Positions 1-38,002 of a stretch of 38,002 nt of DNA are shown here, piece after piece. The stretch covers positions 1-38,002 of the forward strand of contig JAJRQB010000132.1 in the NCBI GenBank assembly GCA_024280485.1, written 5' to 3'. Source of the DNA: Deltaproteobacteria bacterium. Lineage in GTDB: Bacteria > Desulfobacterota > Desulfuromonadia > Desulfuromonadales > Geopsychrobacteraceae. The position numbers were made by a program, and so were the translations under genes. Position 1 is the stretch's first letter; each line of letters starts with the position of its first letter. The notes beneath the pieces were generated by a model. It was not told where the DNA came from and made no database searches. It was given only the letters and a program-made list of their open reading frames with translations.

Positions 1-37
1 AAATACTGCCGGGGACATTAATCTCATAATCGGTCAT
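1..37 (-). CDS. Possible start of a transposase, cut by the window edge
   Basis: Reading leftward from an ATG at 37, the minus strand encodes MTDYEINVPGSI and then leaves the window. A purine-rich stretch (GAAAAGGAAAA) precedes the ATG and could act as a ribosome binding site. The N-terminus and its position beside insertion-sequence debris suggest an IS256-type transposase, but twelve residues cannot establish this. It could be any gene. Confidence 0.3.
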   Translation of the reverse strand, partial: MTDYEINVPGSI

Positions 38-106
38 CGTGGTTTTCCTTTTCTCGTTTGGGTTGATGCTTCGCAACACCAATCCTACGAGATGAGGACC
101 ACGATG
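35..106. repeat. Inverted repeat beside a possible transposase start
   Basis: CATCGTGGT at 35-43 is matched by its reverse complement ACCACGATG at 98-106. The left copy overlaps the ATG of the partial ORF at 1-37. The intervening DNA contains a smaller GTTG/CAAC dyad. This could be a transposon-end or leader-RNA structure. No insertion-sequence family end could be assigned. Confidence 0.4.
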
Positions 107-117
107 GCCTCATGAAT

Positions 118-467
118 TTACAGCACTATACGGACACAACCAGTAACTCCGCCATAAATGGTTCTTCGTAGCTGAGTGCCGATTGCATATTGAAAAAGAT
201 TCTCGAATTGCTCCAACACCGGCTTTGCTTGCATCACGATCTTAGACAATCCGTTTCGCTTCTTTTTCACCGAATTACGGTTATTCCAGCGAAAGGCGAC
301 CTCACTGAGGTAGCGAGGAATATGTGGTCGGCTCAAAAATGAAAGTCGCCTTGTTTCGCTCTTTCAAAAATCGCATTGAAGGATTCTGCTGTGTTGACAT
401 GGGCCTCATCACGCGCAAATTCCTTGATAGATTCATGGACATACCTCCTTTGGGAGCTATATTCCAT
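118..467 (-). pseudogene. IS1595-family transposase, C-terminal relic with frameshift
   Basis: From an ATG at 467 the minus strand encodes about 44 residues containing HVNTAESFNAIFERAKQGDF, and then meets a stop. A second frame, open from about 336, continues with HIPRYLSEVAFRWNNRN and runs to 118. Together these match the end of the ISXO2/IS1595-type DDE transposase domain, which carries an H-x-N-T-x-E-S-F motif, an F-R-x-x-x-G segment and then R-Y-L-x-E-x-x-F-R-x-N-x-R. The two halves lie in different frames and the N-terminal two thirds is missing, so this is a dead fragment. It sits downstream of ntrX. Confidence 0.72.
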
Positions 468-540
468 TGCAGTAGTGTCAATTTAAATTATATCCACCTT
501 TCTTTGTAGATAGAACCGTAGTTTTAAGCAGTGTCAATGA

Positions 541-1911
541 TTAGCTTCTGTTGGCTTCTAATCCGTAGGATTTAATTTTCCGGTGTAGGTTCGATCTTTC
601 AAGGCCAATTTCTTCAGCCGTACGTGAAATATTCCAGTTATTCTGTTCCAGTTTTTGTCGTAGAAATTGTTTTTCAAATAACTCTTTGGCATCACGATAT
701 GATGTTGCTGAAATGGCGCCAATAGAAATATCAGTCTCTTGATTAAGTGGAGCTGATTTGATAGATGCTGGCAGATGCTCGTATTCAATCATTTGCTCAG
801 GCGTCATAATAACCATTCTTTCGATCAAATTCTTTAACTCACGAATATTACCAGGCCAGTTGTATTGAGTCAGAGCGTAAAGGGCATTTGTTGAAAGACT
901 TTTAATGTCACGGCTCTCCTGACTACAGAAGTAATTTAAAAAGTGGCTAGCCAGACGTTGAATGTCCTCTTTCCTCTCCCTCAGTGGGGGAACGTGAAAG
1001 GGCAGAACATTGAGACGGAAATAGAGATCTTCGCGGAAATTACCTTCGCGGATTTCAGTTTCAAGGTTTTTATTGGTGGCTGCTATGACGCGGACATCAA
1101 CCTCTATTGTCCGGTTCCCACCAACCCGTTCAAACTTACGTTCTTGAAGTATACGCAGGATTTTTGCCTGGGTTTTCAGACTCATGTCCCCAATTTCGTC
1201 CAGAAAGAGAGTCCCGCTGTTGGCCTGGTCGAATTTTCCTTTACGAGCTGCAGTGGCACCAGTAAAGGCTCCTTTTTCATGACCAAAAAGTTCAGATTCA
1301 ATTAGTTCTTCAGGGATTGCGGCACAGTTCACTTCGACAAAAGGTTGTTTCGCTCTGGCCGATTGATGATGAATCGCTCGAGAAACTAGTTCCTTCCCTG
1401 TCCCATTTTCACCAGTGATCAGGACCCAACCATTGCTAGGAGCAGCTATGTCTATCCGTTTTTTCATTTGCATGATCGGCTGACTTTCGCCAATCATTTC
1501 GTGCTCTTTATTGATTTTTGCTTTGAGAGCCTGGTTCTCTGCGAGTAAATGTCCAACTTTAAGAGCGTTTTGAATGCTCAATAAGATTTTTTCAAGAGAG
1601 AGAGGCTTTTCAATAAAGTCATAAGCACCAAGGTGGGTGGCTTTAACGGCCGTTTCAATGTTGCCATGACCGCTCATCATAATAACCGGTTGATTGGGGC
1701 GACTCTCCTTGATTCTAGCCAGAGTCTCCATCCCGTCGATACCGGGCATCCAAATATCGAGAAGAATCAGATCGGGGTCCTCTTCCAGGGTAATGTTTAT
1801 GGCATCTCCTCCGTTGCTGGCAAACAGGGTTCGAAATCCCTCATCGAGCAAGATACCTTCGAGGCTGAGGCGGATACTCTCTTCATCGTCTACTACAAGA
1901 ATGGTTTCCAT
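541..1911 (-). CDS. ntrX: Sigma-54 response regulator, NtrX-like
   Basis: This 456-residue protein is a cytoplasmic enhancer-binding activator of sigma-54 RNA polymerase. It has a receiver domain (about 1-120) with acidic pair D8-D9 and phospho-acceptor D52. The AAA+ domain that follows (about 140-380) carries Walker A GENGTGKE at 167-174, the sigma-54 contact loop GAFTGA at 214-219 and Walker B LFLDEIGD near 235. A Fis-type helix-turn-helix lies in the last 45 residues (NISRTAEEIGLERSNLHRKI). It lies 12 bases downstream of the ntrY-like kinase gene, so the two form one transcription unit and a cognate pair. Calling it NtrX rather than another NtrC-family member rests on the NtrY-like partner. 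Which genes it controls is not shown. Confidence 0.88.
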   Translation of the reverse strand: METILVVDDEESIRLSLEGILLDEGFRTLFASNGGDAINITLEEDPDLILLDIWMPGIDGMETLARIKESRPNQPVIMMSGHGNIETAVKATHLGAYDFIEKPLSLEKILLSIQNALKVGHLLAENQALKAKINKEHEMIGESQPIMQMKKRIDIAAPSNGWVLITGENGTGKELVSRAIHHQSARAKQPFVEVNCAAIPEELIESELFGHEKGAFTGATAARKGKFDQANSGTLFLDEIGDMSLKTQAKILRILQERKFERVGGNRTIEVDVRVIAATNKNLETEIREGNFREDLYFRLNVLPFHVPPLRERKEDIQRLASHFLNYFCSQESRDIKSLSTNALYALTQYNWPGNIRELKNLIERMVIMTPEQMIEYEHLPASIKSAPLNQETDISIGAISATSYRDAKELFEKQFLRQKLEQNNWNISRTAEEIGLERSNLHRKIKSYGLEANRS

Positions 1912-1923
1912 TGCTTTTCCAGA

Positions 1924-4170
1924 TCAGGTTGTTTGGGGCTGGTTGACGGGTAGTTCGATGGTGAATTTTGCCCCTTGAGGCGTGTTGTTGCGTACTCTAA
2001 TGTAACCATTATGGTCTGAAACGATGGTAGAGACAATCGCTAATCCCAGGCCAGTTCCTGATTTTTTTGTTGAAAAATAAGGCTCGAAAAGACGTTCTTT
2101 ATCCTCTGCCGAAATGCCACATCCCTGATCTGAAACTGAAAAGCTAATAATTTGTAGTTCCGGATTAAAGGATGTTTCAATCTTTACTTCACCTTGATTG
2201 TTACTGGCAGCGACAGCGTTTTCGAACAGGTTGATCATAACACGTTTGAGTTGCTCTCGATCGAGGTTTGCAGAGGGCATATCAGCTTCCTTCTCAAAGG
2301 TGAAGTTTATTTCCTTATGCCCTTCCTGATAAAGAATCAGCGACTCTTCGATGATATCATTGAGGTTGCATGACGCTGGATTGGTCGCTGGCATTCGAGC
2401 AAAGTTTGAAAATTCATTGACTAAGTTTTTAAGTTCATCGACCTGCGTGATGATCATTTGGGTACATTCATCAAAAACCTTATCATCGGCGCTGAAGCGC
2501 TTAAGGTATCGGCGTCTGAGCCTTTGGGCGGAGAGTTGAACAGGTGTCAGTGGATTTTTTATTTCATGGGCAATGCGTCTTGCAACTTCACGCCAGGCCG
2601 CCATCCTTTGGGCTTTAACTAATCCTGTGAGATCGTCGAATACAATGACAGTACCCATGAAGTTACCCTGCTCATCTTTAAGAGTTGTCAAATTAACCAT
2701 TAGGGTGATTTTGTCACTCCCGAAGGGAAGAGAGAGTTGTTGCCGAATGCTGTCTTTTTCACTTTTAAATAATTCTACAAGCAGATCCTTGATCTTTGGA
2801 AGATAACTTGCGGGCACAACTGCGCGGAAATCTTTGCCAATGACCTTGTCTGCCTTAAAGCGTAATAATTTTTCTGCTGATTTATTGGCAGTTGTTAGTC
2901 GTCCAAATCGATCCACCGAGATAATTCCAGCCGTGACATTTGCCAAAATGATTGCCATATAATTACGACGATGTTCCAACTCGTCATTTGATCGTTGTAG
3001 GTCTCGATTGGCTTCTTCAACGAGGCTACGTCCTTCGCGCAAATCAGAAGTCATCTTGTTGAAAGCGGTAACCAATGTGCTGATTTCATCTGTACTTCTA
3101 GTTTCAAGGTGGATGTCAAGGTCTCCAGCGGCAACTCTGCTGGTAGCCTCGGCAAGGTCTTGTATTGGGACAGTGATGCCACGTGCGAGGTGAAATCCGA
3201 ACCAAGTTGCAAGAAAAATAATAATGAGTGCAATCAAAAGAAGGACAACCACGTAGCTTTGTTGAATTTGGCTTTTAACCAATTTGGTGTTTTTGTATTG
3301 TTCGACAGAACTGGAGATTTCTTTCATTTTATTGATAAGAGAATAAGGCACATAGTGATTGACGACCACGACGCCAACGATATCAGCAGGATCCCAATTG
3401 GAATGGATTGGTACGATCCCACGAATCAAATCCGCCTTGCCGACAGGGGTGATTTCTGAAAACTTACTGCCTTGTAATCCTTCTTTAACCGGGTCTGAGG
3501 TTGCAGTAGTGATTTCTATAATCGGTAGTTTTGGATTGACAACCCGTACCAGCTCCTCTTGAGTCGCTGAGAAAACTTCTACAATCCCAAGGTTATACTC
3601 TTCTTGTTTTTCCTTAATCAAGATCCGGAGTTGCTGCAGGTTTTCTTCATTGAGAAGTTTGTCTTTTTTGATGCGGTTTGCTAGTTGGTCGGCATAATAG
3701 AGTGCTGTTGCTTCAGAATTTCTATAATAAGTCAAGGCAACTTCTAATGAACCATCTAAAGCTGATTCAACTTGTTGATTAAACCAGTTGTCGATACTGG
3801 TTGTGATGAAACCGGCAGAAGCAAAGAAAAGCAGCATCGTGGGGATAAGGGAGAGGGCAATAAAAGCCCCAACCAGTTTGCTACGTAGCCTGGCACCAGG
3901 GACTCCTTGGCGCCTTTCAAGTATAAGCTTGAAGATATTGCGAAAAATGAGGAAAAGAAAAAGAAGGACCAGCAGAATATTAAGGTTGATCAGGCTGAGT
4001 GCGATAATGCTATTAGATAGGGCTAGTTTTGTAGAAATCTCAAACAGATGACTTTCAAATTTGGGGAGTAGCACAAGAAGGATGGCGACCACAATCAGGA
4101 GCAACAACTCGCGATAGCGGCGATGTCGTTTTTTTTGCGGGTTGGTTTGGTCCTCTTGAGCCTGGAACAT
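1924..4170 (-). CDS. ntrY: Membrane sensor histidine kinase, NtrY-like
   Basis: This is a membrane-bound histidine kinase, the likely partner of the response regulator 12 bases downstream. From the ATG at 4170 it is 748 residues. It has two N-terminal membrane segments (about 22-37 and 55-78), a third near 100-123, a periplasmic stretch of roughly 180 residues, and a fourth segment near 306-325. HAMP, PAS (about 405-515) and HisKA domains follow, with phospho-acceptor His about 535 in HEIKNPLTP. The HATPase has its N-box in NLFENAVAA, G1 DQGCGI and G2 GTGLGLAI. The start was chosen because AGAGGAG lies 5 bases before this ATG. An ATG five codons earlier overlaps that ribosome binding site. 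The NtrY call rests on the multi-span N-terminus and the gene pair. Confidence 0.87.
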   Translation of the reverse strand: MFQAQEDQTNPQKKRHRRYRELLLLIVVAILLVLLPKFESHLFEISTKLALSNSIIALSLINLNILLVLLFLFLIFRNIFKLILERRQGVPGARLRSKLVGAFIALSLIPTMLLFFASAGFITTSIDNWFNQQVESALDGSLEVALTYYRNSEATALYYADQLANRIKKDKLLNEENLQQLRILIKEKQEEYNLGIVEVFSATQEELVRVVNPKLPIIEITTATSDPVKEGLQGSKFSEITPVGKADLIRGIVPIHSNWDPADIVGVVVVNHYVPYSLINKMKEISSSVEQYKNTKLVKSQIQQSYVVVLLLIALIIIFLATWFGFHLARGITVPIQDLAEATSRVAAGDLDIHLETRSTDEISTLVTAFNKMTSDLREGRSLVEEANRDLQRSNDELEHRRNYMAIILANVTAGIISVDRFGRLTTANKSAEKLLRFKADKVIGKDFRAVVPASYLPKIKDLLVELFKSEKDSIRQQLSLPFGSDKITLMVNLTTLKDEQGNFMGTVIVFDDLTGLVKAQRMAAWREVARRIAHEIKNPLTPVQLSAQRLRRRYLKRFSADDKVFDECTQMIITQVDELKNLVNEFSNFARMPATNPASCNLNDIIEESLILYQEGHKEINFTFEKEADMPSANLDREQLKRVMINLFENAVAASNNQGEVKIETSFNPELQIISFSVSDQGCGISAEDKERLFEPYFSTKKSGTGLGLAIVSTIVSDHNGYIRVRNNTPQGAKFTIELPVNQPQTT

Positions 4171-4274
4171 GATTCTCCTCTGCATAGGCTTTAGAGCCAG
4201 TAAAGGTTGGATTATTGCAAATAAACCAAAGACTTGGCAAATAAAAATCAGATTTACTGGGCAGCAGAAAGAAA

Positions 4275-4303
4275 AAAGGCAGCCATGTAGGATGGCTGCC
4301 TTT
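4275..4303 (-). terminator. Intrinsic terminator after lpxC
   Basis: AAAGGCAGCCAT at 4275-4286 pairs with ATGGCTGCCTTT at 4292-4303, a perfect 12-bp stem with a 5-base loop. On the minus strand a T-rich tract follows (TTTTTTCTTTC). It lies 22 bases past the lpxC stop and ahead of ntrY, so it separates lpxC from ntrYX. Confidence 0.85.
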
Positions 4304-4324
4304 GAGAGTCAGAGAATGTTAGGT

Positions 4325-5254
4325 TCAGGCTTTATCCCAGGCCAGATCAACAGCAAAGGCACGCGCCCTGTGTCGTTGAGCTTCTTGCATTGCAGCTTCG
4401 CTAAACTCGACATAGGCCCAATGGTCAGGGCTGTCAATTATCTTACGAACCATCTTGGCGTTCATGTCGTGCCCTGCTTTGAAGGCACGGATGTGGCCTA
4501 ACATCGGCGAACCGAGAAGGCTAAAGTCCCCTACGGCATCAAGAACTTTGTGGCGAACAAATTCATCTTGATAGCGCAAACCCTCTGGATTCATGACACC
4601 ATTGTCGTCAATGACCACAGCATTTTTGAGAGATCCGCCACGCGCGAGTCCATTCGCCTTGAGGTATTCTACTTCGTGAAGAAAGCCGAAAGTTCTTGCT
4701 GGTGCAATGTCGCGTCGAAAACTTTCGGTTGAGAATTTCATACTGTATTGTTGTAGGGCAATGGCTTTATGTTCGAATGCGATGTCGAAGGTGATACGGA
4801 AAAAGCGTGAAGGGATAATGCTGATCCGTTTTTCACCCTCTATCAAACTTATCGGTTTGCGAATTGCGATAAAGCGTCTTGCCGCTTCTAATCCTTCGAT
4901 ACCCGCCTCTTCAATCAACTTCACGAACGGGGCGGCGCTTCCATCAAGGATTGGAACCTCAGGGCCATCAATGTCGATATGCAGGTTATCTATCCCGCAG
5001 GCCGAAAGAGCTGCCAGAAAGTGTTCAACGGTCGAGACACTCAATCCCTCGCGGCCAAGGACCGTTGCCATGCGGGTATCAACAACGTTGTCAGCAACAG
5101 CCTTGATGGCAATGACACGCTCACCTTCACGGCGATGAAAAATAATTCCGGTATCAGCTGATGCAGGGCGAAGACGTAACCTGATATCGGTTCCTGAGTG
5201 AAGGCCGACACCTGTGATCTCCGCAGGGGTTTTGATGGTGCGTTGCAAAATCAT
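4325..5254 (-). CDS. lpxC: UDP-3-O-acyl-N-acetylglucosamine deacetylase LpxC
   Basis: LpxC is the zinc enzyme that deacetylates UDP-3-O-acyl-GlcNAc, the committed step of lipid A synthesis in the cytoplasm. The protein has about 309 residues, the usual family length. It opens with MILQRTIKTPAEITGVGLHSG, the typical LpxC start. The zinc-binding histidine occurs in STVEHFLAAL, and the second zinc-site motif is HKVLDAVGD. The late catalytic His lies in KAGHDMN. A GTG two codons upstream (5260) is possible, but the ATG fits the family better. The gene stands alone, not in an lpxD-fabZ-lpxA cluster, and ends in its own terminator. The 250 bases upstream show no convincing promoter on inspection. 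Confidence 0.95.
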   Translation of the reverse strand: MILQRTIKTPAEITGVGLHSGTDIRLRLRPASADTGIIFHRREGERVIAIKAVADNVVDTRMATVLGREGLSVSTVEHFLAALSACGIDNLHIDIDGPEVPILDGSAAPFVKLIEEAGIEGLEAARRFIAIRKPISLIEGEKRISIIPSRFFRITFDIAFEHKAIALQQYSMKFSTESFRRDIAPARTFGFLHEVEYLKANGLARGGSLKNAVVIDDNGVMNPEGLRYQDEFVRHKVLDAVGDFSLLGSPMLGHIRAFKAGHDMNAKMVRKIIDSPDHWAYVEFSEAAMQEAQRHRARAFAVDLAWDKA

Positions 5255-5506
5255 ATCCACGAGTCCGATTGTTGTTTGGTGATGTTATCAAGCATATAGT
5301 GTCTTTGCAAGTAACTTGCCATAAGGTGGTAGATAAGTAACTCACTGTAATTATTGTATAATATGCTACTGATTCAGCTTTAGGACCTATCCTTTGTTGC
5401 AGTTTTTAGTCGCAGGCAAGGGAGACTGTGCTGAAATGACAACACATGGTAGTGGTCAAAGTTTGTTTATAGGAAAGGAGGTTTAGATACTGATGAACAT
5501 TTCAGG

Positions 5507-7198
5507 CTACATGCGTCCAGAACGGAGAATTGCGATGGCAAGTCCCAAACCAAGAAAACCAGCAATTGTGTAACCGAGTAGTCCGATCAAGGGGAAATCA
5601 AACAACATTGGCCCTTTGTCTGTTTGCATGACCAGCGAGGAACCAATAACTAATGAGGCAATTACCAGGCTAAAGGAAATACGGTTGCTGGAACGGTCAA
5701 ATTCTGTAATAAAATTCTGTAGCCCCCGGTGTTCCAAGTCTATTTTAAATTTATTTCGATTGATCCGCATCAGCAGTTCACGCAGGTCCTGAGGCAGGGT
5801 ACGGAACAATGCACTATATTCCCGCCCGACTGCGAGCATGTCATGTGCCGCCCCACTTGGACTGTAGCGCGATTGAACCATTTGTTCGATCATTGGTTTT
5901 AGTTGTTTCATCAGTACGAAGTCAGGGTCAAGCTCACGTGCTACGCCTTCGATCGTCACAAGTGCTTTGGCAAGTAATATGAGGTCTGCGGGGAAGCGGA
6001 TGTGATGACGGTTGAGAAGGTCGATAAATTCAGTGACAAACTTTGCAGTATTGAGTTCGGCGAGAGAGAGTTCGCAGTAATCGTCAATCAATTCATTGAG
6101 TTCGCGTTTAAGTTGTCGCCGATCAATTTCATCTGAAATGTCACCAGAATAAATGAGTTGTGTGATAAGCCGTTCAGCATCACGATCAATGATCGCGACG
6201 ATAAGGTCGCTCAATTGGTGCTTGAGTTCATCGTCAAGTCGTCCGACCATGCCGAAGTCGAGGAAGCAAATCCTGCCATCATCAAGAACAAAGATATTTC
6301 CTGGGTGGGGATCCCCGTGGAAAAGGCCATAAACAAGAATTTGCTGCAGAATTATTTTCGCGGTATGAGCAGCAAGGGTTTGTCCCGAATGACCGTGCTT
6401 ATCAAGACCTTTGGCATCAGTAATTTTGACGCCGTCAACATACTCCATAGTCAGAATAGTTTCGCAGCTTTGTTCCCAAAAAATTTTTGGAGTGAAGACT
6501 TCGGCCATTTCTGAGAAATTGGCAGCAAAGCGTTCTATTGTATGTCCCTCGCGGGTTAGGTCAATTTCTCGAAAGAGAGTACGTCGAAATTCGCGCACAA
6601 TTCCAGAAGGATCAAAAACGTCCATCCCTGGCAGGTGATGTTCCAACAGGTACGCAAGTCCGGCCAGGATGTCTAGATCTGTTTCTAGCAGTGGCATGAT
6701 TCCAGGTCGACGTACTTTTACCGCAACCTGCTGACCGTCATGCAGTCTGGCGCGGTGGACCTGCGCAATAGATCCTGCAGCAATTGATTTGTCATCAAAC
6801 TCGGCAAAGGCTTCGTCAATGCTGATGCCAAGTTGTTTTTCTATCTCTTGTCGAATCACTTGTGGGCCCAGGGGGGGGACACGATCCTGAAGCTTGCGGA
6901 ATTCATCAGTGTATTCCGGTGGAACAAGGTCTGGACGGATTGAGAGAATTTGGCCAAGCTTAATAAATGTCGGCCCTAATTCTTCCATAGCCAATCTAAG
7001 TCGTGCGGCTTGAGTGAAGCGTTCTACTTTCTTAGACATTGTGCCAAGCGAGACAATCCGCTTGCCGAGTTCGAGGTAGTAGTCAATATTTAGCTGCTCA
7101 ACGACATGACCGAAGCCATACTTGATCAAAACACCAAGGATCTGACGATAGCGTTTAAGTGAACGTATATTCCGATTGATCCGGGCGAAGGTGAGCAT
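5507..7198 (-). CDS. UbiB/ABC1-family atypical kinase, membrane anchored
   Basis: This 563-residue protein belongs to the UbiB/AarF/ADCK family, protein-kinase-like ATPases that support quinone or lipid metabolism. Family marks are KLGQ at 80-83, the alanine/glycine nucleotide loop AAGSIAQVH at 140-148, the Lys at 161 in AVKVRRPG, the catalytic loop HGDPHPGN and the metal-binding DFG in [11 protein letters not shown]. Two hydrophobic segments close the C-terminus (about 500-560) and should anchor it in the inner membrane. A coiled-coil phasin-like gene ends 21 bases upstream, so the two are likely cotranscribed. In this lineage, which makes menaquinone, the true substrate is unknown. A ubiB symbol would imply ubiquinone synthesis and is not given. 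Confidence 0.88.
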
Positions 7199-7219
7199 AT
7201 TTGATGTCCGCTAAATAAA

Positions 7220-7522
7220 TCAGGATTTAGTTTTGAGCTGTTTCTCCAGCTTAGATACTTTTTTTGCCAGCGCATCAAACTCTTCTTTGGCGACAAAGCC
7301 CATGCGGGAACCGGCTTTTTGTACCTCATCGCGGGCCAGAGTTTCGAATTTTTTTTGGTTTTCTTTGGCGACATCCTGTAAACGTGACAAGAGTTGTTTT
7401 CCCTCTTCTTCTGTTAAATCGATGCGCTCTTTTACTTCCTTGAGCAATTCCTCCGATTTCTTCTGAGTCAGAGAGAGGGCACCGAATCCTGCGAGCATGG
7501 TCTTCTCAATAAAGTCGATCAT
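7220..7522 (-). CDS. Small phasin-like coiled-coil protein
   Basis: This 100-residue, highly charged protein has a short hydrophobic N-terminus (MIDFIEKTMLAGFGALSLT). Heptad-like helical stretches follow (about 20-65) and again at the C-terminus (EFDALAKKVSKLEKQLK). It resembles the small PhaF/phasin-like proteins often annotated as polyhydroxyalkanoate synthesis regulators. No PHA synthase gene lies in the window, so a granule role is not supported here. A good ribosome binding site (AAGGAGG) precedes the ATG. The gene lies 21 bases upstream of the UbiB-like kinase gene, which suggests a shared role at the membrane. Confidence 0.75.
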   Translation of the reverse strand: MIDFIEKTMLAGFGALSLTQKKSEELLKEVKERIDLTEEEGKQLLSRLQDVAKENQKKFETLARDEVQKAGSRMGFVAKEEFDALAKKVSKLEKQLKTKS

Positions 7523-7613
7523 TGTTCACCTCCTTGTCGTGTGAGAATTTTGGTGAATGGACTGAACTTATTGAAATTGTAGCATAATAATAATGCCCAG
7601 CAACGTCGAGAAT

Positions 7614-8162
7614 TCATGATGCTTTGGTTTTTTCCCGTGGGTGGTAACGATCTTTTTCAGAGTATATACATCCGCAGTATTGCTGCCGATAAAGATTCAT
7701 CTCTTTTGAGATGCGAATCCCTTCATTCCAACCCGGACGGAAGTCTTGGCCAACAAAAATCAAGCCATATTCTCTGGCTAATTCATGACCAAAGTCGACG
7801 ATTGCGTCCTGATTCTGGTAGCGGGAATAGAGTAAGGTGGTTGAAAAAGCTTCATACCCACCCTCGGCGGCTTTTTGTGCCGTTTTTGTCAGACGAGAGC
7901 GATAACAGTATGCACAACGTTGTTCCGGGTTGTCAGCGACGTTGGCCATAAATTCTTCGAGCAGGTACTGATCGTCTACCAGTAGAGGTAGGTCAACCTT
8001 TGTGGCATATTCTCGGGTTGTTGCGAGGCGACGGCTGTACTCTTGGTAAGGATGGATATTGTGGTTGAAAAAGTAACCGGTTAGATGATGGCTTTGTTCA
8101 CGTAGTTGTTGTACTGGATATATGGCACAGTTACCACAACAAATATGTAATAAGATATTCAT
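7614..8162 (-). CDS. queH: Epoxyqueuosine reductase QueH
   Basis: QueH (DUF208 family) reduces epoxyqueuosine to queuosine in tRNA anticodons, in place of the cobalamin enzyme QueG. The 182-residue length is typical. The family cysteines are visible: the C8-C9 pair in LLHICCGNC, C83 and C86 in RCAYCYRSR, and C163 and C165 in QYCGCIYSE. These would bind an iron-sulfur cluster and supply a redox-active pair. The start agrees with the usual MNILLHICC. No other queuosine gene is nearby. It follows the unrecognised split gene by 61 bases on the same strand and may belong to the ruv transcription unit. Confidence 0.9.
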   Translation of the reverse strand: MNILLHICCGNCAIYPVQQLREQSHHLTGYFFNHNIHPYQEYSRRLATTREYATKVDLPLLVDDQYLLEEFMANVADNPEQRCAYCYRSRLTKTAQKAAEGGYEAFSTTLLYSRYQNQDAIVDFGHELAREYGLIFVGQDFRPGWNEGIRISKEMNLYRQQYCGCIYSEKDRYHPREKTKAS

Positions 8163-8223
8163 AGCTGCTCCACTCTAACGGAAATAGATTTTTACTGAAT
8201 CTGCCTTGAAAATAGTGGCAAAG

Positions 8224-9624
8224 TCAACTGGAAAGCCACTTGAGAGGCGGAAGGGGAAGTTGTTGCCAAAGCTTCCTTCTCAGACGATGAGCGGCGGTCG
8301 ATTGTTCGACATGGAGAAGACAGAGGCGGGCAATTGTCTCTTGTAGTTTGAGGAGGTCCTGCCGGTAACTGTCAAGCATCTCCGCTGTTTGCTGTCGATC
8401 AATAGGGATTTCAAGAGACCTCAGCCCAAGAACGCTTGCCAGCAGTAATGCTTCTTTTGTTTCTTCTCCTGTCACCTTTAGGGATTGCCCCTTGGCGTCT
8501 TCTAGTACGTACTGGCCGAGTAACTCCTGACAAAGTTTGAGTGGTGGCGTAAAGTTGTAATTGTTAAGTGGACCTGTTGCCTGGCGGTAGAGATAGGTCT
8601 GTGGAAAGTGAGGAATACCTTCAATTTCCAAAAGACGGAGAATTTCATCCGTTAGATTTCGATTAACCTGTTTTGTCACTGTAGCGTCTTTGGTTGTCGT
8701 CTTTACTTTTATGTTAGGAACATCCGTGGGGAGACCGAGAAGTTGGGTTAGACGTACGTCCAATTCCAGGTCGTCAGTTGATAAGTCCTTAGTGAAAAGT
8801 TGTCCATTCAGTTCTTTGAGGCAGGAGACTTCAGGCACGAGCCAATTTATTTCTTTTCCTTCCGCTAGAAGTCTTTCTGCCGTATCTGGAATTGGGGCCT
8901 GAGTGCGCATCTCCCAGAGTTGTTTTCCCAGGCTCCTCTGAGAATAGCAGACCAACGCTTGCGGATGTAGGGCTTCGCCCCCTGTTTCTGTGAGCAGGAC
9001 AAGTTGCTGATCTGTGAATAAGCCAAAGAGTTGTGACGGAAGTTCAAGAGCACAGAGTAGCCTGCTGGCAGCTTGGTTGTGGTCCAGTCCAAGCTCGAGA
9101 GAGCGACGGCTGTTGTCAGAAAGAAGGCACTCCGTTGCGGTCTCTTCTTGTCTGCGACTCAATGTTAGAAGGTGCCGCTCTTCATTTCGACAATCAATGG
9201 TTTCCAGGGCAAAGTTTGTAAAAATCAGGTCAGTAAAAAAAGAGTCAATGAGTAGATGTAGCCAGTTTGCAGGCAGGTGGAGTTCGATCTTGCTGTTTTG
9301 AGAGGTCAACCCGAGGAAGTGAGCTGCTTCCGTGGCCCAGAAAGGTAGGCTTCCTGGGACCACCAAACGGCGATTCGGCCAGCTATTTCTCAGGTGTCCA
9401 GCAAGCTCTCGCCGCAGAAGTTGGTCTGGTCTCAGGTCTCCGTAGAAATTTCCGTGCAGAAAGTTCTCATCGAAGGAAGTGCTGAGCTTAAAAGTGTCGC
9501 CTTGAAGTTGTAACGGGTGTGCTCGCTTGTCGAGGACTCTGGCCAGGGCATTTGCAGCCAATTGGGCTCCAGAATGAGAAATCTCTCGGCAGCAGTTAGG
9601 GGCGAGCTCACGTGAGTGCAGCAA
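8224..9624 (-). CDS. Unknown protein, downstream half of a probable frameshifted gene
   Basis: I do not recognise this 466-residue reading frame. It is rich in Leu, Gln and Glu, has no signal peptide or membrane segment, and ends in a basic, Leu-rich stretch. The only start near its 5' end is a TTG at 9624 without a ribosome binding site. The frame stays open further upstream, past the stop of the preceding ORF and back to an A6 run at 9705-9710. This suggests that it is the continuation of the 9687-10541 ORF after a -1 frameshift. The joined product would be about 772 residues. Whether the shift is programmed, a mutation or a sequence error cannot be seen. Confidence 0.6.
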   Translation of the reverse strand: MLHSRELAPNCCREISHSGAQLAANALARVLDKRAHPLQLQGDTFKLSTSFDENFLHGNFYGDLRPDQLLRRELAGHLRNSWPNRRLVVPGSLPFWATEAAHFLGLTSQNSKIELHLPANWLHLLIDSFFTDLIFTNFALETIDCRNEERHLLTLSRRQEETATECLLSDNSRRSLELGLDHNQAASRLLCALELPSQLFGLFTDQQLVLLTETGGEALHPQALVCYSQRSLGKQLWEMRTQAPIPDTAERLLAEGKEINWLVPEVSCLKELNGQLFTKDLSTDDLELDVRLTQLLGLPTDVPNIKVKTTTKDATVTKQVNRNLTDEILRLLEIEGIPHFPQTYLYRQATGPLNNYNFTPPLKLCQELLGQYVLEDAKGQSLKVTGEETKEALLLASVLGLRSLEIPIDRQQTAEMLDSYRQDLLKLQETIARLCLLHVEQSTAAHRLRRKLWQQLPLPPLKWLSS

Positions 9625-9686
9625 TAGTCTGTGATTGATATTGTTATTGGTTTGGGTTTCGCTAGCAGAATCTCCATACCAGAGTT

Positions 9687-10541
9687 TCAGGAGCAGGTGG
9701 ATAGTTTTTTCACCGCGGTTGTTTGGCTCCGCCAGTCGATTTGCTGAAGGCGGAGGAGCAGGTGATGGAAGGCAACTGCACTCTCCGCTGGTAGGTTAAT
9801 GGATGTTTCCGGAGTTAATGATAGCAGGGTCTGCCCTAGTGGTTCAGGGAGAAGCGCCAGCAGCTTTTCCGATGAGGCAGTTAATTGGTCCATCGGCACA
9901 TTGGCCGGAAGGATCTCCCAGTTAAGTAAACTGAGTAGTCGCAGCAGGGTCAAACGATTCCAGTTTTGAGCTTCTTCTTCAGCAGTTAAGGTTGACGTGC
10001 TTCCACTGAGTTGCATTCTGCAGTTTTCGAGGAGGGCAGGAAATGACAGCGTCAGAGTCTCTTCCAGGAGATTTAGCAGATAGTAAGAAGAAATTTCGTT
10101 CGTATCGATCCTGCCTGTAACAGAAAGTAATTTCAGATGATCTATCAACTCGTACAGGCGATGGTGGAAAACTGCAGGGTCCTGTGTTTGAGCGAGTGGT
10201 AGGGAGCTAACAAGAATATTGCCCTCTGCTGCCGTCTCCCAGATGTTGATTCTTTCTGTTTCCCAGGTGACAAAATGGCGCAGACCCAAGGATGCCGCCG
10301 CAGCAGCTTCTTTTACGTGGGTGGTGTCAGAGGCACTGTCCGGTAAAAAAAGCAATCCACCTGCAATCATGCTTTGTCGATTAATCCAGAAAATCAAGGG
10401 TGGATAACAGACACCGGCGGAAGTTTGCAGTCGATGAAATAAATCGACACGTCGAAAGGGGGTGCGACCATTTTCAATGATCTGTTCAGACCATGAGGCT
10501 AGCTGCTGCGCAAATAACTGCAGGTGATTGTTAGGAAGCAT
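9687..10541 (-). CDS. Unknown protein, upstream half of a probable frameshifted gene
   Basis: This 284-residue ORF has no family I can name. It starts 29 bases after the lipoprotein gene on the same strand, so it belongs to the ruv-GGDEF-lipoprotein run. The N-terminal half mixes hydrophobic and aromatic residues (PPLIFWINRQSM, GLRHFVTWETERINIWE), loosely like the core of a nuclease-type fold, though no PD-(D/E)xK motif is evident. The C-terminal half is Leu-rich helical. The last codons read GTG AAA AAA CTA, and TGA comes a few codons later. A one-base slip back on the A6 run enters the long downstream frame. The N-terminus and this start look normal. Confidence 0.6.
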   Translation of the reverse strand: MLPNNHLQLFAQQLASWSEQIIENGRTPFRRVDLFHRLQTSAGVCYPPLIFWINRQSMIAGGLLFLPDSASDTTHVKEAAAAASLGLRHFVTWETERINIWETAAEGNILVSSLPLAQTQDPAVFHHRLYELIDHLKLLSVTGRIDTNEISSYYLLNLLEETLTLSFPALLENCRMQLSGSTSTLTAEEEAQNWNRLTLLRLLSLLNWEILPANVPMDQLTASSEKLLALLPEPLGQTLLSLTPETSINLPAESAVAFHHLLLRLQQIDWRSQTTAVKKLSTCS

Positions 10542-10570
10542 GTTTGATTAAAAACCTGATTGGATATGTG

Positions 10571-10978
10571 TCAGGGCTGGTGTAATTCAAGGTCGATAAT
10601 CAAGGATTTGAGAACCTTGACTTGTTCTTGAAGTAAATTATTTTCTTGTGTGAGCTTTTTTAGAGTAAGTTTGTCATTTTGTTGTTTGCTGATAACTGCT
10701 TGTTGACGTCGGAGTTGCTTTTCAAGTAAACGGCGAGAACCTGCCAGATTAGCAAGAATTTTAGCTCGTCGGTTCCACGCGCTGTCAGAAAAATTCTGCT
10801 CGAGTTCGAGGAAGGCCTCTGTGCGCTGACTCGGCTCAAAGCGATCAATCCCTTTAATGAACAGACTCTGTGCCGAATCCTTTGTCGGCCCAGGAGCTTC
10901 TGCTCCATTTATTTTTGGCAGAGTCAGGCATGCAGAAAGGAGCAGACTCAAGATAGTTGGTAGCAGTAAGCGGATCAA
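10571..10978 (-). CDS. Small lipoprotein with C-terminal coiled coil
   Basis: This 135-residue protein has a lipoprotein signal peptide with lipobox LLSAC, and C17 would be the lipidated residue. The mature part has a charged region followed by a coiled coil (about 80-130: KLTLKKLTQENNLLQEQVKVLKSLI). It is probably anchored to a membrane facing the periplasm. Its start overlaps the stop of the GGDEF gene by 4 bases, so the two are translationally coupled. This suggests it works with the periplasmic sensor part of that protein, but that is inference. No named family is recognised. Confidence 0.72.
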   Translation of the reverse strand: MIRLLLPTILSLLLSACLTLPKINGAEAPGPTKDSAQSLFIKGIDRFEPSQRTEAFLELEQNFSDSAWNRRAKILANLAGSRRLLEKQLRRQQAVISKQQNDKLTLKKLTQENNLLQEQVKVLKSLIIDLELHQP

Positions 10979-12294
10979 CGTTGTTCCCGACGGTCAATAA
11001 GATAATTGCTGCCCGGCAGCTTTTTTAAATGATGTTTTATCTTAGCACATTCCCTGCTGATTGCGGCAGGTGAGGGTTGGCTCAAGCTGTCGGTGGTGAC
11101 GATAGAGATTGAAAGAGTCATCAGGGGGTGCTGAACGTCGTTGTCGCGCCGGTCTTTTCCTGAAACGAACCCCGCCTCACGATCCTCAATACTGTAGAGC
11201 AGGGGTGTTTGCTCATCGAAAGCGCTGATTACTCTCTGGGCTAACTCCTCCGCGATCTCAGGGGAGGTCAGGACAACGTAGTCGTCTCCACCAATATGAC
11301 CAAGCAAGTGGCCGCTAGATCCTATTTTACTTAAAGTCTCTTTCAAAATATCTCGGACCAATGCGATTGCTTTGTCACCCTCTTGGTAGCCATAGCGATC
11401 ATTGAACGATTTAAAATTGTCGATATCGATATAACTGTGGGCAAAGGGTATGTTGCTTTCAATACGGTGGCTGACCTCGTGATCAATTGCCATGTTGCCA
11501 GGCAGGTGAGTCAGCGGGTTGGCATCGAGCCTGATTTTCTCAAGTTCCTGTAGTTGGCTTCCCATGCTTACAAATGCCCGCGCGAGTTCGCCAAATTCAT
11601 CATTGCGGTGGGTATCTATTCTGTAGTCATAATCACCTTTGGAGATTCGATTTGTTGCATTGATTAAATCACGAGTTGAGCGGTGGATTGTAATAATTAC
11701 CGAAAGAGCTACGGGCACTCCAAGGCCAATACCAAAGAGAGTTAATACAAGTGTAATACGGTACGCTCGGGTACTGCCGCTGGTGAGGTCGGCAAGCCTG
11801 CCATTGATAATTTCTTCGCGGCTTTTCATGAAAAGGTCAAACTGTTTAAGAAGTTTAGTCCGTTGTGGGGCAAGAGTTCTATCGATGTCGCCTGCCGTTT
11901 TGTTTGTGTTGAGAAGTTTTTTTTTGAGATTTTCTACATAGTTTTCGCCAGCTTCATACATCTGCTGAGGTAGTGACTGGTTAAGAGGCAGTACCTTGAT
12001 CTCCTGCCAGTGGGCCAGAAAGTCTTCACGTCTACGCAGGTGTACAGAATCCAGGCTGGCATCAGTAATGATGTCTTCGGCTTTTTCGAGCCGGTCCAGT
12101 GCCATCAGGTCTTGTCGTAAGGTTGTCGCCAGCATCAAGGCGCGGTAATCACCGTTGATTAACTCATTAGATTGAGTTGTTTGTGAGCCAAGGCTGCTCA
12201 AGGCGTAGATAGTCGCAACCAGACCGAAGCATGCAGTCAGCAGGTAGCCCAGAGCGATTTTCTGGATGACTGTTAATAGGGTAGTTCGGGCCAT
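10975..12294 (-). CDS. Membrane GGDEF-domain protein with periplasmic sensor and HAMP
   Basis: This is a putative cyclic-di-GMP signalling protein. From the ATG at 12294 it has 439 residues: a membrane segment (about 6-34), a helical periplasmic sensor of roughly 145 residues, a second membrane segment (about 178-202), HAMP (to about 255) and a GGDEF domain. The active-site loop reads GGDDY (335-339) instead of GGDEF, and the domain opens NPLTHLPGN rather than the common DxLTGLxNR. It may therefore be a weak or inactive cyclase, or a GTP or c-di-GMP sensor. A TTG at 12336 overlaps the ruvB stop and is an alternative start that adds 14 residues. The gene follows ruvB directly and overlaps the lipoprotein gene. 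Confidence 0.83.
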   Translation of the reverse strand: MARTTLLTVIQKIALGYLLTACFGLVATIYALSSLGSQTTQSNELINGDYRALMLATTLRQDLMALDRLEKAEDIITDASLDSVHLRRREDFLAHWQEIKVLPLNQSLPQQMYEAGENYVENLKKKLLNTNKTAGDIDRTLAPQRTKLLKQFDLFMKSREEIINGRLADLTSGSTRAYRITLVLTLFGIGLGVPVALSVIITIHRSTRDLINATNRISKGDYDYRIDTHRNDEFGELARAFVSMGSQLQELEKIRLDANPLTHLPGNMAIDHEVSHRIESNIPFAHSYIDIDNFKSFNDRYGYQEGDKAIALVRDILKETLSKIGSSGHLLGHIGGDDYVVLTSPEIAEELAQRVISAFDEQTPLLYSIEDREAGFVSGKDRRDNDVQHPLMTLSISIVTTDSLSQPSPAAISRECAKIKHHLKKLPGSNYLIDRREQR

Positions 12295-12332
12295 AAATAC
12301 AAATTCATAGTGGCTTGAGAATAAAAAATTAT

Positions 12333-13358
12333 TCAACCAAAAAGTTTGCCGGTTTGTGACACTTCGTCTGGTCTATTTTGGAAATGCTGATAGCATATTT
12401 CAGTCGCAACACGGCCTCGCGGAGTGCGGTGCAGGAACCCTTGCTGAAGCAGAAAAGGTTCGATAACATCTTCAATGGTATCACGCTCTTCGCCAATTGC
12501 TGCAGCTAAGGTATCGAGACCGACGGGCCCACCTTTGAACTTGTCGATAATGGTTGTCAAGAGCAAGCGATCCATGTGATCCAGACCCTTGCGGTCAACT
12601 TCGAGCCGTGCAAGTGAACGATCAGCGACCTCTCTTGAGATCTGGCCATCCTCTTCGATTTCAGCAAAATCACGGACCCGGCGCAGCAGACGATTGACAA
12701 TCCTTGGCGTGCCGCGACTTCGACGAGCAATTTCCGCAGCCCCTTCAGCATCGATAATGATGTTGAGGATACGTGCGCTTCGGTTGACTATCTGGGTTAA
12801 TTCCTGATCTGTATAAAATTCAAGACGACTGATCACGCCGAAACGGTCACGCAGCGGCGAAGAGAGCAGGCCAGCCCGGGTAGTTGCTCCAACCAGAGTG
12901 AAGTGCGGGATGTCGAGCTTGATGCTCCGTGCTGAAGGCCCCTGGCCGATCATAATGTCGAGTTGGTAGTCTTCCATTGCCGGGTAGAGAATTTCTTCGA
13001 CAACAGGGGAGAGACGGTGAATTTCATCTATAAACAGGACATCACCTTCTTCAAGGTTTGTCAGAATGGCGGCAAGGTCGCCTGCTTTTTCGATAACCGG
13101 ACCCGAGGTGCTTTTGATTGCGACCCCCATCTCCTGGGCAACAATATTTGCCAGAGTGGTCTTGCCCAACCCGGGAGGACCAAAGAAGAGGACGTGATCA
13201 AGAGATTCCTGACGCTTGCGGGCGGCATCAATGAAAACCTTGAGATTCTTTTTGGCTTTGGTCTGGCCAACGTATTCCTGCAAGGTCTTCGGGCGTAGTC
13301 CGTTTTCTAAAAATTGATCTTCGTCTTGTTGTTGACCCGTTATCAAGCGTTCTTCCAT
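12333..13358 (-). CDS. ruvB: Holliday junction branch migration helicase RuvB
   Basis: RuvB is the AAA+ hexameric motor that, with RuvA, drives branch migration of Holliday junctions during recombinational repair. The 341 residues match the family. Visible motifs are Walker [10 protein letters not shown], Walker B FIDEIHRL, sensor 1 in VGATTRAG, the arginine-finger region [10 protein letters not shown], and a C-terminal winged helix ([23 protein letters not shown]). It lies 28 bases after ruvA in a ruvC-ruvA-ruvB order on the minus strand. Its stop overlaps or adjoins the GGDEF gene, so that signalling gene is probably read from the same mRNA. Confidence 0.97.
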
Positions 13359-13386
13359 TTATAACTCGATTCGCGACTGGCAAATA

Positions 13387-13986
13387 TTATTTGCGCAGCA
13401 GTTGCAGGGCTTTTTTTAAAACCTCTTCAAGGGCGGTGTCAGATGGGAAATTGAGGCTCTGAACCGCTTTGTTGGCCAAGTTTTCTTTGTACCCGAGGTT
13501 GACCAGCGCGGAAATTGCATCTTCACGTAGCCCTGCGGGAGAACTCTTGTTGCCAGTGGAGACATCGACAACCTTGTCCATCGCAAAATTTGCGGCTTTG
13601 TCCTGCAGTTCCAACACCAGTCGTTCGGCACTTTTTTTGCCGATCCCCGGGATGCTCGTGAGACGTGGAATGTCTGCCTCGACCAATGCCAGGGCCAATT
13701 CGCCAGCGGGCATATGGGACAGAATGTTAATTGCGAGCTTGGGACCAACACCAGAAACTGAGATGAGCAGCGCGAAAAAGTTTTTCTCTTCTACGGAAAG
13801 AAATCCGAAAAGATTGATGGCATCTTCTTTTACATGGGTATGGATATGGAGGGAAATCTTTCCATTTTCAGGAAGGCTGTAAAAGGTAGAAAGCGGAATT
13901 TGAACCCTGTACCCAACACCAGCAACGTCAATGACTATTGCTTCTGTGTGACGTTGAGCAATTTCTCCGGTTAAAAGGGCAATCAT
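13387..13986 (-). CDS. ruvA: Holliday junction DNA-binding protein RuvA
   Basis: RuvA binds four-way junctions as a tetramer and loads RuvB. The 199-residue protein starts [12 protein letters not shown], the usual OB-fold opening. It has two helix-hairpin-helix motifs (ISVSGVGPKLAINIL and LTSIPGIGKKSAERLV) and a short C-terminal RuvB-binding domain (AISALVNLGYKENLANKAV). Its first base overlaps the last base of ruvC, which indicates translational coupling. Confidence 0.97.
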   Translation of the reverse strand: MIALLTGEIAQRHTEAIVIDVAGVGYRVQIPLSTFYSLPENGKISLHIHTHVKEDAINLFGFLSVEEKNFFALLISVSGVGPKLAINILSHMPAGELALALVEADIPRLTSIPGIGKKSAERLVLELQDKAANFAMDKVVDVSTGNKSSPAGLREDAISALVNLGYKENLANKAVQSLNFPSDTALEEVLKKALQLLRK

Positions 13987-14498
13987 TATCTTCCCTTGCG
14001 AATCTGCGCATAACGAGTAGTTTGAGCAATAAATTTATGGCTATGGGCATGGCAGATGGCTACAGCCAGAGCATCTGCTGCATCCTCTTGGGCAATCTCG
14101 GGTAAACAGAGCAGAGTTCGAGTCATCTGCTGAACCTGAGTTTTGGCCGCCCGCCCGTAGCCGACAACAGCACTTTTGACTTGAAGTGCGGTGTATTCAG
14201 AAACGGTTAACTCAGCTTTGACTCCGGCGAGCAGGGCGACGCCGCGTGCATGGCCTAGCTTAAGTGCCGAAGCCGGGTTTTTCGCGACAAAGACCTGCTC
14301 AACAGCCATGGCGTCGGGTTGATGTTTTAGAATTAGTTCTTCAAGTTGGGTATAAATCAGCGCGAGTCGATCCGCCAGAGGAGACCCGCTACGTGTCATG
14401 ATTGCCCCGTTATCGATATGCAGCAGTCGATTTCCCTGTTGTTCGATCAGCCCATATCCCGTGGCCCGGGTGCCTGGATCTATACCTAGAATTATCAT
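13986..14498 (-). CDS. ruvC: Holliday junction resolvase RuvC
   Basis: RuvC is the endonuclease that cuts Holliday junctions processed by RuvAB. The protein has 170 residues. The four acidic catalytic residues are in place: D7 in [13 protein letters not shown]67 in AVEQVF, and D139 and D142 in [10 protein letters not shown]. It heads the ruvCAB run and overlaps ruvA by one base. The upstream yebC gene ends 68 bases away behind a hairpin, so ruvC probably has its own promoter in that gap, though none is clear by eye. Confidence 0.96.
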
Positions 14499-14526
14499 GT
14501 GGATAGGGACGGGAGAGAAAAGAAGA

Positions 14527-14555
14527 AAGGCATAATTTTCTAGACCTTATGCCTT
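14527..14555 (-). terminator. Terminator after yebC
   Basis: AAGGCATAA at 14527-14535 pairs with TTATGCCTT at 14547-14555. On the minus strand, which carries yebC, the hairpin is followed by a T-rich tract (TCTTCTTTTCT). It lies just after the yebC stop and before ruvC. Confidence 0.65.
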
Positions 14556-14565
14556 CTTTTCCACA

Positions 14566-15312
14566 TTATCCCATGATCCTTTCCATCTCTTCGTCAGGGA
14601 TGTCGAAGTTCGCATGGATGTTCTGGACGTCGTCATTGTCTTCAAGTACATCGATCATCTTCATGAGCGATTCGGCTTGTTTCCCCTCAATCGGATTCAC
14701 GTTTTGTGGGATCATGGTGATTTCGGCAGACTGAGATATCAGTCCTTTATCTGTCAGGGAGTTTCTGACAACTTCGAAATCGTTTGGATCTGTCACGACC
14801 TCTATTATGCCATCCTCTTCTTTCACATCTTCTGCTCCGGCCTCAAGTGCTGCTTCGAAGATCGTGTCAAAGTCTGTGTCAGCATCAAAAAGGATCTGTC
14901 CCTTGCGGTCAAACATGAAGGCAACCGATCCACTTACACCCAGACTTCCACCATACTTGTTGAAGGCGTGACGCACATCTGCGACAGTTCGAGTCCGGTT
15001 GTCGGTCATAAACTCTACGATAACCGCGACACCGCCAGGACCGTAGCCTTCGAAAATACCCTCTTCGTAAACAACACCGTCGAGGTCGCCAGTCCCTTTT
15101 TTGATGGCACGTTCAATGTTGTCTTTTGGCATGTTGCCTTGCTTGCCCTTGTCAACTGCCAGCCGTAAGCGAGCGTTTGCTTCGAGATCGCCGCCGCCAA
15201 TTTTTGCTGCTATCGTGATCTCTTTAATCAGTTTGGTGAAAATTTTCCCCCGCTTGGCATCCTGAGCTCCCTTGCGGTGTTTGATGTTCGCCCATTTACT
15301 GTGTCCCGCCAT
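14566..15312 (-). CDS. yebC: YebC/PmpR-family protein (translation factor or regulator)
   Basis: This is a member of the YebC/TACO1 family. Members have been described as transcription regulators and, more recently, as factors that help ribosomes through difficult sequences such as proline runs. From the ATG at 15312 the protein has 248 residues, the family length, and starts [23 protein letters not shown]. The start is set by AGGAG 8 bases upstream. The open frame reaches back another 14 codons, but that extension has no family match. In many bacteria yebC lies next to ruvC, as here. A hairpin separates the two genes. Confidence 0.95.
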
Positions 15313-15395
15313 TTCAAACTTCTCCTGTGACTGTGCCGCGGCCTGAAATGTCAAGCGGGCGGTTATCGTCTCTTCATTGACTTTGCGATGATTAT

Positions 15396-16223
15396 TTAGT
15401 GTTCTTGTGGTGCCGAGCGATAACCAACAACCTTAAGGTTCGCGGTGACTCCGTTCACTCCTTCGGTCGCTTTTGCATCGTCGATTGCAGCTAGTTTCTC
15501 GGCTTCACTGTAGACATGACCTTCCATGGTGACATGGCCTTTGTCGACACTGATTTGAAAGGTCAAATCTTCGATCCGGTCATCAGCCAGGCGAGTGATC
15601 TGGATTTTTTTCTGGATGATCAAATCCCGTAGCCGCTCCTTCGATTTTGACTTCATCTGTAGCAGGTTTTCGTCTTTTACCCCGGTGACAATCTGTCGAA
15701 TTGCGGTCTCTTCGCTCAGCTTGGCCGTATTGATAACGAGGTCGTAGTCGATTGGATTGCTCCAATTACGGTCATAATAGTACTTTATGAATCCAGCACG
15801 TTGCTGGTCATTTTTGCGAACCAATGTGTAGGCCAGATCAGGGTCGATCCATTCGCGCTCGGCCCAGCGTTCAACCCTTAGCTCAAAGGGCGCAATGACT
15901 CGAACCCGAAGGACATTGTCAATTCCTGCCAACAGGTCTTGTCCGCCGCGACCGTAGATTATAACGTCGCCTTGCAGCGCCTGTTCCAGAACAATTAGCT
16001 GAATTCGGCCCATGCCCAGTTCAATCTGGCGATCAAGGTGCTCAATGAATGCTGGAGGTTTTTCATCTACCTGGGTCAGAACCTCGCGAGACAGACCGTA
16101 CTCTGGCGCTATGGTCTTAATCATTTCGCCGTCAATAAGTCGGTATCCAAGTGTTTCGGCTGCTTTTTGAACGATAGGGATGCCGCCGCTACCCATCTCG
16201 CGGGAAACCGTGATGATCGCCAT
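15396..16223 (-). CDS. Cytidylate-kinase-like protein fused to a BON domain
   Basis: The protein has 275 residues. The first part (about 1-195) belongs to the cytidylate-kinase-like group and starts [14 protein letters not shown] with a degenerate P-loop. The fold continues through [11 protein letters not shown] and [15 protein letters not shown]. The last part (about 205-268) looks like a BON domain ([37 protein letters not shown]), a fold normally found in periplasmic or membrane-associated proteins. No signal peptide is present, so this BON domain should be cytoplasmic. It lies between glpX and yebC on the same strand. A substrate is not predictable. Confidence 0.82.
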
Positions 16224-16320
16224 CTTTCTCTTCTCCAGTCTGCCTGACTTTGTTGCTGGTCAGGGTTGTTGTGTCAAATGTATCAATAACAGATTCAATG
16301 TATGTTGTGCCGCTTGGATC

Positions 16321-17283
16321 TTATTTTGAGTATCCTGGTTTATAATCAAAATAATGCAGGGTTTCAATAAAGCGGATTGTGCGGCTTGCCGAGCGCATGA
16401 CCACTGTGTGGGTTCGAGCACCGCCGGCGAAATAGCGCACGCCACGTACCAGATCACCATTGGTGACCCCGGTCGCGGCGAAGAAAACTTCACCTTTTGC
16501 CATCTCCTCGGCCTGATAGGTTCGATCAAGAGCATCGATCCCCATACTGCGAGCACGGTCTCGTTCTTCGTCACAGGTGAAGATAAGTCGGCCTTGCATG
16601 AATCCGCCAACGCAGCGCACTGCTGCTGCAGTCAGGACTCCCTCAGGGGCTCCACCAGTTCCCAACACCATATCGATTCCGCTGTCTGCTATCCCTGTGG
16701 CAACCGCAGGGGCAACATCGCCGTCTTCGATCAGCAGAATCCGAGCTCCGACTTCGCGAAGATCGTCTATGGCTTTTTTATGGCGTGGGCGGTTGAGCAG
16801 CACGACCGTCAGGTCTTGAACATCGCAACCCTTGGCTCGTGCAAGTTTCAAGGCATTCTCTCCCGCACCCCTGTCGATATCCACGATACCCTGTCCGGCC
16901 GGTCCGGTGACTATTTTGTCCATATACATATCCGGCGCGTGGAGAAATCCACCGGTCGGTGCCATGGCTATAGTCGCGATGGCACCGTTTGAACCATTAG
17001 CGCAAATGTTGGTCCCTTCGAGAGGATCGACCGCAATATCGACTTTTAGCCCCCCCTTGCCAAGGCGTTCTCCAATATAGAGCATCGGAGCTTCATCCAT
17101 TTCACCTTCACCGATGACGACTGTACCGTCAATATCCATGCGATTCAGTGTGTTACGCATGGCTGTTGTGGCAGCATCGTCGGCAGCAATTTTGTTGCCT
17201 CGGCCAACCCATCGTCCCGATTCGACGGCAGCAGCTTCAGTAATTCTGGCCATTTCCAAGGCTAAACTTCGATCAATTTTCAT
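16321..17283 (-). CDS. glpX: Class II fructose-1,6-bisphosphatase GlpX
   Basis: GlpX hydrolyses fructose 1,6-bisphosphate to fructose 6-phosphate in gluconeogenesis. This suits an organism that grows on small organic acids, as the TRAP locus suggests. The 320-residue protein shows the class II metal and substrate motifs: GEGEMDEAPMLYIGE near 59, DPLEGTN near 87, a GTGGAPEGVLTAAAV segment and the ending ATGVTNGDLVRGVRY. It starts MKIDRSLALEMARITEAAA, typical of the family. The BON-fusion gene follows 97 bases later, and no terminator was seen between them. Confidence 0.95.
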   Translation of the reverse strand: MKIDRSLALEMARITEAAAVESGRWVGRGNKIAADDAATTAMRNTLNRMDIDGTVVIGEGEMDEAPMLYIGERLGKGGLKVDIAVDPLEGTNICANGSNGAIATIAMAPTGGFLHAPDMYMDKIVTGPAGQGIVDIDRGAGENALKLARAKGCDVQDLTVVLLNRPRHKKAIDDLREVGARILLIEDGDVAPAVATGIADSGIDMVLGTGGAPEGVLTAAAVRCVGGFMQGRLIFTCDEERDRARSMGIDALDRTYQAEEMAKGEVFFAATGVTNGDLVRGVRYFAGGARTHTVVMRSASRTIRFIETLHYFDYKPGYSK

Positions 17284-17457
17284 TATATTTCGCTTCTGGT
17301 TTACAGGTTCATGATCTGTGCATTTTAGCAGGGCATGATCGCATGATTTTTACTTCAGTTCAAGCATTGCAACCTACCGTAAAATATCGAGGTGGAAAAT
17401 ATAAGGGAAGTTGAATAAGATGCATTGTTAATACTTTTGACGAGGAGTTTTGATTCG

Positions 17458-17847
17458 ATGAAAAAGATTTTCTTTGCCCTGTTTTTTAGCTGCCTGATGT
17501 TCTCTTCGGTTCTGGCTGCCAGCGTTCTAAATGTGGACTCGCGGACTGCGCAGAAAATGCTGAAAGAAAATGCTGATGTCTACCTGTTAGATGTCAGGAC
17601 TCCGCAAGAATATTTTCAGACTCGCTTGGCTGGCGCGCATTTGATTCCGATCGATAAATTTTTGGCCCGTATTAACGAAGTCCCTACTGATCGTCCGTTA
17701 ATGATTTATTGTGCTGTCGGTGCACGCAGCTCTCAGGTCGCGGAGTATCTTGCGCGTAAGGGTTATCCCGAAGTCTACGATCTAAGAGGTGGTATTGAGG
17801 CTTGGAGCAAGCTTTATAAGCTTCCGGTTCTGAGCGGGCCCCCTTGA
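17458..17847 (+). CDS. Secreted rhodanese-like sulfurtransferase
   Basis: This is a single-domain rhodanese of 129 residues with an N-terminal signal peptide (MKKIFFALFFSCLMFSSVLAA), so it should act in the periplasm. The active-site Cys is C85 in MIYCAVGARS, and the family motifs LLDVRTPQEY and GGIEAW are present. The start was set at the ATG with CGAGGAG upstream. An ATG eleven codons earlier lacks a clean signal sequence. Such proteins carry sulfane sulfur, but the acceptor here is unknown. It heads a short plus-strand group with the methyltransferase and NifU-like genes. Confidence 0.88.
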   Translation: MKKIFFALFFSCLMFSSVLAASVLNVDSRTAQKMLKENADVYLLDVRTPQEYFQTRLAGAHLIPIDKFLARINEVPTDRPLMIYCAVGARSSQVAEYLARKGYPEVYDLRGGIEAWSKLYKLPVLSGPP

Positions 17848-17933
17848 TTTATGTTCGCTATAGATATTTATTTTTCGCGGTCGATGGCTATTATTCCTGC
17901 AAATCTCATGACGGGTGTTGGGTACATTTATAA

Positions 17934-19106
17934 ATGAACAATATTGAAAAAGAAGAGTCGGCAGAGCTTAAAGCTGAGATTGTCCGTCTGATTGATCAGC
18001 AGGGACCGATTAGTTTTGCACAATATATGGAGCAATGTCTCTATCATCCGCAGCATGGGTATTATACCTCGTCCCGAACCAGAATTGGTAAGCAAGGTGA
18101 TTTTTTTACCTCTTCGAGTGTTCACTCCATCTTCGGCAGATTAATCGCTCGGCAAATTATTCAGATCTGGCAACTTATGGGTGAGGGCCCTTTCACGCTG
18201 GTCGAGCAGGGCGCGGGGGAAGGTTATCTTTGTCTCGATATTCTTGACGCACTGGCAGATGAATCCCCTGATTTATATTCCAAACTGGAATATCGTATCA
18301 TTGAGCTAAGCCCTGATCATCGAAGCCGACAGGCACAAAGATTGTCGTCTCATGTTGCTACGGGACGAATTAACTGGTGTGAGTTTTCCGAACTTGAAAT
18401 TTTTTCTGGTTGTTTCCTGAGTAACGAACTGGTCGATGCTTTCCCTGTCCATATTGTTGAGAAGCAGAATAACGAGCTTCTTGAAGTAATGGTAAATTGT
18501 GTTGACGGGTCTTTTGTCGAAGAGTTGGCTCCTCTGACTGATTCCAGGTTGGCCGATTATTTTGAGTTATCACAATGCCCTCTTGTTGAAGGAAATCGAG
18601 CCGAAGTCAATCTTGCTTCCCTTGACTGGATCAAAGAAATCAGCGGATTGATGAAACAGGGTGCAGTTCTGACGATAGATTATGGTTATCCGGCTGAAGA
18701 ATTGATAGCTCCTTGGCGGCGGGCAGGAACCTTGCTTTGCTATCACCGTCACCAGTCAAGTGATAACCCCTACCAGCATGTCGGTTGTCAGGATATTACA
18801 GCCCACATCAATTTTACTTTGTTGCAAAAAATAGCAGAAGCGCAGGGCTTTGAAACTCTGTACTTCGGTGAGCAGTATCGCTTTCTGATGGGGCTCGGTT
18901 TTCTGGAAGAACTGATCCGGCTTCAGGCCCTTGAAGCTGACCCGCAACGCGCACAAGCCCTAAGAATGACACTAAAGAACCTGATTCTGCCAGAGGGAGG
19001 GATGGGTGAGAGTTTCAAGGTGTTGATACAAGGCAAGGGGTTGGGACGTCCAGAGCTTCTTTGTGCGCGACCTATCCGCGAAATAGGGTTAGCCAGTATG
19101 ATGTGA
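17934..19106 (+). CDS. SAM-dependent methyltransferase, MidA/NDUFAF7 family
   Basis: This 390-residue protein is of the DUF185 family, whose mitochondrial member NDUFAF7/MidA methylates an arginine on a complex I subunit. The SAM-binding motif is LVEQGAGEGYLCLDIL (near 85). The family motif SNELVDAFPVHIV follows, and the C-terminal FGEQYRFLMGLGFLEELI is also typical. Family members begin with the same GPISFAQYMEQCLYHPQHGYY stretch seen here. The bacterial target is not known, and no nuo genes are in the window. It lies 86 bases after the rhodanese gene and 89 bases before the NifU-like gene. Confidence 0.9.
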   Translation: MNNIEKEESAELKAEIVRLIDQQGPISFAQYMEQCLYHPQHGYYTSSRTRIGKQGDFFTSSSVHSIFGRLIARQIIQIWQLMGEGPFTLVEQGAGEGYLCLDILDALADESPDLYSKLEYRIIELSPDHRSRQAQRLSSHVATGRINWCEFSELEIFSGCFLSNELVDAFPVHIVEKQNNELLEVMVNCVDGSFVEELAPLTDSRLADYFELSQCPLVEGNRAEVNLASLDWIKEISGLMKQGAVLTIDYGYPAEELIAPWRRAGTLLCYHRHQSSDNPYQHVGCQDITAHINFTLLQKIAEAQGFETLYFGEQYRFLMGLGFLEELIRLQALEADPQRAQALRMTLKNLILPEGGMGESFKVLIQGKGLGRPELLCARPIREIGLASMM

Positions 19107-19195
19107 AAATTCGACCTTGCTGACTTTTCGCCATTAAGGTTATAACTGTTACTAAGAAGGTTTCTATTTACCGTTATGTTGAGAGGAAATTTCAG

Positions 19196-19420
19196 ATGAA
19201 AGCACAGGTTGAAGAAGCATTGAATCAGGTTCGTCCTGCACTGCAGGCTGATGGCGGCGACGTTGAACTTGTTGATGTGAGTGATGAAGGTGTCGTCAGC
19301 GTTCGTCTTACCGGGGCCTGTGGTTCCTGCCCGATGTCGACCATGACCTTGAAGATGGGCATCGAAAAGACTCTGATGGAGAACCTCTCCTTCGTTAAGG
19401 AAGTTGTCCAGGTCCGTTGA
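19196..19420 (+). CDS. NifU C-terminal-domain iron-sulfur scaffold protein
   Basis: This is a 74-residue stand-alone NifU C-terminal domain, a carrier or scaffold for Fe-S clusters. It contains the C42-x-x-C45 pair in [14 protein letters not shown] and the family opening [17 protein letters not shown]. The length is that of other single-domain forms. A ribosome binding site (GAGAGGAAA) precedes the ATG. No isc or suf genes are next to it. A long hairpin follows the stop. Confidence 0.93.
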
Positions 19421-19449
19421 GGTAGATTTTAATAGTTTAGGTGGATATC

Positions 19450-19486
19450 AATAAGGGCAGGGTGACAATGTCACCCTGCCCTTATT
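19450..19486. terminator. Long palindrome between convergent genes, likely two-way terminator
   Basis: AATAAGGGCAGGGTGACA at 19450-19467 and its exact complement at 19469-19486 form an 18-bp palindrome around a single base. It lies between the ends of the plus-strand NifU-like gene and the minus-strand tonB. The flanking A/T bases fit a bidirectional terminator. Confidence 0.8.
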
Positions 19487-19516
19487 GTCTATTCTGTCGG
19501 GTCCCGCAATAGAGCT

Positions 19517-20323
19517 TCAGCCCTCCAAAAAGAAATTAATCTGCAAATTAAACGTGTGCGGACTGCTCAAGTTATCAGGTAGCTTGGCAAAAGGACTGGC
19601 TCGGCCCAATGCTTTTAATGCGGCCCTGTCAAGAGCTTTGGTTCCGCAGCTATTCACAACTTTGCTGCCTAGTAGTTCTCCTTGGCGATTAACACTGAAT
19701 TCAACCGCAACCGTACCTTGTCTGCCAGCCTTGCGCGCCATCAAAGGGTAACGTTTTACTTTGTTGATACGTTCTCTGATCAGTTTCGAATAGCTTTGGA
19801 GTCTGTTATTGTCCGCCGAGGTTGTCGCAATTTGTGCAGCACCGGTTCCTGCTTCAGACATCGATGTCACGGGGACGACTTCAGGCTCTATTGCTTGCAG
19901 ATTTTCTGATGTCTCGTACTCTGTGACCACATGCCTTTCTGGCTTGTTAACTGGGGCTTCAATTTCTTGAGGTATAAGTGCAGATTTATTATTTGGAACA
20001 ACCTCTGGTTTTGGTTCTGGTTTGAAAACTTTCTTAATAATCGGTTTTGGCTTTTGAATCGGTGGAGCCACAACCGGTTTCACCATCGGTTCTTGTATGG
20101 CCGGCTGAAGAATGATCCTCTTCTTAATCTTTGGGGCCGCTGGCATTGAAATGAGATCAACTTTGATCGTCTGAGGTAGATCCATTGTCGGCAGTGGCGC
20201 AACAATGTACAGCCCTAGGGCTAAAATCACCCCAGCGTGTGTGATAATTGAACAGCAAAAGGCCCAGCCCCAGGGATGAGCCCGAGGCTGACTTCTGTGA
20301 AGGCTGATCTCCTCCATATGCAT
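19517..20323 (-). CDS. tonB: TonB energy transducer
   Basis: TonB links the inner-membrane proton motive force to outer-membrane receptors. The 268-residue protein has a short cytoplasmic tail, one membrane segment (about 19-42), a Pro/Lys/Glu-rich periplasmic spacer (for example EPKPEVVPNN) and a C-terminal TonB domain (about 185-268). That domain carries YPLMARKAGRQGTVAVEF and ends in the usual F-x-L-x-I-x-F. It starts 4 bases after the receptor gene and is surely cotranscribed with it, so it is probably dedicated to that receptor. No exbB or exbD gene lies nearby, so these must be supplied elsewhere. The start is MHMEE or MEE. Confidence 0.92.
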   Translation of the reverse strand: MHMEEISLHRSQPRAHPWGWAFCCSIITHAGVILALGLYIVAPLPTMDLPQTIKVDLISMPAAPKIKKRIILQPAIQEPMVKPVVAPPIQKPKPIIKKVFKPEPKPEVVPNNKSALIPQEIEAPVNKPERHVVTEYETSENLQAIEPEVVPVTSMSEAGTGAAQIATTSADNNRLQSYSKLIRERINKVKRYPLMARKAGRQGTVAVEFSVNRQGELLGSKVVNSCGTKALDRAALKALGRASPFAKLPDNLSSPHTFNLQINFFLEG

Positions 20324-20327
20324 GTTC

Positions 20328-22403
20328 TTAAAAGTTGTAACTCAGGGTTGTGTAAACAAATGCTCCTACCTCGGGAACCTTAACACCTGAGGCGAAAGGA
20401 TCGCGCTGATAGGAGAGATGGGTCACGTAATAAATGTCAAACAGGTTGTTGATCCCCGCAGCCAGGGACCATTGATCCCAGTTGGCACCTGCTTTGATGT
20501 CCGTGACGGCCCAGCCAGGTGTTGTCAGTTCACTAAGATCGGGGTCTACTCGGTCTTGCCCCGCTGCAAAACGTTCTGTAATTTCTGCAAAGTATGAATC
20601 GTTGTCCCAGCGGGCACTGACAGAACCATTTAGGGGTGCTATTTCTGAGAGGGGTTGATGCTTGTCCTCATTCTCTCCGCGGACATAGGCAAGGCTGCCT
20701 CTCAGGTAAAGATCCATCGGAAACGCAAATTGAGAATTTAACTCGCCGCCCCAGAGAGTTGCGTCTACATTCTGGTATGTTTTCGCGGAGTTTCCAGTCG
20801 ATACTACAATGTCTTGGGTCAGCGTAATAAAGTCTTTCAGGGAGCTGTAGAAGACTGATGCATTAAGGAAGAAGTTGTCGCCAGTGACTTTAGCGCCGAA
20901 GTCAATTTGACGGTTAAGCGTTGAGTCGAGGTTTGGATTGCCCAGCCAGCTTGGTGCCATGGCTGCTCGGTCAAGTCCAATGTAAAGTTCTTGAGGATCT
21001 GGGGTCCTTGTGCCGAGACCGATACCGCTGAATAATTGCAGTTCTGGGGTCACCTGCCAGGCTAACTGTACATTTCCACTCGCACCAGTGAAGTCATTCT
21101 TGTTGTCCAGATTTGTCCCTGAAATATTTGTTACATACAGACTGTCTAGTCTCGCCTGCGTTAATGCGTTGGCTTCAGTCGTTGTATGATCTATCCGTGC
21201 CCCACCTTTTATTTCAAAAGAATGAGCTAACGATTGTGAATACTTGGCGAAGGCTCCAATGTTGTTGACATCAATATTCGGCAGCATTGGCTGTGGCATA
21301 TAGGTCATAAACATGGCTTCATTGACGGCGTCCCAGTTGCGATAATAGTAGTCGACACCCGTTGTTAGTTTCCCTGAGCCCAAGAGCCAGTCACCTTTAG
21401 CTTTTGCACCATAAACAGAGGTGCTTGAGCCGGTCTGCATGCTGTAAGTTTTGCCATTCATTGCCACCATCGGATTTAGTGATGATCGCCTGAATTCGTC
21501 ATGCATGAGGTGATCAACACTGTTCCAGTAGAGTTGCAAGTCTACAGCATCAACTGCAGCGTCCAGTTTGTCCGCTTTCAATGTCCAGTTTACGCGGTGG
21601 GTGCGATCATATTCTGCATCCATAAACAGGTATGGGTAGAGAACATTTTCTGCGTTCTGATAGGAGTAGCCGAGTTCACTGCGGACGTTGTTTTGCAAGT
21701 TGTACCCACCCTTGATCCAGGCGGTATGGATTTCGTACGCATTTGAATCAAGGTCGATGACGTAGCTACGTGGTGACGTGGCAGGATAGACCTCGATCTG
21801 TCGGCTGCCATCACCCGTATTTGGCGAATGTGAAGATTTATAAGCATATCCTCCTAAGATGTCACCAGTTTCTGATCCCATAGACGCAGTCGCCGAAGTG
21901 TCTATCAGGCTGAAAGATCCTGCGGTAAGACTCACATTTACAGCAGGCCTCTGCGGCGGTTGTTTGGAAATAGCATTGACCATGCCGCCCAAACTTCCGG
22001 GGTTCTCTAGGTCATATGGTCCCTTGATAACTTTGATCTGCTCAACCTCTGCAAAGTCAAAATGAAATGAGGGTGGGTCCATTCTCGACGGACAGCCTCC
22101 ATAGAGGCGGACCCCGTCGAGAAAAACATTGATGTCGTCGCCTTGTAGCCCGCGCAGGACGATATCGTTAGCAATGGCTCCCTTGTTGACGCTGTTGAGG
22201 CCGGGTAGGGATTCAAGTGCTTCGCCAAGGTCGCGTGCCGGACTTTCCATAACCTCATGAATTGTCAGGGATTCCTCGGTTGGTGTCTGACGCTCTGCAC
22301 GAATGTTGATATCATCAAGTATCGTTGTTGCTGAAAGACCGGGGCTGGCAAGTAGGATGACAAGTAATAAGGGTAGGATGATCTGTTTGTGAAGGCGTAA
22401 CAT
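20328..22403 (-). CDS. TonB-dependent receptor, OprC/NosA-like, probable copper uptake
   Basis: This is an outer-membrane beta-barrel receptor of 691 residues with a signal peptide (MLRLHKQIILPLLLVILLASPGLSA). A plug domain (about 45-150) and a 22-strand barrel follow, ending in aromatic YNF. The plug contains GGCPSRMDPP. C104 and M108 form a C-x-x-x-M pair like the copper ligands of Pseudomonas OprC. The barrel contains DHLMHDEF, with H298 and M300 matching the OprC H-x-M pair. These motifs point to copper as substrate. The start was set at the ATG with AGGAGGG upstream, and the longer frame lacks a signal sequence. tonB follows by 4 bases, and a DeoR/NosL-like regulator is divergent. Confidence 0.88.
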   Translation of the reverse strand: MLRLHKQIILPLLLVILLASPGLSATTILDDINIRAERQTPTEESLTIHEVMESPARDLGEALESLPGLNSVNKGAIANDIVLRGLQGDDINVFLDGVRLYGGCPSRMDPPSFHFDFAEVEQIKVIKGPYDLENPGSLGGMVNAISKQPPQRPAVNVSLTAGSFSLIDTSATASMGSETGDILGGYAYKSSHSPNTGDGSRQIEVYPATSPRSYVIDLDSNAYEIHTAWIKGGYNLQNNVRSELGYSYQNAENVLYPYLFMDAEYDRTHRVNWTLKADKLDAAVDAVDLQLYWNSVDHLMHDEFRRSSLNPMVAMNGKTYSMQTGSSTSVYGAKAKGDWLLGSGKLTTGVDYYYRNWDAVNEAMFMTYMPQPMLPNIDVNNIGAFAKYSQSLAHSFEIKGGARIDHTTTEANALTQARLDSLYVTNISGTNLDNKNDFTGASGNVQLAWQVTPELQLFSGIGLGTRTPDPQELYIGLDRAAMAPSWLGNPNLDSTLNRQIDFGAKVTGDNFFLNASVFYSSLKDFITLTQDIVVSTGNSAKTYQNVDATLWGGELNSQFAFPMDLYLRGSLAYVRGENEDKHQPLSEIAPLNGSVSARWDNDSYFAEITERFAAGQDRVDPDLSELTTPGWAVTDIKAGANWDQWSLAAGINNLFDIYYVTHLSYQRDPFASGVKVPEVGAFVYTTLSYNF

Positions 22404-22524
22404 GGCTCCCTCCTGTTGATGTTTTGTTGGGTGTTTTGGACTGTGGTGCTCCAAAGCACTGTAAATAAGAAATAATTGTTGACCTTTTCACTCCGGTTAT
22501 GGGAAGAGATAAACAAGCAATGTT

Positions 22525-22538
22525 ATTGTTAGAACAAT
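22525..22538. promoter_or_regulatory. Candidate operator between receptor and divergent regulator
   Basis: ATTGTT-AG-AACAAT is a perfect 14-base dyad in the 242-base gap shared by the divergent receptor and regulator genes. A further ATTGTT half-site occurs at 22475-22480, nearer the receptor start. Placement fits a binding site for the DeoR-type regulator. Function is inferred. Confidence 0.45.
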
Positions 22539-22645
22539 TTATAACCTTTATGGTCATGATTTGAGTAGAATTTAACAGCGTTTGGTTCGAAGTGCAACAT
22601 TTTTGTGTTTTTATATTAACAAGTGAATGTAATTAGTGAGGACAG

Positions 22646-23287
22646 ATGACTTCTAGTGAAAGACGGAAGATGATCCTGGCGAGGTTGCAGACGGACGGCA
22701 ACCTTCAGATCACCGATTTAGCGGGGGATTTTCAGGTCTCTAAGATGACGATCCATCGAGACTTTGTCATCCTAGAAGAGAAGGGAATGCTGAAGAGAAT
22801 TCATGGAGGAGCTGTTCCGACTGCGAATTCGAGAAAAATTTCGGAGGATATCGCAAGTTTCCCTGAGAGCAGGCAAGGCGAATGTTTGATCTGTACGCGA
22901 CCTCCAACGCAGCATCTTCTTTATACGTTGACAGGGAAAAATGGTGAACAGCGGCAGGCATGTTGCCCACACTGTGGAATCTCGGCACACATTCTTTATG
23001 GTGAAAATATCATGATGGCATTCACCGCTGATTATCTGACAGGCAAATTGCACGCGGCACAAAATTCATATTTTCTGCTTGGCAGTGTCGCCGCTCCCTG
23101 TTGCCACCCTTCGATTTTGACCTTTGAAGATGAACAAATGGTGCACCGTTTTCAAACTGGATTTGGAGGGACTGTTGGTGGGCTGAATGATGCCATTAAG
23201 TATCTGCGGGAAGCGATGATTTTAGATCCTGAAAAAGATGGGTGCCCTCACTGCGCAACAGCACTCAAAAAGGGACCAACTCTTTAA
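22646..23287 (+). CDS. DeoR-type regulator fused to a Cys-rich NosL-like domain
   Basis: The protein has 213 residues. Residues 1-58 are a DeoR-type winged helix (ERRKMILARLQ, ITDLAGDFQVSKMTIHRDFVILEEKGMLKRIHGGA). The usual DeoR sugar-phosphate domain is absent. Instead, residues about 78-205 hold nine Cys: C80-x-x-C83, C106, C107-x-x-C110, the C152-C153-H motif and C200-x-x-C203. They also hold a segment (AFTADYLTGKLHAAQNSYFLLGS, then a GG-containing tail) that matches the pattern of NosL, a copper-binding lipoprotein. It is divergent from the OprC-like receptor, so it is a candidate copper-responsive regulator. Metal binding and target are inferred. Its stop abuts the convergent DUF362 gene. 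Confidence 0.78.
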   Translation: MTSSERRKMILARLQTDGNLQITDLAGDFQVSKMTIHRDFVILEEKGMLKRIHGGAVPTANSRKISEDIASFPESRQGECLICTRPPTQHLLYTLTGKNGEQRQACCPHCGISAHILYGENIMMAFTADYLTGKLHAAQNSYFLLGSVAAPCCHPSILTFEDEQMVHRFQTGFGGTVGGLNDAIKYLREAMILDPEKDGCPHCATALKKGPTL

Positions 23288-24439
23288 TCAGCGTTTGTAA
23301 TACTGGGTCAGTCTGAGAAGAGAGCCTTGTCGGGTCACTAAGGCCCCCTGAGGGCAGAGTTCCTGGCAACAGAAGCAGCGGATGCACTTTTTGTAATCGA
23401 TTTGTAAGCGTCGCTTTGCGATTGACATTGCCTCTGGGGGACAGTGTTTTACGCAAATTTCGCAACGGTTGCAGAGGCTGTGATCGGGGCTCGGCTGTGC
23501 GGTTAGTGCTTGCTTGAGCATGCGTTGTATGAAATCTGGTATGCGTCCGTTGATGTCGGTGTTTTTAGCTGCTTTGAAATCAACGATCCGTAGCTCTTCC
23601 AGATCGTCCCCAAGTAATTCTACTTCACTCAGCAGTGCGCCACTGCGTTTGGTGTCTATCGCCATTTTCTGCGTCCAGGATTGATCTGGCTTCATCCCTA
23701 CCACTTCGGTCGCAACCGCATCGACTGCCACAGGGTTGGTGCCGGCAATAAGGGTCCCGATCTGTCTCGGGTCACCGCTGCCCGGACCGTCTCCCTCCAT
23801 ACCGACTACAGCATCAACAATCGATAATGATGGCTTAAGCTGTTCGCAAAGTTCGAGTAGCATCAGGGCAAACAACGCTTTGTCACTGCCCGCTTGTAGA
23901 TGCAATTGCGGCTTGCGGAGCCCGACTATGGCACCGAACATGTTCTTTACCGCACAGGTCAAACCCATCATCTGGTGTGTTTTAAGTTTCGGCAGGTTGA
24001 TGACAACCTCAGCCTCAAGTAACTCTCGGGCAACTTCGAGCTCTTGAAATGTACGTCCACGTGGATGGATCGTGACCGATTCTACGAAGGGGGTAAAGAC
24101 GATCCCCAGTTCTTCGACCACATCCATAATCCCGCATTTCCGTGCAACGTTTTCGGCGCTGCCAATCCCGGGAGAATCGCCAAGGTAGACAATTCCTCCT
24201 GCAGCCTGAACCAGCTGTGCAACGGCACGGATTATTTCTGGATGGGTTGTAACAGCTTTCTCTGGTGGCTTGCCAGCGAGGAGGTTTGGTTTGAGCAGGA
24301 CCTTCTGGCCGGGCTTGACAAAGTTCTCTATGCCGCCCAGGGGTTCAAGGAGTTGAACAATTGCTGTGAGGGTTTTTTTCGGGGAGTAGTCGGAAAGTGC
24401 CTGCAGGGTTACGCGATTATTCTCGACCGGCTTCGACAT
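23288..24439 (-). CDS. DUF362 protein with two 4Fe-4S clusters
   Basis: This 383-residue protein has a DUF362 domain (about 1-310), with VLLKPNLLAGKPPEKAVTTHPE near the start and LPKLKTHQMMGLTCAVKNMFG centrally. A C-terminal ferredoxin domain follows with two four-Cys motifs, C-x-x-C-x-x-C-x-x-x-C in CNRCEICVKHCP and CIRCFCCQELCP. It should be a cytoplasmic iron-sulfur protein. DUF362 proteins are common in anaerobes, but their reaction is not settled. The gene ends one base from the convergent regulator stop. It is 1 base after the YjbQ gene, so it is in an operon with YjbQ and the hydrolase. Confidence 0.88.
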   Translation of the reverse strand: MSKPVENNRVTLQALSDYSPKKTLTAIVQLLEPLGGIENFVKPGQKVLLKPNLLAGKPPEKAVTTHPEIIRAVAQLVQAAGGIVYLGDSPGIGSAENVARKCGIMDVVEELGIVFTPFVESVTIHPRGRTFQELEVARELLEAEVVINLPKLKTHQMMGLTCAVKNMFGAIVGLRKPQLHLQAGSDKALFALMLLELCEQLKPSLSIVDAVVGMEGDGPGSGDPRQIGTLIAGTNPVAVDAVATEVVGMKPDQSWTQKMAIDTKRSGALLSEVELLGDDLEELRIVDFKAAKNTDINGRIPDFIQRMLKQALTAQPSPDHSLCNRCEICVKHCPPEAMSIAKRRLQIDYKKCIRCFCCQELCPQGALVTRQGSLLRLTQYYKR

Positions 24440-24440
24440 C

Positions 24441-24845
24441 TCAGGATTCGCTCAGGTTGATTATGATTCGTCGGGTACGCGGGCCATCGAATTCGCAGAA
24501 ATAAATGCCCTGCCATGTGCCTAACAGCAGATGACCACCATCGACAATCAAGGTTTCGCTGATGCCGATCAGGCTACTTTTGATGTGTGCAGCACTGTTT
24601 CCTTCGGCATGTTTGTAATGTGGATCCTGTGGGGCCAGTTTTGCCAAGCCATAAAGCATATCTGTTGTGACGTCAGGATCGGCGTTTTCATTGATGGTGA
24701 TCGCCGCCGTGGTATGTGGTGTAAATAATGTGATAACAGCGTCGTTGATTTTTTGTTTACAGAGGATATTTTTTATTTCATCGGTAATGTCGACCATTTC
24801 GCATCGGTTGCGACTACGAATAGATAGCTCAACGGTTTTCATCAA
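24441..24845 (-). CDS. YjbQ/UPF0047 family protein
   Basis: This is a 134-residue member of the YjbQ family, small enzymes reported to have weak thiamine-phosphate synthase activity. Family motifs are VTLFTPHTTAAITINENADPDV, GNSAAHIKSSLIG and GTWQGIYFCEFDGPR, which hold the conserved His and acidic residues. It overlaps the preceding hydrolase gene by 17 bases and is separated from the DUF362 gene by one base. The true physiological role is open. The start may be either of the two leading ATG codons. Confidence 0.9.
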   Translation of the reverse strand: MMKTVELSIRSRNRCEMVDITDEIKNILCKQKINDAVITLFTPHTTAAITINENADPDVTTDMLYGLAKLAPQDPHYKHAEGNSAAHIKSSLIGISETLIVDGGHLLLGTWQGIYFCEFDGPRTRRIIINLSES

Positions 24846-25665
24846 CTCTACCTAGAGCTGTGGCGACTGCCTCAATCGATTTATGCCGATAGAGCAAACC
24901 AGTGTGGCCGATACGGTCAAGAACAATATTGTCAAGCCAATCAAGATGGGCCGAACGGGCCGGAACTACCATGTTGTCTTTGCTGCTGTAGATATTGACC
25001 AGTTTCGCCTGTTGTGGTGGTGCCGCAGCAGCGAGTCTTGTCAGGAATTCGGAATTCGGTACTAATGCGTTGCTTAAGGGAGAGAGCGCAAAGGGGCTCA
25101 ATTTCGAACCAGCATGGGGGGTGCCAAGGAAGACGCACCGGTCGACTTTATTTTCCCCGCCACGTAGCTGCAGGTAGTTGCGTGCAATGACCCCGCCCAT
25201 CGAGTGGCCGACCAGGTGAACCCGTTCGACATTAAGGCTGTGACGTAGCTCATCGACCCGCTTTGCCACTTGCTCGGTCAGAGCCTCTTCATTGTGAAAG
25301 GATGAGAGGTTAATGGTGACCAGATTGCGAAAGCCGCGCCGCCGGAGGACTAATTTGAACCAAAACCAACTTGCCCGGTTATTAAAAAGACCATGGAGCA
25401 GTAGAATCGGAGTTTCGCCATTGAACCGCGGCTGTTTGCGTGGAGACCCGAGCCCAAAAGGGAGCAGTAGTAGCGTAAGACAATTGAAAAAAATTTCTTG
25501 AGTGATTAAAGAGATGGCAAGCCACAGCGAGTGCGGCTTAAAACGTTCACTCATCAGCAGGGGGTTGCTGTTGGCATATTCGTACCAGCACATGCTATAA
25601 CTGAGCGTCACAATTAGAGTTTCAACCAACAGTAGAACTTGAAGGGCAGTGAGAATAGTGTTCAT
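24829..25665 (-). CDS. Membrane-anchored alpha/beta hydrolase, lipase-like
   Basis: This 278-residue protein has an N-terminal membrane segment (MNTILTALQVLLLVETLIVTLSYS) and a second hydrophobic stretch near 50-75, then an alpha/beta-hydrolase fold. The oxyanion region is LLLHGLFNNRASW, the nucleophile elbow is GHSMGG, and the acid and His are probably in DNMVVPARSAHLD and RIGHTGLLY. It resembles triacylglycerol-lipase or PGAP1-like esterases. It is the first gene of the three-gene minus-strand run with yjbQ and DUF362. The substrate is unknown. Confidence 0.85.
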   Translation of the reverse strand: MNTILTALQVLLLVETLIVTLSYSMCWYEYANSNPLLMSERFKPHSLWLAISLITQEIFFNCLTLLLLPFGLGSPRKQPRFNGETPILLLHGLFNNRASWFWFKLVLRRRGFRNLVTINLSSFHNEEALTEQVAKRVDELRHSLNVERVHLVGHSMGGVIARNYLQLRGGENKVDRCVFLGTPHAGSKLSPFALSPLSNALVPNSEFLTRLAAAAPPQQAKLVNIYSSKDNMVVPARSAHLDWLDNIVLDRIGHTGLLYRHKSIEAVATALGRVDENR

Positions 25666-25784
25666 TTGGAATCTGTGCCTTTATCTGTATTGTAGTTTTA
25701 AAACCTTGTTGCCAAGCTGCTCAACGAAGTATGCCACGCCGAAAATGAGTGGTCAATTTTTGTTGTTTGAGAGTGAGCGTTGAC

Positions 25785-26684
25785 ATGAAGCAGTGCATTA
25801 AAGAATTTCTACAGCATCTCGAAGTCGAGCGAAATCTTTCACCCCGGACTCTGACTGCTTATCGCAGTGATCTACAACAGTTTTTAGATTTTTTACAACA
25901 GGAGCAGCCTGATCTTGTCAGAGGGGAGGCTGTAGCTCAGATTGACATGTTGATATTGCGACGTTACCTTGCTCGTCTTCATCAGGCAAGTAGTCGCAGC
26001 AGTATCGCCCGTAAACTCTCGGCATTGCGTACCTTTTTTCGTTTTCTGGTGAGGCAGGGAACCCTTGATACTTCGCCAGTGGATAGTTTGTCGACACCTC
26101 GACAGGGGAAGTATTTACCGAAAACCTTATCGGTCGATGAGGTGACCCATTTCCTGGATCATCCGCGTGAGAAATTGATCCCGCAGGGCCTGCGGGATCA
26201 AGCAATTTTTGAACTTTTCTATTCTTCAGGACTACGGATTGGGGAATTGACTTCGCTTGATGTTAATGCGGTCGATTTGGTTCAGCGACTGGTCAGGGTT
26301 ATTGGTAAGGGAAACAAGGAGCGACTTGTGCCGATTGGTAAGATTGCAACTCTGGCCATTCAAAAATACCTTGAATCCCGCGGGAAGGTCGTGGCTGAAG
26401 CACCATTGTTTCTTAATGCCAGGAACGGAAGGTTGTCTGCTCGCAGTGTGCAACGGCATATGAAAAAGTATCTGATGCTTTGTGGGTTGCGGACAGATGC
26501 TAGCCCCCATTCATTGCGCCATTCTTTTGCGACTCATTTGTTAGATGGGGGTGCTGACCTTCGAGCTATTCAGGAACTTCTTGGCCACGTGTCGCTCTCT
26601 ACGACTCAAAAATATACTCAAGTCAGTCTCAGCCACCTGACATCTGTCTACGATTCAGCACATCCACGCAGTCGGAAAAAGTAA
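25785..26684 (+). CDS. xerC: Tyrosine recombinase XerC-like
   Basis: This is a site-specific recombinase of the XerC/XerD type that resolves chromosome dimers at dif. From the ATG at 25785 it has 299 residues, a normal length. All catalytic residues are present: R151 in SSGLRIGELTSL, K175 in GKGNKER, H242 and R245 in HSLRHSFATHLL, H268 in LLGHVSLSTTQ, and the nucleophile Y277. The N-terminal SAM-like domain is intact (FLQHLEVERNLSPRTLTAYRSDL). The frame extends upstream to a GTG at 25749, but the family starts near this ATG. Sequence alone does not firmly separate XerC from XerD. No integron or phage genes are adjacent, which favours the housekeeping role. Confidence 0.9.
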   Translation: MKQCIKEFLQHLEVERNLSPRTLTAYRSDLQQFLDFLQQEQPDLVRGEAVAQIDMLILRRYLARLHQASSRSSIARKLSALRTFFRFLVRQGTLDTSPVDSLSTPRQGKYLPKTLSVDEVTHFLDHPREKLIPQGLRDQAIFELFYSSGLRIGELTSLDVNAVDLVQRLVRVIGKGNKERLVPIGKIATLAIQKYLESRGKVVAEAPLFLNARNGRLSARSVQRHMKKYLMLCGLRTDASPHSLRHSFATHLLDGGADLRAIQELLGHVSLSTTQKYTQVSLSHLTSVYDSAHPRSRKK

Positions 26685-26704
26685 CCGGATTAGTTATAAT
26701 TGCC

Positions 26705-26732
26705 TTGACAGCTGACATTTCTTGTTTAGAAT
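26705..26732 (+). promoter_or_regulatory. Sigma-70-type promoter of the peroxiredoxin gene
   Basis: TTGACA at 26705-26710, a 16-base spacer and TAGAAT at 26727-26732 lie about 55 bases before the peroxiredoxin start. The boxes match the consensus well. Confidence 0.6.
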
Positions 26733-26786
26733 GATCTCCAATATCAAAATTAACCCCAAAGTTATCTATTCAAAAGGAGCAAGTCG

Positions 26787-27389
26787 ATGAGCGTTCTCGT
26801 AGGTAAGCAGGCCCCTGGATTTCAAGCAACGGCTGTTATGGCCGATGGTTCGCTGAATGCTGATTTTAGTCTGGATAATTATAAGGGGAAGTACGTTGTC
26901 CTTTTCTTTTATCCGCTCGATTTTACCTTTGTTTGTCCGACCGAACTCATTGCTTTTAGTCATCGAATTAAAGAATTTGAAGAGCGCGGTGTTCAGGTCA
27001 TTGGTTGTTCCATTGACTCACAATTTACTCATACTGCCTGGCGCAATACTCCTGTAGATCAAGGTGGGATCGGGCCGGTGGCCTATCCTCTGGTCGCCGA
27101 CATTAAGCATGAAATTTGTAGAGCCTATGATGTTGAATTTGAAGCGGCCGGGGTTGCCTTCCGAGGTTCTTTCCTGATTGATCAAAGCGGGACTGTCCGC
27201 CATCAGGTAGTCAATGATCTACCGTTGGGACGAAACATTGATGAGATGCTACGTATGGTCGACGCATTGCAATTTACCGAAAAACATGGTGAAGTTTGTC
27301 CTGCGGGCTGGAACAAGGGCGACAAGGGGATGACCCCGAATGGTGAAGGGGTTGCTTCTTACCTCGCTTCGGAGTCGGACAATCTCTAG
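26787..27389 (+). CDS. Typical 2-Cys peroxiredoxin (AhpC/Prx1 type)
   Basis: This peroxiredoxin reduces hydrogen peroxide, alkyl hydroperoxides or peroxynitrite in the cytoplasm. The 200-residue protein has peroxidatic C50 in DFTFVCPTE, the supporting Arg126 in FRGSFLID, and resolving C171 in GEVCPAGW. The C-terminal tail after C171 has the helix common to sensitive Prx1-type enzymes. AAAAGGAG lies just ahead of the ATG. It is monocistronic, with its own promoter and terminator, and no reductase gene (ahpF, thioredoxin) is adjacent. Confidence 0.95.
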   Translation: MSVLVGKQAPGFQATAVMADGSLNADFSLDNYKGKYVVLFFYPLDFTFVCPTELIAFSHRIKEFEERGVQVIGCSIDSQFTHTAWRNTPVDQGGIGPVAYPLVADIKHEICRAYDVEFEAAGVAFRGSFLIDQSGTVRHQVVNDLPLGRNIDEMLRMVDALQFTEKHGEVCPAGWNKGDKGMTPNGEGVASYLASESDNL

Positions 27390-27428
27390 CCTGTTTGAAA
27401 ATCCAGAGCCATTTCACAAATAAATCAC

Positions 27429-27466
27429 AAAAAGCGGAAGAGCCTCAACTGGCACTTCCGCTTTTT
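27429..27466. terminator. Terminator shared by peroxiredoxin and HDOD genes
   Basis: AAAAAGCGGAAG at 27429-27440 pairs with CTTCCGCTTTTT at 27455-27466, with a smaller GCC/GGC step inside the loop. T-runs on both strands suit two-way termination between convergent genes. Confidence 0.88.
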
Positions 27467-27483
27467 ATTGGGAAAAATGATGC

Positions 27484-28323
27484 TCAACGAAGGGCTTCAA
27501 TTAGCTCATCCGCATCTTCCTGAGCTTGCTCCGCGAGTTGGCAATACAGACTCTGGTCCAGATTGAAGAGTTGCTCAACCTGGAGAGCCAGGTCCACAAG
27601 TGGAATCTCTGGATTCCCTTTAAGGAGTGCAACAATCTGTACTGATAAGGGAGTACCGAGTGATGCCTTTGTCGTGTGGTGACTACTAATCATTTCGATC
27701 AGGTTGGCAGGGAAGCCCCAGTTGCGTGCCATTTGTGCCCCAATGTTCGCGTGGTCCAGATTTAGATTGTGCTGTTCAAGTTCAATCAGGTTTGATTGAT
27801 TGTCGACGAGATTCCATGGTTCATAAATCTTTTGGTAGTTTGATGTTTTGCTCTGCGCAATAACGGGTACTGCCATGTCTTGCAGTAGCCCAGCCGTAAA
27901 AGATTCCGACTGAGTTTCCGGGTGAAGTTTCTGTGCGAGGCTGCGGGCAAGAGCAGCCCGTCTGGCTGATGCACGCCAGAAGAGTTGCATGTCAAACCAG
28001 TCAGGCATATTCTCACTACCAAGATTATTTTTAACTGCTACCGATAATACCAGAGATTCGAGTCTTGCTCGACCGAGCAGGCTGACCGCATGATGGATAC
28101 TGCTGACCGTGTGTGTTAAGCCGAAAGCAACGGCGTTGACTGTTTTGAGTACGCGCACGTGTAGTCCAGGGTCGACTTCTAGATCATCGGCTATGGCCGT
28201 GAATGAGCAATCAGGGTCACGAAGTTTGCCAAGAAGAGTGATCACTGAGGCAGAAAAGCTCGGGATCTCGTAATTGTTGAGGCCATCAATTGTGTGGGTC
28301 TTTTTTTTGCCGAATCCGAGCAT
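27484..28323 (-). CDS. HDOD domain signalling protein
   Basis: This is a 279-residue protein with a single HDOD domain (about 18-220), a catalytically silent relative of HD phosphohydrolases used in bacterial signalling. Family features are IPSFSASVITLLGKLRDPDCSFTAIADDLEVDPGLHVRVLKTVNA and a later DHANIGAQMARNWGFPANLIEMISSHH. The start MLGFGKKKTHTIDGL is preceded by a GAGGATAAC ribosome binding region. It is 14 bases after the pentapeptide/channel gene and shares its transcript. Its targets are not predictable. Confidence 0.88.
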   Translation of the reverse strand: MLGFGKKKTHTIDGLNNYEIPSFSASVITLLGKLRDPDCSFTAIADDLEVDPGLHVRVLKTVNAVAFGLTHTVSSIHHAVSLLGRARLESLVLSVAVKNNLGSENMPDWFDMQLFWRASARRAALARSLAQKLHPETQSESFTAGLLQDMAVPVIAQSKTSNYQKIYEPWNLVDNQSNLIELEQHNLNLDHANIGAQMARNWGFPANLIEMISSHHTTKASLGTPLSVQIVALLKGNPEIPLVDLALQVEQLFNLDQSLYCQLAEQAQEDADELIEALR

Positions 28324-28337
28324 GTTATCCTCGTCAG

Positions 28338-29291
28338 TTAGTCGCCGCGTCGGGCGAGTTTATTGGCGAATATCGATAACAGACCGCCAAGCATCATGTA
28401 CCCAAGAGTGACCTCTGCCATGACAAGCAATTGTCCTATCATTGTGCGTGGAACTATATCCCCATATCCGAGGGTTGTCAGGGTGACAACACTGAAATAT
28501 AGAGGTGCAACGGGTGTAGGTTCTTGTCCAAAATCTATCCCAACAAGAGTATATAGCCAGGCGAAAAGCAGACCTTGAACCCCGATCCAGAAGCACCAGC
28601 GAAACATGCTGCGACCGCAGTCACAGGTGATCATCCAGGGGTAGTAAAGCAGGGCTGTCATGCGATTATAAGAGCGGAACTCTTTGATGAAATTCTGATC
28701 AACGATTTCACGACGCATCAGGTAGGCCCCGGCAAAATTAACATCACGAATATCGGTGCCGATCCAGCGCGCCGATTTAAAGTTGCACATCATTCGTAAG
28801 CGCGCGCCTCTGAGGTCGGAGTTGTTGAAGTTGGCATTGTCAACATTTGCCATCGATAAATCGGCCTCAATCAGTGTTGCTTCAGACAGATCTGCGTTGC
28901 ACAGTTGAGCTTCTCGCAAGCGACTCTTGTCGAGGTTAGCGCAATTCAAATTGGCCATTCTTAAGTCGGCCTGAGTCAGGGTTGCTCCTTCGAGATTCGC
29001 ACGAAACAGACTACAGCTTTTCATCTGGGCCATACCGAAACCAGCACGCTTGGCGTTCACGGCTTCGAGGTTAGCTCCCTCGAGGTTGGCAGCTGAAAGT
29101 TCAGCGCCATCGAGATTGCAATCTTGCAGAATGGCTCCACGTAGATCTGCTTTGAATAGTTTAGCTCCACGCAGATCACGACCGGTCAGATTGATACCGC
29201 GTAGATCACGGCCGGTCAGATCGGCATTAACAAGGTCTTCCGGGAGATTGTGAGAATCAGTATTTTGATTTTTATGTTGTGGGTCAGTCAT
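28338..29291 (-). CDS. Pentapeptide-repeat protein fused to a two-helix potassium-type channel
   Basis: The protein has about 317 residues. The N-terminal half (about 15-180) is a right-handed beta-helix of pentapeptide repeats of the A(D/N)LxG type, for example ANLEGANLEA. The C-terminal part has two membrane helices around the pore loop TLTTLGYGDIVP, the potassium selectivity filter, as in Ion_trans_2 proteins. A Cys pair in ITCDCG precedes the first membrane helix. The cytoplasmic beta-helix replaces the usual gating domain. The start was moved to the ATG at 29291, which has CGGAGG 5 bases before it. The HDOD gene follows directly. A promoter lies just upstream. The ligand is unknown. Confidence 0.87.
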   Translation of the reverse strand: MTDPQHKNQNTDSHNLPEDLVNADLTGRDLRGINLTGRDLRGAKLFKADLRGAILQDCNLDGAELSAANLEGANLEAVNAKRAGFGMAQMKSCSLFRANLEGATLTQADLRMANLNCANLDKSRLREAQLCNADLSEATLIEADLSMANVDNANFNNSDLRGARLRMMCNFKSARWIGTDIRDVNFAGAYLMRREIVDQNFIKEFRSYNRMTALLYYPWMITCDCGRSMFRWCFWIGVQGLLFAWLYTLVGIDFGQEPTPVAPLYFSVVTLTTLGYGDIVPRTMIGQLLVMAEVTLGYMMLGGLLSIFANKLARRGD

Positions 29292-29324
29292 CAGGCCTCC
29301 GGTAAAAAAGAGTTGACACATAAG

Positions 29325-29353
29325 TAAATATAGCAGATTTTAATGATTGTCAA
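29325..29353 (-). promoter_or_regulatory. Sigma-70-type promoter of the channel-HDOD operon
   Basis: On the minus strand, TTGACA (29348-29353), 17 bases and TATTTA (29325-29330) precede the start of the pentapeptide/channel gene by about 35 bases. Confidence 0.6.
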
Positions 29354-29404
29354 TCCATGCAAAGGGCTGACGAATAGATATTTGTTGATGAATCGGAGGA
29401 TCTG

Positions 29405-30094
29405 ATGTCCAAAAAAAAACAAATTAGTGAGAGTGGCCCTGGTAAGTCAATCAAGATCCGCAGGCTTTTTGCGAAGAGGACTGAGGACGCATGGAAGAGT
29501 ATTCCTCATTTTCATGTGACCATGACCGTTGATATGACTGATGTGATCCGCTTTCGCCAGGATCTTGGTATGACCATCAATGACTTTATTTTGTCCGCAG
29601 TGACTCAGGCGCTCAAGGAGCATCCTTGGGTCAATAGTTTTTGGAATGGGGAACAGGGAGTAGAAATTGACTCTATCGGGCTGGCTGTGGCAGTTGCGAC
29701 CGATTGTGGCCTCTATTATCCTGTGCTTAAAGATTGCGAGAAGCTTGGTTTGAAGCAGATCAGTCGTGTCGCACGTGAGATGGCAGGGAAAGCTCATCAG
29801 CAGACCTTGTCTGATGAAGATTGCACCGGCGGAACCTTTACCGTTACAAATATGGGTATGCTCGGGGTCGAGTCCTTTGCCGCGATCGTTACTCCACCAC
29901 AGGCTGCCGTATTGGCTGTTGGAACTGTAAAGGGAGAAATTATTGTTGATGAGCAGGGGGAACCAGGGGTGGCACCAGTTATGAGAATGACTCTCGGTGC
30001 AGATCATCGTTTGCTTGATGGCGCCGATGCGGCGGAATTCCTGGCTACAATTAGATCCTACTTGGAGGCACCAGTGGTTTTGATTGCAGATTGA
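29405..30094 (+). CDS. Lipoyl-less 2-oxoacid dehydrogenase acyltransferase (E2) catalytic domain
   Basis: This 229-residue protein is the catalytic (chloramphenicol-acetyltransferase-like) core of an E2 acyltransferase. It shows FTVTNMGMLG near 145 and the active site motif ADHRLLDGADAA, with H201 and D205. A full E2 also has lipoyl and peripheral-subunit-binding domains at its N-terminus. Here only about 20 residues precede the core, so it cannot carry its own lipoyl group. E1 and E3 genes are not adjacent. It may serve as an acyltransferase with another substrate or work with lipoyl domains from other proteins. A GGAGG box precedes the ATG, and a terminator follows. Confidence 0.87.
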   Translation: MSKKKQISESGPGKSIKIRRLFAKRTEDAWKSIPHFHVTMTVDMTDVIRFRQDLGMTINDFILSAVTQALKEHPWVNSFWNGEQGVEIDSIGLAVAVATDCGLYYPVLKDCEKLGLKQISRVAREMAGKAHQQTLSDEDCTGGTFTVTNMGMLGVESFAAIVTPPQAAVLAVGTVKGEIIVDEQGEPGVAPVMRMTLGADHRLLDGADAAEFLATIRSYLEAPVVLIAD

Positions 30095-30115
30095 GCTCTT
30101 TTTTATATTGAAGAT

Positions 30116-30150
30116 AAAGTCCCACTGCACCTCAGGTGTGGTGGGACTTT
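30116..30150. terminator. Terminator between the E2-like gene and the last dctP
   Basis: AAAGTCCCAC at 30116-30125 pairs with GTGGGACTTT at 30141-30150, and an inner CACC/GGTG step is present. It is followed by a T-run on the plus strand and by A/T on the minus strand. It should stop both convergent transcripts. Confidence 0.88.
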
Positions 30151-30158
30151 TTTTATGT

Positions 30159-31136
30159 TTATTTTTGAGATTGTTTGATCAATTCCTCATCGATGAGATT
30201 ATAAAAATCAGGATAGATGCTCAGCATCTTTTTTTGCCAGACTGCTCGCTGGTCTGGAGTGAGGTGATGTATGTTGATTTTTCCTGAAGCTTCAATCTTC
30301 TTCAGGTAGTCCGCATTGACCTGCGTGGCAATGGCGCGTGCAAAATTTGTGGTCTCTGTGATGACTTCTGAAACGATCAGTTTGAGATCGCCGGGAAGCT
30401 TCTGCCAGAAAATATCGTTGGTCACCAGCAGGTAGCCGAGATGGCCATGATTGGAGATCGTCAGGTCGGACTGTACCAGATAGAATCTCTTGGTGTAGAT
30501 GTTCGACAGTGTGTTCTCCTGCCCGGCGACAATCCCTTGTTGTAATGCCGAATAAACTTCAGAGAATGGCAGAATCTGTGGGTCGGCACCAATCGTACGA
30601 AACTGAGCTTCAAGTACCTTTGAACTCTTGATGCGAAACTTCAGAGAAATGGCATCTTCGGGCGTAATCAGTGGTCTGTTGGCCGAGATCTGCTTGAATC
30701 CATTGTCCCAAAAATCAAGAGCATGCAGCCCTTTGATACTCGCTTGTTGCAATAGCTTTTTGCCAACTTTACCGTCCAGAACCCGATGCAGGTGTTCGGT
30801 GTCGCGAAAGAGAAAGGGCAGGTCGAATAGTTGGAGTTGAGGGGTATGATCGATGAATTTGGAAAAGCTTGGTGCCGCCAGCTGGATGTCGTTCAGTTGA
30901 AGAGCCGATAAGGCTGCGCGGTCGCCGTAGAGTGTGGCATTGGGATAGATTTTGACAAGAATACGACCGCCGGTTTGTTCTTCGATCCGTTGTTTGAAAA
31001 ACTCAGCTGCTTTCCCCTTGGGGGTGTCTTTGGCAACAACATGGCTAAATTTGATAGTGATCGGCATGGCTTGCAGTGATGGCACGATCATTAAGAGCAT
31101 TGCCAATAGAAACAGCAGAGATCTGAGGGGGGGCAT
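30159..31136 (-). CDS. TRAP transporter substrate-binding protein (third dctP)
   Basis: This is a 325-residue periplasmic binding protein of the DctP family with a signal peptide (about 1-23, ending SLQA). The family arginine that holds the substrate carboxylate is R168 in LKFRIKSSKV, and the FSEVY and GQENTLSNI motifs are intact. The Asp before GQEN is replaced by Ala (VAGQEN). The strong ribosome binding site AAGGAG precedes the ATG. A terminator after dctM separates it from the operon core, so it is probably expressed separately or by read-through. Many positions agree with the first dctP (34456-35442), including FSH near 30 and FDLPFLF, so these two appear closer to each other than to the middle copy. 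Confidence 0.92.
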   Translation of the reverse strand: MPPLRSLLFLLAMLLMIVPSLQAMPITIKFSHVVAKDTPKGKAAEFFKQRIEEQTGGRILVKIYPNATLYGDRAALSALQLNDIQLAAPSFSKFIDHTPQLQLFDLPFLFRDTEHLHRVLDGKVGKKLLQQASIKGLHALDFWDNGFKQISANRPLITPEDAISLKFRIKSSKVLEAQFRTIGADPQILPFSEVYSALQQGIVAGQENTLSNIYTKRFYLVQSDLTISNHGHLGYLLVTNDIFWQKLPGDLKLIVSEVITETTNFARAIATQVNADYLKKIEASGKINIHHLTPDQRAVWQKKMLSIYPDFYNLIDEELIKQSQK

Positions 31137-31240
31137 GCGAGCTCCTTTTTACAAACTCAGAGTGTTGAAGCGTCCATATACCATTTTTGCAATAGCGCCG
31201 AAGCAAGTCAGTTTAGTCAGTGCCGTACAAACAATCAATA

Positions 31241-31283
31241 ATCAAAAAAGAAGGGAGGCTAGTGGCCTCCCTTCTTTTTTGAT
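31241..31283 (-). terminator. Terminator after dctM
   Basis: A 19-bp perfect stem, 31241-31259 paired with 31265-31283, has GAAGGGAGGC in its left arm and a 5-base loop. T-rich sequence inside the arm and after it on the minus strand suits termination of the dctQM transcript. Confidence 0.85.
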
Positions 31284-31302
31284 TCAATATTACCAGCTGG
31301 GC

Positions 31303-32700
31303 TTAGTACCCCCTGAGACTATCGATATATTCCGGCAGGAAGAGTGAAATCTGCGGGATATAGGTGATTAGGACCAGGAAGAACAGCAGCAGCATCAGCC
31401 AGGGCAATGATGCTCTCAGCACCCAGGTGAGGCTCTCTCCTGTTATTCCGGAGGTGACAAACAGGTTGAGGCCGACCGGCGGCGTAATCATGCCGATCTC
31501 CATATTGACAACCATGATGATTCCTAGATGGACCGGATCGATCCCCAGTTGGACTGCAAGCGGGAAGAGGATCGGTGCCATAATCAGCAGGATCGCCGAA
31601 GGTTCCATGAAATTGCCGGCAACCAGCAGCAGGATATTGACCACGATCAAGAAGCCCCAGGCCGGCAATCCCCAGTTGATGATCGTTTCGGCAATGTGAT
31701 GCGGAATCCGCTCGGTGGTCAGCACATGGGCAAAGAGCATCGCATTGGCGATGATGAACAACAGCATAATGGAGACCTTGGAGGCATCCATCATGACCTT
31801 ACGGGTGTCCTTGTGGGTGAATGAGAAGGGTATGGCTTTCAGGGTCAGCAGCAGGTTGCGAACGATCGACTTGGGAATCGAATCCCCTTCGTTCCTCCAG
31901 TTCTTTCCTTTAAGCGGCCCCATGTCACGATAGACGAAGAGGGCGATGAGAAACGCGTAAACCGCAGAGATAGCTGCGGCCTCGGTCGGGCTGCAGATTC
32001 CGCCGTAGATCGAACCGAGGACGATGACAATCAGCATCAGACCAAAACTGGCGATGAAACCGGACTTGGTCAGCTGCTTGAACCCGACCCAAGGTTGGGC
32101 GGGCAGCTTTTTGATCCGCGCCACGACATAAATGGCCAGCATCAGAATCGAGCCCATCATCAGGCCGGGCAAGAGCCCTGCCATAAAGAGCCGTGCGGCT
32201 GAGACTTCAGTCGCTGCTGCATAGACCAGCATAACGATTGAAGGCGGAATCAGAATGCCAAGGGTGCCAGCATTAGTGATAACCCCGGCAGCCATACTTT
32301 TTGGGTATCCAGCTTTGACCATGCCGGTAATGACGATTGAGCCGATAGCGGCAACAGTTGCTGGTGAAGAACCGGATACTGCAGCACAAATCATACAGGC
32401 TAAAACTGAAGCCATCGCCAGCCCGCCGCGAATCCAGCCGACACAATCGATGGCAAAATTTATGATCCGGAGGGCAACCCCACCGGTTGAAAGAAATGCT
32501 GATGACAAGATGAAAAACGGGATTGCCAGCAGGGTATAGTGCTCCGACAGTGCTTCGAACATTTTCAGTGCGACCGAGGCGAGCGAATCGTCAGAAAAGA
32601 TCAGTATCGTTCCGATACTTGAGAGCCCTAGTGCAAAAGCGATCGGCATGCCTGTCAGCAGGCAAATGAGCAGAATAAAGAAGAGTGCTGCAGTGGTCAT
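31303..32700 (-). CDS. dctM: TRAP transporter large permease DctM
   Basis: DctM is the 12-helix membrane subunit that moves the substrate with sodium ions. The protein has 465 residues, about 35-40 more than usual, because of a hydrophilic insert near 260-303 (GPLKGKNWRNEGDSIPKSIVRNLL). Family motifs seen are TGMPIAFALG at the start, GSSPATVAAIGSIV and IPPSIVMLVYA in the middle, and PPVGLNLFV near the end. Its start overlaps the dctQ stop by 4 bases, so the two are coupled. A terminator follows its stop. Confidence 0.94.
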   Translation of the reverse strand: MTTAALFFILLICLLTGMPIAFALGLSSIGTILIFSDDSLASVALKMFEALSEHYTLLAIPFFILSSAFLSTGGVALRIINFAIDCVGWIRGGLAMASVLACMICAAVSGSSPATVAAIGSIVITGMVKAGYPKSMAAGVITNAGTLGILIPPSIVMLVYAAATEVSAARLFMAGLLPGLMMGSILMLAIYVVARIKKLPAQPWVGFKQLTKSGFIASFGLMLIVIVLGSIYGGICSPTEAAAISAVYAFLIALFVYRDMGPLKGKNWRNEGDSIPKSIVRNLLLTLKAIPFSFTHKDTRKVMMDASKVSIMLLFIIANAMLFAHVLTTERIPHHIAETIINWGLPAWGFLIVVNILLLVAGNFMEPSAILLIMAPILFPLAVQLGIDPVHLGIIMVVNMEIGMITPPVGLNLFVTSGITGESLTWVLRASLPWLMLLLFFLVLITYIPQISLFLPEYIDSLRGY

Positions 32701-33257
32701 GCTGATTCGCCTCCCTGGTCGGCTGCTTGAGCTTTGGTTTCCTCAATCAGGTGCATGCTGTCCTTGGCTTCATCGGCAAGTTTGAACCCGTCAATCTTGC
32801 CGGTATAAATTCCCCATAACAGTTGCAGAAGCCTTATTGCGATTAACACCATGCCGATCAGCAGAATGCTGTGACCGATCCATTTGGGAATCGGCATATC
32901 CTCGAGCTCAATGCCGATCTGGTGCATTTTTGCCAAGTAGACCCAGGATCCCTGCAGAAAGAGTACGCAGTAGCCCAGGCAGGCGACAACCGCTGTCATG
33001 CTGACGATTCGGCGAGTTTTCGGCGGTAAGATCTTCACAAGAGCGTCTACGCCGATGTGGGAACCAACCTTGAGCCCGTAGGAGACCCCGAAGAGAACCA
33101 TCCAGGCTGAAAGAAGAAGGGTCAGTTCCTGAGACCACATCATCCCGATTCCAAAGCCGAAGCGCAGAACCACCTCAACGAAGACCAGTATGGTCATTGA
33201 TGCCAGCAGGAGAGCGATAATTGTCTCCTCCAGACTGTTAATTATCCGGTTTAACAT
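32697..33257 (-). CDS. dctQ: TRAP transporter small permease DctQ
   Basis: This is a 186-residue four-helix membrane subunit of a TRAP transporter. Hydrophobic segments lie near 12-32, 45-65, 86-106 and 125-148, with the typical ELTLLLSAWMVLFGVSYGLKVGSHI between them. The C-terminal tail is charged and longer than the core family (about 35 residues). It is coupled to dctM by a 4-base overlap. A stable hairpin lies in the 122 bases between dctP and dctQ, which could lower expression of the membrane subunits relative to the binding protein. Confidence 0.93.
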   Translation of the reverse strand: MLNRIINSLEETIIALLLASMTILVFVEVVLRFGFGIGMMWSQELTLLLSAWMVLFGVSYGLKVGSHIGVDALVKILPPKTRRIVSMTAVVACLGYCVLFLQGSWVYLAKMHQIGIELEDMPIPKWIGHSILLIGMVLIAIRLLQLLWGIYTGKIDGFKLADEAKDSMHLIEETKAQAADQGGESA

Positions 33258-33328
33258 ATTCAGTCCTTATGGGAATTTTGCCTGTATTCTGAGTTTGTGG
33301 GCTCAGAGCGGAGCGAGGCTTGAACAGT

Positions 33329-33356
33329 TCACGGGCCTCAAATGTGAGGCCCGTGA
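33329..33356 (-). promoter_or_regulatory. Intercistronic hairpin between dctP and dctQ
   Basis: TCACGGGCCTCA at 33329-33340 pairs with TGAGGCCCGTGA at 33345-33356 across a 4-base loop. No T-run follows on the minus strand, so it is more likely an mRNA-stability or partial attenuation element than a full terminator. Confidence 0.65.
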
Positions 33357-33379
33357 CTCTAGGTGGTTCTGTTTGCTTA

Positions 33380-34372
33380 TTAGTTCGACTTGATAGCGGC
33401 GTCGATGTAGTTCTTGCCGATCTGGTCTTCAAACTGCTTCCAGACCGGTTTCATGGCATTGACCCACAGCTGGCGCTCGGCTGCGGTCAGCTCCAGTACT
33501 TTGGTACGCCTGGAGTCGATGATCTTCTGGCGGTCATCAATGGCCTTTTGAGCGGCAACCTTGTTACCGAAGGCAATCGCTTCGTCCAGAGCTTTCTTGA
33601 TCCGGGGACGGAGGTCGTCAGGCAGACCGGTCCAGAATTCGGTCGAGGTGATGACCAGATAATCGAGCACGCCGTGATTGGTCTCGGTGATGAACGGCTG
33701 AACCTCAAAGAACTTCTTCGAGAAGATGTTCGACCAGGTATTTTCCTGGCCGTCGATCGCTTTGGTCTGCAGCAGGGTGAAAACCTCGGAGAACGGCTTC
33801 TTGAGCGGCATGGCACCAACTGCCTCAAATTGGGCAGCTAGCACGTCGGAGCTCATGATGCGGAATTTCTTATTCTTGGCATCGGCCGGAACCCTTAAAG
33901 GGCTGCTGGCGGAGAGCTGCTTGAGGCCGTTGTGTAGGTAGCCGAGACCGATCAGACCCTTGCTCTTGATCGACGTCAGCAGTTTCTGGCCCTCGGGGCC
34001 TTTCTGGAATCTCTCGACGGCGTTCATGTCGGTGAAGAGAAAGGGAAGGTCGTAGATCTGCAGGGACTTGGTGTATTTCTTAAATTTAGACAAAGATGGA
34101 GCGGCCAGATGGACGTCGCCCAGCAGCATCGCTTCGAGCACCTTGTTGTCACCAAAGAGCTGAGAGTTAGGGAAGACTTGTACAATAACCTTGCCGTCCA
34201 GACGCTCGTCAATCAGTTGTTTGAATTTATTGGCCATCTGGCCCTTGGGGGTGTTTTCCGCAACGACGTGCGAAAACTTGATCTTGATGGGTTTGGCCAT
34301 CGCAAACGATGCAGAAGCCACCAGGGCCACCGCAACAATCAGACTTACCAGTAACGCCTTGCTTTTTGACAT
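33380..34372 (-). CDS. dctP: TRAP transporter substrate-binding protein (second dctP)
   Basis: This is a 330-residue periplasmic DctP-type protein with a signal peptide (about 1-26, ending SFAMA). It carries the carboxylate-binding R171 in KKFRIMSSDV, PFSEVF and IDGQENTWSNI, so it should bind a C4-dicarboxylate or similar organic acid. It lies directly before dctQM, and the ribosome binding site CAGGAG is good. It is the best candidate for the native partner of the permease. Its base composition looks more GC-rich by eye than the flanking dctP genes. Confidence 0.94.
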   Translation of the reverse strand: MSKSKALLVSLIVAVALVASASFAMAKPIKIKFSHVVAENTPKGQMANKFKQLIDERLDGKVIVQVFPNSQLFGDNKVLEAMLLGDVHLAAPSLSKFKKYTKSLQIYDLPFLFTDMNAVERFQKGPEGQKLLTSIKSKGLIGLGYLHNGLKQLSASSPLRVPADAKNKKFRIMSSDVLAAQFEAVGAMPLKKPFSEVFTLLQTKAIDGQENTWSNIFSKKFFEVQPFITETNHGVLDYLVITSTEFWTGLPDDLRPRIKKALDEAIAFGNKVAAQKAIDDRQKIIDSRRTKVLELTAAERQLWVNAMKPVWKQFEDQIGKNYIDAAIKSN

Positions 34373-34401
34373 TTTTCTCTCCTGTGCTAATGGTTGAGTT
34401 C

Positions 34402-34422
34402 TTGTTGCTCACACAGCAACAA
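34402..34422 (-). other. Small hairpin between the first and second dctP
   Basis: TTGTTGCT at 34402-34409 pairs with AGCAACAA at 34415-34422 across a CACAC loop. No T-run follows in the direction of transcription. It may be an mRNA-processing or stability element. Confidence 0.4.
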
Positions 34423-34455
34423 AATGATTAAGTATTAATTACGCGATTAACTACT

Positions 34456-35442
34456 CTACCTTATTTGCTCTTCCCGCGCTTTTCGCACGAGCTCTTTAGT
34501 GATTTTTTTATATGGACCCGGGTAGAGTTGTTTGAGCTCCTTAAACCAGAGTGTTTTTTCCTCTTGTGACAGCTTGTCAATTCTCAGCATTGCAGTAGCG
34601 TTGAGCTTCGTCAGAGCTTCATCATTGATTTGTGCGGCCATGTCTCTGGTGTATTCGGCGGCATCCTTGATAGCCCCTTTGATGATGACTTTCAGATCCT
34701 CAGGTAGTTGCGACCAAAAACGAATATTTGTCACCACCATGTAACCCTGGAAAATATGATTGCTGAGGGTCAGGTTTGATTGTACCTGATAAAATTTCTG
34801 GTCATATATTGTTGCCAGTGTATTCTCTTGACCATCAATCTTTTTTTCGTTCAGCGCTGTATAAAGTTGTATCTGAGGGATGGTTTGTGTTTTTGCACCA
34901 AGCCTCACAAGTTGTTCTTTGAGCACCTCAGACTTATTGACCAGAAACTTGAGCCCTTCGACCTGCTGAGGTCGGATCAGGGACCGGTTGGCCGTTAGTT
35001 GCCGGAAGCCGTTATCCCAAAAAGACAGAGCAATTAAACCTTCCTGACTAGCGTTTTCGAGGAGCTTTGTTCCGACTTCAGTATCGAGAACCTTATGCAG
35101 GTGTTCGGAGTCATTGAACAAAAACGGTAAATCAAAGAGTCGCAACTGCGGGTTAATGCTATATGACTCAGAAATCTCAGGCGCGGCCATCTGAATGCTG
35201 TTGTCTTTAAGCGCTTCAAGAAGGTGCTTGGTGCTGACCGCGCTGTTAGGGTCGATCCTGATCAGGATGCGGTTGTCCGTCCTCTGCTCGACCAGTCGTT
35301 TGAAATAGTCGCTTGCTTTCCCCTTGATTGAGTCTTGGCCATCACTGTGACTGAATTTTATGGACATCGGTGCTGCCAGAACATAGCCGCCAGCAATTAG
35401 CATCAGGGCCAATAACATCATGATTACTTTTACAAAAGGCAT
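34456..35442 (-). CDS. TRAP transporter substrate-binding protein, divergent (first dctP)
   Basis: This is a 328-residue DctP-family protein with a signal peptide (about 1-24). The IDGQENTLATI motif is present, but the family arginine is replaced: LKFLVNKSEV has L167 where the other two copies have Arg. The PFSEVY motif is also changed to IPQIQLY. It may therefore bind a different ligand or have lost transport activity and act as a sensor. It is the first gene after the sigma-54 promoter. No clear ribosome binding site was found before this ATG, and other starts within the first nine codons are possible. Confidence 0.88.
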   Translation of the reverse strand: MPFVKVIMMLLALMLIAGGYVLAAPMSIKFSHSDGQDSIKGKASDYFKRLVEQRTDNRILIRIDPNSAVSTKHLLEALKDNSIQMAAPEISESYSINPQLRLFDLPFLFNDSEHLHKVLDTEVGTKLLENASQEGLIALSFWDNGFRQLTANRSLIRPQQVEGLKFLVNKSEVLKEQLVRLGAKTQTIPQIQLYTALNEKKIDGQENTLATIYDQKFYQVQSNLTLSNHIFQGYMVVTNIRFWSQLPEDLKVIIKGAIKDAAEYTRDMAAQINDEALTKLNATAMLRIDKLSQEEKTLWFKELKQLYPGPYKKITKELVRKAREEQIR

Positions 35443-35554
35443 CGACGATTGAGTCCATATTCCTATGATGATCGCTAGGGGGCAGCGTATCTACGTTAAG
35501 TTGTGAAGTTTTTTCCAAGAGCCATTCTATTTATTAGTATATCGCCTAACTGAC

Positions 35555-35569
35555 GCAAGGATGGTGCCA
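35555..35569 (-). promoter_or_regulatory. Sigma-54 (-24/-12) promoter of the TRAP operon
   Basis: On the minus strand the sequence reads TGGCAC-CATCC-TTGC, which fits the sigma-54 consensus TGGCAC-N5-TTGC in both boxes and spacing. It would start transcription about 100 bases before the first dctP. A promoter of this type needs an enhancer-binding activator. Confidence 0.75.
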
Positions 35570-35686
35570 TTTATAGAAAGCTGTTTTTGTAGGGCAGAAC
35601 TTGTTGAAAATACACAGGGAAGTGGCTCTTTGTCCCGGGCGTTTGCTTCTATATCTCTTCCATTGTGATATAGGCCTGGCTGCGGG

Positions 35687-35722
35687 CAGCCACAGGTGGC
35701 GAATATGCGCCACCTGTGGCTG
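35687..35722. promoter_or_regulatory. Large palindrome, candidate upstream activator site
   Basis: CAGCCACAGGTGGCG at 35687-35701 and its exact complement at 35708-35722 flank AATATG. Each arm contains its own CCAC-N2-GTGG dyad, at 35690-35699 and 35710-35719. Their centres are 20 bases apart, about two helical turns. It lies about 120-155 bases upstream of the sigma-54 promoter, the usual distance for an enhancer. A plus-strand terminator is the alternative, because some T's follow (TGTTGTTTTT). Confidence 0.55.
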
Positions 35723-35860
35723 TGTTGTTTTTGGGGTTAGAACCGGGTTATGTAATTTATTGTCTTAGCGGTACGGAGTTTTCCGCGTTATGCCAGACAT
35801 TGTTTTGTGTTTTTTTCATGTGGACTGCTCGCTTGACAGGCGGGTCGTCAGGAGAAGATG

Positions 35861-35932
35861 ATGAACGTTTTACAGGGGCTGGGCAAAAACATATTTCTGA
35901 AGGAATTTTTGGGTGAAAACTCTGATCATTAA
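35861..35932 (+). CDS. Possible 23-residue leader ORF overlapping the ispE start
   Basis: An ATG at 35861 (or 35858) with AGGAG 6-10 bases upstream opens MNVLQGLGKNIFLKEFLG and ends at TAA 35930-35932, inside ispE. It could couple translation to ispE or be chance. No family is recognised. Confidence 0.25.
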   Translation: MNVLQGLGKNIFLKEFLGENSDH

Positions 35933-36755
35933 TGCACCTGCCAAGATTAACCTCTGTCTACATGTTTTGGGCCGCAGACCGGATGGGTATCATGAGCTGG
36001 CAATGGCTATGCAGCGGATTGACCTGTTCGATCGTCTCGAGATTTCTCTTGAAGGTGGACAGGGGATTGAGGTTTTTTGTGATGGGCTTGACCTTGACGA
36101 TGGGGAAAATATAGTTGCAGGTGCAGCCAGGGCTTTTCTGGTTGCTGCGGACATTGACAGAAATATTTCGATTCAAATTCATAAGAATATCCCTGTTGCC
36201 GCGGGTCTTGGTGGTGGGTCATCGGATGCTGCTGCCGTTTTGTCTGGTTTGAATTCACTTTGTGGCGATCCGCTCTCAGGGGCACAATTGCTGGCTATTG
36301 CAAAGAACTTGGGTGCTGATGTGCCTTTTTTCCTGTTTGAGCGGCCAGCATGGGCAACTGGGACGGGAACGTCGCTTGAAGCTTTACCTCCTTTGCCAGA
36401 CGTATATTATCTGTTGCTTAACCCCGGTTTCTCGGTTTCTACTGCCTGGGTTTATCAAAGTTTGCAGTTGACAAAAGGTGGCAAACTGGCTAACCTTCCG
36501 GGGTTTTCGGTAACGACGCTCCCTGAGCTCTTGGGTGTTTTGCATAATGATCTTGAACAGGTGACCGCCAGTCGTTATCCTGAAATCGGTGAAATGAAAG
36601 ATTTTTTGCTGAAAAATGGGGCGCTCGGCACTCTGATGTCGGGAAGTGGGGCCAGTGTTTTCGGGGTGTTTTCTGATTTGAAAACAACCATCGCGGCCAA
36701 GGACGCACTGTCTTCCATTCTGCCATGGAAGGCGTTTGTTGTTCGGCCGGTATAA
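35913..36755 (+). CDS. ispE: 4-diphosphocytidyl-2-C-methyl-D-erythritol kinase IspE
   Basis: IspE phosphorylates CDP-methylerythritol in the MEP route to isoprenoids. The 280-residue protein is a GHMP kinase with the N-terminal APAKINLCLHVLGRRPDGYHEL, the ATP loop PVAAGLGGGSSDAAAVL and the C-terminal LMSGSGASVFGVF. The start is GTG, set by AAGGAA 8 bases before it and by the family N-terminus. In many relatives a tRNA lies between ispE and prs, but none is present here. Confidence 0.96.
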   Translation: MKTLIINAPAKINLCLHVLGRRPDGYHELAMAMQRIDLFDRLEISLEGGQGIEVFCDGLDLDDGENIVAGAARAFLVAADIDRNISIQIHKNIPVAAGLGGGSSDAAAVLSGLNSLCGDPLSGAQLLAIAKNLGADVPFFLFERPAWATGTGTSLEALPPLPDVYYLLLNPGFSVSTAWVYQSLQLTKGGKLANLPGFSVTTLPELLGVLHNDLEQVTASRYPEIGEMKDFLLKNGALGTLMSGSGASVFGVFSDLKTTIAAKDALSSILPWKAFVVRPV

Positions 36756-36774
36756 GCCAAACCTTTTCATATAC

Positions 36775-36803
36775 TTGACAGGCACAGCTGATACAGGTAA
36801 AAA
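36775..36803 (+). promoter_or_regulatory. Possible promoter before prs
   Basis: TTGACA at 36775-36780, 17 bases and TAAAAA at 36798-36803. The -35 box is perfect and the -10 box weak. It lies 115 bases before prs. An inverted repeat AGGATAT/ATATCCT (36881-36900) lies between it and the start. Confidence 0.4.
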
Positions 36804-36917
36804 CGCCCCGCCGTAAACGCAACGTGAACTTACTGACTGACGCCGCCATTGGAAAACCGAGGGCAGGCATTTTTGTTTTTAGGATATTTGAATATATCCT
36901 CTTAGATTGGAGCAGAT

Positions 36918-37850
36918 ATGATCAAAATTTTTACTGGCAACTCCAATCCTCTCTTGGCTCAAGAAATCTGTGATCATCTGTCTGTCGGACTTGGGAAAGC
37001 GAAGGTTGCCACCTTCTCCGATGGTGAAATTCAGGTCGAGATCGGTGACAATGTTCGGGGCCGGGATGTTTTTCTTATTCAATCGACCTGTGCACCAACG
37101 AACAACCACTTGATGGAAATGCTGGTCATGGTTGATGCACTGAAACGCGCTTCAGCGGCTCGCATCAATGCCGTTGTCCCTTATTTTGGTTATGCTCGCC
37201 AAGACCGTAAGGTTGCGCCGCGTGCACCGATTACCGGAAAACTGGTTGCGGATCTCATCTCCGTTGCCGGGGTTGATCGTTTGCTGACCGTTGATCTGCA
37301 TGCTGGTCAAATTCAGGGTTTTTTTGATATTCCAGTGGACCATTTGTATGCTGCTCCAGTTATGCTTGATGCTATTCGGAGTAAAAATCTGAAAGATCTG
37401 ATTGTCGTCTCGCCTGACGCTGGAGGAACTGAACGGGCACGTGCATTTGCCAAGCGGCTAGACGCTGGACTTGCTATTATTGATAAACGCCGTAGTGGTC
37501 CCAATGTTGCTGAAGTCATGCATATAATTGGAGATGTTAAAGGGAAAAACTGCGTTATCGTCGATGATATGATCGATACTGCTGGAACACTTTGCACCGC
37601 AGCGAATGCACTTTCAAATGCAGGAGCAATGACGGTTTCGGCCTGTGCGACCCATGGTGTTTTGTCTGGACCTGCTCTGGAACGGATTTCGAGCAGTCAG
37701 CTCCAGGAAGTTCTTGTAACCAATACCATTCCGGTCGAAGGTTTGGTCCAAAAATGTGATCGTTTGAAAACCTTATCGGTCAGCAAATTGCTGGCTGAGG
37801 CAATTCGCAGAATTCATAATGACGAATCGGTCAGCTCGCTCTTTGTTTAA
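36918..37850 (+). CDS. prs: Ribose-phosphate pyrophosphokinase (PRPP synthase)
   Basis: Prs makes PRPP from ribose 5-phosphate and ATP for nucleotide, His and Trp synthesis. The 310-residue protein has the usual start [17 protein letters not shown], the [10 protein letters not shown] loop, [10 protein letters not shown], the metal-binding [18 protein letters not shown] and the PRPP site [23 protein letters not shown] precedes the ATG. It lies upstream of the L25/Ctc gene, with no terminator seen between them, a common order in bacteria. Confidence 0.97.
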
Positions 37851-37920
37851 GAAGCAGGTGACTAGTACATCCAAATAGATAGATTGACGTACCGAAGAAA
37901 GATACGGAGGAATAGATAGA

Positions 37921-38002
37921 TGGCTAATGCTGAACTGAATGTTACCCTGCGCGAAGAAGCTGGAAAAGGTGTGGCTCGCAAGCTACGCGCTCAAGGGTTA
38001 GT
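37921..38002 (+). CDS. rplY: Ribosomal protein L25/Ctc, start only (window edge)
   Basis: The first 27 codons read MANAELNVTLREEAGKGVARK and LRAQGL, and the frame continues off the window. This matches the N-terminus of L25/Ctc general-stress-type ribosomal proteins, which bind 5S rRNA. A GGAGGAA ribosome binding site lies about 9 bases upstream. Following prs supports the call. Confidence 0.88.

Follow-up and report, generated by a model that had tools for sequence, protein, structure and literature searches.

A YcnK-type regulator divergent from an OprC-like receptor gene and tonB in a Geopsychrobacteraceae bacterium

The 38,002-nucleotide stretch of DNA analyzed here (the window), from a bacterium of the family Geopsychrobacteraceae (Desulfuromonadales), carries a divergent gene pair: a regulator with a DeoR-type helix-turn-helix (HTH) and a predicted NosL fold, akin to YcnK of Bacillus, lies opposite a gene for an OprC-like TonB-dependent receptor that is followed by tonB. 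The receptor retains the copper-ligand motif of OprC, the linkage of the two genes is conserved among related genomes and a palindrome, TGTTA-N6-TAACA, is conserved upstream of the regulator genes. We consider it likely that this YcnK-type repressor controls the receptor and tonB in response to cytoplasmic copper.

The divergent locus and its receptor

19517..20323, minus strand: tonB, 268 aa (based on a Pfam TonB_C match, 2.1e-15, and ORF coordinates)
20328..22403, minus strand: OprC-like TonB-dependent receptor, 691 aa, with C104-x3-M108 and H298-x-M300
22404..22645, no strand: divergent intergenic region, 242 bp from start codon to start codon
22521..22536, no strand: operator-like site 1, TGTTATTGTTAGAACA, one mismatch to TGTTA-N6-TAACA
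22606..22621, no strand: operator-like site 2, TGTTTTTATATTAACA, one mismatch, 24 bases before the regulator ATG
22646..23287, plus strand: YcnK-type regulator, 213 aa, with a DeoR-type HTH (residues 6-57), a NosL-type domain (residues ~75-190) and a C-terminal CPHC tail

The receptor open reading frame (bp 20328-22454, minus strand) begins with TTG, and the ATG at bp 22403 is its likely start, giving a protein of 691 aa; the starts of the divergent pair lie at bp 22646 (plus strand) and bp 22403 (minus strand). Pfam identifies the protein as a TonB-dependent receptor with plug and barrel, and a phmmer search against PDB structures returned OprC as its best relative. In the phmmer alignment GGCPSRMD of the receptor is paired with GACPNRMD of OprC and DHLMHDEF with DHIM-DNF, and C104, M108, H298 and M300 (691-aa numbering) map onto the CxxxM-HxM copper ligands given for OprC in the available text of PMC8610252. 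All four residues are kept in each of the seven receptors aligned, and both motifs were found at all nine receptor loci recovered by genome search. The initial annotation had likened C104/M108 and H298/M300 to the copper site of OprC and placed tonB 4 bases behind the receptor; its residue positions are right in the 691-aa numbering, and the coordinates of the two genes (bp 20328 and bp 20323) agree with the spacing.

Because the receptor scores 233.6 bits against TIGR01778 (TonB-copper), below the curated cut-off of 472.45, it is named here as OprC-like and not as an OprC equivalog. Its structure model was poor (pLDDT 55.0, built from 7 sequences, plug unresolved) and was kept out of all structure searches. 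A promoter scan of bp 22380-22680 returned no match. On the other side of the regulator, bp 23288-24439 hold a 383-aa ORF convergent to it, with ferredoxin-like Cys clusters near the C-terminus (by eye); the cluster to which this ORF belongs has members close to the regulator in 8 of 59 loci, the window counted.

Domains and kin of the regulator

HTH_DeoR (PF08220, 2.2e-15) covers residues 6-57 of the regulator, and the DeoR-type models of NCBIfam cover its N-terminal part only (up to residue 68). The protein differs from the classical DeoR sugar regulators in that no Pfam match to their sugar-phosphate sensor domain was obtained. A plain HMM search with Pfam NosL (PF05573) gave no match to the window regulator as a single sequence. 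However, when a profile of 13 close regulator homologues (window included) was aligned by hhalign with a profile of 23 NosL-domain sequences, the probability was 99.3 and the score 112.8, against scores of 15.24 or less for 20 column-shuffled control profiles. A profile of 51 regulator homologues found NosL 7og7 as the best PDB sequence (4.9e-5), and 44 of 51 family members matched PF05573 individually (E 0.01 or better). With the AlphaFold2 model of the regulator (pLDDT 84.7), Foldseek ranked NosL first (3.6e-5), and VIA-align superposed model residues 75-190 on 7og7 with a Z of 14.8 and an rmsd of 2.4 over 113 residues. Because the profile and structure comparisons show NosL, we take the single-sequence miss to be a limit of sensitivity, and because profile, predicted fold and family Pfam matches agree, the fusion is real: judged from sequence and model, the regulator combines a DeoR-type HTH and a NosL-type domain in one protein.

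These results bear out the earlier reading of the protein as a DeoR-type HTH joined to a nine-Cys domain with no sugar-phosphate domain, and the predicted fold matches NosL as had been supposed. The Pfam NosL check that accompanied that reading failed for the window sequence taken alone and succeeded at the level of the hhalign profiles and the family members.

Although it contains a NosL-type domain, the regulator is not itself a NosL, as it is not an exported lipoprotein. NosL chaperones share the fold of residues 75-190, whereas the window regulator begins with the HTH to which the domain is fused, shows no signal peptide at its N-terminus (by eye) and has, in its second half, CC-x-PS where the best-scoring NosL rows show GPMG. 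One NosL row (L042) also has CC: GGCCEP replaces its Met motif and resembles the CC-x-PS of the regulators, and this protein may be an intermediate type.

The nine cysteines in residues 78-205 are C80, C83, C106, C107, C110, C152, C153, C200 and C203. In an alignment of 58 rows (window included, fragment L111 excluded), C80, C83, C107, C110, C152 and C153 are kept in all 58 and C106 in 57. The Cys pairs, whose loss in homologues had been named as evidence against the copper-sensor proposal, are therefore conserved. As the motifs PCCxPS and RFQxGFGG served as seeds of the homologue scan, the conservation of C152/C153 is partly selected for; with this caveat, the conservation of seven of the nine Cys in the aligned sequences exceeds chance.

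The scan of genome contigs returned 58 loci, from taxa that include Desulfuromonadia, other Thermodesulfobacteriota, Chloroflexota, a cyanobacterium, an Aquificota bin and Bacillaceae. The homologue of Bacillus inaquosorum (L108) consists of HTH_DeoR and NosL (25.5 bits versus a cut-off of 24), and the next two genes encode a CopC-CopD-YtkA protein and then a DUF1775 protein; according to the neighbour clusters, other Bacillus loci have the same three gene families in the same order. A search with the L108 protein matches bp 22658-23203 of the window at 29% identity, and the window regulator is approximately 26-29% identical to the Bacillus homologues and has the same seven Cys. Presumably YcnK-type proteins as such carry a NosL domain, as the domain match in L108 suggests. 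The identification of the Bacillus homologues as YcnK rests on gene order, the strains compared being close relatives of B. subtilis.

In the available text of three papers (PMC8424229, PMC12154828 and PMC13344008), the ycnKJI products are described as a copper-dependent repressor (YcnK), an importer (YcnJ) and a DUF1775 protein (YcnI), and YcnK is called a helix-turn-helix copper repressor with no mention there of a NosL domain. On this comparison of sequences, the window regulator is YcnK-type. The initial annotation had proposed a sensor unlike CueR, CsoR and CopY. It does differ from these, but it is not a new class of copper sensor, since YcnK, already published as a copper-responsive repressor, has the same HTH-NosL architecture and Cys set.

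The window regulator resembles YcnK in its DeoR-type HTH, NosL-type domain and seven Cys and in adjoining a copper-uptake gene. It differs in that the targets of YcnK are CopC-CopD-YtkA and DUF1775 genes of a Gram-positive host while the window has a receptor and tonB, and in that the Cys-rich tail of the Bacillus proteins is unlike its own CPHC tail. The ycnK-ycnJ-ycnI order is absent at the window; we regard this order as a feature of the Bacillus operon and not as a requirement of the family. Elsewhere, a CopC/CopD and PCuAC neighbour cluster (three members identified) lies within 7 kb of the regulator in 22 of 59 loci, and an SCO1-type cluster (one member identified) in 5 of 59. At three Chloroflexota loci (L074, L076 and L087) the regulator is preceded by a gene of a single cluster, of which the L076 member is a cytochrome c552 (PF02335).

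A second HTH plus NosL-like regulator, assigned to clade B, is found in the same genome (G000:C96:3382-3936, L124). It lies divergent to the genes for an HTH-cupin protein and a methylmalonyl-CoA mutase, which are 87% and 91% identical to their counterparts at L089, and the arrangement recurs at clade-B loci L080 and L089. As this paralogue adjoins methylmalonyl-CoA mutase genes, not all kin of the regulator are tied to copper genes.

It is conceivable that the Cys-rich domain, of NosL/MerB fold, senses zinc, mercury, silver or the thiol redox state, and that such a signal governs the receptor. The NosL fold is common to MerB, and MerB2 was the next structural match to the regulator model; the seven Cys kept in the regulator family compare with two to six, mostly four, in the 23 NosL rows; and clade B adjoins methylmalonyl-CoA mutase rather than copper genes. 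Against this, copper genes (CopC-CopD-YtkA, PCuAC and SCO1) adjoin the regulator in other phyla, and at the window the neighbour is an OprC-type receptor. We regard a signal other than copper as unlikely.

Linkage to the receptor and the conserved palindrome

The linkage survey covered 60 related genomes, own genome included, with a receptor threshold of E 1e-60. Regulator matches were obtained in 30 of the 60, many through the HTH alone; a full-length clade-A regulator was present in 13 and a receptor in 8. In 7 of the 8 receptor genomes, spread over several families, the clade-A regulator and the receptor occur together, always divergent and approximately 0.2 to 2 kb apart (Fisher p 3.2e-5 for co-occurrence among these 60 genomes, which are related to one another). 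This neighbourhood survey, proposed with the first annotation, thus found the receptor linkage kept in relatives. In the eighth genome (G031) the receptor lies on a 3.9-kb contig without a regulator beside it, and no receptor reached E 1e-60 in 6 of the 13 genomes with a clade-A regulator.

Counted by locus, the receptor is present at 8 of 20 clade-A loci (a count that includes the window and the partial locus L070), with tonB, exbB or exbD between regulator and receptor at some of them. The other 12 show no receptor beside the regulator; less than 3 kb of upstream sequence is available at three (L056, L062 and L071), while at nine (L055, L057-L060, L066, L067, L069 and L072) the receptor is absent from 3 to 10 kb. 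For example, the regulator of Geothermobacter hydrogeniphilus HR-1 (L063) has a receptor and that of Malonomonas rubra DSM 5091 (L058) does not. On a tree of 52 rows, from which eight near copies, partial or misbinned sequences were dropped (L060, L071, L072, L103, L104, L107, L109 and L111), the receptor-adjacent label needs 5 changes, which means that the linkage was gained or lost repeatedly. The contig of L060 is labelled Chloroflexi; it has a clade-A regulator with Desulfuromonadia flanking families and is probably a binning error.

The genome of the window has a second OprC-like receptor (G000:C81:2224-4284; L123:2209-4284), 55% identical to that of the window and followed by tonB, solute-binding protein and ABC transporter genes. 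This locus possibly encodes another importer of copper or of a copper complex.

TGTTA-N6-TAACA, with at most one mismatch, occurs upstream of 21 of 23 clade-A regulators, at 29 sites versus a shuffle mean of 0.15, in a set of 300-bp regions (211 bases only for L062) of which several rows are close kin. The two regulators without a site are those of L056 and L062. The pattern was chosen after viewing this same upstream set, and a gap scan and a leave-genus-out matrix served as controls. In the gap scan of the half-sites, gap 6 gave 29 sites, gap 3 gave 11 and every other gap from 2 to 11 gave 4 or fewer. The leave-genus-out matrix, built from 22 sites in 18 regions with the genus of the window excluded, ranked site 2 best and site 1 second in the whole 38 kb (18.3 and 16.0; next 11.8). 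A count in the window alone is weak, giving 3 matches at up to one mismatch (the third being at bp 10197) versus 0.67 expected, with 3 or more in 4 of 100 shuffles. Clade-A loci have sites whether or not the receptor is there, in keeping with autoregulation. No site was found upstream of the 9 Bacillaceae regulators examined, a further difference between YcnK and the window regulator. Based on these sequence comparisons, the palindrome is a conserved putative operator common to the clade-A orthologues.

The genome of the window has no overall excess of the palindrome: allowing one mismatch, it contains 54 sites, versus 146 for the reversed control pattern, and no wider regulon emerged from them. 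Among the matches listed, 49 of the 54 sites were scored (C149:10197, although listed, was excluded), and the window sites rank first and third of these with a matrix trained with them included. Other single sites in this genome were judged by ORF only. A COX1-family oxidase gene (taken for ccoN), with a site 73 bases before its ATG, was considered as a regulon member. It was dropped because no comparable site was found at the loci of 14 relatives; the best other site scored 9.6 versus 15.6, in a genome without a clade-A regulator.

Were the regulator to act mainly on itself or on distant genes, the receptor would be a bystander. The 12 clade-A loci without a receptor agree with this, as most of those examined retain the palindrome at the regulator's own promoter. 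However, the pair stands side by side in nearly all receptor genomes, the two receptors with no regulator beside them (the C81 copy and that of G031) have no strong site at their promoters, and no conserved distant target was found among the sites of this genome and the oxidase loci of the 14 relatives. A bystander receptor is thus very unlikely, and control of the receptor by the adjoining regulator is the explanation that we retain.

Proposed copper response and its context

By analogy with YcnK and OprC, the signal would be copper, the mode of control repression and the cargo copper, and the window regulator would itself be the copper sensor. It would bind the palindromes in the shared 242-bp promoter region and repress the operon of receptor and tonB as well as, probably, its own gene. 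The cytoplasmic NosL-type domain would bind Cu(I) via C80/C83, C106/C107/C110 and C152/C153, and repression would hold in copper-replete cells. When cytoplasmic copper falls, repression would be lifted, the OprC-like receptor and TonB would be made and the receptor would carry ionic copper across the outer membrane.

The sign of the response is the weakest step, because the papers differ on copper and YcnK. In the available text of PMC8424229, PMC12154828 and PMC13344008, ycnKJI expression is described as raised in copper starvation and lowered in replete cells; one of these papers calls YcnK a copper-dependent repressor and yet proposes that Cu(I) antagonizes it. The opposite logic, in which the regulator activates the receptor or copper frees it from DNA, draws on that proposal, and the sign is unreadable from sequence. 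Nevertheless, repression of an uptake gene that is released by copper would increase import in excess copper, and the reported ycnKJI response also argues against it, so that we find the opposite logic improbable and prefer repression in copper-replete cells.

The receptor resembles OprC/NosA of Pseudomonas in its plug and barrel and its CxxxM and HxM ligands, but differs in scoring below the TIGR01778 cut-off and in being followed by its own tonB. In addition, oprC of P. aeruginosa is reported under CueR in the available text of PMC7558416, and not under a YcnK-type protein as proposed here. In the literature searched, we found no report of a YcnK-type regulator paired with an OprC-type receptor and tonB, or of the TGTTA-N6-TAACA palindrome for such regulators. 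The sensor is probably no new invention, whereas its pairing with an OprC-like importer looks new.

There is perhaps an even chance that the NosL-type domain serves generally as a cytoplasmic module for copper sensing, which became fused to a DeoR HTH and was then wired to CopCD in Bacillus, to PCuAC and SCO proteins in Chloroflexota and, in Desulfuromonadia, where the palindrome would have been acquired, to an OprC-type receptor with TonB and in some cases also ExbBD.

Little is known about the tuning of ionic copper import in Gram-negative bacteria. A repressor that has a defined palindrome and adjoins an OprC-type receptor provides a directly testable switch. If the proposal is true, this would be the first case of YcnK-type control of an outer-membrane copper receptor, and it would extend YcnK-type sensing from Bacillus to the Desulfuromonadia.
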